Source: Anniella stebbinsi (Eukaryota > Chordata > Lepidosauria > Squamata > Anniellidae). Taken from it: a DNA stretch of 64,000 bases. The translations under genes and the position numbers were made by a program. Positions within the stretch are counted from its first letter, which is position 1, and each line of letters opens with the position of its first letter. The notes beneath the pieces were generated by a model. That model was given only the letters and a program-made list of their open reading frames with translations, made no database searches and was not told where the DNA came from. Below, piece after piece: positions 1 to 64,000 of the stretch. The stretch spans positions 162,093,814 to 162,157,813 of the forward strand of contig JARDYH010000005.1 in the NCBI GenBank assembly GCA_029215795.1. The letters are read 5' to 3'.

Positions 1-778
1 TGTTTCCCACTAAAGTATTGCACCAAAGTTTCTGAAATTTTCAGCCTATGAGGAGCCATACGTTCTCTGTCATGTGTGTGAGTTACAGCTTTGTAGCTCT
101 TAAAACAAACAAATAAATCCCATGTGAAATGCCATGAATAAACCTTCATTTCCCACTAAAATATTGCACCTAGCTTTCTGAAGTTTCACACGGATATCAA
201 GCCAAGTGTTCCCTGTAATGTGCCAAAGTTTCCTGTTTTTATCTTTAAAAATAAAAAAATGGGAGGCAAAACTGTATTTTACCCCACTACTACCCATTTT
301 TCAAAAATTCATTGCCACACCGGGCAAGCACCCACGGTTCTGAAATTTCACACACATAGGTCCCAAGGTACTATCTACAACATGGCAAAGTTTCATGTGT
401 GTAACTTTAAAAATTACAAAGTTATAGGCACTCCTGGTTATTTATTAAAAAATTAATTGCCACAAACTGCATGCACCAATCTTTCTGAAATTTCTCACAG
501 ATACCTATCCCTAACCAGTCTACAATGTGCCCAAGTTTCATTCTTCTATCTTTAAAAATAAAAAAGTTATAGGCATTTTTGTAAAACAACAATACTTTGC
601 TATGGGAAAAAGCATTCAAAATGGCGTCCGATCCACCGATCCGATCCGGATCGGACCTCAGCGGATCGGATCGGATTGGAGGGTGTATCAGATCGGATCG
701 GATCGGATTGGATTTTCCAATTTTTGGGGCGGATTGGATTCGGATCGTGGATTGGATCCGATCCGATGCACACCCCTA
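1..778. mobile_element. Right end of a TIR DNA transposon with internal ~170-bp repeats
   Basis: The stretch holds three to four diverged copies of a ~170-bp unit recognisable by 'tttctgaaatttcacacac' and 'ctttaaaaataaaaaagt'. It then has a GATCGG-rich subterminal tract (about 625-765) and ends in ACACCCCTA at 778, the same type of end as in the elements at 24,956, 27,909, 40,191 and 41,701. The same repeats and the same kind of right end recur at 26,520-27,909. Short open frames here are low-complexity reads through the repeats, so no gene is called. The left end lies outside the window. A hAT-type assignment is inferred from the related element at 40,191-41,701, which has an 8-bp target duplication. 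Confidence 0.6.
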
Positions 779-845
779 ATACATACCGCATACCCCCCGT
801 GCTCCCCTCCCCCAGGAGACCTTCGATTATACATTATTCTTCTTT

Positions 846-2587
846 CTAAAAGCGTAAAGACTCTTTTGAAGGTATTTGCCCCTTCCCCGTTCTTAGTACA
901 TATTCCAAAAATAGGCTCCATATATCTCCAAAATCATTCTTACTGGACATTCCCCTCTTTATTTTCATTTTACACGTTAGCTTATCATTAAGTGCCATAT
1001 CCCATATTTCTTTATACCATTCTTCTATAGTATATATCCCTTGCCCTTTCCAGTTTTTAGCAATCATTATTCTGACGGGAGCCAGGAGGTTGTTTATTAA
1101 TTCTCTTTTATTTATATTCTCATTGTCTTTATCCCATATTGCTAGTAGAGCCAGCTTTGGGCTCAATTCCAATTTACTTCCAATTATTTCATTTATTTCT
1201 TTGAACACCCTTTCCCAAAATTGTTGTACATGTTTACAGCTCCACCACATATGGAAATAAGTTCCAACCTCCTGACATCCCCTCCAACAATTCTTGGACA
1301 CATTTTTATCTATCTGATGAAATCTTACCGGCATTAAATACCATCTCCATACTATCTTATAATAAGTCTCCTTAATTCTAATCGACAAAAGCTTTAACAT
1401 TCTTGCATCCCACATCCTCCCCCAGTCATATTCATTAATTTGTTCCTTTAAATCACCTTCCCAAATCATTTTAAGAGAGTCTCGATATTCAGCCTCCTCT
1501 GTCAGAATTCTATATATTTCGCTAGTCAGACCTTTTCTAGTTTTAATTACTTCCTTCTTTCCTCTTGATTCAATTAAATCTTCAAATCTTGTATTATTTC
1601 TACACTTCTTATTTATCTTTTTCCATTCCTGTGTCCATTTTTCCAATTGTAAGCATTTGAACCAAGCTATCTTTTGTCCTTTTACCAACTCTCTAATTTG
1701 CACCTTATCTATCATTCTTTCCATCCAGCTCCTTAACTTCGTAATTTCCTGACCCTTCAAACTTCCTTCCAACTCTACTTTTAAATTCCTTGGGAAATTT
1801 CCCACAACTACCACTGGGGCGAGAGTCTCCTGGTATTAACTTCCCTTTTAACTTTCTCCCAGATCTCTAAAATGTTTTTCAGCAACGGGTTGTCCAGTCC
1901 CCTCAAATCTTTCTTTTGAATTTTGTTATTTAAAAAAATATTTTGCAATTTAAAATCTAGTTCCCCTGTTTGCGTTCCTCTTCCTCCCCTAATATACTAT
2001 TTATAACATATCTTAACTGATTAGCAATATAATAATTCTTTATATTTGGAAGTCCCAAACCTCCTTTCTTTTGTGTCTTATACCATAACCCTTTGTTAAT
2101 CCTAGCTCTCTTATCTCCGTTGCAATAAGCATTAATCATATTTTGCCAGCTCTTTAACTCTGCATCCGATATTTAAATCGGTAGCATTCTAAACAAAAAA
2201 TTAATCTTAGGTAATATCTTCATTTTTATAACCGCTATTCTACCAAACCAAGAATGTTTTAATTTTCTATATACCTCTAACTTTTCCCCTACCTGTTTTT
2301 TCAAACTTGCAAAATTAATTTTCTCTAACCTATCTAAATCTTTTGCAATATTAACTCCTAAATAACGTACTACATTTTTAAGCCTAAGACCTAACTTTAC
2401 TTTACCTTCCTCCATCTCCTCTTTGTTATAATTAAATAACATCATTTTTTTAGAATGTTTTTAGGATGTTTTAGGATGTTTTAATGCAGTTTAAATAATA
2501 TTTGTCATGTTTTAATTAGTTTTATGTATTTTATCATGTGTTGTTCCCCGCCTCGATCTAGACGGAGAGGCGGGTAAGAAATAAATC

Positions 2588-2626
<39 letters not shown>

Positions 2627-3222
2627 TCTGACTTCCCCCAATTAACTTGTAAGGCAGTAATCTCCCCGAATTCTCTCAAATGCTCTTTAATCAGCTCCCC
2701 AACCTTCAGGGGATCTTCTAATGCCAGTAATGTGTCATCCACAAACATATTTATTTTAATCTTCTCCTTCCCTCCTATCCCATTCAATCTTGTATCCTCC
2801 CTTATAACATTTGCCAAAATTTCTATCACTATCGCAAATAAGATCAGTGAAAGTGGGCAACCTTGTCTTGTTCCTCGGGCTAGTATAATCTGTTGCGTTA
2901 ACCCATCATTAACCATTATTTCTGCTTTATTATTTTTATACAGTTGATCCATCACTCCCATAAATTTTACTCCAAGCCCAAATGTTTTCAAAATTGTTTT
3001 AAGTGCTGGCCATTCCACGCAATCAAAGGCTTTGAATATATCCAATGCTAATAAACCTGCTTTTAAATTCCTTTTTTTAAATACTATTAATTATATTTAA
3101 GACTCTTCCAATTAAATTAGGCATTTGCCTTCCTGAGATAAATCCACATTGATCTTTTCTAATATATTTATGTATAAACGTACTCATCCTTTTTGCCATT
3201 ATTGCTGTAAATATTTTTGAGT
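846..3222 (-). pseudogene. L1 ORF2, reverse transcriptase and C-terminal portion
   Basis: This is the downstream part of the ORF2 polyprotein, which would prime reverse transcription of L1 RNA at nicked chromosomal DNA. The conserved RT stretch is at about 3,045-2,640 on the minus strand, with TRQGCPLS and a catalytic box reading FVDD rather than the usual F/YADD. The C-terminal part (1,814-846) contains a CWRGC...H...W..C cluster around 1,290-1,230. Frameshifts at about 2,150 and 1,900 and the L2 insertion at 2,446-2,632 break it. The frame continues at 4,488 once the nested L1 is removed: the residues SLINQD at the 4.49-kb side join SKIFTAI at the 3.2-kb side. It is inactive. Confidence 0.85.
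2446..2632 (+). mobile_element. 3' end of an L2-type LINE with an (ATT)n tail inserted in L1 ORF2
   Basis: The insert ends in the squamate-type L2 tail 'cccgcctcgat...gagaggcgggtaagaaataaa' followed by about 14 ATT repeats. The same tail closes the longer L2 copies at 12,985 and 59,335. It splits the L1 codons for GKSEI and MMLFN. No clear target duplication is visible, which is usual for this clade. Confidence 0.8.
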
Positions 3223-3225
3223 CTT

Positions 3226-4478
3226 TTTTTTTTTTGGAATATTTTTTTATTTATTTCAACATAATAAAACATAAACAACATAATAAAACATAAACAACAT
3301 AATAAAACATAAACAACATAACCCTCAACAATTCCCCCCGTGCTCCCCCACCCCATGAGACCTTCTCTTAATCATTCTTCATCCTTCCAAAATTTTAACG
3401 ATTCTTTTGAAGGTATTTGTCCCTTCCCCGATCTTAAAACATATTCCACAAAGGGACTCCATATTTCTCCAAAATCACTCTTACTGGACATTCCCCTCTT
3501 TATTTTCATTTTACAGGTCAGCATATCATTCAAAGCCATATCCCATATTTCTTTATACCATTCTTCTATTGTGTAGCTTCCTTGTCCTTTCCAATTTTTA
3601 GCAATCATTATTCTAACAGGTGCCAGGAGGTTGTTTACCAATTCTCTATTAGTTATATTCTCATTCTCTCTGTCCCATATTGCTAGTAGAGCTAACTTTG
3701 GGTTTAATTCCAATTTACTTCCAATTATTTCACTTATTTCTTTGAACACCCTTTCCCAAAATTTTTGTACATGTTCACAGCTCCACCACATATGAAAATA
3801 GGTTCCAACCTCCTGATACCCCCTCCAACAATTCTTAGACACTTTTTTATCAATCTGGTGAAATCTAACAGGTGTTAGATACTATCTCCACGCTGTCTTA
3901 TAATAATTCTCCTTAATTCTAATCAACAACAGCTTTAAGATTCTTGCATTCCATATCCTCTCCCAGTTATAATCATTAATTTTTTCCTTTACATCCTCTT
4001 CCCAAATATTTTTATAACGTTGAGTGAGTCCTGAAATTCATCCTCTGTCAATATTTTATATATCTCACTAATCAGCCCTTTCTTAGTTCTAATTTCTTCT
4101 TTTCTTCCTTTTAGTTCAATTAAATCTTCAAATCTAGTATTATTTCTACATTTCTTATTTTTCAACTTCCATTCCTGAGTCCATTTTCCCAATTGTAAGC
4201 ACTTGAACCATGCTATCTTTTGTCCTTTTAAAAGCTCTTTAATATGCTCATTATCCTTCATATTTTCCATCCAATTGTTTCTTGATCTTTCAGTCTCTCT
4301 TCTATCTCCGCTTTTAATACTCTTTGGAAGTTTGCCACTACTACAACTGGGGCGAGTGGAGAGTCTCCTGGTATCAACTTTCCCCTAAACTTCTCCCAGA
4401 CCTCTAAAATATTTTCCAACAATGGGTTGTCCAGTACCTTCAAATCTTTCTTTTGAATCTTAATAAAGAATACTTTTA
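3226..4478 (-). mobile_element. 5'-truncated L1 nested inside the older L1
   Basis: The copy begins on the minus strand in the ORF2 C-terminal region and ends with a 3' UTR of repeated 'aacataataaaacataaac' plus a poly-T run on the plus strand at 3,225-3,236. It is flanked by the 9-bp repeat TTGAGTCTT (3,217-3,225 and 4,479-4,487), a target-site duplication. Its sequence parallels 780-2,000 of the host L1, so the same protein region appears twice in the window. The frame is interrupted at about 3,880, 4,010 and 4,270. It is younger than the element it sits in. Confidence 0.85.
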
Positions 4479-4487
4479 TTGAGTCTT

Positions 4488-6095
4488 GATTTATTAACGA
4501 CATTGGTCTATAAAATGATGGATCAGTCAGATCCTTTCCTGGTTTCGGAATTAATATGATCAAGGAATGATCCCACGATGGGGGGGGGGGTCTTCCCTCC
4601 TTCTATTATACTATTAAATAATTTTTTTTAATCTTGGTATTAAAATTCCTCTAAAAACTTTATAATATTCCGGCCCCAAACCATCCAATCCCGGAGATTT
4701 CCCTCCTTTTAATTTAGAAATAATTCCTTCTATTTCTTTCTCAGTAACTAATCCTTCCATATAATCTCTATCTTGCCCCTGTAATCTTGTTTTCCAATTC
4801 CTCTCTACATATTCCAATACCTTAACCTGTGATCCCATATCTGATGTATATAATTCTCTATAAAACTCCTGAAATATATTTAATTTATCGTTCATTAAAT
4901 TACAACTTTTCCCTGTCTTATATCTTATTGTCCCTATCATGCTCTTAGCCTTTTTTGACTGAGTGGACCTAGCCAGCATCTTCGAATTTTTATTACTATA
5001 TTCAAAAAAATCCCTCCTTAAATATAGCAAATCCCTCTGGACTTGTTCTAACTCTTCTCTCTCTAATTCTTTTTTCTTAGCTTGGATTTGGGCAAATAGG
5101 CGTTTATCTTTTGTCTCTCTTAGCTTCTTCTCTAAGTCCCTTACCTCCTTTTCAATCTTTTTATTTTGTGCTTCTTGTTGTTTTCTTAGGGTACACATTT
5201 CCCTAATACAAATCCCTCTTACTACAGCCTTCATAGTGTCCCATATTAACCCCTGCGAGTTTAAGTCCTTTTCGTTAATTTCCCATATTCCTGCATTTCT
5301 TTTTTTATGTTCTCCACTATATTTTTATTATTTAATAGCCTTGTATCGATTCTCCATCTCTTAACTTGTTTATAATCCTTCTTCATTTTAATATCCAACG
5401 TCATTAATGCATGGTCTGTGACTTTGATTACCCCTATAGCACAATCTATAAGTTTAGACATCATATTCTTTGACACAAAAATGTAATCAATCCTGGAATA
5501 ACTCTTAAACCTTGGTGAGTGGAAAGTATATTTCCTTTCTTCTCCTTTTAATACTCTCCAAACATCCATTAATTCTTTCCTCTCCATTAATTTGCTTAAC
5601 CCAGTCCTCCCACCACTCTTAAGATCTCTTAGTATATTATCCCTGTCTTTCCCTTTGTCTAATACCATATTGAAGTCACCTGCCATCACAATATTCTTTT
5701 TACCCACTTCACCCACTGCATTAAAAACTTCATTGAAAAATTCCATTTGTTTTCCATTTGGAGCATATACATTAATCAATACATATTCCTCCTCCCCTAC
5801 CATGCAAGAAATTATCAGAAACCTTTCCGCTTCATCCTTTTTCACCCTTTGTATAGTGATACCACATTTTTTTCAAATTATAATTGCTACACCTCTCGCT
5901 TTAGCCAAAAGACTTTTCGTAAATGCCCACTTCCCTCATCCAAAGCTCATTTACACCTTCCTTTGTTTGATGAGTTTCCTGCAAAAAAATTACATCAGCT
6001 TTCTCTTTTTTTAATAACATTTCTATTCTCTTCCTTTTTATAACAGTTCCTAGCCCTTTAACATTTAAAGTTGCAACCCTTAATTTATTTTCCAT
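4488..6095 (-). pseudogene. L1 ORF2, N-terminal endonuclease and RT entry
   Basis: The protein opens with MENKLRVATLNVKGL at 6,095, the usual start of an L1 AP-type endonuclease. Catalytic-site motifs follow: LQETH, VYAPNG, AGDFNMVLD, SRIDYIFVS and TDHALMTLDI (the family has S/TDH). The domain would nick target DNA to prime reverse transcription. A frameshift lies between about 5,900 and 5,850 and others near 5,250 and 4,600. After a charged linker come GKSPGLDGLGPEYYK and YRPMSLINQD, the start of the RT domain, which is cut by the nested L1 at 4,487. ORF1 ends 247 bp upstream. Confidence 0.85.
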
Positions 6096-6341
6096 CTCTC
6101 TCTTTCACCCACATCTCTATATTGGTCTCCCTCTGTGATACACATACCCCCTTCCCTCACCCACCCACCCACATTTACCCCTCCATCTTCACCCCCCTCC
6201 TTACCACGCCTTCCTGGGCAATGGCCCCAATTATTCTTAGAACTCTTCGGGGGGGGTGAAGCAACCCAACATTCCCGGAGCAGAAATCTGACCCTCCCCT
6301 CTCTCATAATCTTTTCTTATCCCTTTTACAAGAATATTTCT

Positions 6342-7436
6342 TCATTGACGGCTTCCACCTATGGCACCTTCCTCCTGTGGACGATCAGGACAGCCTTCCC
6401 CTCCAGCAACTTCATCCTGCCTTGTTTCTCCAGCAACCGTGGGATCCACTAAGCCCAGCTTTTCCAGAAGATCCATCCCTTGCTCACACGAGGTTATTCT
6501 ACGTTGCTTTCCTTTCCACATAAATCTCAGAAAGACTGGGTATCCCCAACTATATGTTATCGATCTCTTCCGCAAAGCCACTGTACACAGTCTAACACTC
6601 TTCCGCCACTGCACCGTTTGGGGGCATAGATCCTGGTAAACCTCAATTGATGTTGCTTGTAGCGTCAGCTGGGCTTGACGTCTAATTGCTTGTATCAACT
6701 TTTCTTTCTTGTAATAATTAGCAAATTTGACAATTATATCCCTTGGGAGCATCCCCTTCTTCTTATAACCCACTCTGTGGATCCTCTCAATATCCGCCAT
6801 CTCCCAAATTTCTTGAGGTTCAATTTCCTTAATCCATGCCAAAATTATATCTCTTAAATCTTTAGGACTCTCTCCCTCTCTCTCTCCAAAAAATCTAATT
6901 CGAATGTTAACTCTCCTGTCCCGATCTTCCAGAGCAATTAGGTGCAAGTCCACCTTTTTCAAATGGTCCCCCTGTTTCTTGCTGTCTTCCTGGAGCTTCT
7001 TCGTGTTCCTCTCCATTCTCTCCATATTATCCACCACAGTTTGAAGGTCCACCATAAATTCCTGCTGTGAGTCCTTAATTCTTTGCATTAATCTTTCTTC
7101 CTGCTTCAGTAAAGCCACCTCCATCACATTCTGAATTTTGCTCATTAAATTACCTGAGGTCTCTGCTTGACTCTCTTTGGCTGGTTTTGATACTGCACCT
7201 GCTGCTTTAGGAGCTGTGCCATATTTAGTATTTCCGGAGTGACCAGGGGATTTCCCTGTCTTGTTCGATTGCTGCTGCTTGTCCGACATATTGTCTGGCA
7301 TAGTTCCAGCAACCCTCACAAGACGCTGCCAGTTCCTATCAGAAGGATGATCTTTCGATACTCTGCTCCAGGCGGGTGCACTGGATTTAGCACCTTTTTG
7401 CTTTCTTTTCATAAAGCTTAACACATAAATCCGCAC
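6342..7436 (-). CDS. L1 ORF1 protein (RNA-binding chaperone)
   Basis: A 364-codon uninterrupted frame; the second methionine (7,409, MKRKQKGAK) is a plausible alternative start. ORF1 proteins trimerise through a coiled coil and coat L1 RNA in the cytoplasm. Here residues ~95-165 form a coiled coil rich in E, K and Q with L/M heptads (ERLMQRIKDSQQEF). Next comes an RRM-like block with VNIRIRFFGEREGES, then a C-terminal basic domain (KFANYYKKEKLIQAIRR). The extended N-terminal region is rich in S, K, G and P. It is the only undamaged frame in this L1, while ORF2 is broken, so the element cannot move on its own. Transposase_22-type family membership is by motif only. Confidence 0.8.
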   Translation of the reverse strand: MRIYVLSFMKRKQKGAKSSAPAWSRVSKDHPSDRNWQRLVRVAGTMPDNMSDKQQQSNKTGKSPGHSGNTKYGTAPKAAGAVSKPAKESQAETSGNLMSKIQNVMEVALLKQEERLMQRIKDSQQEFMVDLQTVVDNMERMERNTKKLQEDSKKQGDHLKKVDLHLIALEDRDRRVNIRIRFFGEREGESPKDLRDIILAWIKEIEPQEIWEMADIERIHRVGYKKKGMLPRDIIVKFANYYKKEKLIQAIRRQAQLTLQATSIEVYQDLCPQTVQWRKSVRLCTVALRKRSITYSWGYPVFLRFMWKGKQRRITSCEQGMDLLEKLGLVDPTVAGETRQDEVAGGEGCPDRPQEEGAIGGSRQ

Positions 7437-7835
7437 CCCTCACCTATATCTTCTCAGCTCAAATCAACAGTTGCGCTTCGGCTTCTAGCTCCTTCAACTG
7501 GAGGTTAAAAGTCACTTTTCCCACTTAAATCAGTTCTGCCTCTCCCTCTAAAGTTATCATAACCTTGCTGCTTCCAATTAAAGTCCATTAATTACCTTCA
7601 GTTGGCACTCTATCAAGCTCCCGTCCACCACCGAAATAGTTTCGTTTTCTCCTCTGCTGTTATAGCAGTTATCCAGCTGCTTCTCTCTCCACAGATGCAG
7701 TAAAGCTTCCGGACCGGAAATCAAAACGTTAATCAAGAATCCATCACCTCCAAATTAGGGATATTGTAAATATTTCATTGCTTCTTTATGAGAGCAAGAA
7801 AGTTCCGACTCTACTCCATGCCCGTTAGGCCACTC

Positions 7836-8460
7836 CCCCCATGTGATCAATTGTGAACGCATATTGCTACAACCCCACAAGTATTACGTGGAGGTAAAGA
7901 AGAAGTATGGATTTCAATTTAGAACTACACATTCTTCCTTGATTTTTGAAGCAGCCCTTTTCAAAAATCATCATGGATTGGATCCAGACCAGGTAAGCCA
8001 CACTTCAGTCCCGTTGAAATCAATGAAGCAAGTTAGTCATGACCAACAGAATTCCCACTGATATTAATGAGACTGAAGTATGCTAACGTAGTCTGCCTCT
8101 AATCCATGGGCAATCACACAAATAACAGTAGGTGTAGGTATAGGCCCACAGGCATGCCGTAAAGGGGTCTGATGCAACAACTTTGCTGAAGCTAAGCCGG
8201 TCTAGATCTGCACAGTACCAGCATGAAAGATTGCCTGGGAATTCCACAGATCCAAGCAGACCATTGTCCGGCCTCGTTTAGTACTGTCTACTGTGGCTTA
8301 TAACTGTTATGTCTGCCATAGTTCTTTAACTTTCATAAACAGCGGAGGGTATTTTTCTCTCTTTTCTTCTTCCTTTTCTGCAACATTTTTGTCATTAAGT
8401 ATCGCTATGTCAATGAGGTAGTTGTGTTTTTCTTTTTTGTTTATGACTGTTATGTCTGGT
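7836..8460. other. Unassigned interval
   Basis: No gene or transposon end could be recognised. Reading frames are short and lack motifs. It joins the 5' end of the L1 to the transposon relic starting near 8,461. Confidence 0.4.
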
Positions 8461-8788
8461 CAATTGCAAAGTATTGTCTTTTCCCACAATTGCTCTGTCC
8501 CAGCAGAGCGTGGCTCTGAAAACATCTTTCTGGAGAGCACATGCTGGTTGCATGATCCAGGAGGCCAGGTTCTGCGAGTGCATAGTTGTTCTTGACAAGA
8601 GGGGCTTGCACTTGCTAGAGTAATATGAACAGATGTGAAGAGGCTGCGATCCTACATTCATTTATCTGGGAGTAAGCTTTATTGAAATGAATGGGACTTT
8701 TTTCTGTCGTTTCTTAGGGCTGGTTTTCTTTGGGTCCCTGATTAGGATTGCTGTTCTCTGCAAACTAAAACATATGAAGTGTGATGCT

Positions 8789-8892
8789 GGATCAGACCAA
8801 CGGTTCATCTAGTCCAGCACTCTGTTTACACAGCGGTCAACCAGCTGTTGACCAGGGACCAATAAAGCAGGACATGGTGCAACAGCACCCTA
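8789..8892 (-). repeat. SINE-like interspersed repeat (reverse orientation)
   Basis: Contains 'ggatcagaccaacggttcat' and 'ctagtccagcactctgttt'. The same family is seen in the opposite orientation at 38,635-38,765 (ending '...ttggtctgatccagcaggg'). It lies directly upstream of the L2 fragment at 8,905. Confidence 0.55.
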
Positions 8893-8904
8893 GAACCATC
8901 TCTG

Positions 8905-9704
8905 TCACTTGAGGCGCAGGTGGCCTCAGTGGCACGGAGTGCCTTCTACCAACTTTGGTTGGTGGCCCAGCTACGTCCCTATCTGGACAGGGATAGCCTG
9001 GCTTCAGTTGTCCATGCTCTGGTAACCTCCAAGTTAGATTACTGCAATGCACTCTACGTGGGGCTGCCTTTGAAGGTGGTTCGGAAGCTGCAGCTTGTGC
9101 AAAATGCAGCGGCCAGATTGATAACTGGAACCAGTAGGTTCGAACATATAAGACCTACTCTGGCCCGCTTGCATTGGCTGCCTGTATGTTTCCGAGCCTG
9201 GTTCAAGGTGCTGGTTTTAACCTATAAAGCCTTACACGGCTTGGGACCACAATACCTGATGGAATGCCTTTCCTGACATGAACTTGCCCGAACACTACGT
9301 TCAACATCTAAGGCCCTCCTCCGAGTGCCTCCTCCGAGGGAGGCTCGGAGGCCAGCAACAAGAGAGAGGGCCTTCTCTGTGGTGGCTCCCCAATTGTGGA
9401 ACGATCTCCCAGACGAGGCCCGCCTGGCGCCAACATTGTTATCTTTTCGGCGCCAGGTCAAGACTTTCCTCTTCTCTCAGGCATTTGGCAATATCTGAGG
9501 AGCCTGGGTTTGTTTTGTTTTGCTTTGTTTTTGTAGTTGATGTGGTTTTTAAATGTATAGATTGTGTGTATGTTGTATGTTTTTGCTGTTTGAATTTTTG
9601 TATATTGTTTTTAATTGTTTTTAATCCTATGTAAACCGCCCAGAGAGCTTCGGCTATGGGGCGGTATACAAATGTAATCAATAAATATAAATAAATAAAT
9701 ACCC
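8905..9704 (+). pseudogene. L2-type LINE, 3' end of ORF2 plus 3' tail
   Basis: The frame at 8,920-9,276 encodes the post-RT region of an L2/CR1-group ORF2: RSAFYQLWLVAQLRPYL, SKLDYCNALYVGLPL, LQLVQNAAARLITG and LHWLPV. A frameshift near 9,275 moves the remainder (VVAPQLWNDLPDEAR) to another frame. The 3' UTR ends with 'aaccgcccagagagcttcgg', 'ggcggtata' and an (ATAA)n tail at 9,680-9,700, typical of reptilian L2. It is 5'-truncated and lacks the RT catalytic core, so it is not mobile. The same protein region occurs in a diverged form at 12,075 and 58,433. Confidence 0.85.
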
Positions 9705-10599
9705 GTGTTCCCCAGCAACTGGTGCACACAGAATTGCTGCCTCGAATACTGAAGGTAGCAAACAACCATCAGGGCTAATAGCCATTGATAGCCTTCTCCT
9801 CCAGGACGGAGGAGAAGGCAGTGTAAATTCAGGAAATAGTTGGCTAAAAGGAGGGAAAGATCCTTGTCCAGCATTGTGATAATGGGCATCTGTTCTGGCC
9901 TTTCTTTGTATTGCTACAGACCATGGTCTTGTTTACATACTAATGAACCAGAGATATAATGACACATTTTTAGATTACTCATTGATGAAGTGCTAGTGAG
10001 AAGTGACTGCAACAAGCCTTTAGTCCATTTTGTTCCATGTTAATGTTTGGAAGGTATTCGTATTTTATACTCTTTCTGAATACTAGGTTGTTGTACTAGA
10101 TTTTTCTGCGCTTGTCAACATCTTCATTTGTTCAGTGGTAGCAGTATGCTGAATCTGTGAGTATGAATACGAGAAAGGTGATGGGAAAGAGTGTTAAATG
10201 TTAGGAAAGGTGAGACTATGGTCCTCCAGTGAACAACTTGCAGTCAGAAAATATATTTGAGGAAAGGGAGACTGTATCACACAGAGCATAGCAAAAGCTT
10301 CAAAGTACAGCAAAAGCTACAAAAGTAGGAGTGTATGAAGTTAATTTCAGATACATTGAATGTCTCACTTGTTCTTTATTTCAGTGATTTTAACATTACG
10401 ATGTTATGTAGAATAGGTTTGACTTAATTGTTTGCTATGAAATCAGACATGTGACCAAGGCCATGTTTGGGTGGGCACCCCCTTGGGTGCTGGACATGTT
10501 GGTGGGCACGTCCCCTTGGGGCTGAACATGTTGATGGGCTCGCCCCCTTGGGGCGGTGATGTTGTCCTCCTTTTTGGTTTCCAAAATATGGTCAGCCTA

Positions 10600-11175
10600 A
10601 TTAAACTAACCAATATACACACTTTTGTAAGCATTGTTTTGATTGGAAAACTCCATTGTAAATACAGAGCAGTGCCAAAACTCAACAAATAACTGACTTG
10701 TGTTCAAGGAATGGTTCTAAATTGAGGAAATAGTTCAGTTCCCATTAAAATGAAACTCAAATATTTTTTCTCCTTCATCCCTGCATGAAATGCTGACAGA
10801 TTCTTGAAAGGGGAGATGGGAAATGGAGCGGGGACAGGAATGAAACAGACGCCCTTTCCTCACTAGGCTTTTTGCCTGGGATGGGCCCCAACTGCTCCTT
10901 GAGCGCCGACGGTGTGTATTAGGTACTGCCAGGTTCTCCCTCCCTCCCTCCCTCCTTCCCTCTACACTCCTATGGTGTAGAAAGGGCCAGAGTGACTGGA
11001 AACCAGAGACGCAGACACACAGAGGGATCCTATCACCAACAATTTCAAAAATAATGTGCAGCTATTCTGCCTGTTTTATGTAAAGTATTTCTTTTCTGGC
11101 ACCAGAACAGAGGGAAAAGTTCCTGAATGAGGCACTGCAATCACACTACAAAGTCCCATGTGGTAGCATCCCTAA
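10600..11175. other. Unassigned interval before the segmental duplication
   Basis: No gene recognised. It contains a short (CCCT)n run at about 10,935-10,955. The segmental duplication begins at about 11,176 ('aaacaaaacactccatactg'), the exact point at which the second copy begins after the copia fragment at 57,480. Confidence 0.4.
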
Positions 11176-11905
11176 ACAAAACACTCCATACTGCAACATT
11201 TCATTGCAGGTCCCATTTGAATATACAGCTGAGTTTAATATCTATGGAGCCAAAATAAGACCAGGGGTTGTTCTGATCTCATCATGAGCAACACTGTATC
11301 CCTGTTGTGCATTTATAATTTGATAGACACACAGTGACAATTGTGGTATTTTGGGAATGTGGAATAAAAAGCTGGAAATAATGTTATGAAAGTGGTATAT
11401 GGAACGTGCAATATGCACCAACAGTTCCCAGTGCACGTCAATCCTCCAATAAAGCTGTAGTGTGGATCCATCCCAGGCAGCTGAGAAACAAGTGGGATGC
11501 ATGAGCATGCTCAGGTGAATCCCAGGGTTTACTGAAATAGGAAAAACAATTTATAGGGGGAAAACAACAATTTCATAGATGCGGGTGCTGAGGGAAACCA
11601 AATCAGACCCATGAGGACTGTGCATGTGCGGTAGACTGACAATTCTGACTGACAGGTGAAAAAGAGAAAAGGGTGTATAATCTGGAAGGAGGCATGGCTG
11701 AGTGCCTGGGAGATAAATCTAGAATACTCCATAAAACTTGTCATCATGATAATTTCAGAAACTAAATTAAAAAAATTTAACTAATCATTACATGTGACTC
11801 CATGAATAATTATTTATATATCCAAATCTCTACCTCCGTTTCCCGTAAGAGAGAGATTATTTCCTTATCCCCACCTCATTGACTATTCATCATGATTTGA
11901 ACAGA

Positions 11906-11911
11906 TATAAA
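11906..11911 (+). promoter_or_regulatory. Candidate TATA box of gene unit 1
   Basis: TATAAA lies 106 bp upstream of the first ATG of exon 1 (12,012) and is preserved in unit 2 at 58,264-58,269 with the same spacing. No initiator or experimental support is available. Confidence 0.45.
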
Positions 11912-12011
11912 TTCTCACCATTTCTCTGTCTTGGGGAAGAGTCTGATTTGGAAGGTGATTCTGCCAGACCTGCTCATCATTTTGCCAATTACACTGACCA
12001 CATTGACCAAG

Positions 12012-12063
12012 ATGAGAAAGATCCTTCTGATTGCTTTGGTCCTGCTCTTCTCCAGCCATGAAG
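12012..12063 (+). CDS. Signal-peptide exon of a small secreted protein gene, unit 1
   Basis: The exon encodes a short signal peptide: MRK, a leucine-rich core (ILLIALVLLF), then SSHE. It ends in a phase-1 splice donor (GAAG|GTAAAT, exon end 12,063). A signal peptide followed by a phase-1 intron is the first-exon layout of Ly6/uPAR (three-finger) genes, and also of defensins and secreted phospholipases, so exon 1 alone does not assign a family. The terminal exon at 23,089 has a matching phase and a Ly6-type ending. The exon is identical at protein level in unit 2 (58,370). The intron is about 11 kb and full of transposons, starting with an L2 about 10-20 bp past the donor. Confidence 0.65.
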
Positions 12064-12074
12064 GTAAATCGCGT

Positions 12075-12985
12075 CATGAGGGAGGGAGCGGAGAGTGGGA
12101 GTTATTTACTGAACCTGAATCCAAACAAGACGGAGGTGCTTGCTGTCAAAGGCCACAACCTGGGTTTGGAGGTGTGTCAACCAGTTCTGGATGGGGTTAT
12201 ACTCCCCCTGAAAGACTGTGTTCACAGCTTGGGGGTACTCCTGGATCCGTCACTCCAAATGACAGCTCAGATAGATGCGATGGCCAGGAGTGCCTACTAT
12301 CAGCTTTGGCTGATACGCCAACTGAGCCCCTTCCTAGAGTTGGAAGAGCTAAAGATAGTAGTGCACATGCTGATAACTTCGAGGCACAACTTCTGCAATG
12401 CGCTGTACATAGGGCTACCTTTGTGCCTCATCCGGAAACGTCAACTAGTTCAAAATATGGCAGCCAGGTTGGTCACTGGTACACCTAGGAGTGACCACAT
12501 TACATCAGTCTTAAAATCACTCCACTGGCTGCCAATTAGTTTCCTGGTGAAGTATAAAGTGTTAGTTATTACCTTTAAAGCCCTACATGGTTTGGGTTCA
12601 GGTTGCCTGCAGGATCACCTTCTCCCATATAATCCGCCCTGCACACTCAGGTCCTCTGGGAAGAATTTAGTTCAATCATCTAGAACTAGGCTGATGAGTG
12701 TTACCCAGAGGACCTTCTCTTCTGCCGCTCCCAGACTATGGAATGGCCTGCCAGGAGAGATTCGACAACTTAGCGGTCTTCTTGAATTTTATAGTGCCTT
12801 GAAGGCTGATCTCTTCAGGCAGGCCTACCTAGTTGAATTTTAAGATGTTTTTAATAATGTATTAGTTTTATTTGTTTTAAATGTTTTATCTATTTGATGG
12901 TCTTTGTATTTATATTTATTGTTGCTCCCCACCTCAATCCAGAGGGAGAGGTGGGTAAAAAATAAAAAAAAAATATTATAATTAT
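12075..12985 (+). pseudogene. L2-type LINE ORF2 3' fragment in intron 1, unit 1
   Basis: An open frame runs to 12,843 and encodes LNPNKTEVL, GVLLDPSLQM, RSAYYQLWLIRQLSPFL, FCNALYIGLPL, LVQNMAARLVTGTPR and APRLWNGLPGEIR. This is the region downstream of the RT core in L2 elements. It closes with 'agggagaggtgggtaaaaa' and an A/ATT-rich tail at 12,985. It is 5'-truncated. The ortholog in unit 2 (58,433) has a CGA-to-TGA stop at 59,121, so unit 1 is less decayed. Its presence in both units dates the insertion before the duplication. Confidence 0.85.
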
Positions 12986-13225
12986 TACATGTTGGTGGGG
13001 GAGAATGAATTGTCATATTTATTTATGTACCATTAGTGGCAAGTATTCTGGAATCTGCTTAATAGCTAGAGTCAATACAAACTGATTCAACAACAGCAAA
13101 GAAAATGGAAAGAAATCCACTGAGGCAAACTGGGAACATTCCTTGAGCTGTCAGCTTGACATGGAATTCTCATACATGCCACAAACACACTCCCACACAC
13201 ACATTCACTAACATCTTCTTTCCTT

Positions 13226-13257
<32 letters not shown>

Positions 13258-14536
13258 GAAAACAATGGGATAAAAGGCTTTTTCTAAAGATTGGACCTGT
13301 CCCATGTTGAGAAGTCTTTTGTTTGCCTATTACCTGAAAAGTTCAGTAGGTAGGAGCGTAAAAACTGTTCAAGGCCATCTGAGCATTTTGCAATGTTAGA
13401 GAAGAGAAGTTACTTTCATTGTAACTTTTGGATTTCTTTTCTGCAATTGCTTGCTTTCATTAATATCTTTTGACTCTCTATGAGTTAATGGCAGGGGATG
13501 GGTAGTTTCCATGTTTTAAGAGTGCCGGGTTGTGTCATTTCACCTGGGGCCAACTGAACACAAAGCAAGAAAGACTGATAATGCATTTGGATGAAGTTTA
13601 TCATTATTCTATCTGCATTACAGGAAGCAGGGCTGTGGCAGAGCCAGGATGGCTAACGCCAGTCCTGTAAAGTAGTCCAGGAATCCTCTGCAGTGTAGTC
13701 TGTTGTTGTTCTCCAGTGTCCTTAGGGTTTTTAGGGGAATGCAAGACGGGGTAGGTGGCATAAAACTGATAGTAGCAGTGGGATAGAGGGAGTTTTTCTG
13801 AAATTGCACTAGGGCTATGCATCACTTCGGATCTGAATCACAAATCTGAGGTGAGGTGGGATGATTTGGGGTGGGGCTCAAAACAGATAAAAGGGGAGGC
13901 TGATGAGCTCCTAATCAATCTGAGGAGGACTGAAGCGATTTGAAGCGATTCGGCATGATTCAGCTATTTGAAGCTTTTTCAAGCACAGATCTACAGAGGA
14001 TTGCTGCATATATCCCATCATTTAAAAGCTCATGGAAAACTTGGCACATGCACTGATGTAACGAATGCCATTGCCAATGTCATCGTCATCAAGCTGCAGC
14101 ACCACACATTGAATAGCATTCATGTTAAGGATAGAATCCACCCATACCAAACTCTCTCTTTCTCTCTCCACACACACACAAACACACATATTTCTCAATC
14201 TGCAAATCACACACACACACCAACACACACACCAAGGCTAAATACATTTTCACTCAGACTGAAATGTATTCCCTGTCAGTCACAACCCCATGAAAAGATT
14301 TTTACATGAATTTATTGGGCTCCGATGGGAATGGATTTTGTTTCAAATAAAAATAAATGAATGACCCACCACTGCAGAAAAATGAACCCTTACCCAACCA
14401 GAAATGAACGGATGAGATCAGCAACCATCGACAGCAAGAAACATAAAAAACAGCAGTAAAGTCATATCAGGATGAGGATGATGAGGATGTTAATATTCTT
14501 TGAACTGTCTCTGAACTGTCACCAAACACAATGAGC
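12986..14536. other. Intron sequence, unit 1
   Basis: Non-coding by inspection and conserved in unit 2 (59,336-60,900). It contains a (TTG)n run at 13,228-13,258, (CA)-rich tracts at 14,165-14,235 and no cysteine-rich exon with usable splice sites that I could find. Confidence 0.5.
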
Positions 14537-14544
14537 CTTGACAG

Positions 14545-14864
14545 TAGGTTGACCATATGAAAAGGAGGACAGGGCTCATGTAACTTTAACAGTTGTAGAG
14601 AAAAGGGAATTTCAGCCAGTGTCATTTGTATGCAATTAGTTCCTGGTGAAATCCCCTCTTCATCACAACAGTTAAAGTTGCAGGGGCCCTGCCTTCTTTT
14701 GTATATGGTCACTGTAGTATAGTGCCTCCAACTTTAACTGTTGTGATGAAGAGGGAATTTCACCAAGAACTAAGTGCATACAAATGACACTGGCTGAAAT
14801 TCCTTTTTCTCTACAACCATTAAAGTTACATGAGCCCTGTCCTCCTTTTCATATGGTCAGCCTA
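14545..14864. mobile_element. Palindromic hAT-type MITE with 8-bp target duplication
   Basis: A 320-bp inverted repeat: the left arm starts TAGGTTGACCATATG and the right arm ends CATATGGTCAGCCTA, with further long complementarity inward. It is flanked by CTTGACAG (14,537-14,544) and CTCGACAG (14,865-14,872). Unit 2 has the empty site 'cctcgacagccatc' at about 60,905, so the element inserted after the duplication or was precisely lost. An 8-bp duplication is the hAT hallmark. Related copies lie at 15,873, 35,613, 47,456 and 49,452, and a half-copy at 24,196 and 63,744. Confidence 0.85.
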
Positions 14865-15049
14865 CTCGACAGTCATCGCACACTGCAGCTGCCCCCTCCA
14901 CACACTCATGCAGCACCTGTTGAGAAGGAACAGGCCAGGTAAGCAAGGCTTAAGTGAGCCAGCTAACCGGCACTATATTAACCCTCTCCTTGCCCAGAAG
15001 GGCTCCTATCCCCTCCCTTTTAAAGGGAGCAGGTTGCTGCATGAAAATA

Positions 15050-15086
<37 letters not shown>

Positions 15087-15215
15087 TTGTAAACTGGCAG
15101 CAGAGAACAGCCGGGGAAAGTGAGTGGAGAGAGAGATGCAGATCACTGAGATGAGAGAGAGGGAGGGAGGGAGGGAGGGAGAAAATTGAGTGAGAGGAGA
15201 GAATGGGCCCTAGAT

Positions 15216-16655
15216 TAGGGTGACCAGATAAAATCCAGGTCAGGGCTCATGTAACTTTAACAGTTGTAGAGAAAAGGGAATTTCAGCCAGAGTCATTTGT
15301 ATGCAATTACTTCCTGGTAAAAGTCCCTCTTCATCACAACAGTTAAAGGTGCAGGCACTATACTAGAGTGACCATATACAAAGGAAGGCAGGGCCCCTGC
15401 AACTTTAACTGTTGTGCTGAAGAGGGAATTTCACCAGGAATAGGGTGACCAGATGACCAGAAACCCCCGGACAAGTCCGGAAAATGACAGAAAAACAGGA
15501 ATCCGGGCGGAAATCCTCGTTTCAGCCACCAAATCCGGAAAATTTGCCACCCCGCCCTTTTCCCAGGATGTGGCATCTCAGCCTGCTCCACCAAGGCAGT
15601 AGAATGGGGTGGTAGAAAGTGGATTGTGCCACTTCTGATTACAGGTGGGAGATCATATTTTTGAATAGTTCCCTATGTTAAGCTTGTGCATACACTCACA
15701 GCTCCCTCCAAATCTAAAACTATCATAGCAGGGAGCAGGCTGAACTAGAAAAGTTCTCTGTGCTTTTCTTTTCTACTAGCAGGATTGTTGCTGTTTTTAT
15801 GGAGGGCAGCCTGCAGTGGTAAAGGGCATCCTACCAGGGTTCCACCCCTTCATTCTGCTTCATGCATAGAGATAGGGTGACCAGATAAAATCCAGGTCAG
15901 GGCTCATGTAACTTTAACAGTTGTAGAGCAAAGGGAATTTCAGCCAGTGTCATTTTGTATCCAATTAGTTCCTGGTGAAATTCCCTCTTCATCACAACAG
16001 TTAAAGTTGCAGGGGCCCTGCCTTCTTTTGTATATGGTCACTCTAGTATAGTGCCTGCACCTTTAACTGTTGTGATGAAGAGGGAATATCACCAGGAACT
16101 AATTGCATACAAATGACACTGGCTGAAATTCCCTTTTCTCTACAACTGTTAAAGTTACATGAACCCTGACCTGGATTTTATCTGGTCACCCTAATAGAGA
16201 GCTTTTCTGTAATTACGTGGAATGATATGGCAGATTGAACTGGTAGAATCTTTCACTGTTCCACTATTTTGTCATGTTCCCCTACATTACAAAAAGAAAA
16301 AGATAGCAGTTTCCCTGGTGTGCTAGTGTTTTACATGCAGGAAGATGGTTGTGGTTGTTGTTGTTGTTGTTGCCTTGGATGAGTATGTGGGTGGGTAATA
16401 TATTTTTAATGCTATTTTATTTTTTACCTTGGGGTGTGTGTGCATGTCTGTGTGTAGATTTATTATATTGATGAACGTTATTGGGTGGGTGTGGATTATT
16501 ATTATTATTATTATTTTGCCTTTGGTGTGTGTGGGGGGAGTTTTTTAAATTGTCTTGGAGAGGATGTGGCTTTTTTCCACTTTGGGTGAGTGTGCAGGGG
16601 GGTGGATTTAATTTTTTTATTGCCTGTGGTAAGCATGTGTGAGGTGTGTATGTGT

Positions 16656-16697
<42 letters not shown>

Positions 16698-18284
16698 TTA
16701 CCTTGGGTGTGTGTATGTGTAAATGAGTTTTTATTTTTGCCTTAGGTAGGTGGATTCCCCACCATCAACAGCACCATTGGTTTGTTTCTATAATAAAAAA
16801 ATGTGGCTCCAAAACTGCTTTTATGCTGATGCAGATGTTGATTATTATTATTACTACATGCAAGGGGGTACATGCTCTCACAACTTTCAGCTCAGTTCCA
16901 AACATTGCTTTTCTGTATGGCTTTGAGATTATGATTATTTTACAGTGTGGCTTTCTGGATTTCCCCCCTCCCTCAACCTGGTGAAATGTTAACAGTTAAA
17001 ATTGCAGAAGCCCTGATCTCTCTTATGTACCTGATCATGTTGAGAATTGTCCTGTCCCAGCAAGATAATATGTGAGTGCATAGTGTGGCTTGTCTTGTCT
17101 GAGTGTGTCTGGATCTCCTAGGTTCTGAAATCATCTTTCTGCAGGTTGCATGATCCAGGAGGCCAGGCTCTGGTGATTGCATAGTTCTCCTTCACAGGAC
17201 GGGCTTGCACTTGTTAGAGAAAGGTGAACAGATGTGAAGAGGCTGCAATTCTATATTCATTTCTCTGAAAGGAAGTTTTATTGAAATCAAAGGGACTTGT
17301 TTCTGAGGTTTCTTTGGGCAGGTTTGTTTTTTTTGGGGGGGGGGGTCCCTGATTGGATTTCTGTTTTCTGCACACTGAGGCAATGTAAATTCAGGAAACT
17401 TTTGGATAAAAGGGGGGAAAGATCCTTGTCTATCATTGTGATAATGGGCATCTGTTCTGGCCTTTCTTTGTATCACTACTGACCATGGTCTTGTTCACAT
17501 GGCTAATGAACCAGAGATATGACACATTTTTAGATTAGTTTCTCACTGATAAACCAGAAGTTGAAACAAGCTAAGAGGTGCTAGTGAGAAATAACTGCTA
17601 CAAACCTTTAGTCCATTTTTTTCCATGGCTGTTTGCAGGGTAATAATATTTTATACTCTTTCTGAATGCTAGATTGCTAGTTTGTTGTACTAGATTTTCC
17701 TGTACTAGATTTTGCTGCACTTGTCAAGTGCTTCATATGTTCAGTGCGGAATCTGTGAGTATGGATATGAGAAAGGTGATGGGGAAAGAATGTTAAATGT
17801 TAGGAAAGGTGAGACTATGGTCCTCCAGTGAAGGATTTGCAGTCAGAAAAGATATTTGAGGGAAAGGGAGACTGTATGACACGAAGTATAGCAAAAGCTT
17901 TAAAGTACAGCAAAAGCTACAAAAGTAGGAGTGAAGTTAATTTCAGATACATTGAACGTCTCAGTGATTTTAACATTAAGATGTTATTTAGAACAGGTTT
18001 GTCTTAATAGTATGCTGTGAAATCAGACATGTGACCAAGGCCACCTTTGGGTGGCATGTCCCTTTGGGGGCCGGCCATGTTGGTGGACACACACCCTTGG
18101 GGGCCGGCCATGTTGGTGGGCACGCCCCCTTGGGGCAGCAATGTTGTCCTCCTTTTTGGTTTCCAAAATATGGTCACCCTAACCAGGAACTAAGTGCATA
18201 CAAATGACACTGGCCAAAATTTCCTTATCTCTACAATTGTTCAAGTTACATGAGCCCTGACCTGGATTTTATCTGGTCAGCCCA
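15216..18284. mobile_element. 3.1-kb composite hAT-type insertion, present only in unit 1
   Basis: It starts TAGGGTGACCAGATAAAATC, ends in the inverse form, and is flanked by the perfect 8-bp repeat CCCTAGAT (15,208-15,215 and 18,285-18,292). Unit 2 has a single CCCTAGAT at the empty site (about 61,220). Inside are several MITE ends, a complete nested MITE (15,873-16,193), (TTATTA)-type microsatellites around 16,500 and 16,660, and a second copy of the 8,461-10,599 transposon relic at 16,973-18,180. No transposase frame was found, so any movement needed another element's enzyme. Confidence 0.8.
15873..16193. mobile_element. Palindromic hAT-type MITE nested in the composite
   Basis: Ends TAGGGTGACCAGATAAAATC and its complement are flanked by ATAGAGA on both sides (15,866-15,872 and 16,194-16,200). 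The interior is the same 'taactttaacagttgtagag' sequence as the MITE at 14,545. Non-coding. Confidence 0.8.
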
Positions 18285-18292
18285 CCCTAGAT

Positions 18293-19471
18293 GTCACGAT
18301 CCCAGAGCCCTGCACCAACAGAAGGAGGGCAGCTGCTCTGAACAGCCCCACTGGCCACTTTCTCATTGCAGCAAAAGCAGAAGCCACCAAGGGAAAGAGG
18401 TTAGTTGAGCACCTGGTGGAGGTGGGGTGGGCTCTCCAAGCAGGGCAGGTGGCGGGGTGGGGGAGCAGGTGCTTCTTTACATTCATGGTGTGGCCAGCTC
18501 TGCCCCCCTGTGCTTCCCCCCACATCATCCCCTTCAGTTTCCTCACCTCTGCATCAGCATCTTTCTTCTTTCTTTCCTGACCTTGCTGCTCCCTGTCTGG
18601 CACCACCAGGAGCTCCTCTGCCTCCCTGATTTGGAGGCCCAGCAGCTCCACCTCCTCCTCCTCCTCCTGTGACCATTGAGCCTGGCTGGGGAGATAACCG
18701 GCTGTGTGCAGATACCCCCTGCCATGGTAATGGCGTGTCAGATCTACATGTGCTTTCCAGAGGCCTGGAAAACCTGCACACTGCAGCCACCCCCTCCCAA
18801 TCGAGGCTTGCACGGGCCTCTTAATGCAAGCGGAGTCCATTTTCAAGCCTTAATTTACAAAGCGGGGTGGGTGGAGCAGTCATCTTCCTTCCCTGCCTCT
18901 CCCAGAAGTCTCAAGTCTCATAATCCAAAGTAATTATGATGAACTGGTGAAATGAAATATACTCTCTCTGTCAGCAAAAGGTAAAAATCTCCAAGCTATT
19001 TGAGTCTTCGGAGGAGGTGTTCTCCTATCCAGCAATGGGTCTAAGACCTCATTAAAGTCCACCCCCACAACCAGATAATCATAAGCCATATTAACCAATT
19101 TGCTAAATCAATGATGAAGCATAACTGGGCAATCAGTATTAGGCCAATATAAATTGATCATAGCAAATAGGTTATCCATATACTTCCAAAATGGATTCAA
19201 AAAGTGTCCTTCTGTGTCTAGAATCACCCACTGAACTACAACGGAAAGTCGACTATGAATTAAAATTAGAGATGTGAGAATGTTGCCTCTCGATATTCTC
19301 CACCCTGTGTGTAAGCAGAGAAAAGTACACTACATATGCATTTTTTTCTTTTTCTATCTTTTCTATTTTGATGGTATATTTTGTTAAAATTTTCAAAAAA
19401 ATGATTAATAATAATAATAATAATAATAATAGTAACAATAGAAGTTGACTTTAGGTTGTTTCTGCCCTGGC
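18293..19471. other. Intron sequence conserved between units
   Basis: It matches 61,230-62,392 in unit 2. The GC-rich part (18,300-18,850) holds a (CTC)n run, and open frames there are compositional. It ends in an (ATA)n tract near 19,405-19,430. No exon recognised. Confidence 0.45.
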
Positions 19472-22400
19472 ATTTAGGGGTGGGGTGGGGTGGGGTCTGC
19501 AGTTTTCTGTCTATTACACATCTCTCCTTTGCTCTGCAGTCTCCCATGCTGCCTGCAGTTCTTGATCTGAAAAGGCCCCATGGGAGGAATGAATTCATGA
19601 TGTCTTCCCCTGGGCAGGAAATGAGGGAAGCCAAGGAGGCTGCAGGCTGTCAGAGAGATGATTGTCCAATGACAGACAGAACTCTCACACACACCCCTCA
19701 GCCATCTCATGTATAATTCTGCATTGAATTTCTTTTCCAAATCAGTTTCTTTTCTATCAAATTTAATGACAGTGGTCAAAAGATACAATGGAGAAAGTTT
19801 TGGCACAGCAGTAAAAAACACAGAGAGAGAGACCAGTTGCTAATCAGACCTGTGAAGTCTGCTATCATATCTTGGTGACTATGGAGTAATTTTGGAGATG
19901 TATTAATTTTGGAGTTATAGAATCATTGTTAGGGTGACCATAAGGAAAGGAGGACAAGGCTCCTGTATCTTTAATACAGTAATATTAGGAATGACATAAG
20001 AGAGAAGAAGCTGGAGAAGGGGATCCATTTCATCTTGATCTCCCTAGCTGATTCTGAAATTCTGTGGGACATGGATTTCCTGCCTGCAGCCTAGATCGGG
20101 TAGTGCTCTAAACCTGAACTCCACATATGCACATAGCATCTCTTGAAAAAGGAGCTCTCTCCAAAGTGCCCAATGCATCCCTGATCCATCGGGAAGTCCA
20201 CCTTCTCACTCCCAGTGGCACCAGCCACTATTGTCCCACATCCTCTTTCTCATCTCTGTCTGTCAACTGCTTGTTTGACAAGCAGAGAGCATGGACTCAA
20301 GAAGGCAGAGGAGCCTTTCACCACCACCACCATGGTTCCGTTGCCTCTTGCTCTGATGAAAGGAAGCAGATTGCAATGTTGGAGAATAGAGGCATCTCCA
20401 GGGGTTCTTGTCAGTGTGCCTCTGGTGGGATGTGGCCCCCGGGGATATGTCCAATGAAGCCTATCCTTGATGCCGAACCTGTCTCATCCACCAGGCTTCT
20501 GCGTTTCCTCATGCACACATAGCAACAGGTGGTAAAAAAAATTCTTAAGTCATCTTTTGTCTTTCTCAGCTAAAGGTCTCACGTGTTACAGGCATATGTT
20601 TCCAGGTGAGAGGCCAATGAAAGTGACAGCTCATCGTGGTGAGATCTGTGTGTCAACATACATTCAGAATCTCCCTTCCGGTATGTATTATTTCGTAGGG
20701 TTCCCATGAGCATGAGACTGGGCCCTTGAGGGCAGCAACACCCCTCCCTGCATCCAGCCCTGACAGACCCAGTCGGGCACCCCAGCAGTGAGTGTGGACA
20801 ATAGGGGTGTGCTCTCCGCCCCGGGATTATCTGGTAACCATGAACATCCACAGAGCATTCAATCTTCCAGAGCAGAGATTGGCCACTTCTAAACCCATAA
20901 AATAATTTCAGATTGGAGATGATTGAATTTATCACACTATTTTGTGTGTGTAGTGTGTCTAATTGAAAACCTCCCAGTAAGGAACATGGGGTGGTGAGGT
21001 GGTGTAGTTTTCATAATAGATAGTGACATCTGTGGCTAGCCAATTAGGAATTGCCACAGCACTCTCCCTCCCTGTTCTGTGCAAAATGAGATTAGGGGGT
21101 GTTTGGTTGCAAAGTGAGATTTAGAGAAGGACAGAGAGGAGAGAGAGGGGGGAAGGAGGGAGGGGGGAGGGAGGGAGATCTACAAAATCTTCTAAACCTG
21201 AGTCAGACAGGCTCTTTATTATTTCAGTTAAACTATCACTCCTATTGCCTGGCTGGGCTTCTAGTGTGTGTGGGGGGGGGGAGTTCCTCATACCTGACTG
21301 ACAATGGGAGAGGGGTGCCTCCTCCTCTTCATCCTGCAAGACTCCTGTCCTCTCTGAGATTGGGCAAGCTGTGTGCTGCTGTTGTGGCATTCGTTGAGAT
21401 ATTTACTTATTTGGTATTGCACGAAGTGCTTTCCCATTGCTCCTTTTCCCTCTCCCTCACCATACAGATCAAAGCACGAGAGGTGCCTAAGAGAAGACAT
21501 TTGAGTTCGGAATTTAAATGATATGAATCATTGCATAAAGGGATCTGCTCCAAAACTGGCATGCCAAAAGCACTCTGTAAAAGCTGTCACAGTGCTAATT
21601 TGCATGTGTTTATCTTTAAAACTGAGGGAGCTGTGAGCATTTCTGTTATTTTCCATTGACGAGAATGTTCCAGTTACCCAAAAACGGAGCAGTTTTTCAT
21701 TGAACTATTCAGCAGAGCAAATTGAGAGACCTGCTCCAGAAATTGGGGAGGAGGAATGCCACTACGGGGCTTCAGCTCAAATTTCGAAGCAGAGAAAACC
21801 CACTTTGCACACTCCTGTTGGATCACTGCTGTGTAGTCATGGCACTTTGGCAAGCACTTGGTAGCTTCTGCAGCAGCTGCCAAACTTGCAAACTTGCCGC
21901 CTACGCATGAATGGCAGCCACCATTGGTGTGAAAGGGGGAAGTTCACAATTTTGGGAGGTTCTGGAAATTTCACATTTCCCACTTTCGTCTTAATGGCAG
22001 CAACCAATACCCAGGATGGGGGAAAGGTGCAATTCCTGGAGGCTTGGGAAATTACATGTTTCCCCCCACAATGCCAATCAGGGCCATAAAGGATGTAGCA
22101 ATTTTTGATCAGGAATTTCCTACTTTGCATCTTCAGGGCCAAACACAGACTTGGGTGCAAACTGTGGTCAATTCCATACCTTTCTGAGATTGCTATCTGA
22201 TTTAAAGACCAAAAGAAAAGTGTTTGGCATTACACATATACTTGAGAAATGCATCTGAAGGAATGTGATTCCCCCCCCCCAAAAAAAAACAGGCAAAACA
22301 AAATGGTCTTTAATCAATGGGAGAGAAATGCAAACACTTTAAAGATGTATGCATTTGATGCACATAACTGGAAAAAATACACATGATAATACACACCTAT

Positions 22401-22852
22401 CTTCCTGCCGCAAGAGAAAAAGACGATCTCACACAAAGTGACATGGACTCAAGTTGGAATGAACTTTGGGATGGAATTAGGAAAACATCAGGGAGGTCAG
22501 GGTTTGTTGATTCTCACATCTCTACTACTAATGCATGATGATGCAGAACAAGGTCAGGGGGCAATGTACTTACTCCAGAGTATATAAATATATTCCTATA
22601 TGTAATGTTATATTGTCCCATCAGTTTTTGAATTTGCTCCACCCCCCCCCCCACACACACACACAAAAGGGTCTTTACAAATATTTGAATGTGTTTTCTG
22701 CAGCAATTTTCCCTTTTAATAAATTTATCTAATTATTTGAAAACCTGTTATGGGTATTGTCCATGAAATACCCTTCATACCTTCCTCCAATATCCATGTT
22801 TGTGCACATTTTGGAAGGTGTAAAGCACATTGCAACTTCGGAAAAGTGCAAG
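19472..22852. other. Intron segment missing from unit 2
   Basis: Unit 2 passes directly from the counterpart of 19,471 to that of 22,853 at 62,390. I searched both strands for a short cysteine-rich exon with phase-1 borders and did not find a convincing one. Contents are microsatellite and low-copy sequence, including (GGGA)-rich 21,130-21,180 and a poly-C run at 22,640. Confidence 0.5.
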
Positions 22853-23088
22853 TATATGGTCATTTGTGTGTAGGTTGAGGGGTGAAATTGAGTGTGTTTG
22901 TATAGAAATTGGACTGAATAGTTTTGGGGTTATTTTTGCTTTTTGTTTTTCCACCATCTCCAGCTCTGAAACATCCTTGACTTCTCAATTAAGTTTTCTC
23001 TCACTAAAATCTGATCATCAACTGTCTATTCCGACACTTCCAAATAAAAGGAATCTCTTAATGATACTATTTTCTTTCCCATTTTTAG

Positions 23089-23243
23089 GTACAGGATATT
23101 TTTCTTTTTTTTCAACTCTACGAATTCAGAAATGCAATGTAGGACGCATAAGAGGGGGTTTAATATTATGGAACATCTGCTGCGCGACTGATCTGTGTAA
23201 TTATCCAAAGCCACTTTCGTTTCACATTTATCCCCCAAAATAA
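23089..23243 (+). CDS. Terminal exon of a Ly6/three-finger-like secreted protein gene, unit 1
   Basis: The acceptor is pyrimidine-rich (ttctttcccatttttAG|GT), and the exon starts in phase 1, compatible with exon 1 at 12,063. It encodes 51 residues to TAA at 23,241-23,243. The block ICCATDLCN is the C-terminal signature of Ly6/uPAR and related three-finger proteins (CC-x-x-D-x-C-N), preceded by one more Cys in RIQKCN. Four cysteines alone cannot make a full three-finger fold; a middle exon would be expected and was not found. It differs strongly from the unit 2 exon (62,623), though flanks are almost identical. Three-finger toxins belong to this superfamily, but nothing here shows toxicity. 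The function is unknown. Confidence 0.6.
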
Positions 23244-23359
23244 GAAACATTATTAACCATGCTTTCTTACTGGATAAAGCTTGTTTTAATCTTTGGTGGC
23301 CTCAGCCCAGCTTCTCATATCGTCTTTATTATGTAGTAGTGAAATATTCTAAATGACAT

Positions 23360-23365
23360 AATAAA
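23360..23365 (+). terminator. Polyadenylation signal AATAAA, unit 1
   Basis: AATAAA lies 117 bp past the stop codon of the terminal exon and is followed by a T/GT-rich stretch (23,390-23,405). It is conserved in unit 2 at 62,902-62,907. Confidence 0.6.
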
Positions 23366-24955
23366 ACCAGGCATCTTAATGTGCAGTATCCTTCTTTGTG
23401 TGTGTAAGTATTATGGTGGCTACCATAACTAGATACTTTCAAAGGAAACACAGGAGATTCTAGGATCATTTCCTAATAGTATCCTGTTCTGGAGAGAAAT
23501 ACAGATTCCAACGGGGTACAGTTTGGAAGGACAACAGGCACTTGACAAGACCTTTCAGATAGAAGTGAAAACTTGAAGCCTTACATGGCCTTTTCATGCC
23601 TTATGTGTTTGAAAGCAAAGCCATATTTGCCACAGAGTGTAACCTAGAGAAAGAGGTTCAGCCTTTTGGTCTCTCTGATGAGTATTTCTCTGTGAGACAA
23701 ATGGCTCCAGATGTAGGTTCATCTCAGTTCCCATATAGAACAATCAATGTTTAAGGTGGAGAACATTTCTACTATGGTTTTCTTTATTCACCTAGATTGA
23801 TAAAAGCATGGGCTAATACTTTTCACTGCCATGCATTTTGCTGGTGTGATCATCCAACTTAGTCCACAAGGCTAAGGGAACCTCCATGTCTGCCCTCGTG
23901 GACTCAGTTGTACGTGTCTAGGTGTGAGAGTGGTCTCATGCCCCTAGTGCTCATGAACTCCTTGGAAGTGTTTGGTCATCAGTCCACACTGGCTTTGAGG
24001 ATTGATTCCCTCCCCACACCAGTGGCGGCACCACAAAAAAAAGTCAGGGAGGGGCACATAATGGCCAATGTATATTTCTATGTGGGCGGACTAGGTCCCA
24101 CATGTTAAGATCTCTGAAAGAAAAGCAATGGTATATCACACTAAAAATGCCATCCTAGCCATATATTCTGAAATAAATCATATATTGATTAATTTTAGGC
24201 TGACCATATGAAAAGGAGGACAGGGCTCATGTCACTTTAACCATCAGGAAAAAGGCTTTCAAACAAGTCAGTCATCCAGTGCACAAGCATTAACTTGGCA
24301 TGTAGATTAGACAGACAGAACACTTTCTTTAGGAAACAGTTACTTTTCAACCAGTGCAAGCAGAACCAGGAAGGTAGATTCTTAGTGTAAGGAAAGTAAG
24401 AGCAAATGGAGGCACTTGGGCCCTGTACTCCTAGGAAACTCAATGCACGTGAAGTAGTAGTCTAAAGATCCAAAAGATGAAGTTTTTGAAGATGAAACTT
24501 CTGATGAAGATAGTTGTTTCTTTTTAATTGCAATCCATTGCCTTTGTAATATGGAATAAAAGAAAGAAGAGGCATTGAATATGGGGGGATCAATTGACTG
24601 AACAGTCATAGGCTTGTACTGTGAGTATATCCTCCCCACCCCCATTCCTGTCCTAATTCTCTGAGCAGAAAAAAGGAAAATGTGGAGAAGGTACAGACTA
24701 CTTCTTTCCTCTCCCTCTCATTTTTCCTGGCCTACTGTCCTGGGGGAAAAAAGGGAAGGATTCATGGAATAAGCAGATTAACTCTTCTGCGGGTGATCTA
24801 GATGGCTCTGGAGTATAGTTTAGAGAACTGCCAAGAATAAGTTTAGGCATCAGGGGTTATAAGTGTGATGCATTTATGAGTAAGTGTCCCCACCCTAATC
24901 TCAATTTTTTTCTTGGAGGAAAAAAAACAGCAGAATATAAATGCAATAAATAAAG
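23366..24955. other. 3' flank of gene unit 1
   Basis: Matches unit 2 downstream of 62,908 as far as the window end. It contains a half MITE beginning TAGGCTGACCATATG at 24,196, shared by both units. No further exon is recognised. Confidence 0.5.
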
Positions 24956-25480
24956 TAGGGATGTGCACGGCCAAAAATATTGTATCATATAGTTATCAGA
25001 AATTCGGATCAAAATTTTTTTTGGATCCGATTATATCAGAGGTTAATCGTATCGAATCATATCCAATTTCCGATAATTATCAGAAATCTGATATTTATTT
25101 CTGATCCCTATTTTGCCCTACAGAGTTGCTTTTTGAGATAGAAATACCTAAATCTTCTGTATTTTCAAAGTTACAGGCTTGAAACTTGGTCACCGTGCAG
25201 ACTGAGTGCTGCTAGTCAAGTGTACCAAATTACAGAATAATCAGTGCAAGCGTTACTCGGAAGTAAGCTTTCAAAATCCACTTTTTCAGGTGGCTGAAAT
25301 GTGGTCCTTTTTCAAGAGACTTGCATTACACATGGGCAACTCACAGATGGCCTTGAGGGGACTCATCTCTGCCCAATTTCAGAGGCAAAGCTGCAGGTGT
25401 TACTTGGAAGTAAGCTCAAAATACATGCACGGTTTCTGGGAATCCACTCCATGCTGCTACGAAGTGCTATAATAATAATA
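24956..25480 (+). repeat. Left inverted arm of the composite
   Basis: Contains 'gaaacttggtcac', 'gcagactgagtg', 'gcaagcgttactc' and 'ggtcctttttcaagaga', each found in reverse complement in the right arm at 34,470-35,009. The outermost 130 bp are rich in ATAATTATCAG-type palindromes. Confidence 0.8.
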
Positions 25481-26519
25481 ACTCCTCATGTTTAATGATC
25501 TAGTGCTTAAAGTTGGGAACCTTACCGAAGGGCTGGAGGGAGTGGACTCATGACATAGCTTGTCTCCATGTTGTTATTGAAGCCAGAAATGCACATGCAC
25601 ACATTGACCCTCCAAGGTGGGCAGGGCAGGCTCCTGGCTCAAAATAGGCAACATGTGATATCCTTCTGCATCCCCTCACTAATGGAGGTTAGGAGGAGGA
25701 AGACGATCCCCATGCACAGATGGCAGGCAGGCTGATGCAGGCAGAAAGGCAGTTCTTTTGGGCAGAGCTGGGCACATTGGCTGGAGGTGCATTGGCTCCA
25801 AAAAGGCAATGTGTGAGGGATGCTTTGGCAATCCCTCACTAATGGAGTCCACAAGGAGGAGGAGGAAGGCCATCCCCTTGCACACTCTGCAGTCAGGCTG
25901 GTGTGCTTTTGTTTTGACCACAATTGTGTAGTGTTATCCTTTGTAGCTGGATCATTTAAAGGTTAGCTAGTCCATTCCTAAACCTTGTCACCACCGACTG
26001 CACATCTTGCAGGTAGCAGCTTGACAGGCCAGCCCTCACGGGTTACTCACTCCCAATTTTAAACCATAAGGACACTGTGATCCCATCGGTGCTGTGTGTG
26101 ACTGGTGCAGGACTTCAGTATGAATGTGGGCACAGTACATAGGTACCAAAAAAAGGAAACAGGTTGAGCAGGAGGGGGAACCCACACCCAGGTTGAAATC
26201 ATAATAATGGGGGGGGGGCAAAGAGCATGACCAAGCCAGAGGCAAGGAGGAGGACAGGGAACAGTTTGGAGATGCCAATCCAACTGAACTCAGTCTTCGG
26301 ACCACGCCACCCTCTCATCTTTTGATCCCTGCACGCTTGGCTGCAAATGAGTGAAAAGTGAAAGTGAGCCAGGTTCTTTAATGTAGTAACTTTGTATCTC
26401 CTTCTGTAATGGATACCAGCTCAGTTTGCAGCCATGCATGCAAGGATCAAAGAGATCGAGAGAGAGTGTTTCCTTTTTCTTCCCGGGAGGCGGGAGGGTG
26501 CAATTGACAGCCCAAGCCT

Positions 26520-27909
26520 CTGTGAAAAAACTTTTTGTAACTTTTAATCTAAAAATTCCATAGCCATCAAATGCCTGGACCTATCATTCTGAAATTTCTG
26601 ACAGATATCTACCCCTAACCCATCTACAAAGTGAGCAACTTTCAGACTTCTAACTTTTAAAATAAAAACGTTATAGGTGTTTCTTTCCTCATTGTTTCAA
26701 ATATTAATTGCCACACAAGGCAAGCACCTATGTTTCTGAAATGTCACACACATATCAAGCCAAGTGTTCCCTGTAATGTGCCCAAGTTTCCTGTTTGTAT
26801 CTTTAAAAATAAAAAAGTGGGAGGCGTAACTGTATTTACCCCACTACTACCCATTTTCTAAAATTCAGTGCCACACAAGGCAAGCACCTATGTTTCTGAA
26901 ATTTCACACACCTAGGTCCCAAGGTACCACCTACAATGTGGCAAAGTTTCATGTGAGTAACTTTAAAAATGACAACGTTATAGGCATTCCTGTGTATTTA
27001 TTAAAAATTTAATTGCCACAAAATGCATGGACCAATCTTTCTGAAATTTCACACACATATCAAGCCAAGTGTTACCTTTAATGTGCCCAAGTTTCCTGTT
27101 TGTATCTTCTAAAATAAAAAAGAGGGAGGCATAACTGTATTTCTCAATGGGAAAGTACAATGCAATGATTCCCTATGGGCAAGTGCTTTCCAATGATTCC
27201 CTATGGGCAAGTACTGTCCAATGAATCCCTTTGGGTAAGTACTGTCCAATGAATCCCTACGGGCAAGTACTGTCCAATGAATCTCTCATTGTTTCAAAAA
27301 TTAATTGCCACACCAGGCAAGCACCAATGTTTCTGAAATTTCACACACATATCAAGTCAGGTGTTACCTGTAATATGCCCAAGTTTCCTGTTTGTATCTT
27401 CAAAAATAAAAAAGTGGGAGGTGTAACTGTATTTACCCCACTACTACCCATTTTTCTAAAATTAATTGCCACACAAGGCAAGCACCTATTTTTCTGAAAT
27501 TTCACACACATAGGTCCCAAAGTACCTCCTACAATGTGGCAAAGTTTCATGTGTGTAACTTTAAATATGACAAAGTTATAGCCATTCCTAGGTATTTATT
27601 AAAAAATTAATTGCCACAAAATGCATGCAACAATTCATCCTGAAATTTCTCACAGATAACTATCCCTAAACAATCTACAATGTGCCTAAGATTCATCCTT
27701 CTATCTTTAAAAATGAAACAGTTATAGGCATTTTTGTAAAACAATACTTGGCTATGGGAAAAAGCATTCAAAATGGCGTCTGATCCGGATCGGACATCCG
27801 GTCCGATCAGATCCGATCTGACCATCCTCCGATCTGATCTGATCCGACCCCCCAGGTCCAATTCCGATCCGCTATCCGATCTAATCCGGGGGGTCAGTGC
27901 ACATCCCTA
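26520..27909. repeat. Tandem ~150-175-bp repeat block with GATC-rich transposon end
   Basis: About seven diverged units start near 26,550, 26,700, 26,868, 27,010, 27,300, 27,465 and 27,610, each with 'tttctgaaatttcacacaca' and 'ctttaaaaataaaaaagt'. Between 27,140 and 27,290 there is a shorter array of 'ccaatgattccctatgggca' (about five copies, ~31-bp period). The block ends in a GATCCGATC-rich stretch and GTGCACATCCCTA at 27,909, like the element at 1-778. No gene. Confidence 0.75.
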
Positions 27910-28150
27910 GTAATAATCAACTTTACAGTTGTTCATTTAGGGGGTACTCCCCACACAACATGGTAATAAAAAATCAACTGCGGTGTGAATTAGCATCAGC
28001 ACTGAGTTGACTATGGCAGCATTTGGATGACATGATAGTCAATACAACTGACGATTGTTTCCTCCCCAAGTTGCTTATTGTGTCGTCCAAATTCAGCCTG
28101 AGTGTACTGGTGTGTCCTGTAGCCTGCTACACAGGATAACACTACACAAT
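27910..28150. mobile_element. Probable Harbinger-type MITE relic
   Basis: The motif 'tgtgtcgtccaaattcagcc' at 28,079-28,098 resembles the right TIR of the adjacent Harbinger element, and 'ggtactccccacacaaca' resembles subterminal sequence on both sides of it. The left end is not clear. Confidence 0.45.
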
Positions 28151-28740
28151 GACTGAATTCGGATGACACAATAAGCAACAGAAGTGTAAATAGCGTACTG
28201 ACCAGGAGTTAAGCAGGCGGTGCTCCCCACACAACACGTTGCAGCCATCGTTGCACGGCACCGACGAACGCACCGGTGGATAACAATGAATGCGGCTGTG
28301 ACTGACAGCCTGTCTGCCATGTTCCCCACACTCCAACCACTGCAATTCCTCCCAGAAGTATCCCAGCACACACCGCAGCCAGAAATCCATGGTCGCCACC
28401 ATTGAAGCTGCAGGAGGACATGCCTCTCAAACCCCATTGGACGCTCACAGGAACTGGGCAGGACAGACCATGCCCACCCTACATGGGAGGTGTGGCAGCC
28501 GCAAGGGCAACTGACGTCCCTGAGGCACAGGGCCACAGCGAAGCATGGGCAGAGGAATCGGAAAGGCCAGTCACCCCCGGGCTGAAAGAAGGCGACCGGG
28601 AAGGCACAGTGGTGAGGGGACAGTAGAGCAGGGCACCTCAAAGCACCAAGCAGTGGAAAGGGACGATGGGAAGACGGATAGAGGCGCACTGCCAGGAAGC
28701 AACGGCAGTCCACAGTAGGAACCCCACAGTCAGAGATTAC

Positions 28741-29722
28741 ACAGGGTGGTAGTGCAACCAGATCCAGTCACCGATACTCTCACAAACCTGTGCTGCTTCC
28801 ACACGGGCACGGCGCTCCCCGGGATTCATGAGCCCGAGCACCGGCGCAACATCACGCCCATCCACAGCAATGGCATCATCGTCCTCGTCCAGCTAGGGGA
28901 GGTCAGGGTGCTCGTCCATTAACACATCCCCACGGGACTCACAGATGTTGTGCAGGATGCAGCAGCACACCATGACGTTGGGGATGATGTCAGCCTGCAA
29001 GTCCAGAAAGCTAAACAGGGAGCGCCAGTACTCTTTCAGATGCCCAAAGGCACGCTCCACGGGCAGGTGGGCATGGCAGTGGTAGTAGTTGTATTTATGC
29101 TAAATGGCGTTGTGGGGCTTGTGGTACGGGTGCATCAGCCACGGCTGGAGGGTGAAGTCCTGGTCGGCATCAGGGCCAAATGGTGGGAGACTGGAATGGA
29201 TGGGCGCATGACAGTACACTCCCACTGCAGTACAGGGATCACCTCGGCCATCTGCACGTCGAACGTCATGTGGGACATGCGGAAGCTCCCCCAGAAATGT
29301 TCGTCGTCCCAGTCCTCCAAGTTCTGCATCTCCTTCCACACTGCAACCATATGGGGGATCACTCAGTGGCCACTGGTCTCGCACTGCTCAAGAAGGTCGG
29401 CCGATGTCGCCAGGTAAGGAATGTGGTGCAGGGCTTCCACGGCCATGCCTCTAGCCAACACCCCCGTAGTCATCGTGCCCACATCATGGCGGCGCAGCAG
29501 TGGCAGGATGGTTGCCCAGCAAAAGGGGAAGGCCTCTGCAGCACTGAGGGGCCAGCGACCATCACCCATCCCGAACGTCCTCCCCATGGACAAGGTGCCA
29601 CCGAGGCAGCGCAGCCGGGCACATAGCACGTCCTCCTCACCACTGTTGCCATGTTTCTGCGTGGCCGCCTGGATCGCTGCCTGCAAGCAGGGTGTAGCGG
29701 GTTGTCGGCTGGACAAAGCCAC
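28741..29722 (-). pseudogene. Harbinger DDE transposase relic
   Basis: The C-terminal part reads LQPWLMHPYHKPHN, then VERAFGHLKEYWRSLFSFLDLQ (catalytic Glu) and CCCILHNICESRGD, which is the HARBI1-type DDE_Tnp_4 ending. The N-terminal part reads NLEDWDDEHFWGSFRMSHMTF and TVMRPSIPV. The segment between them, which should hold the first catalytic Asp and the area before the second, is missing, and the two parts are out of frame around 29,190. A stop follows DEHPDLP at about 28,893. The protein would have cut and joined transposon ends, but this copy cannot be active. Confidence 0.8.
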
Positions 29723-30822
29723 CAGTACTGGAGAGGCCAGGGGGAGGCTAGCTCAACGGGAGGGCCAGTGGGCGTGACAGAGCGGGAGGGCGGTGGTATG
29801 GGTGGCGGCGCACCAAGCATGGGACAGCCCAATACGGGATGTGGGAACGGGAGGACAAGGCGGCTTTGATATGGCTTCTGCTCACCTGCAAGAGAGGGGA
29901 GTGAAAGGAAGTGGCCATAGTAGGGTGAGGCGGGCATTATGGGGCAGCACCACTTCATGACGAGATGAGGGCACTACAGAGGGGGGATGGGTGCAGCTCG
30001 CTCATGCCAATGGAAGGGCCTATAACTGGCTGGGGATGGGATGGTGGCAATACCTGATGCTCTGCATCAGACCTTAAATGCGACACATGACTTCTCCCTG
30101 GGCCAGCTCCAGAGCATGGAGGTGCCGTACCTTCTGTGGATGGCACGCTGGAGGGAGCACAGCATCCCTGGGAGGGGGGAAGAGTAGGGGAAGGGAAGGG
30201 AGGGGAGGGGAGGAGAGGGAGGACAGCCATCAGTGACACGGAGGCCATAGCGGTTCCCCTGCACCCGGGCCAACCGATCCGCATACCTACCTCCACGCCA
30301 TAGGGGTGGCACGCACGGAGACCAGCGGACTTGTAGGGTGCTGCCATCTCGACGGGAATGGGCTGCAATGAGGGGCAGTGGGGCCAGGAATGCATGGAAT
30401 CAAGATGTGCAACATTGTAACAGGTGGATCTACTTGGCCTTGAGCGGGCAGAACAGGTCAAGGGAGGTGGTTGCTAGAGCAACAGGAGTTGACAGGGGGC
30501 CTATCGTGGCATGGGGAGGGGGTGTCTACCACTAAGGTCCCTCAGCGGATGGGCCAGGGGGGCTGTTACATGCCCTTGGCTCAGGACATGTCATGCGGGA
30601 GGGGCTCTCCTCCTCCCACCCTCCTCCTCTCCTTTTTCGTCGGAGTCGGTTGTGATGTTGCCGCTCCTGCCCTCCGGCCCTCCCTGCCATCCCTTAGGCA
30701 TCTGCTGAAGACGGCGGCACCCATGGGGCCCGGTAGGCTGCGGCTGCTGGCAGAGGCAGGTACTGCTGCAGTGGTGTGGATTCGTACGTTGGCATATAGG
30801 GGGTGGGCTGTGGGGGGCCACG

Positions 30823-32320
30823 CTATGCTCCCCAGAATGCCTGGGCGAGCTCCCTGAGCACCTCGGTATGGCGGTCGATGGCGGCTGTGCGCTCGCGCAT
30901 GCCTTGGTCAATGATGGCCTCCGTCATCCTGGTGACCTGATCCTCCAGACTACGGCGCACATCCCATCCCACATCCCTTTCGGCTTCGAAGCATCCCTCC
31001 ATGGCTTGGGTGGCCATGCGAGTCACCCACATGGTGAGGACATGCTCCTTGGTGCACCTGATCTCCTCCTCACCTGCCATGTGTGTGAATAGCTCGTGGA
31101 TGTGCCCCCCTGTCACCTCTGTGGCTGTACAAAATAAAACAATGGGTGTTTGTGCATACGGACACACCACTGTGCGTTGGTCAGGGGACGGGCTTGAATG
31201 GCCGGTCCCGCAACATCCTCGCTGGCAGGCGTGGGCAGCAGCTCCTCCTCTAGGGGGGCTGCACCCTCCATCTCCACGATGTCCGGCTGCGGGGTGCCCT
31301 CGAACTCCTCTGTGAGCACATCCTCGCCAACCTGGAGCTCGTCTTCCAGAGGCATGTCAGTTCTGGCTCTGGAATGTCGGCCACCTGTAGCTCCACGAGC
31401 TGCTCCATTTCATCCTGCTCCTCCTGTGACACTGGCCCCATCCCCATAACGGCGTCCATGATGCTGCAGGAGAATCCCTCTACCATGGTGCTGTGGCTCG
31501 CCAACTCCACCTGCATTAGCGATGTGGCCTCTGCCCGCCAGGCTCCCTCTGCAGCACCGGCTAGTCGTGCCCTCGCGAGCGGCACCCATAGGCGTGACGG
31601 TCCTGGTCAATCTTCCTCCTGCTGTGTCTCTGGCACTTGCAGGTCAGGTCTGGTGCAACTCTGCAGAGATCAGCCATTGGAACGCCATAGGGGTGTTGGT
31701 GCTGGAGCAGGCTGTCACAGGGGAGACGCTCCTTGTGGATTGGGCTGTCCTGGGCGGCATGGCTGGCAACTGTGGCAGCAGTGATGGGCTGTGGGATCCC
31801 ACGGGCCCGCTCCTTGGCTTTGGCGTGACCAGCCATGGGTCTGGTGGTGCCCTCGCCGCTGGCATGCCAGTCAGTGATGGCCATGGGGCTTCCCTCCGTG
31901 GCGGTGGGTGGAGTGCCCAGGTGGTGATGTCCTCACAGCATGGCCCTTGGCCCTGTCAGGCTAGTTGTGTGTGTGGCGCCTCGTTATTCGCAACCTCGCT
32001 GCCGGCCATGTGCCCTGGCATGACGTCGTGGCGCTCCTCCAGAAGGCATGCCAGCTCGTCGTAGAAGGGCATGTTGTGTGGCTCAATCCCAGTCTGTTAT
32101 TGTGTGTGATGGTCTCCTTGAACTTCCTCTTGAGTCCGTGCAGCTTGCCCTTGCATTGCTTGGCGCTACGGTTGTGTCCTTGTTCCAGCACCTGCCTAGA
32201 GAGCCAGGGTTAGAGCTGGTCATGGCTGCCTGTGGCCATGTTCCTCCCTGCTTCCCGGCTGCCCCACAGCTCTATGAAGTCCCCGATTTCAGCCTCAGAC
32301 CAGTGCTGTGCTCTGCATCA
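30823..32320 (-). pseudogene. Harbinger Myb/SANT-like accessory protein relic
   Basis: A trihelix-type Myb domain starts with HWSEAEIGDFIELWG (about 32,318) and continues with GHNRSAKQCKGKLHGLKRKF. After a frameshift near 32,060 it continues PFYDELACLLEERHDV. A stop interrupts the domain after SHDQL. Downstream is an acidic segment (EEQDEMEQLVELQVADIPEPEL; EEFEGTPQPDIVEMEG). The last exon (acceptor near 31,127) ends in a helical tail (RRSLEDQVTRMTEAI...VLRELAQAFWGA, stop at 30,823). In Harbinger systems the Myb-like protein binds transposon ends and helps nuclear import of the transposase. Broken by frameshifts and a stop. Confidence 0.7.
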
Positions 32321-33784
32321 TCCCGGGTGGTCCTGGCTTCTTCCCTCTTCTGGGGATTGCGGACCAGTGTCCTCGGGCTGACTGCCATGGCTATCCTCTC
32401 CTTCTGGGTCCATGGGGCCAGTGGGGGTACCTTACTGTGCTGCTGGTTGCCTCTGCCCTCGTCTGGTATATCCTGTCCCATGTGCTTGTGGAATGGTGGG
32501 TGTTGGTGGGCTGTCATGTTTGGTGGGAATGTGCTCTGTTTGGTGGTGGAGGTGTTGTTGCTTGCTGCGGGAGCTTCGTGTCCTTGGGATTATTGTGCAT
32601 ACCTTCGCCCATTTCCCACAACATTCGCAGCTGGCCAACCGGCGTGCTGCCCACTGATGCCCTTTGCCTTGGTATTCTCCACATCTTGGGGATGTCTATA
32701 GCCAGTGTGCGCTGTCTGGCCCTGTTGGGTGGCTGAAGGGGAGCTCAGTGAGCGCCGCTTCCTTGGGCTGCCTGCTTCCGTTTGAGGTGATGGGCGAGGA
32801 CGCGTGGCCATGGGGGTCTTGTTTGCCTGGTTTGCAGTGCTCCCTGCTGGGTGGACGGGTGGAGCCCCTTGTTTCTAGGCAACTGGGGGTGACTAGGGGT
32901 GGCGCATGTCCCATGGCCTCCACCCTCCTTTGCCCTGGTTCCCTTCTGGCGGCAATGCTTTTCCGTTCGGGTGCTGAATGGGCGCACGGCGCGCATGCTT
33001 GCAGGAGCCGGCCCCTTGTTGTGCTCTGTGCCGGCTGCTGGGTGGGTGGGGGCGGGTGTTGTTGGTTACTATGGAGGCATGGCAAGTGAGCTGTTGGAGG
33101 TGTGCCTGAGTGGCCGCTCTTGCCACTTCCCTGTATGGGCTTTTGTGATTACCTACTCAACACAGTGGATTAACACACGCACCCCTCCAAACAACATTTT
33201 AGTCAATTGACAATGCTCTAAAGAAAGTGCAAGTGCATTGTTTCCCTCCGCTGTTTAATTCTCCCGATTAGCATACTGTGGGTTGTGTGTGGGTTGTGTG
33301 TGCGTTGTGTGTTACTCCCCACTCTATACAATAAGCAACGCAACTGACGGTTGTTTCCCAAACCCTCCATTGCTGATTGTGTCATCCGAATTCAGCCAAA
33401 CTGTGGTCAAAGCAGCACACAAACTGTTTTCACAGGATTGTTGTTAATATAAATAATTTCATTTTCAATCACTTTGTAGCAGTATGAAATGCTGCTCTAA
33501 GACGCACCTTGGGCAAGGTGGCTCTGGGTCTAGGAGAGATGTTGTTTCTTCTGGGGGCAGTTCTGGGGTGGCTGTCTCTCCCTCCCACACATTTTATTTC
33601 TTTTTTAAAGACACTGTTCCATCCAATGTTTCCAGTCTGATGGGACTGCTTTAGTGAGCCTTGAGAGATTCCTGTATTATAAGTTTTCATCACTAAGTCC
33701 CTGAGTCTGCTCCTCATGGAGTCCGTTAGTGAGGGACGGCAGAAGCATCCCCCCAATCACTTTTTTTTTTTTTTTGAGTCTCTG

Positions 33785-34085
33785 GTCCAGGCAATGTGCC
33801 TACCTCTACCCTGAACGTGACTTTTTATTTGGCAATGTGCCTACCTCTACCCTGAACGTGACTTTTTATTTGGCAATGTGCCTACTTCTACTCCAAACGT
33901 GACGTTTTACTTAGCAATGTTCCTACTTCTACCCTGAACGTGACTATTCCATCTGCTCCAGCAGAGGGAATAGTCACCTATAAGGTGACTTATATTATTA
34001 AGCCAATGTGCCCACCTCTATCCAGAACATGACTTATATAAATTTGCCAATGTGCCTACCCAGAACGTGACTTTTATTTGCCACT
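33785..34085. repeat. Minisatellite, ~43-bp unit
   Basis: About six to seven units are built on 'ggcaatgtgcctacctctac' plus 'ctgaacgtgactttttattt'. The first two are nearly identical, later ones diverged and partly shortened. Confidence 0.85.
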
Positions 34086-34469
34086 GCTCTAGCCAAAGTA
34101 TGCAGCTCTGGCATGAAGAAATGCCCACCTGCCTGCACGGGGATGGCGGGCAGACTGGGTCATTTTTCAAGCACAATGAGGTCGAGGCGGTGCATGAGAG
34201 TTGTTTTGATGGGTTCCTCCAGGTTTCCTCACTACCTGGGGTATCTCCTGGCCCAATGAGGCCCTTCCTGCTATGGCTGGCTAAAATAACTATAACACCT
34301 GTGCTATTCCCTACCCCCAGTCCTTTTAATTTGTACTTAGACATGTGTGGCCTAATCAGTGAGACAAGGCAGCAGCAGTTCACCATCTTTTGATTAATAC
34401 ATTTTACTTTTATGACTGCATATGGAAGGCACTGCCAAGGTTTATCCACAGGTTTTGAAAGTTCATTGT

Positions 34470-35009
34470 CGCATTAAAAATATACCTATAAGTCTCAGCA
34501 GCAGCAGCATGGAGTGCATTACTGGAAACAGTGGATGTTTTTGAGAGCTTACTTCTGAGTAGTGCCTGCAGCTGTGCATCTGAAATTGGGCACAGATGAG
34601 TCCCCTCAAGGCCATCTGTGAGATGCCCATGAGAACTGGATGACATCTCTTGAAAAAGGACCACATTTCAGCTACCTGAAACAGTGTAATTAAAAGCTTA
34701 CTTCTGAGTAACGCTTGCATCGATTGTTCTAAACTTTGGCACACAAGACTAGCAACACTCAGTCTGCACTGTGACCAAGTTTCAAACCTGTTACTTGGAA
34801 AATTAAGAAGTTTTCGGCCTTTCTGACTCAAAAATCAACACTAGAGTCTCTAGGGCAAAATGGAGAAATGCTATAATATCAGATTTCCGATAATTATCGG
34901 AAATATGATAGGATACGGTTCACCTACCATCTAATCGGAGATGATAAATTTTTTGGTCTGAAATTCCGATAATGATACGATACGCTATTATCGAGCGTGC
35001 ACATCCCTA
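34470..35009 (-). repeat. Right inverted arm of the composite
   Basis: Reverse complement of the left arm at 24,956-25,480 with diverged but continuous similarity. Ends CACATCCCTA. Confidence 0.8.
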
Positions 35010-36100
35010 GTGTGAAGATGTTGAGAAAGCTAGAAGAGATGCCCAGGGCCATTGCATGACTACACATCTCAGGTCACATGGTTTAATTTATTTACTTACT
35101 CATTTATTTATTAAGTATTTATGTATGCATGTCGATTCTGACTTTCTTAAAACATCACAAAACATTGTAGGAAGAAGAACATATCAATGACAACAAATTT
35201 AAAAATATATGGCATTGAAATGATAGGACAAAACAGTGAAATACAGCTATGATCCAAGGCAAGTTGAAAACAATTACAGTGTTTGCAGTGTAATTATACT
35301 CACATAGGAGAAGACAATCCAGAAGGACTTTTGTTTCTGGCAAATACAGCCATCATCCCCAAGCATCCTGTTTGATTATGTGGGATGAAAGGCCAACTCA
35401 GTCTTGCCAGAGGAAAGGACCCATGTTGAAATCACGGAAGGGCTAGCCTCCATCTTGCTGCTGAAATCACCAGGCTTCTTGCTTGCCAGAGGAAGGTGCC
35501 ATCGGTGGATGCCTTGCCTCAGCTAGTCAAGGCTCCCTGTTTTCCTTCCTCTTCACTGAGACCAGGAGCTGCAACCCATGCTAGTTGCTGTCTGCAGGAA
35601 AGGGCTTATGACTAGGATGAACCTTTGGAAAGGAGGACAGGGCTCCTGTACCTTTAACAGTTGAATAGAAAGGTTAATTTCAGCAGGTCTCATTAGTAAG
35701 CATGCTGCACCTGGTGAAATTCCCTCTTCATCACAACAGTTAAAGCTGCAGGAGCCCTGCCTAGCATGACCATAACCCTAACCATAACCCTATTCTTGAT
35801 AGTTGATAGTGTGAATTTGCACACCTACGAATAATTGCCAGAGGGGAAAATTATGAACACATTTGTGCAATTTCCCAGAACCCCCCCCCCCAATAAATCA
35901 GGGGTCAGGAAGCAAGTGAAGGCCCCTCCAAGGTGTCATTTCGGCATCATTGGTGGGAGAGTCACTGGGGAGAGAGGGGACTGAGGTTGCTGGGGGGGGG
36001 ATGATCAGGAAGAGCAGCAGGGATTTGTGTCACTCGTTTTGAACAAAACTGGGTTGTCACTTTGTTTGTTACCACCAAATCAGCAATTTTCTGTATGGCC
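35010..36100. other. Mostly unassigned interval with one MITE relic
   Basis: Contains a diverged MITE of the 14,545 family at about 35,613-35,772 and an otherwise featureless sequence. CCCTAA-like units at 35,770-35,800 are too few to be telomeric. Confidence 0.45.
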
Positions 36101-36106
36101 GTTTCT

Positions 36107-36665
36107 TAGGGTGACCATATATTGGAAACCAAAAAGGAGGACAAGATGGCCGCCCTCAAGGAGGCGTGCCCACCGAACATGCCCAGCCCCGAAGGTGCCA
36201 CGCACCCGCCCCGCGCACCCCCACCCGCACCGCGCCGCCCGCGCCGCGCTCCTTACCTGCTAGGGCGTTCGCTTCCCTCCGGTGCTCGGAATCTACTGAA
36301 AAACAGGCCTCCTGTCCTGTCTCTCAGTAGGCGCCGGGTGATGATGTCATCACCCGGCAAGCTACTGAGGGACAGGCCGCGAAGCCTGTTTCTCAGTAGA
36401 TTCCGAGCACCGGAGGGAAGCGGACGGACGCCCCAGTAAGTGCCTCCCGCTGCCAGCCTCCCGCCACCGCCGCGTGACCCCATGCCGCACCGGTTTGCCC
36501 CCGCCGCCCCCCGGTTGGCCCGGCTCCCCCCACGGCCATCTGGTCACCATTTTGGGGGGCTAAATTTCTGGATTTGGCCCCCCAAAACGGTTTTTCTGCC
36601 CGGATGCGGATTTGCTCCCCATTTCCCGGGCATGTCCGGACAAATCCGGGCGTCTGGTCACCCTA
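36107..36665. mobile_element. Short GC-rich hAT-type element with internal palindrome
   Basis: Ends TAGGGTGACCA and TGGTCACCCTA are flanked by CGTTTCT on both sides (36,100-36,106 and 36,666-36,672). A long GC-rich inverted repeat occupies 36,240-36,440, centred on 'ggtgatgatgtcatcaccc' at about 36,345. Open frames across it are G+C-driven. Non-autonomous. Confidence 0.8.
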
Positions 36666-36672
36666 CGTTTCT

Positions 36673-39600
36673 ATACCAAGCTGTTTGCCTGGGACGGCCC
36701 CTGGCTGGTCCCTATGCACCAATGGTGTGTATATTAGGTACTTCTGGGATTGTCCTCCCTCCCTCTACACCCCTATGGTGTAGAAAGGGCCTATGTTTAC
36801 CCTGCATAGCCCAGGCTCCCATAAGTCTGGAAGACAGCCCATTATTGGCCTATCCAAGTTGTTTTGAAAATAATTTCAAAAAAATATATATTTCAGTGAG
36901 GTTTAAAATGCAAAATTTTATGCAGAGTCCCCTTTTGAAATTGCACTGCTTAATGCAGAAACAAGGTGGAATGAACTTAAGGGTGAACACATGTCAAATT
37001 GACATAGGCAAAACACAGAATGATCTTACCATTCTTAGGGTTGACCTTGTAATTGCCACCATCGGTTCTAGTTCACAGCAGCCATTCCATCTGGCTGTAG
37101 AAGAGGGAGGGATGGGAATCAGGGCCACTCCATTCGCTCTGCAGAGAGACCAGCTCCACTTGGCTCTTCTTCTTCCTGGACCAATTCCATCCCAAGTCGT
37201 CATGTTCTTCCATTGATAATGTAGTGTTTGTAGGCATTTTTCAAGGTACATATCTATCCGTGCACATTTTTTCAAACGTACACGTCCTATGGAATGCATT
37301 TGGCGGGGTGGATAATGTGTGTCATTTGACTTCAGGTTGTGCTGGAATATGGTGAACTGAGTAAATCCAGATGAATAATGTACTGAAACTAATTTCTCAT
37401 ACATCCCTGTGTTTCACATTCAAACAAACTCAACCTTCTTCAGTTGTGGGACATATAACAAGCTCACCAAAGATGATGATCTCAACCTTGAACAGAGCCA
37501 AGGAAATGCTCACTGCCCACGCCTGTTGTTATTTTTGGAAGGGAAGCTGCCATTGTGCCAATGAAGTGTTGCCACGAGAGAAAAGGGCTAATCCCACCCT
37601 CCTGCACACCACACTCCTGGCTTTTGTCCACATGAGATTCACACCCTTTCTTACCACCATTTTGCTAATCCCATCCTCACCTTCATGAGTGACACATTTA
37701 TGGATTATACACCTGATCAAAGTAGCTGAGCTGTTGCTCCCTTTTTCTTTTTTATGAAGTCGGTGTGCACATTTCTTCAGAGAGGAAGCACACTATTTGG
37801 AAGGCACTTTTTAAAGCAAAGCAAAACCAGGTGGAAAGGAAATGTTTTGTGTAGGACAATGATGTTTAAAAATCCTTATGATCACTTAAAAGCATGCCTC
37901 CAGTCAGATTGGTTTCTTGGGGGGTGGGGAAGGGTATGAACAGGATTGCTGCTTCGAGCACCAAATTATATTAGGGGACCAAAATGACCCCCTTAAAAGT
38001 GGTGACAGTCCTCTAGTTCTGGCCCTTTCCTAGCCACCCACCCATACGTGCCACCCAGAGATCGAGTGACACACACACACACACAAGCTCTCTCACTCAG
38101 AGGAATCTCCTAGAACAAGAGAGCAGGTGAGCTCTCTGGAATGCTGTGATGATCAAAGAAATGGACTGACATTGTTCATCACCTGCTCGGCCCTCCAGAC
38201 TTTGCCTTGCATCCCTACAAGCTTGATATGCAACACGTCAGGCCACCTCATGGATTGTCTGGGGGAGGGGTGGCTTCACAAATAGAAAAAGGCACAAATT
38301 GTATTCATTATCTGTGTGATTTGAGCAAATTTGCTAAACTTCTATTATCAAAATAAAAAAAAAAACCCACCCAAATCCTAGATTTTGGGGAAAACCTGCA
38401 GCTCATATCACAACTGTATGCCAGTTGGGCAGCAGAAATCTGTCAGGCCAGAAAGCAGCAGGATTTGCAAACAACAGCCATCCCTACCAATAAGCCAACA
38501 GGACAGATGATCTCCAGGGCCCCTCCACCCTGAATGCTTCACTCTAAGGAAGAACATCTCAGGGCACATCATAAAGGGGGGAGGCAGGTGGTGGGGAGAG
38601 ACAGAAGAGCCAGAGACAGTAAGCCTATGTGCACCAGTTGCTGGGGAATATGGGAGGGAGGGTTCTGTTGCATGTGTGTCCTGTTTGGGGATTTTCTGTG
38701 GGCAGCTGTGTGAACAAAAAAACTGGAATAGATGGAGCCTTGGTCTGATCCAGCAGGGCTCTCATCACAGTCTTAAGAGAAAAAGGAGGGTGGTGGCTGG
38801 AGAAGAAGGGGAGATTGGATCAGTGCAATGAGATTATGGCTATGGGTGGGTGATGGAAGTACAGAGGTGCCCTGTCCCTGTGTATGCAGCCCCGTTGCTT
38901 CTGCATTAGACATACAAACTCTTCTTCCTGATGGGCTCCTCCTATCTAACAGCTATAGGACAGGCAGGTACATACCCTCCATGCTGGCATTCAACATGGT
39001 TTCTGCATCAGGGCCCTTCAGAAAATTGCCCTGAAAAGCTGTGAATGCAACAAATCAGCCCCGGAGGTATCTGTCACCTTTAATTATGCTCATCGGAGAG
39101 CCAGTCTACCGTCTCTGATAAACCTGGCTTTGGTACCAGCCATGTGAGGAAAGGCTGAGTAAGACAGCATGTTTCCCCATTGATATAGAAGGACTTGGCA
39201 GGAGCATCTTCTACTAACATCCCATTCCCATTCAACTTTGGGTGATCCATCATTAGGAGTTAATGAGGTGACGTTACAAAGTGGGAAAAAATCTTACTGC
39301 AAATGGGGAAGAGAGTCTGATATAATTTCGTGAGTACATCGTGTACAGACAAATTCAGATTGTTTAATCTAGTCGCTGGAATGATTACAAATATGTTTTG
39401 AACAAGTGGAACCTGCCCCAAACGAGGCAAAGTGGAATTCTCCGGTTCAGTGTTCCAGACAGGCAGCCATGGCATCTTTCCTGAGACTCCATTGCATTTC
39501 TCCCCTTTCCTGCCTTTTTTTCCACCAACTGTCAATTAAAATTCTATGACCACCAAGCACACACAATTCTCAGTGAGCTGTCTTGGTTTCTCTCCTACCA

Positions 39601-40182
39601 CTTACATTTTTTTTCTTCCTTACAATTTCCCCCCTAATTCTGCAAATCTTGGCGTTCAACTGAGCATGTCTATATCTGTCTCTGAGTTCACAGTAGGCCC
39701 ATTGCAGGCAGAAGGGGGAAGTAACAAGATGAGACAACTGTATATGGTATCAAATTTGGGTCACATTTATTGAAGATCTGCATAGGGAATCTGGGTGGGC
39801 CCCAAACCATAGAGTGGTGGCTTTTTCTCACGCCATGAGCCCATAACTCTTGAGCGTCAGTCTTGGGAATCCCACTTCCCTGTCCTTGTGCTTGTCGGTG
39901 GGGACCAATGACTTCTGCTTGGAACCTGATTCCCACAATGCTCACTTCGTGTGTCAAATTTATTATGCTATTGAGGCACCTGAACGAAGGCTGGTGGCTC
40001 TGATTTTGTTGGGGCTGAAAATTCACTCTGGAGGAACTATTCACCTGCTGAGCCCTATTAACAAAATAAGGCCAGAACCTTCAACAGCTGCTTTAACGTT
40101 CTGTCTGGCTGTGACTGAAATCCTGAGTGGATTCTGAGCTGCATCAAAATCAGAACCACCAGCCTCCACTGCTGCAACAAGC
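36673..40182. other. Long unassigned interval
   Basis: No gene with motifs or splice structure was found. It contains a (CA)n run at 38,070-38,087 and the SINE-like repeat at 38,635-38,765. Open frames of up to 258 codons at its left edge begin inside the hAT element and have no recognisable domain. Confidence 0.45.
38635..38765 (+). repeat. SINE-like interspersed repeat
   Basis: Reads 'agttgctggggaatatggg' through 'ttggtctgatccagcaggg', the forward form of the repeat seen reversed at 8,789-8,892. Confidence 0.6.
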
Positions 40183-40190
40183 ATTATTAT

Positions 40191-41701
40191 TAGGGGTGTG
40201 CATGGACCCCCCGGATCGGATCGGGACCTGGATCGGGACTCCAATTTTGTCAAGGATCGGTTCGGACAAAATCGGAGGCCCCCCGGACCGGATCGAGTCC
40301 GATCCCGATCCAAAAATCAGAAATTTTTGGATCGGCTGCCATTTTTTTCCCCATACACTTGCATTGCAATGCAAGTCTATGAGGAAAAAATGGCGGCGGG
40401 TGGGTGAGGGGGGCCTAACTCCCTCCCTCCCCCCCTGGGGCCATCTGCTGTGGATGGCCCCAGCAGGTAAGCCCCCTCCCCCGTGCTCCCTCCCCCCCCG
40501 GGGCTGTCCGCTTCCATCTGCTGGCGCCCGTGGGCGCCAGCAGATGGAAGCGGACGGCCCCGGGGGGGTAAGCCCCCTCCCCCCACCCCCTGCTTACCTT
40601 CCAGGCATGTCCACTTCTGTCCGGCGCCGGCCGCTACTGTGAGCGGGCTTCACGGCCTGCTCCCGGGTGGCGCGCCGGGTGATGACGTCACCCGGCGCGC
40701 CACCCTGGAGCAGGCCGCAAAGCCCACTCGCAGTAGTGGCCGGCGCCGGACAGGAGCGGACGTGCCTGGAAGGTAAGCAGGGGGTGTGGAGAGGGGAGGA
40801 GGGGGGCGCGCGTGGCGGGCTTACCTTCCAGGCACGTCTGCTCCCGTCCGGCGCCGGCCACTACTGCGAGCGGGCTTTGCGGCCTGCTTCCGGGTGGCGC
40901 GCCAGGTGACGTCATCACCCGGCGCGCCACCCGGGAGCAGGCGGTGAAGCCCGCTCGCAGTAGCGGCCAGCGCCGGATGGGAGCGGGCATCCCGGAAAGG
41001 TAAGGGCCCCCCTCCTCCCCTCCGCGTGCCCCCTCCTCCCCTCTGCGCGCCCCCTCCTTACCTTTCCGGGACACCCGCTCCCGTCCGGCGCCGGCGGCTA
41101 CTGCCAGCAGGCTTTGCGGCCCGTTCTAGAGTGGCACGCCGGGTGATGTCATCACCCGGCGCGCCACCCAGGAGCAGGCCGTGAAGCCCGCTCGCAGTAG
41201 CGGCCAGCGCCGGATGGGAGCGGGCATCCCGGAAAGGTAAGGGCCCCCCTCCTCCCCTCCGCGTGCCCTCTCCTCCCCTCTGCGCGCCCCCTCCTTACCT
41301 TTCCGGGACACCCGCTCCCGTCCGGCGCCGGCGGCTTCTGCCAGCAGGCTTTGCGGCCCACTCTAGAGTGGCACGCCGGGTGATGTCATCACCCGGCACG
41401 CCACCCGGGAGCAGGCCATGAAGCCCGGGAGCAGTAGCCGCCGGCGCTGGACGGGAGCGGACGTGCCTGGAAGGTAACCCCGCTTCGCGCGCCCCCCTCC
41501 TCCCCTCCCCCCACTAGGGAAGCCCCCCCTCCCGCTGTCGACTTCCATTGGCGGGCGCCAGCGGGCGCCCGCCGATCTGCTGGTCCATCCGAACCGGATC
41601 GGAACCTTTTCGGTTCGGTTCGGTTCGGATTGGATCGGCCGATCCAGCGGGGAGATCGGAAATCGGATCGTGGATCGGGTCCGATCCAATGCACATCCCT
41701 A
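40191..41701. mobile_element. 1.5-kb GC-rich hAT-type element made of serial palindromes
   Basis: Ends TAGGGGTGTGCATGG and CCAATGCACATCCCTA are inverse, flanked by perfect 8-bp ATTATTAT (40,183-40,190 and 41,702-41,709). Subterminal tracts are GATCGG-rich. The core has four GC-rich inverted repeats (about 40,605-40,775, 40,820-41,010, 41,060-41,240 and 41,310-41,480), each centred on a TGACGTCA- or TGATGTCATCA-type palindrome between CCGGCGCGCC-like arms. No transposase is encoded, and overlapping open frames on both strands are compositional. Confidence 0.85.
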
Positions 41702-41709
41702 ATTATTAT

Positions 41710-42490
41710 TATCTTTTGGCCACCAGGGACACTTGCAATGATTCTTCAATTCACATTGAATAGGAAATGTAAAAGATTTCAGAAGTTTGAAAAGATGGTA
41801 TCTCTTTTGGGACAGGTTCTTAGATGCTCCCATAATTCATCTGTGGGCCCAGCTCAGGGCATTGCATCCTCAACTTTAACCAAAGTGCAATACACTGTTA
41901 GGAAGCTGTCCCAAGGTGCACTGAGCAATTTGGAAATGTGGGATTTCTCTTGGGATTGTCCACCCTTTCGCAGAAATCTGAATATGCATGGGAGATTCAA
42001 CATTATACAATTAACGTGATACTTCCAGAAACTGCATTGAGCAAATCTAAGCACATTGTAACATGTGATCCTGGCATCATGATCACACAGCAAAAACTCC
42101 TCAGGCGTTTCCTTTCCCTGAACTATTCAAAGGGCTTTGAATGGAAATAAATGCCACCCTCCTTCAACTCAAATGTGGAAATGATGACATGACACATATG
42201 TATGGGACAAATAGGCTACAGTTTTATGAACGTGTTAGGATTTTCAATGTGCAAACAACCTATATGAGCCACAGGTATGCATTGCATACCATCTGAAATC
42301 TGTTCTAAGATGAAGGGGTAGTAGTCAAAGTCCTAAAATTGATAATTCACCTGAACGAGCATTCCGCCAAAACTCCCCTCTCCACTGACATGGAACCTTC
42401 CAAGTCCACACCAATTGGGGAGGGGTATTTACATCTGCTTCAGGGTTGGAGATGGTAAATAGCCATTTTCAGGATCCTCTTACTTTACTT
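41710..42490. other. Unassigned interval
   Basis: No gene or repeat end recognised. Confidence 0.4.
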
Positions 42491-42491
42491 T

Positions 42492-43090
42492 CTATGAGAT
42501 GCTGACGCTATTTCTTTTAAATGAAAAATGAAGTTTATGATGGCCATCTATCTCTTCCCTTCCTCCCGATTGCTTTTTCTGGGTGATACCGATGGGAAAC
42601 AGGTGAAAATTCACGAGAGAGGTTTTGGACTTGGTGCTTTCCTTCTTTCCTTTCTTATTCCTATTGAGAAGATCAACCAAAGAAACATCTAGTTCTGCCT
42701 GTGTTCTGGTTCCCATAGTGGCCAGATTTTTCTGAGAAGCCCACAACCATGACACGGGTTCCATAGCATTCTCATGGTCATGTTTATTAGCTACTGGTAT
42801 TATGGCCTCTGATGCTGGAAGTACCATATAACCATCATAACTTATAGTCCTTGATAGCCTTATGCTCCTTGTTATTGTTTTTGTAGTGAGTAGCATTTTG
42901 ACTCTACGTTCTCTTGGAGCCTAAAGCTTTATGACCATCAATCAGCTTTAAGTATTTCTGAAGTGTGTAACCGTTAAGCATGAGATTTCCCTGAATAAAA
43001 GAATTCTCACTGATTGGATGTCCCGTGTCAGTTTGCCAACAGTTTATCTGGGCTTCTGATGTTTCTCCCAGTCTGTCTTTGATATCTGTG
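42492..43090 (-). other. Orphan open frames of unknown origin
   Basis: A 134-codon frame (42,896-42,492) is preceded on the same strand, in another frame, by about 70 open codons (about 43,125-42,908). The second contains QGNLMLNGYTLQKYLKL, the first MEPVSWLWASQKNLATMG. Composition is protein-like (few stops, mixed hydrophobic pattern), but I do not recognise a family. It adjoins the LINE fragment at 43,091-43,220. It could be a decayed retrotransposon or viral-derived insert, or a chance open frame. No function is proposed. Confidence 0.25.
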
Positions 43091-43220
43091 AATTTACAGT
43101 AAATATATCGCTGTTTAAGCTGTTATTTACAATCTTCCAAAAGGCTGCCATGTCTTTTGTCTTCATAGCTGTGTCCAAACTATGCTAGAGATGTCTTTGC
43201 AATATCATTTTCTTATTTCT
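43091..43220 (-). pseudogene. LINE ORF2 fragment, far side of the Harbinger insertion
   Basis: Encodes RNKKMILQRHL, then a stop, then KDMAAFWKIVNNSL. This matches the linker ahead of the RT domain in the plus-strand copy of the same family (IRRKK... SASFWKLV at about 52,075-52,170). It is the continuation of the minus-strand LINE at 51,364-51,582 and was separated from it by the Harbinger element. Joining the two sides gives a continuous frame over the TCT target. Confidence 0.8.
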
Positions 43221-43235
43221 GGCTCCCTCCACAAG
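43221..43235 (+). repeat. Left TIR of the Harbinger element
   Basis: GGCTCCCTCCACAAG, preceded by the TCT target repeat. The adjoining 43,240-43,370 is rich in GCGC/GCGCAT words that recur at the right end. Confidence 0.85.
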
Positions 43236-43746
43236 GATTCGCTTTTGCGCCCGGTTAGGCGATTATGCGCACTATCGCTGAGGCGCATTTACGCCTAATC
43301 CCTCTGCACGAGAGGCAGCGAGAGGCGGTGAAGCGCATTATCCCTTTTCTCGGACGCGCGTTTTAATTGTTCACTTGCGGGGCTTCGGGAGGAGGAAACA
43401 GAAATTTTAATTCGCTTTTTACCTAAAGCCAACCCCTTTACCAGCCCTCCCTTCCTTTACTCCACCGACAGGTATGTACCTGCCTGCCTACGTAATTTCG
43501 GGTTGCCTGGCAATGAGATGGGAGGGGAGAGGGCAGTGCTGAGCGGGGGGGGGGAAATGCCTTTAGGTTACGCGCACCTTCGTGCGAGACCATATGCATA
43601 CAAGCACGTGATCAGAGTTTCGTCGACCGTTGAGTTCATTTACCTAGGCGACACCAGAGAAGCAAGTTCCTTTTTTCTCTTTCAGTTTGGTTCCCCTTTT
43701 CTCTTTCTGAAACGCCATTTTGAGCTGGACGGGAAGAGAAGGCGAG

Positions 43747-45221
43747 ATGGCTCCTACCTCGATTTCTCGTTCCCTAGTTTATGCGATTCAACTTATGATC
43801 GCAAATATGCATGTTACATTGACTTGCCTAAGGAGAACGATTCAACGGAGAAGAAGAAGACGAATCATCATGAGAAGGCTCCAAGAGAACAACTCATATC
43901 GTTTAAGGCTCCAAGCGAGGCTCCAAGAGAATTTATTATATGTTCCTTTGATGAAACAACGGAGACCAAGAAGATGGTGGTACTTCCCCAGGAGTTGTGA
44001 CTGGTGGGAAAACGATGTTCTAGCCCTCTGGGGTGATGAGCAGTGGCTAGAGAACTTTAGGATGACCAGAGCAACCCTTTTCAAGATTGCAGACCATCTT
44101 CGGCCATTTCTTGAACGTCGCACTACGAACATGAGGGAAGCCATTCCAATGGTGAAGCGCGTGGCCATCTGTATATGGAGGCTAGCAAATCCTGGTGGTT
44201 ACCGGGTGGTGGCTCAGCAATTTGGGATCGGTAGAACAACGGCAGCAATGATCATTGTGGAGGTCTGCCTAGCCATGGAGCATGCGCTTCTGAGACAAAC
44301 TGTTTGCCTTGGCAATGTTCCAGAGGTGAGTCTTTTTTATTATTATTTGGGATAGGAAAAGATTGGCTAGGCTATCATATGATTTGCTGAAGTACAGCTG
44401 TTATATAGGTGGCCTAATGGAACTTGATCATTGTATCTCAAGCATGCCAGCCGATGAAGCAATAATGATTTATTTTCCATTATTTATGTTTTCTCTCTCA
44501 GATCATGAGTGGATTTTCCAAACTGGGCTTCTTTCATTGTGTTGCAGCCACAGATGGATGTCACATTGAAATTGCCTGTCCTCCTAGGCAAGGGGCTGAC
44601 TACATAAACCGGAAACGCTTTTTTTCCATGCTCCTTCAAGGCACAGTGGACCACCGTGTGCGATTCATGGATGTGGAAATAGGTTGGAGTGGGAGAAATC
44701 ACGATGCCCATGTCTTCAGGAACTCTGCACTCTTTGAGGCCATGGAAGCTGGTGTCTTCATCCCAGGGACCCCTACCATTACTGTTAATGACGTGCAGAT
44801 TCCTCCACTGGTGGTGGCTGATTCCGCTTACCCCATTCGGAAGTGGCTGATGAAACCTTACGGTGGAGCCCTGGACCAGCAAAAGCAACATTTCAACCAC
44901 TGTCTGTCACGGGCGAGGAATGTTGTTGAATGTGCCTTTGGAAGGTTAAAAGCGCGGTGGAGATGCCTGTCATCCAGGATAGAACTCGCTGAAGAAAACA
45001 TCATTTCAGTGATATCTGCCTGTGTCATTCTACACAACATTTGTGAAAGTGAAGGACATGATGTTGTATTGGATCTCCCAGAAGCAAGGCAAATTGAACT
45101 GGCAACCCTGGGTGCCCCGCTGCCAATGGCGCATGAGGAAATTCAAGAAAAGGCAGCTGGGGAAAAGGTCAGAGATGCCTTAAGAGGCATGCTTTGGTCT
45201 CTGCGCGGGCAGAACCCCTAG
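43747..45221 (+). CDS. HARBI1-like DDE transposase, two exons, apparently intact
   Basis: Exons 43,747-44,325 and 44,502-45,221 are joined by a phase-0 intron (CCAGAG|GTGAGT ... CTCTCAG|ATC) and give about 432 residues. The start ATG (GCGAGATGG) is in good context; an upstream ATG at 43,720 is possible. The N-terminus is very basic (CLRRTIQRRRRRRIIMRR), followed by a helical region with DEQWLENFRMTRATLFKI and a helix-turn-helix-like GYRVVAQQFGIGRTTAAMI. The catalytic triad is visible: Asp211 in AATDGCHIEI, Asp300 in VADSAYP and Glu336 in VVECAFGRLKARW, with D-x35-E spacing. The DDE_Tnp_4 ending CVILHNICESEGHD follows. The enzyme excises and inserts transposon ends in the nucleus, usually with a Myb-like partner; two candidate partners lie downstream. 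No stop or frameshift is seen. Confidence 0.9.
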
Positions 45222-46337
45222 GGAGGTGAGTGTTCAGTGCCAAAACCCTGTGCCAAAGTTGTGTAAGCCATGTTTTCCCTAACTTTACTCTATTTACTCT
45301 ATTTCAGCAAGTCACAGGAAGGAACCATGTGTCAAGACCTGGTAGAAGCATAAACAAATAAGGAAAGTTTCCGCATAAAGGCTTCATGGCCTGAGAATGA
45401 ATGAATGAATGAATGAATGTGTAGAGGGTGGGATATTGTTATTACATCCTATGCTAAAACAATCCATCTCTAAATTTCCCTTAGAACATAGCATTGAGAG
45501 AACTGCAGGGGATCAAAGACGGTGCTGTGTGGAACCTCTGTGATGTGCCCAGACCAGAAGGCAACCGCTTCCTTTTTCTGGATCATTCATTCTTCAAGCA
45601 AAAGCCAAGTCCCGCTCCAGGCAGCACTGACTGTGTTTTTTCTTTGTTCATCAAGAAGAAGCAGCATTAGTAAATGAGACTACTGATAGACAATCCCTTT
45701 AGAATATGTTAATTTTATGTTCTTTGCTGATTTTTCTTTTACATTGCTGTTAGTAATTAGATATTGTTTTGAGATGTTCATAATAATGTGACTTTCAACT
45801 ATGTTTCTTTCAATGTCAAATTAAATGCTGTTGTAAATGCTGTTTGCTGTTAATTTTATTTTCTATGCTGAAATTGTTGTTGCCATATTAAAAATGCTTA
45901 TTTTAAAAATGCTTATCCTAAATAAAATATGTTCCTACAACTTTCAAACAATGTTGATAGTAGTATTCCTAGACATTAAGACTTCAGGTAACCCAACACA
46001 CATATGCAGTACAGTGAACATTGCAGAAGGGCAAGTAACAGGACCACAGCCCATGCCTACCTCACAGGGTTGTTTTTTTGAGAATAACATAGTACAATCT
46101 AGTCAATAACATTCTCATGTTTTCAGTTCAGGACACCCAAAGGTACATTCAGGACACCCAAAACACATCTGGTAACTTTCCCACTGCTACGAACAAACGC
46201 GACAGTGTTTAATCACTTACACGCTGTTCGGGAATGGTGGTTTGACGGTTGCGCGCACATGCGCGCAACCGCTAAACCGGTCCACGGAAACATTGCAAAG
46301 CGGAAGTGAGGCCTAGACTTCCTCACAATCCTTCAAA
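45222..46337. other. Spacer between transposase and first Myb gene
   Basis: Contains an (AATG)n run near 45,395-45,418 and an AATAAA at 45,921-45,926 that could serve the transposase transcript. Around 46,230-46,265 there is a perfect short palindrome 'ttgcgcgcacatgcgcgcaa', the likely promoter-side boundary of the next gene. No coding sequence recognised. Confidence 0.45.
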
Positions 46338-47889
46338 ATGCCAAGAGGGAGGTATTGGAGTGATGCGGAGGTCCGCTTATTGTTGGCCTTCCTGCTCCAT
46401 TCCTCCCTCGTGGGAAGGATTGTCAGGAGTAGCAGCCTCCCCACTATGAGGCTGTTTAGGAGGGCGGCTGCTGCTCTCCAAATGAATGGATTTGTCCGCA
46501 CTGCCCTGCAGTGTCGGACAAAATTTAAATATGTGAAGGCCAGCTTTTATTAGGCCATTACTGGCCATGGAGAACATCCCCCCTTTCGCCTGCGGCCCCC
46601 GTACTTCAATGAATTCAGGGAGCTGTGGCGGAAGGTGGGGAGACCAACCCCCCAGGAGAGGCTGACTGCAGGTGAGTGAGTGCATTAGGATTCTGCCCAC
46701 TGCTCATTGAGTATTCTCTGGTGGATGTGCAGGTTGGGGGGGGGGAATGCCCCAAAAACTATGACCCCTCACACAATGAGGCTTTAAGGTGGATTTCAGC
46801 ATTCATCTTGGGGTGGGACTAGATGCCCTTCAGGGACACCTTCCACATTTTAATGTTATTTCCCTTTTTCCCTCTTTTTCTTAGCACAAAACAGGATGGC
46901 GGAGGAGGCAGCGCCTTCTCCAGAATTGGAGGAGGTTGGGGGGACTTCTCCTCCTCCTTCTCCTCCTCCTTCTCTTCCGGCATCACCTCCAAGGAGGACC
47001 CTCCACAGAAGGGCACGTAAGTTAAATGCAAGCCAGATTAATTAGGAATACTATTTTTGCCCAGCGTACTTTAATAATATTATTAATATTAATAATTGTA
47101 ATGATATATGTATTTATTTATTTAGTAATTAACCGACTCTCCCAACGGATCGAGGCGGGGAACACCATGATAGAAACTTAAAATAAAAAAATGATTAAAA
47201 GCGCATACCAAAAATTCAGAAGAGAAGCCCCTGAAATCAAAGATCATTTGCTCTTGGCTTAACTATACATTTTTTTTTTCCAATTTTGAAGGGATACTCA
47301 GTCCATCGCCGTCTCCGTCTGCAGAGGAGGTGGAGGAGGAGGTGGAGGAAGAGGAGGAAGAGGATAATCCACCCCCACCTGTATCACCTGCTGCTGTGTC
47401 TCCAGCAGGTAATAGAACTTCCATTGCTTTGTATTATGTAGAGTACATTGAGCATATAAAATCCAGGTGAGGGCTCATGTAACTTTAACCGTTGTAGAGC
47501 AAAGGGAATTTCAGCCAGTGTCATTTGTATGCAATTAGCTCCTGATGAAATTCCCTCTTCATCACAACAGTTAAACCGACCTGGATTTTATGTGGTCACC
47601 CTATTGTACAGTACAGGACTAATGGTTTAAATTTTTAATTAAAAAAAGAAAAACTATATTTACATTCCTGTAAATTGAATCGCATTGAATAGCCAATGTC
47701 ATTGAGTGGTACATCTTGAACTGTTTTTCTGTTGGTTATATGATTTAAAACACATTTTTTTTCTTACCATCCCATGCAGTTCCCACTCAGGAGGAGCGGC
47801 TGGAAACGCTTGAGACAGCCGTGGGAGGCATGCAGCGTCGCATGTCCTCCATTGAGCAAAAGTTGGACCTGATCCTACAAAAATTGTAA
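46338..47889 (+). pseudogene. Myb/SANT-like (trihelix) gene 1 of the Harbinger element, four exons, one in-frame TAG
   Basis: Exons 46,338-46,671, 46,885-47,016, 47,292-47,408 and 47,780-47,889 are all joined in phase 1 at consensus GT/AG sites, giving about 230 codons. The N-terminal domain begins MPRGRYWSDAEVRLLLAFL and has LQCRTKFKYVKASFY, then TAG (46,551-46,553), then AITGHGEHPPF and FNEFRELWRKVGR, a Myb/SANT trihelix-type DNA-binding domain. Exons 2 and 3 encode a Pro/Ser-rich and a Glu-rich linker. The last exon is a short coiled coil (EERLETLETAVGGMQRRMSS, IEQKLDLILQKL). The single TAG is the only defect, so decay is recent or the codon is read through. Proposed role, by family, is binding transposon ends or ferrying the transposase. 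Confidence 0.8.
47456..47604. mobile_element. MITE fragment in intron 3 of Myb gene 1
   Basis: Carries 'ctcatgtaactttaacc', 'gaatttcagccagtgtcat' and an end GGTCACCCTA, as in the 14,545 family. The left TIR is lost. Non-coding and spliced out in the model. Confidence 0.7.
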
Positions 47890-48065
47890 ATATTGTAAAT
47901 AAGATATGTTAAAAAAAAGTAAATCTTTATTTTTGTTACTAAAACATTGTTTTGGTTTTCCTTAGCATTTTCAGGTTGGTGCAGTATTAAGGAGGGATGC
48001 CTAACTGTTTTAATAATAGATAGGAAGCACAGTCCCAACCAAACAGTGACATATGAAAACTATAT

Positions 48066-48330
48066 TTTAATGGTTAAATACAACATAAATAACAGCAAAA
48101 AATAACATAATTAACAGCAAAAAATAACATAATTAACAGCAAAAAATAACATAATTAACAGCAAAAAATAACATAATTAACAGCAAATAACAATAACATA
48201 ATTAACAGCAAATAACAATAACATAATTAACAGCAAATAACAATAACATAATTAACAGCAAAAAATAACATAATAAACAGCAAATAACAACAGTATTAAC
48301 ATGATATTAACAGTAACATAAATGTCCCAA
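48066..48330. repeat. Tandem array, 21-22-bp unit, at the 3' end of Myb gene 2
   Basis: About eleven copies of 'aacagcaaaaaataacataa' with minor variants. It lies between the convergent ends of the two Myb genes. Confidence 0.9.
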
Positions 48331-49240
48331 AAAAACATGTATCCTAAGGTGAGAACTTTAAGGGTTTTTTTACCTCCCTTGCCGTGCGCTTTATGCTTGG
48401 CTCACCTTGAACTGGTGATGATGAGCGCTGTGGGGGTACTGTATGGGAGCACGGGAGCAGTGATTCGTCCAAGTCTTTGGTTAAAATGTCATTCTGTGGA
48501 TTTACTGTCTGCAGGGTATTTTGCAACTGGGCAGACCTAGGACAAGTGCCCACTAACTGGGGTTGTTGCACCCTGACTTTACCTTTCTTCTTAGCCATGC
48601 ATTTTCTCCCCTCACCCTCTCCTGAGTTCCGACCTAAGTCATTTGGCTTAGAGCTGGTCCCCTCCATACTGTCAATAGCCAACCATCTTTTTATTGGCTG
48701 GCATTTTCCATGGCTAGTTGATGATGGGTTGGCTGTATGGGTTGATCTTCCCGGTTCTTCCTGTTGCACCACCGTAACAAGCTTCTCCATCGTGACACAT
48801 TGTCTTTCTAGAATTCTGAGAAAGGCATCTTGATTTCTTTGGTCCCTTGCATCTTCTGTTTTCAAATATTCCAACATCTGGTCATTTCTCTGCAACATCT
48901 GCTCATGCATCTGCTCATGCATCTGCAAGAGGTTTGCGTTGTGTGCAGAGGCATGCTCCAGAATGCGGTCTGTGTCCCTGCTGCGTGGGGGTCTTCTGTT
49001 TCTGGCCATTTCCAGGCGGGTTGCAGGCGAGAGTGCTGCCTTTGGGATAGGATGGCACCTTCCTTCATCTGTACCTGAAGGGAAAGGGCAAAGTTTAGTG
49101 TGTTTAAAAATCATTTATTACATGTCCAGCCTGTCCCATGGGTTCTCTCACACCCTCATCCTGAAGATGAGAATGTCCTTTCACACATTTATAAGAATTG
49201 CAGGACTGAAACTTTATCAAGCAAATAACATCGGCTGTAC

Positions 49241-49440
49241 TTACTCGGTGCTGCTGCAGGATGCTGGAGATTTCTGGCCCTCACATCTGCGTGCTCACTG
49301 GATTCCGACGCACTGGTGGTACTGCTGCTTCTGTAGGCTGCCGTGGAAGAAAAAGAAGAGCTATTAGGAGGTTTCATTCCAATAGGCACAATCACAAACC
49401 TCCATTTTAAATAGGGGGGTTGTTTGTTTGTTCAAAATGG
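49241..49440 (-). repeat. Duplicated exon block, copy A (exon 4)
   Basis: About 200 bp nearly identical to 49,843-50,041, covering the 93-nt exon, its acceptor side and intron sequence to 'caaaatggctgcctgcc'. Confidence 0.85.
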
Positions 49441-49451
49441 CTGCCTGCCTA

Positions 49452-49690
49452 GGCTGACCACATGAAAAGGAGGTCAGGGCTCATGTAACTTTAACTGCTG
49501 TAGAGAAAATGGAATTTCAGCCAGTGTCATTTGTATGCATGCAGCACCTGGTGAAATTCCCTCTTCATCACCACAGTTAAAGTTGCAGGCAGTATACTAC
49601 AGTGACCATATACAAAAGAGGGCAGGGCTGACCACATGAAAAGGAGGTCAGGGCTCATGTAACTTTAACAGCTGTAGAGAAAAAGGCTGT
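49452..49690. mobile_element. MITE pieces between the duplicated exons
   Basis: Two partial copies of the 14,545-type MITE ('ggctgaccacatgaaaagga' at about 49,454 and again at 49,627) sit between the duplicated exon blocks. Confidence 0.65.
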
Positions 49691-49842
49691 AATCCCTCCC
49701 ATAGACCACAATTTCTTGTCCCATGCACCACAATGTTGTGTCCAATGGCCCCCTTTCCCCCTTCCCCCTCCATAAACCCAGCCTAGATCATTGGGAACTC
49801 CCTTCCTTCCATGATCTCTGACCCCAGAAATTAGCCCTGTAC

Positions 49843-50041
49843 TTACTCGGTGCTGCTGCAGGATGCTGGAGATTTCTGGCCCTCACATCTGCGTGCTCAC
49901 TGGATTCCGACGCACTGGTGGTACTGCTGCTTCTGTAGGCTGCCATGGCAGAAAAAGAAGAGCTTTTAGGAGGTTTCATCAATAGGCACAATCACAAACC
50001 TCCCTCCATTTTAAATGGGGGTGGTTGTTCAAAATGGCTGC
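49843..50041 (-). repeat. Duplicated exon block, copy B (exon 3)
   Basis: Second copy of the 200-bp block. Its 93-nt exon (49,939-49,847) matches that of copy A, with intact splice sites in both. Confidence 0.85.
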
Positions 50042-51348
50042 CTGCCCTTATCCTTTTCCCCCCCGCCCTGGAGAGACCAGAGAAATGCTGGCTAGCTAGA
50101 GGAGATGTCTCCTGCCCTCTCCTGCCACCCGCTCACCCGCATCTGCCTGCCCCATTTTAGAATACAATTTTTTATCCCATGGAACACAATAGTAAGTGGT
50201 AAAGTTAAGAGTCTTCCCAACCCAACAAAAGAAACAGTATATACCTTCAGGTTCTTCGTTTCCAATATCTTCTGGTGTCTCGAAATCTAAAAGGGGAAAA
50301 CATCAGATGTGAGCTAAAGGCATGAAATAGAAGGAAGAACGAGATTTTTTTAAAAATGGCGATTACAATCAATGTACCTCCGGGAGAGTAGGGCGTTCCA
50401 AGGTAGTCCTCCACATCTATTGTTTGAAGTCCACTGCTGAACAGTTCTTCTGAGCCTTCTGAGAGCGGGAACACCAGGGGGGAACTTACTGGGGGAGCAG
50501 CAGGTGCTTGGACACGATGGATGTTCAGACTCCTGCCCACGCGATTTGGTTGAATAGTAGCATCCCCCCGAAAAATGCTATGAAGCTCCTCAAAAAAGGG
50601 GCAGGTGGCAGCATCATTCCCTGATCGTGAATTATGATTCACGACCCTGCGATATTCCTGCCTCATTGCCTTTGCCTTGGTCCTGCACTCCTTCGCAGAA
50701 CGGATATGTCCCCTTCTTTGCATTTCCTGAGCAATGGATTCATAGGCATCAAGGTTCCTATGGCTGGCATTCAGTTGAGCTTGAACTTTCTACTCCCCAA
50801 AAATGTCCAGAAGGTCGAGGATCTCTGCCTTTTTCCAAGAAACTCCCCTTCCTGGAGCAGCCATTTCGGTAGGTGGAAAAGGTGTGTAACTGGAGGAAAT
50901 AACTCAAGATGCTGACTCTCTGGCGTCGCGAAGGTAAATGAGGTCAATGGTCGGATCACGCGCCTATATGCATAGGCACGCGACCACACCTGCGCCTCCA
51001 GCAAAACCGTTGGGTGAACACACCCGCGCGGCTGCGCATAACCCGAGGGCCTTTTTTCAAATCCCTTCCTTCTCCCGGAAATCCCCTTCCCTCTCCCCGC
51101 CCATCTCATCAAAACCCGCCCTCTACCTGCCCACTACCTGCTCACACCTCTCCGAAAATGCGCTTCACTGAAAAACTGTTCACATGGGCATAACGCGCTT
51201 TACATCCCGCCGCAAAATAAAACTCGCTATTTAACGCGCATTCAATAATGCGCATAATCAGAGAGATAACGCCCCTCTACACCCGTTTTGCGCTCCATTC
51301 TTGTAGAGGTAAAATTTATAATGAGCCTTCAAAGAGCATTAAACCTCT

Positions 51349-51363
51349 CTTGTAGAGGCACCC
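51349..51363 (-). repeat. Right TIR of the Harbinger element
   Basis: On the minus strand GGGTGCCTCTACAAG, followed on the plus strand by the TCT target repeat. An imperfect inner repeat of 'cttgtagagg' sits at 51,299-51,309. Confidence 0.85.
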
Positions 51364-51582
51364 TCTGATTAGTTCCCTATATTCCTTTTTCTTATTTACG
51401 AATATCTCAGTTATTTCGGGGGAATAGTCAGACTTCATTTTTCTAGCATATCTTCTTACTGCTGATCGAGCCTTTCTGCAGTCCAGGTCAAACCTACCTT
51501 ATTGAGATTGGCTAGAAAGTGCTCTAAATGTTCCTCTAGTCAAATTAGGCTTTTAATTTCTCATTATGTGCTGATACAAGTG
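51364..51582 (-). pseudogene. LINE ORF2 fragment between the Harbinger and the opposite-strand LINE
   Basis: Encodes FDLDCRKARSAVRRYARKM and KKKEYRELIR, matching QWFDMECKTRKH and KKSYKKLIRR of the plus-strand copy. It continues upstream (in reading direction) at 54,333 and downstream at 43,220. The last 68 bp (51,515-51,582) are repeated at 54,333-54,400. Confidence 0.8.
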
Positions 51583-54332
51583 TCCCCTGAACTATTTGCG
51601 AGGGTGACTAGATGCGAGGTGGGAAACAACATTGAAAGTGATCATCTACCCTTGGTTTTGTCACTTAAATGTGATAACCAAAGGTTACTTACAAACTATA
51701 ACTCCACTCAATCTGGTGACATTGAAATAAGAAGGTCCCACATTAGATGGACACCAAGGGTTGATAATGAGATAAATCATCTATTGCATACTGATAGTTC
51801 CCTTCTCCAACGTAAGGCATTGTTACAAGCAAAAACTGCAGAGTCTGTTTTGGAAGCTTTTCACACTCTGATTTCGGCCCTACAAAACCATTTAAACCAA
51901 AAGAGAGTAGGAAATAAATCTAACTCCCAGTTTAAATCTAAACAGTGGTTTGATATGGAATGTAAAACTAGGAAACATATATTGGTGGAAAAATATAGAG
52001 GGTATAGAAAGGAAAATTTGGTGGCTTTACCGCCTGAATGGTTTGAGTTGAAGAAGAGTTATAAAAAACTAATTAGGAGAAAAAAAAACCCAAGCACAGA
52101 GAGAGGCGTGGAGACATTTAATAACAGCATCTAGGGAGAAAAATTCAGCCTCTTTCTGGAAATTGGTGGCGAAGGGATGGCCAAATGCTATTACAAAAGC
52201 AGAGCTTCATATTTCGCCGAAGCTGTGGGAAGCCCACTATAACAATATCTATGGATTGGGGAGTATGGGCCACCCGAGAAACCAGGCCAACATAGGCAAC
52301 CTCCCAGAATGGCCTCCGGTTACTGCTTCGGAAATAAAATGCCTTATATCAAAACTTAGAACAGGCAAGGCACCGGGGAATGATAACATCCCCCCTGAAG
52401 TATTTAAATCAAACTTAGAATGGTGGGCCCCAGTGTTGGCGGCTCTATTTACGAGTATCGATCAATCAGCTCTTATGCCTGAAGATTGGGGCCTTGCTAC
52501 TATCATCCCAATATATAAAAAAGGTGATAGATCAAATCCTGCAAATTATAGACCTATTAGCCTGTTGAATGTTGTTAGCAAAATGTATGCTTCTCATTTA
52601 CTGGAAAAACTGTGGGATTGGCTAGAACAGGAAAATCTCATAGACGACGAGCAGGCCGGATTTAGGGCCGAGCGTTCCACAGTGGATCATGGACTTATTA
52701 TGCAACATCTAGTCGAAAAATACACATCCACCCCGGGGGAGTGCTCTCTATGCGACCTTCGTCGATCTAAGATCAGCCTTTGACTTGGTCCCTAGAGACA
52801 AATTATGGGAAAAATTTGAAGATACCAATATAGATCGTCGATTATTGATACTCATACGCACCCTGTATGAGAATACCAGTCTTCGGGTGAGATGTTCCTC
52901 TGCTGGACATTTGACTAGGCTGATTCCTACTGCTAGGGGTGTGAAACAGGGCTGTGTCTTAGCCCCTACACTGTTCAACTTCTATATAAACTCTATGGTT
53001 AGGTGCCTAGCGGAGGTACGAGCACAACCCCCCAGCTTGTCAAACAGATTCCTGACAGTTCTGCTTTATGCTGATGATGCAGTGATCTTGTCATTAACAA
53101 GAGCTGGATTGAGGAGACTTCTGAGGACTCTGGATGCTTATTGTAAAACTGAAGGACTACAGATTAACTATGACAAAACCAAGGTCCTGGTGTTTTCTAG
53201 AAGTAAGTTAAAATGCAAATGGCAAATAAGTGATCACCTGATTGAACAAGTGTCTACTTATAGGTATTTGGGAATTACATTCCATGCAACTGGAACCTGG
53301 AGGCCTCACTTAAAAAATGCCATTGCAAATGTGCAAAGGAGCATTAAGGCACTCCTTTCCTTTTATTACAATAAAGGAGGACAGCACATTCCTTCCGCAC
53401 TTCAAGTCTTTAATGCAAAGGTTTTAGAACAGATATTATATGGGATAGAAGTGTGTACTTTTGATAACATAGTACCAATAGAAGTGGTGCAGACGAAATT
53501 CTTAAGAGCAATTTTGGGTCTTCCAAATTGCATACCAAATACATTAGTAAGAATAGAGGCCGGCCAACCCACAATAGAAGCCCGTATGTGGCGGCGTAAG
53601 TTGCAGTTTTGGCTAAAAATGCTTTTTGTGCCTGTGGGTCTGGCCCCATTGACTCTGACAGACACATTCCACTCAAAGTGGAAAAAAACACTGTCTATGA
53701 AGCTCCAAAAACTTGGTTTCTCCTTGACAGCTATTCAGAATCTAGGGTACGAGAAAGCAAAAGCAGCTATCGCCCAACGTATCTATGATGTGGATCTACA
53801 AACCCGCTTAAGCCAAGCAATCCTATATCATGGGTGTAGGGACTATAGATCTCCACTGGGACTTCCGAAACATCTAATAAATTTGACTGTGCCTGGACTT
53901 AGAAGAGCTTTTACACTGGCAATGTTCAATGTTTTGCCATCGGCGTTGCTGGAGGGTAGATATAAAAAAATTCCTCACACGGAGCGGACCTGCCCTTGTG
54001 GGACAGGGGACATTGAGACAGCTGATCATGTTCTTTTACATTGTTGTTTCTATAAGGAACTCAGAACTATATGGATTGCCCCACTCATTAATAAAGTCCC
54101 AGGCAGACTGGATAAATTTTACCCGGACTATCTTCTGGCTGATCTGGACGACCAAGTTACATCTAAAGTCGCCAGATTCTGTGCAACAGCCATTCGTCGG
54201 CGTAGGGAAATATTAACACTATTGAACCCTATCTGATTGCCTCAAATTGAAGCCTGTATATTTTTACATGTATGACTTGTTCTCTTTGCTATGCTGGGTT
54301 TTTTTAACTGTAATAAAGTATTGTATTGTATT
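51583..54332 (+). pseudogene. Non-LTR retrotransposon ORF2, 5'-truncated, reverse transcriptase intact in parts
   Basis: The copy begins in the last part of the endonuclease (ESDHLPLVLSL). RT blocks follow: GKAPGNDNIPPEVFK, YRPISLLNVVSKMY, DEQAGFRAERSTVDH, FVDLRSAFD, GVKQGCVLAPTLFNFY and the catalytic LLYADDAVI. The C-terminal end has CPCGTGDIETADHVLLHCC, a CCHC-like zinc motif. Frameshifts occur in an A8 run near 52,085 and near 52,745; the last 484 codons (52,785-54,236) are open. The 3' UTR ends in a TTGTA repeat at 54,332. The motif style suggests a Jockey/I-group clade such as Vingi, though the clade is not certain. The copy sits inside a sister element on the other strand, with a 68-bp flanking duplication. 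Confidence 0.8.
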
Positions 54333-55930
54333 GAAAGTGCTCTAAATGTTCCTCTACTCAAATTAGGCTTTTAATTTCTCATTATGTGCTAATACAAGTG
54401 GACTATGTTTGCTGAGTTGACGTCTAGTTGGAGTCTATTATCATGAAGTGACAACATCTGATCTGATAGACGGGTGCAATTTATTGTGTCCATTGTGATA
54501 TTATTCCATTTAACCCTCCTTAGACCAATCAGATCGACTTTGGCCTTAAACTCTTCGCAGGCAAAGATCTGGGAGCTTCCATCCTCTCTACAGAACTCAA
54601 ACCTCAGGGGCTGATGGTCACAGTGGCCTGTAGGGATAACCTCAAAATTTGTGACATTTCTGATCTTATTCAGGGGGGGACACACATAATCAATTGTGCT
54701 TTGTCCTCTTGATTATATATAGGTGAAATTTCCTGGGTTGTCTTTAGGATGGGACCCATTTAAGATGGAATAATTCCTTTTAAACAGACATTCCAAAAAA
54801 TTGTAACCCTCTAAGATTGTAGTCTTATCTCTCAAGATTTGTGGAAAGGCTGCTAGAAATTCATCTTCATCAATATTTAGATGGCTTGCTAATTTGTTTT
54901 TATTCCCTCCAATTCTGGCATTAAAATTTCCCACTACTATAATAATAGAAAGTGAGGATTCATTTTCTAAGTAATCAAGGGCCAACTCCAATTCAGTCCA
55001 TAGTATATTAAAGGGGGCTTTTGTACTATGGGGCAGAATGTAGATGTTAACTATAATTAGGGAGAAACTATTCCCTGACCATATCCTTACTATCAGCAGG
55101 GATGGGGCAACTTCCACCTTGATCTGTTCAATATGGAGCTTCCATTTTGGATTTATTAAAGTGGCAACACCACCAGTTGGGCAGCCCTTTGAGGAGAGCT
55201 TTTTTGCTGGAAGGATCCAGGAAGTGTAGCCTTCTAGACAGATCTTGTTTAATTCTGTGTCAGTTATCCATGACTCCTGAATGCAGACAGTCATATTCCT
55301 GGAGTAATTTTAGGAATTCTCTATCATGAGTGTGGGTGTTCCAGCCTGCAATGTTCCACACTAAAAAGGAAAGACCCTTTTGTTTCTCCAGATCTTGATT
55401 TGCTGGGGTTTGTCAATTAATGAGCAAGGGCTCCATTACTTTTTTACAGATTGATGATGAAACAAAAGAGTTCATGGGAGATAAACCACGGGTCTGTTTG
55501 TTCCCATTGGATGGGATGCTGAGACTTTTATCTTCACCTTTACTTGGATGGAGAAGTTCAATCTTATCAAATGAATGTTGTAATCTGATCACATTAGATT
55601 GTTTTAGGGGGACCAGAATGGACTCTGAGCAAGTTGATAACAGAGCTTCATTTACTCCCAACTCTTCCTTGTCCAGATATCTCATTTCTTGCCATTCTTG
55701 CTCACTATGTTTGGGGTAGGTCTTGGTAACATCACTTTCCTGTTTGCCTTCTTTAAGTATTCTACCCTTGATCGGAGGAGGGTGGACCTCCATGCCCACC
55801 TGTACCAAACTGTGAGATGAAGATTTGATCCTTTCAATGGCTATACCTTGCATAACGCAGGTGCTAGTGCTCTTATCTGGGGGCTGCTGATTTACTAGGT
55901 CTCGTGGTATAAAACAAATCACCAAAATGG
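54333..55930 (-). pseudogene. Same LINE family, minus strand: ORF start and AP endonuclease
   Basis: Read leftward from 55,925: a 170-codon N-terminal frame without a known domain, then GLSFLVWNIAGWNTHTHD (about 55,370). A frameshift or stop follows near 55,295. After it come CIQESWITD, YTSWILPAKK, VGNFNARIGG (catalytic Asp/Asn block) and, in another frame, TGHCDHQPLRFEF (terminal SDH-type motif as CDH). An AP-type endonuclease of this kind nicks DNA to start target-primed reverse transcription. It runs on to 51,582 after removal of the plus-strand copy. The right end is cut by, or abuts, the copia fragment at 55,930. Confidence 0.8.
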
Positions 55931-57478
55931 AACCGGAGCAGCACTTACCTTTTGGAGGAGCCGAGCGCGCAATGACGGTGGGAAAAAGGAAGTGCTACCG
56001 ATGTGGCAAGCTGGGGCATATTTGGAAATACTGCAAATGAAAGGAGCCGGGCGATCGAGTGAGGGAAACCGGCGTTCCGATGCAGAGAAAGCGCATAGCA
56101 CTCAATATGTTTCAGCAGCCGTGGAATCCAAGGAGGCGAGGCGACAGGAAGTCTGGTTAATAGACCTTGCTTCCAGCCAAATGCTGTGCAATAGCAGGGA
56201 GGCGTTTGTGAGACTACGGGCTGGATCCATGGATTCAGTCACGTTAGCAGATGGAAGGAAAGTCCCTGTAGAAGGGGAAGGGTCATGCTTTATTCCTTGT
56301 TTAGGGAAAAGTTTACTTAACGTGCTGTACATTTCTACCCTTGATTATAATCTTTTATCCGTAGCCAGCCTGGTCGGAGAAGGATATAGTGTGACTTTCA
56401 AAGGATGTCTCTGCGAGGTGACAAAAGCAGAGCATGTGTGCGCACAAGGAGATCTCAAAAATTATTTGTTTATAATGAGGTCAGGTGATTGTGTGGTAGG
56501 ACAAATTGGAAATGCTCCAATTCACCCAAATTGTATCCACTTATTGCATAGAAGAATGGGCCATGTGAGTTTTAGGGTTTTAAAACAGATGCCAAAAATG
56601 TGCAAGGGAATTGATCTCAATGAGTGTGAAAGTTTTTTGGATTGCAAGGTCTGTAAGCAATCAAAATCAAAGGTTCATGCGATCAATAGAAAGAGCGACA
56701 GGGTTTCAAAAGAGGTTTTTGAACTTGTACACGTCGATTTAATTGGGCCGTTCAAAGGAAGTGTTGGTGGAGCTAAATATGTTCTTGTTATTTTGGATGA
56801 TAAATCCAGGTTTAGTTGGGTTTACATGCTAAAGAGGAAATCCGAAATGTTTCAAATGTTTAAAACATGGTTAACATGGGCAGAATGGAGATTCCAGAGG
56901 CAAGTTATTCAGATTCAGTCCGACTGTGGTGGTGAATTTACAAGCAAAGAATTTTTAAGGTGGATTGAGAATAATGGAATTACTCAAAGGTTTTCAGAGC
57001 TGGTTGCTTCTTGGCAGAACGGAGCTATTGAAAGAAGGAATGGTCTATTACAAACTTTAAAGGATTCTTTAATGTTAGATGCTGGTGTTGAACAAAATCT
57101 GAGGGCAGAAGCGTTCTCAACTGCTAATTATTTGCTGAACAAAAAGGGTGTAACTAACAACACACCCTTTTTCCTATTACATGGAAAGAAACCTGATTTG
57201 TCCCATCTCCGTATCTGGGGTGCATATGCTTACATTAACATCCCAAAGAGTCAAAGAAAGAAAGGAGAAAAAAAAGCAGCTCGTTTGTGCTTTGTTGGGT
57301 ACGATGCTAAATCTTGGAGGTTTTATGTAGGGAATGGTAAAGTGCTGGTGTCTAGGTCTGCAAATTTTGAGGAGCAAAATTGGCAGAGGATTCATTCAAA
57401 TCCTGAAATGATGTTGCAATTCTCACCGGATGGGAGAAATGAAGGGAGGAACAGAAAGGGTTCAAGCCTCAGTCTGGA
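55930..57478 (+). pseudogene. Ty1/copia gag-pol fragment with intact integrase core
   Basis: A gag zinc knuckle (CYRCGKLGHIWKYC) at 55,993-56,035 is in one frame. A 1-nt shift near 56,035 leads into a pol frame open to 57,527. The protease signature is degenerate (VWLIDLASSQ in place of the usual DSGAS or DTGAS). GAG-pre-integrase follows, with the zinc motif LLHRRMGH...CKVC at about 56,545-56,660. The integrase triad is complete: Asp in VHVDLIGPF, Asp in QSDCGGEF and Glu in NGAIERRNG, with exact D-x35-E spacing. It stops at 57,478, where the segmental duplication begins. RT, RNase H and LTRs are absent, so it cannot move alone. Integrases insert retroelement cDNA into chromosomes. Confidence 0.8.
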
Positions 57479-58263
57479 GCAAAACAAAACACTCCATACT
57501 GCAACATTTCATTGCAGGTCCATTTGAATATACTGCTGAGTTTAATATTTATGGAGCCAAAGTAAGGGCCAGAGGTTGTTCTGATCTCATCATGAGCAAC
57601 ATTGTATCCCTGTTGTGCATTTATAATTTGATAGACACACAATGACAATTGTTGTGGTCTTTTTGGAATGTGGAATAAAAAGCAGGAAATAATGCTATGA
57701 AAGTGGTATATGGAATGTGCAATATGCAACAGTTACCAGTGCACATCAATCCTGCTATAAAGCTGTAGTGTGGATCCAGCCCAGGCAGCTGAGAAACAAG
57801 TGGGATGCATGAGCATGCTCAGGTGAATCCCAGGCTTTACTGAAATAGGAAAAACAATTTATAGGAGGGAAAACAATCTCATAGATACCGGTGCAGAGGG
57901 AAACCAAATCAGACCCATGAGGACTGTGCATGCGCGGTAGCCTCACAATTCTGACTGACAGGTGAAAAACAGAAAAGGGTAAGTAAGGAATGGAGTAACC
58001 TGGGAGGAGGCAGGTGAAAAACAGAAAAGGGTGTGTAACCTGGAAGGAGGCATGGCTGAGTGCCTGGGAGATAAATCTAGAATACTCCATAAAACTTGTC
58101 ATCATGATAATTTCAGAAACTAAATTAAAAAAATTTAACTAATAATTACATGTGACTCCATGAATAATTATTTATATATCCAAATCTCCTCCTCCATTTC
58201 CCATAAGGGAGAGATTATTTCCTTATCCCCACCTCATTAACTATTCATCATGATTTGAACAGA

Positions 58264-58269
58264 TATAAA
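58264..58269 (+). promoter_or_regulatory. Candidate TATA box of gene unit 2
   Basis: TATAAA 106 bp upstream of the ATG at 58,370, as in unit 1. Confidence 0.45.
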
Positions 58270-58369
58270 TTCTCACCATTTCTCTGTCTTGGTGAAGAGT
58301 CTGATTTGGAAGGTGATTCTGCCTGACCTGCTCATCATTTTGCCAATTACACTGACCACATTGACCAAG

Positions 58370-58421
58370 ATGAGAAAGATCCTTCTGATTGCTTTGGTCC
58401 TGCTCTTCTCCAGCCATGAAG
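58370..58421 (+). CDS. Signal-peptide exon, unit 2
   Basis: Same 17 codons plus one base as in unit 1, with the same phase-1 donor GAAG|GTAAAT. The surrounding 5' UTR also matches. Conservation of the exon, donor and TATA spacing in a copy that has otherwise diverged by transposon gain and loss argues that the exon is real. It would be spliced to 62,623 or to an unrecognised middle exon. A read through the donor stays open for about 140 further codons in both units, but that frame is antisense-like L2 sequence and not a separate gene. Confidence 0.65.
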
Positions 58422-58432
58422 GTAAATCGCAT

Positions 58433-59335
58433 CATGAGGGAGAAAGCGGAGAGTGGGAGTTATTTACTGAACCTGAATCCAAACAAGACGGAGGTGCTTG
58501 CTGTCAAAGGCCACAACCTGGGTTTGGAGGTGTGTCAACCAGTTCTGAATGGGGTTACACTCCCCCTGAAAGACTGTGTTCACAGCTTGGGGGTACTCCT
58601 GGATCTATCGCTCCAAATGACAGTTCAGTTAGATACGATGGCCAGGAGTGCCTACTATCAGTTTTGGCTGATACGCCAACTGAGCCCCTTCCTAGAGTTG
58701 GAAGACCTAAAGATGGTAGTGCACACGCTGGTAACTTCGAAGCTCGACTTCTGCAATGTGCTGTACATAGGGCTACCTTTGTGCCTTGTCCGGAAACTTC
58801 AACTAGTTCAAAATATGGCAGCCAGGTTGGTCACCGGTACACCTAGGAGTGACCACATTACATCAGTCTTAAAATCACTCCACTGGCTGCCAATTAGTTT
58901 CCTGGTGAAGTATAAAGTGTTAGTTATTACCTTTAAAGGCCTACATGGTTTGGGTCCAGGTTACCTGCGGGATCACCTTCTCCCGTATAATCCGCCCTGC
59001 ACACTCAGGTCCTCTGGGAAGAATTTAGTTCAATCACCTAGAACTAGGTTGATGAGTGTTACCCAGAGGACCTTCTCTTCTGCCGCTCCCAGATTGCGGA
59101 ATGGCCTGCCGGGAGAGATTTGACAACTTAGCGGTCTTCTTGAATGTAAGAGTGCCATGAAGACTGATCTCTTCAGGCAGGCCTACCTAGTTGAATTTTA
59201 AGATGTTTTTAATAATGTATTAGTTTTATTCATTTTTAATGTTTTATCTATTTGATGGTCTTTGTATTTATATTTATTGTTGTTCCCCACTTCAATCCAG
59301 AGGGAGAGGTGGGTAAGAAATAAAAATATTATTAT
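58433..59335 (+). pseudogene. L2-type LINE ORF2 3' fragment in intron 1, unit 2
   Basis: Duplicate of 12,075-12,985 with the same motifs (LDFCNVLYIGLPL, LVQNMAARLVTGTPR, LRNGLPGEI). It differs by a CGA-to-TGA stop at 59,121-59,123 and a later frameshift. The L2 tail with ATT repeats ends at about 59,335. Confidence 0.85.
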
Positions 59336-60568
59336 AATTATTCTTTTATATGTTGTTGGGGGGAATAAATGGTCATATTTATTTATGTACCATTAGTGTG
59401 TTGCAAGTATTCTGGAATCTGCTTAATAGCTAGAGTCAACACAAACTGAGTCAACAACAGCAAAGAAAATGGAACGAAATCCACTGAGGCAAACTGGGAA
59501 CATTCATTGAGCTATCAGCTTGAAACGGAATTCTTATACATGCCACAAACACAATCCCACACACACATTCACTAGCATCTTCTTACCTTTTTTGTTGTTG
59601 TTGTTGAAAAAAATGAGATAAAAGGCTTTTTCTATGGATTGGACCTGTCCCACATTGAGAAGTCTTTTGTTTGCCTATTACCTGAAAAGTTCAGTAGGTA
59701 GGAGCGTAAAAACTGTTCAAGGCCATCTGAGCATTTTGCAATGTTAGAGAAGAGAAGTTACTTTCATTGTAACTTTTGGATTTCTTTTCTGCAATTGCTT
59801 GCTTTCATTACTTTCTTTTGACTCTCTATGAGTTAATGGCAGGGGATGGGTAGTTTCCATGTTTTAAGAGTGCCGGGTTGTGTCATTTCAGCTGGGGCCA
59901 ACTGAGCACAAAGCAAGAAAGCCTGATAATGCATTTGGATGAAGTTTAGCAGTATTCTATCTGCATTACAGGAAACAGGGCTGTGGCAGAGACAGGATGG
60001 CTAATGCCAGTCCTGCAAAGTAGTCCAGGAGTCCTCTGCAGTGTAGTCTATTGTTGTTATCCAGTGTCCTTAGGGTTTTTAGGGGAATGCAAAATGGGGT
60101 ATAAATGGCATAAAACTCATAGTAGCAGTGGGATAGAGTGATCTTTTCTGAAATTGCACTAGGGCTATGCATCACTTCGGATCTGAATCACAAATTTGAG
60201 GTGAGGTGGGGTGATTTGGGTTGGGCTCAAAACAGATAGAAGGGGAGACTGATGAGCTCCGAATCAATCTGAGGAGGACTGAAGTGATTTGAAGCGATTT
60301 GGCATGATTTGGCTATTTGGAGCTTTTTCAAGCGCAGGTCTACATAGGATTGCTGCCTATATCCCATCATTTAAAAGCTCATGGAAAACTTGGCACACGC
60401 ACTGACGTAATGAATGCTATTGCCAATGTCATCGTCATCAAGCTGCAGCACCACACATTGAATAGCATTCATGTTAAGGATAGAATCCACCCATACCAAC
60501 CTCTCACATTCTCTCTCCACACACACATACACACACACATACACACACACAGATTTCTCAATCTGCAA

Positions 60569-60599
<31 letters not shown>

Positions 60600-62622
60600 C
60601 CACACCCACACCAAGGCTAAATACATTTTTACACAGACTGAAATGCATTCCCTGTCAGTCACAACCCCATGAAAATAGTATTACATTAAATTATTGGACT
60701 CTGATGGGAATGGATTTTGTTTAAAATAAAAATAAATGCATGACCGACCACTGCAGAAAAGTGATCCCCTACCCAACCAGAAATGAACAGCAACCTTCAG
60801 CAGCAAGAAACATAAAAAACAGCAGTAAAGTCATATCAGGATGAGGATGATGAGGATGTTAATATTCTTTGAACTGTCACTGAACTGTCACCAAACACAA
60901 TGAGCCTCGACAGCCATCACACACTGCTGCTGCCCCCACCACACACTCATACTGCACCTGTTGAGAAGGAGCTGGCCAGGCTAGCAAGGGTTAAGTGAGC
61001 CAGCTAACCAGCACTATATTAACTCTCTCCTTTCCCAGAAGGGCTCCTACCCCTCCCTCTTACAGGGAGCAGGTTGCTTCAAGAAAATATTCTTTCTTTC
61101 TTTCTTTTGTAAACTGGCAGCAGAGAACTGACAGGGAAAGAGAGTGAGTGGAAAGAGAGATGCAGATCACTGAGAGGGGAGTGTAGGGAGGGAGAAAACT
61201 GAATGAGAAGAGAGAATGGGCCCTAGATGTTACAATCCCAGAGCCCTGCACCAACGGAAGGAGGGCAACTGCTCTGAACAGCCCCACTGGCCACTTTCTC
61301 ATTGCAGCAAAAGCAGAAGCCACCAAGGGAAAGAGCTCAGTTGAGCACCTGGTAGAGGTGGGGTGGGGTCTCCGAGCAGGGCTCATGATGGGGTGGGGGA
61401 GCAGGTGCTTCTTTACATTTTTGGTGTGGCCAGCTCTGCCCCATGTGCTTCCCCCCACATCATCCCCTTCAGTTTCCTCACCTCTGCATCAGCATCTTTC
61501 TTCTTTCTTTCCTGACCTTGCTGCTCCCTGTCTGGCATCTCCTCTGCCTCCCTGATTTGTAGGCCCAGCAGCTCCACCTCCTCCTCCTCCTCCTCCTCCT
61601 CCTGTGACCATTGAGCCTGGCTTGAGAGATAACCGGCTGTGTGCAGATACCCCCTGCCATGGTAATGGAGTGGCAGATCTACGCGTGCTTTCCAGACCCT
61701 GCAGCCACCTCCTCCCAATCGAGGCTTGCATTGGCCTCTTAATGCAAGCGGAGTCCCTTTTCAAGCCTTGATTTACACAGCGGGGTGGGTGGATCAGTCA
61801 TCTTCCCTGCCTCTCCCAGAAGTCTCAAGTCACATAATCAAAAGCAATTATGATGAACTGGTGAAATGAAATATACTCTCTCTGTCAGCAAAATGTAAAA
61901 ATCTCCAAGCTGTTTGAGTCTTCGGAGGAGGTGTTCTCCTATCCAGCAAAGAGTCTAAGACCTCATTAAAGTCCACCCCCACAACCAGATAATTATAAGC
62001 CATATCAACCAATTTGCTAAATCAATGATGAAACATAACTGGGCAATCAGTATTAGGCCCATATCAATTGATCATAGCAAATAGTTTCTCCATATACTTC
62101 CAAAATGGATTCAAAAAATGTCCCTCTGTGTCAAGAATCACCCACTGAACTACAACGGAAAGTTGACTATGAATTAAAATTAGAGATGTGAGAATGTAGC
62201 CTCTCGATATTCTCCACCCTATATGTGAGCAGAGAAATGTACACTACACATGCATTTTTTCTTTTTCTATCTTTTCTATTTTGATGGTATATTTTGTTAA
62301 AATTTTCAAAAAATTGATGATTATTATTATTATTAATAATAATAATAATAAAAATAGAAGTTGACTTTAGGTTGTTTCTGCCCTGGCATGTGGTCATTTT
62401 TGTGTAGGTTGAGGGGTGAAATTGAGTGTGTTTGTACAAAAATTGGACTGAATAGTTTTGGGGTTATTTTTGCTTTTTGTTTTTCCACCATCTCCAGCTC
62501 TGAAACATCCTTGGCTTCTCATTTAACTTTTCTCTCACTAAAATCTGATCTTCAACTATCTATTACGATACTTCCAAATAAAAGGAATCTCTTAATGATA
62601 CTATCTTCTTTTCCATTTCTAG
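59336..62622. other. Intron of unit 2
   Basis: Parallels 12,986-14,544, 14,873-15,207, 18,293-19,471 and 22,853-23,088 of unit 1. It contains CA/CT microsatellites at 60,520-60,600, a (TTTC)n run at 61,090 and a (TTA)n tract at 62,320-62,350. No middle exon was found. Confidence 0.5.
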
Positions 62623-62795
62623 GTAAAGGATATTTTGCTTATTCTACAATTATACGAATTGAGAAATGCAATTCAAGCAATGAACGCACAATCTGGGGTT
62701 ACAAAAAATGGCAGATCTGTTGCGCAACTGATCTGTGTAATTCTAAAAAGCCAAATTTCTCTGACATTTACCCCACAAATTGGACACATTATTAA
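62623..62795 (+). CDS. Terminal exon of the Ly6/three-finger-like gene, unit 2
   Basis: The acceptor (ttttccatttctAG|GT) and phase match unit 1. It encodes 57 residues to TAA at 62,793-62,795. ICCATDLCN and the single upstream Cys (RIEKCN) are conserved, while most other positions differ from unit 1 and the C-terminus is six residues longer (ends in NWTHY). An N-glycosylation-type NWT occurs at the end. The adjoining intron and 3' UTR differ by only a few bases from unit 1, so change is concentrated in the coding part. Assignment to the Ly6/uPAR superfamily rests on the CC-x-x-D-x-C-N ending alone. No toxic function is shown. Confidence 0.6.
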
Positions 62796-62901
62796 CCTCC
62801 ATGCTTTCTTACTGGATAAAGCTTGTTTTAGTCTTTGGTGGCCTCAGCCCAGCTTCTCATATCTTCTTTATTATGTAGTAGTGAAATATTCTAAATGACA
62901 T

Positions 62902-62907
62902 AATAAA
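62902..62907 (+). terminator. Polyadenylation signal AATAAA, unit 2
   Basis: AATAAA 107 bp past the stop, in the same sequence context as in unit 1 (23,360). Confidence 0.6.
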
Positions 62908-64000
62908 ACCAGGCATCTTAATGTGCAGTATCCTTCTTTGTGTGTGTTAGTATTATGGTGGCTACCATAACTAGATACTTTCAGAGGAAACACAGGAGAT
63001 TCTAGGATCATTTCCTAATAGTATCCTGTTCTGGAGAGAAATGCAGATTCCAACGGGGAACGGTTTGGAAGGACAATGGGCACTTGACAAGGCCTTTCAA
63101 ATAGAAGTGAAAACTTGAAGCCTTACATGGCCTTTTCATGCCTTATGTGTTTGAAAGCAAAGCCATATTTGCCACAGCATATCACCTAGAGAGAGAGAGA
63201 GAGAGATGCAGCCTTTTGGTCTCTCTGATGAGTATTTCTGTTTGAGACAAATGCCTCCAGATGTGGGTACATCTCAGTTCCCATATAGAACAATCAATGT
63301 TTAAGGTGGAGAACATTTCTACCATGGTTTTCTTTATTCACCTAGATCAATAAAAGTATGGGCTAATACTTTTCACTGCCATGCATTTTGATGGTGTGAT
63401 CATCCGATTGAGTCCACAAGGGTAAGGGAACCTCCATGTCTACCCTCGTGGACTCAGTTGTACATGTCTAGGCGTGAGAGTGGTCCCATGCCGCTAGTGC
63501 TCATGAACTCCTCGGAAGTGTTTGGTTATCTGTCCACCCTGGCTTCAAGGATTGATTCCCTCCCCCCACCAGTGGCGGCACCACAAAAAAAGTCAGGGAG
63601 GGGCACAGAAGGGCCAAAGTATATTTCTATGTGGGTGGACTAGGTCCCACATGTTAAGATCTCTGAAAAAAAAGCAATGGTATATCACACTAAAAATGCC
63701 ATCCTAGCCATATATTCTGAAATAAATCATATATTGATTAATTTTAGGCTGACCATATGAAAAGGAGGACAGGGCTCATGTCACTTTAACCATCAGGAAA
63801 AAGGCTTTCAAACAAGTCAGTCATCCACTTCACAAGCATTTCCTTGGCATATAGATTAGACAGACAGAACACTTTCTTTAGGAAACAGTTACTTTTCAAC
63901 CAGTGCAAGCAGAGCCAGGAAGGTAGATTCTTAGTGTAAGGAAATAAGAGCAAATGGAGGCACTTGGGCCCTGTACTCCTAGGAAACTCACTGGATGTGA

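What the first reader, a model, noticed from the sequence alone, without database searches (positions are those of the whole stretch)
43221..51363. Three-gene Harbinger transposon: one transposase and two distinct Myb/SANT partners
Seen: 15-bp TIRs, TCT target duplication, a transposase with D, D and E intact, and two separate trihelix-type genes in convergent orientation. Known: described Harbinger elements have a transposase plus one Myb-like protein that recruits it. Inference: a second DNA-binding partner may recognise a different end or regulate the first. The second Myb gene is not a recent copy of the first, so it was acquired or duplicated long ago.
Basis: partly seen in the sequence, partly recalled or inferred. 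Interest (0 to 1): 0.85.

Follow-up and report, generated by a model that had tools for sequence, protein, structure and literature searches.

The report
Harbinger transposon with two Myb genes
A family of jumping genes in this vertebrate (probably reptile) genome carries a transposase plus two different DNA-binding partner genes, where the surveys we could read describe one partner, and one of the two varies unusually much between copies.

Summary
Window 43221-51363 is a PIF/Harbinger-type element with imperfect 15-bp TIRs, a TCT duplication, a two-exon DDE transposase and two distantly related trihelix (Myb_DNA-bind_4) genes in convergent orientation. The three-gene layout is usual. Of 20 loci fetched by transposase similarity alone, 19 have Myb1 exon 1 and 15 have Myb2 exon 1 inside the fetched stretch, with a sixteenth just beyond it. 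10 of 15 independent insertions with both ends read have a matching 3-bp duplication. One element of an older family (DNA mostly 70-80% alike) has the same three genes inside one TIR pair with a TAA duplication. All three genes show purifying selection. So neither Myb was carried in by a recent separate insertion. Unexpected: Myb1 exons are more variable between copies than its introns or the other two genes, and look mosaic. What the second Myb does is inferred, not shown. New variant of a known kind.

The parts
43218..43220 (.). target site duplication TCT (left)
43221..51363 (.). three-gene PIF/Harbinger-type element
   Evidence: TIRs, TSD and copies elsewhere with the same ends
43221..43235 (+). 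left TIR
43747..44325 (+). transposase exon 1
   Evidence: open frame, GTGAGT donor; open in 15 of 20 fetched copies
44502..45221 (+). transposase exon 2 with DDE catalytic domain
   Evidence: DDE_Tnp_4 6e-35; open in 19 of 20 copies
46338..46671 (+). Myb1 exon 1, trihelix DNA-binding domain; TAG at 46551-46553 in this copy
   Evidence: Myb_DNA-bind_4; frame open in 18 of the 19 other copies that have it (one of the 18 lacks the ATG); hypervariable
46885..47016 (+). Myb1 exon 2 (predicted)
   Evidence: splice signals and open frame across copies
47292..47408 (+). Myb1 exon 3, acidic linker (predicted)
47780..47889 (+). Myb1 exon 4, short coiled-coil-like C-terminus (predicted, coiled coil judged by eye)
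   Evidence: hypervariable
48082..48301 (.). 22-bp minisatellite between the 3' ends of the two Myb genes
48344..49074 (-). Myb2 last exon (predicted start)
   Evidence: present in 18 of 20 copies, open in 15 of those 18
49245..49337 (-). Myb2 duplicated linker exon, copy 2 (predicted, phase-symmetric)
   Evidence: 143-bp direct repeat 98% identical; varying number of copies between elements; splice sites read by eye
49847..49939 (-). Myb2 duplicated linker exon, copy 1 (predicted)
50245..50286 (-). Myb2 exon 2 (predicted)
50378..50864 (-). Myb2 exon 1, trihelix domain; TAG at 50792-50790 in this copy
   Evidence: Myb_DNA-bind_4 2.4e-18 in an open copy; GT-1 match; open in 14 of 14 complete other copies
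43265..43338 (.). left subterminal ATGCGC/GCGCAT sites (43265, 43283, 43333)
   Evidence: 8 sites in both ends against a mean of 0.67 in shuffles, p 0.002; motif picked from the k-mer list, so p is optimistic
51034..51255 (.). right subterminal ATGCGC/GCGCAT sites (51034, 51158, 51236, 51248, 51250)
43624..43660 (+). 37-bp block upstream of the transposase, repeated inverted upstream of Myb2 at 50917-50953 (84%); no good match before Myb1 (best E 0.13)
51349..51363 (-). right TIR
51364..51366 (.). target site duplication TCT (right)

Best explanation
This is one damaged copy of a high-copy PIF/Harbinger-type transposon family whose usual form carries three genes: a DDE transposase and two anciently diverged trihelix/Myb partners. 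Shown by sequence: the three genes sit inside one TIR pair, in the same order and orientation, in many copies of this family and in one read element of a much older family, and all three are kept by purifying selection. So both Mybs are working parts of the element rather than passengers. Inferred: Myb2, whose upstream region mirrors the transposase end and whose DNA-binding domain is conserved, is the ordinary Harbinger recruiter that binds subterminal GCGCAT sites and brings in the transposase. Myb1 is a second, fast-changing DNA-binding factor (trihelix, acidic linker, coiled coil) that tunes element-specific recognition or expression. Confidence in the architecture is about 0.93; in this division of labour about 0.35. 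The figure below is for the whole.
For: Of 20 loci chosen by transposase similarity only, Myb1 exon 1 in 19, Myb2 last exon in 18, Myb2 exon 1 in 15 plus one beyond the stretch. Two members of a young group, 99% alike over most of their length, have the layout as far as fetched, that is to Myb2 exon 2. In the capped hit lists 12 of 13 Myb1-Myb2 neighbours within 12 kb are convergent and 15 of 16 transposase-Myb2 neighbours (overlaps the fetched loci). 10 of 15 independent insertions have matching 3-bp duplications. L055/L056: a 9.4-kb relative with transposase, Myb1 and Myb2 between TIRs and TAA duplications. Omega within the family: 0.52, 0.39 (transposase exons), 0.23 (Myb1 exon 1), 0.24 and 0.59 (Myb2); between one copy and L055 0.29, 0.25, 0.20, 0.60. 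Block shared upstream of transposase and Myb2; GCGCAT array at the ends.
Against: Nothing here shows binding, expression or transposition. Only one enriched motif family was seen at the ends, which does not call for two binders. Myb1 does not covary with the ends more than other segments do. Two omegas have upper limits near 1 (transposase exon 1 0.29-0.97, Myb2 last exon 0.36-1.04). Four of 20 loci (L009, L019, L024, L025) lack Myb2 exon 1 in the stretch read; L024 lacks both Mybs. One of 13 and one of 16 neighbour pairs are in the wrong orientation. Frameshifted copies were dropped before the omegas. The older family rests on one whole, decayed element; three other insertions of it show only the convergent Myb1-Myb2 pair by coordinates. 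A weak 13-bp inverted match brackets Myb1 in the window (reached by 1 of 50 shuffles; 11 bp in L010; the matching motif not seen in L055), so an ancient entry of Myb1 between the other two genes is not excluded.
Confidence: 0.6

Rival explanations
1. Composite: an ordinary two-gene Harbinger into which a second element carrying Myb1 (or Myb2) recently inserted; the three-gene appearance is local.
For: Short foreign repeats are nested in introns of both Myb genes; L009 shows that related Myb copies can pile up; a weak inverted match (13 bp exact; 18-29 bp at 79-89%) brackets Myb1 in the window.
Against: Same three genes in the same order in many independent copies and in an element of a second, old family with its own TIRs and TSD. 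The bracketing match is AT-rich, lies in a minisatellite on one side, weakens in L010 and that motif was not found in L055.
Confidence: 0.03
2. Redundant or obligate pair: Myb1 and Myb2 do the same job, for example as a heterodimer that bridges the transposase to the GCGCAT sites, without specialisation.
For: Both have a trihelix domain at the N-terminus; one enriched motif family at the ends.
Against: Very different rates of change and 21% identity.
Confidence: 0.25
3. Myb1 is a regulator, for instance an anti-silencing or repressor factor acting on element promoters, in the manner of VANDAL-encoded anti-silencing proteins of plants, and is not needed for transposition itself.
For: Its upstream region lacks the block shared by transposase and Myb2; rapid change of the DNA-binding domain would suit an escape race. 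The VANDAL parallel is known here only from one citing sentence and a reference title and from recall.
Against: No direct evidence; no covariation with the ends.
Confidence: 0.2
4. The hypervariability of Myb1 exons is a mutational or gene-conversion effect without selection on the protein.
For: Synonymous sites are raised as well (pS 0.26 against 0.03-0.07 in the other genes); 42% of informative site pairs are incompatible; short haplotype blocks are shuffled between copies; at least 12 diverged Myb1 relatives exist as possible donors. The 167 bp before Myb1 are mildly raised too (0.061).
Against: Introns lying between the exons are not raised; the synonymous excess is larger within the family than between families (pS 0.55 against about 0.30), so a higher mutation rate alone does not fit. 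The distance-dependent recombination test was not significant for Myb1 (p 0.06; 0.046 for the Myb2 last exon).
Confidence: 0.45

Closest known systems
PIF/Harbinger group of the PHIS superfamily (PMC4482050, passages read; PMC9710019, passages)
   Same: DDE_Tnp_4 transposase, short TIRs, 3-bp duplications, a trihelix/Myb partner gene
   Different: Two Myb genes instead of one; 8.1-9.4 kb against a mean near 4.1 kb for candidate autonomous elements; duplications not strictly TWA
Nuwa I/II groups of PHIS (PMC4482050, passages)
   Same: DDE transposase plus Myb/SANT protein; two of our duplications lie in C-TNA-G
   Different: Duplications seen here are mixed; two Mybs. Placement between Harbinger and Nuwa not resolved; no transposase tree was built
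Harbinger-Snek of sea kraits (PMC8437027, abstract and section 9 part 1 read)
   Same: High-copy Harbinger of a squamate, with one-gene derivatives
   Different: One transposase and one Myb-like protein; not compared by sequence here
PHISTA TET+ Harbinger relatives in fungi (PMC12730594, passages)
   Same: Harbinger relatives with three genes
   Different: The extra genes are a TET/JBP dioxygenase and a protein without a Myb domain
Squamate MSANTD7/ZSCAN29-like and KRAB-Myb proteins P0001-P0011
   Same: 34-43% identity to Myb2 over the trihelix domain and part of the linker
   Different: Annotated as host proteins, two with a KRAB box; whether host-derived or element-derived was not tested

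Membership tests
PIF/Harbinger (PHIS) | DDE transposase of the DDE_Tnp_4 kind with intact catalytic residues | tested here: met
   residues assigned by eye
PIF/Harbinger (PHIS) | terminal inverted repeats | tested here: met
   imperfect, 12 of 15 bp in the window; similar ends in copies
PIF/Harbinger (PHIS) | 3-bp target duplication | tested here: met
   10 of 15 insertions match, plus L055 TAA
PIF/Harbinger (PHIS) | duplication is TWA | tested here: inconclusive
   TAA, TAA, TTA fit; TCT, AGG, AAA, AAT, CTA, CAT, TCA do not (3 of 10); L055 TAA fits
PIF/Harbinger (PHIS) | second gene encoding a Myb/SANT protein | tested here: met
   two such genes
PIF/Harbinger (PHIS) | two ORFs | tested here: not met
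   three genes; the survey says most candidate autonomous elements have two, so this is a usual, not a strict, feature and is not held to exclude membership of the superfamily
PIF/Harbinger (PHIS) | Myb protein binds subterminal sites and brings the transposase into the nucleus | not testable with these tools
   only a candidate GCGCAT array
Nuwa II | C-TNA-G target | tested here: inconclusive
   CTTAG and CTAAG at two insertions, others differ
Nuwa I | CWG duplication | tested here: not met
   0 of 10

The most novel reading that the evidence does not exclude
The element has split the Harbinger partner role in two: a conserved recruiter (Myb2) and a diversifying specificity factor (Myb1) whose DNA-recognition half and coiled coil are reshuffled between copies by exchange among families, so that each lineage tells its own DNA from that of MITEs and rival elements, or escapes host silencing.
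Probability: 0.22. Interest if true: 0.82.

Novelty: new variant of a known kind. Interest (0 to 1): 0.6.

Why it matters
Harbinger transposition is unusual in needing a DNA-binding partner, and how the transposase finds its own ends is not settled. A lineage that stably keeps two distinct partners, one conserved and one hypervariable, gives a natural experiment for which partner sets end recognition and which does something else. It also bears on where vertebrate Myb/SANT genes, including KRAB-Myb fusions in squamates, come from.

Tried and rejected
Recent nested insertion: rejected on copies and on the second family. Covariation of Myb1 with the element ends: Mantel r 0.38 with the left end, lower than transposase exon 1 with that end (0.71); 0.50 with the right end on 7 copies, where Myb2's last exon has 0.70. 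Positive selection on Myb1 as a whole: omega 0.23, so not supported at gene level; one 10-codon window has pN near pS (codons 41-50: 0.175 and 0.200). The first attempt at right-end divergence used wrong extractions and was discarded; one search replaced it. One search's Myb2 splice trial and one search's Myb2 last-exon figure (omega 1.07) used a wrong frame; one search replaces the latter. Myb1 homologues in 5.8 billion proteins: none at E 0.001 with one sequence or at 0.1 with six. AlphaFold model of the Myb1 domain: mean pLDDT 49.5, too weak to search with. NCBIfam gave only weak IS5- and IS982-family matches to the transposase and none to the Mybs. The transposase had no solved relative worth the name (best E 0.4). 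MITE census by TIR pattern: not completed. Genome search with the older family's transposase and Myb1: not completed.
Full report
What is there. Window 43221-51363 is bounded by imperfect 15-bp TIRs and by TCT on both sides. The transposase has two exons (43747-44325, 44502-45221) and hits DDE_Tnp_4 at 6e-35. Myb1 (+, from 46338, four predicted exons) and Myb2 (-, from 50864, five predicted exons here) both hit Myb_DNA-bind_4; Myb2 also hits plant GT-1, a trihelix structure (E 0.004). The two Mybs are 21% identical. All exon boundaries are predicted from splice signals and open frames, not from RNA.

In this copy Myb1 stops at codon 72 and Myb2 at codon 25, both TAG. Neither stop occurs in the other copies in which the position was read (Myb1 also in L037 and L038); the same positions are R (or W/G) and Q there. 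The window copy is therefore a damaged member, though its transposase is open.

Is the three-gene form real? The genome holding the window (G000, 1.89 Gb, unnamed) was searched with transposase exon 2 alone: 40 matches scored of 294 candidates, 98-100% identical. Myb1 exon 1 is in 19 of 20, the Myb2 last exon in 18 of 20, Myb2 exon 1 in 15 of 20 plus L012 by coordinates. L024 has no Myb in the stretch, and L009, L019 and L025 lack Myb2 exon 1 in the stretch read. Judged by shared left flanks the 20 loci are 14 independent insertions: L013-L017 and L027 share one, L018 and L023 another. In the Myb1 search 31 of 40 scored matches have one and the same score, a young group; two of it, L037 and L038, 99% alike over most of their length, have the layout as far as fetched, to Myb2 exon 2. 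Hit lists for the three genes fall together in the expected orientation: 12 of 13 Myb1-Myb2 neighbours, 15 of 16 transposase-Myb2 neighbours and 8 of 8 transposase-Myb1 neighbours within 12 kb, from 40 transposase, 79 Myb1 and 67 Myb2 places. These overlap the fetched loci, include duplicates, and come from lists capped at 40 per search.

Target duplications. Of 15 independent insertions with both ends read, 10 have matching 3 bp: TCT, AGG, AAA, AAT, CTA, CAT, TTA, TAA, TAA, TCA; five do not (L010, the L013 group, L020, and the elements at C5:170.2 Mb and C4:16.2 Mb). One further element (C2:268.2 Mb) was dropped because its left end was not found. Chance agreement would be about 1 in 64 each.

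An older relative. L009 and the stretch after it hold extra Myb1 relatives, one of them (about 72% identical) followed by a Myb2-like last exon. A genome search with that Myb1 gave, besides itself, 12 places at 77-84%; the rest of the 40 scored lie at 75-76%, the distance of the window's family. One, L055/L056, was read: transposase (67-88% identical by pieces), Myb1 (57-60%) and Myb2 (83% in exon 1, 46-91% in pieces of the last exon) in the same order and orientation, between a left and a right end of the same type, with TAA on both sides, 9.4 kb; DNA pieces are mostly 70-80% alike. It is itself decayed (stops and a frameshift). Three further insertions with Myb2 at 93-94% to L055 have the convergent Myb1-Myb2 pair by coordinates (C2:175.2, C5:163.4, C4:114.8 Mb). 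So the pair was together before the families split. Whether Myb1 entered between the other two genes still earlier is open: a weak inverted match brackets Myb1 in the window (13 bp exact, reached by 1 of 50 shuffles), shrinks to 11 bp in L010, and in L055 the best match is another 14-bp word.

Selection. Within the family, counted by Nei-Gojobori with frameshifted copies dropped and L038 left out as near-identical to L037: transposase exon 1 0.52 (13 copies, CI 0.29-0.97), exon 2 0.39 (16, 0.21-0.75), Myb1 exon 1 0.23 (15, 0.15-0.34), Myb2 exon 1 0.24 (10, 0.13-0.42), Myb2 last exon 0.59 (13, 0.36-1.04). Between one copy of this family (L010; L011 for the last exon) and L055: 0.29, 0.25, 0.20 and 0.60. 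All three genes have been kept for function.

The surprise. Over 43221-49100, divergence is mostly 0.01-0.06 but 0.09-0.15 at Myb1 exon 1, 0.08-0.10 at its last exon, 0.09-0.11 over the first 400 bp and 0.07-0.09 in the minisatellite. In segment alignments the left end has 0.071, the right end 0.073 (7 copies), Myb2 exon 1 0.028 and Myb2 last exon 0.035. Myb1 by exon: 0.119, 0.079, 0.053, 0.121, against introns 0.035, 0.032, 0.041 and 0.061 in the 167 bp upstream; exon 3 is thus only slightly raised. Columns with shared polymorphism: 134 of 679 in Myb1 exons, 59 of 769 in its introns (Fisher 1e-11), 47 of 446 before Myb1, 48 of 701 in the Myb2 last exon, 40 of 1299 in transposase exons (neighbouring sites are linked, so the p-value overstates). 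The raised variation survives removal of CpG columns (0.10 against about 0.03-0.04). The peaks in exon 1 lie at 46475-46624, the half of the trihelix domain that should include the DNA-reading helix (recalled from the GT-1 fold; my own model was too weak). Copies share short haplotype blocks in different combinations, and 42% of informative site pairs are incompatible against 9-22% in the two Myb2 exons and transposase exon 2; transposase exon 1 also gives 42%, but from 16 sites. Incompatibility does not depend clearly on distance (p 0.06), so recurrent change is not excluded. Synonymous sites are raised too, so this is not simply protein-level positive selection. Between the families the synonymous excess of Myb1 is smaller (pS 0.55 against about 0.30), which argues against a higher mutation rate alone and for retained or imported old variants. 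Copies were chosen by transposase similarity, which lowers transposase divergence and, by linkage, its neighbours, but should not raise Myb1 exons above their own introns.

How it may work. Known for Harbinger3_DR, as told in PMC9710019 (passages): the Myb-like protein binds a 9-bp subterminal motif and is needed for the two proteins to come together in the nucleus. Here ATGCGC/GCGCAT occurs 8 times in the two subterminal regions against 0.67 in shuffles, p 0.002; the motif was picked from the k-mer list, so the p-value is optimistic. The regions before the transposase and before Myb2 share blocks in inverted orientation (37 bp at 84%, 24 bp at 92%); the region before Myb1 has no good match to either (best E 0.13). 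I infer that Myb2 and the transposase form the ordinary pair and that Myb1 is the added, changeable factor. I looked for covariation between Myb1 and the ends and found none beyond the background.

Novelty. Passages read here describe two ORFs for most candidate autonomous elements of the PHIS groups surveyed, 380 families in all, Spy having one (PMC4482050), and third genes without a Myb domain in fungal relatives (PMC12730594). Searches on a second Myb, three ORFs and related terms with Harbinger or PIF (listings) showed no paper that by title, start of abstract or the passages read describes two Mybs in one element. Repbase was not available and most subscription papers are not held, so an existing entry cannot be excluded. 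Hence: a new variant of a known kind. Closest proteins to Myb2 are 11 squamate proteins at 34-43% (only the 7993 candidates sharing most words scored), two of them with a KRAB box; Myb1 had none in two searches. The host is therefore probably a squamate; it was not named.

Noticed in passing
window 47449-47575, 49450-49628, 49626-49686; also 14543-16193, 18182-18283, 35609-35752: A short repeat of up to about 180 bp, with inverted-repeat character, sits in introns of both Myb genes and recurs as a cluster elsewhere in the window: a separate MITE-like family.
   Followed up: partly
window 49235-49377 and 49837-49979: A Myb2 linker exon lies in a roughly 600-bp tandem duplication; other copies of the element carry different numbers of this unit, and the predicted exon is phase-symmetric, so linker length may vary between copies.
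   Followed up: partly
window 40586-41460: 237-bp GC-rich tandem repeat, 3.8 copies.
   Followed up: no
G000 C5:181.7-182.07 Mb (L013-L017, L027): Six very similar elements with the same left flank, on both strands: probably repeated segmental duplication of one insertion rather than transposition.
   Followed up: no
L018 just beyond its right end: A short piece with the same kind of terminal motifs lies directly against the element end, next to the AAA duplication.
   Followed up: no
P0001, P0011: Squamate proteins that join a KRAB box to a Myb_DNA-bind_4 domain, 37-38% identical to Myb2: possible host capture of a transposon Myb, or the reverse (P0001 domains confirmed).
   Followed up: partly
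L009 5808-6685 and 8705-9917, continuing in L054: Extra Myb1 relatives (one truncated, one about 72% identical) and a Myb2-like last exon follow a partial element, showing layers of related insertions.
   Followed up: partly
window 45832-45860 and 48170-48198 (and other minisatellite units): Weak AT-rich inverted match between the stretch after the transposase and the minisatellite, bracketing Myb1.
   Followed up: partly
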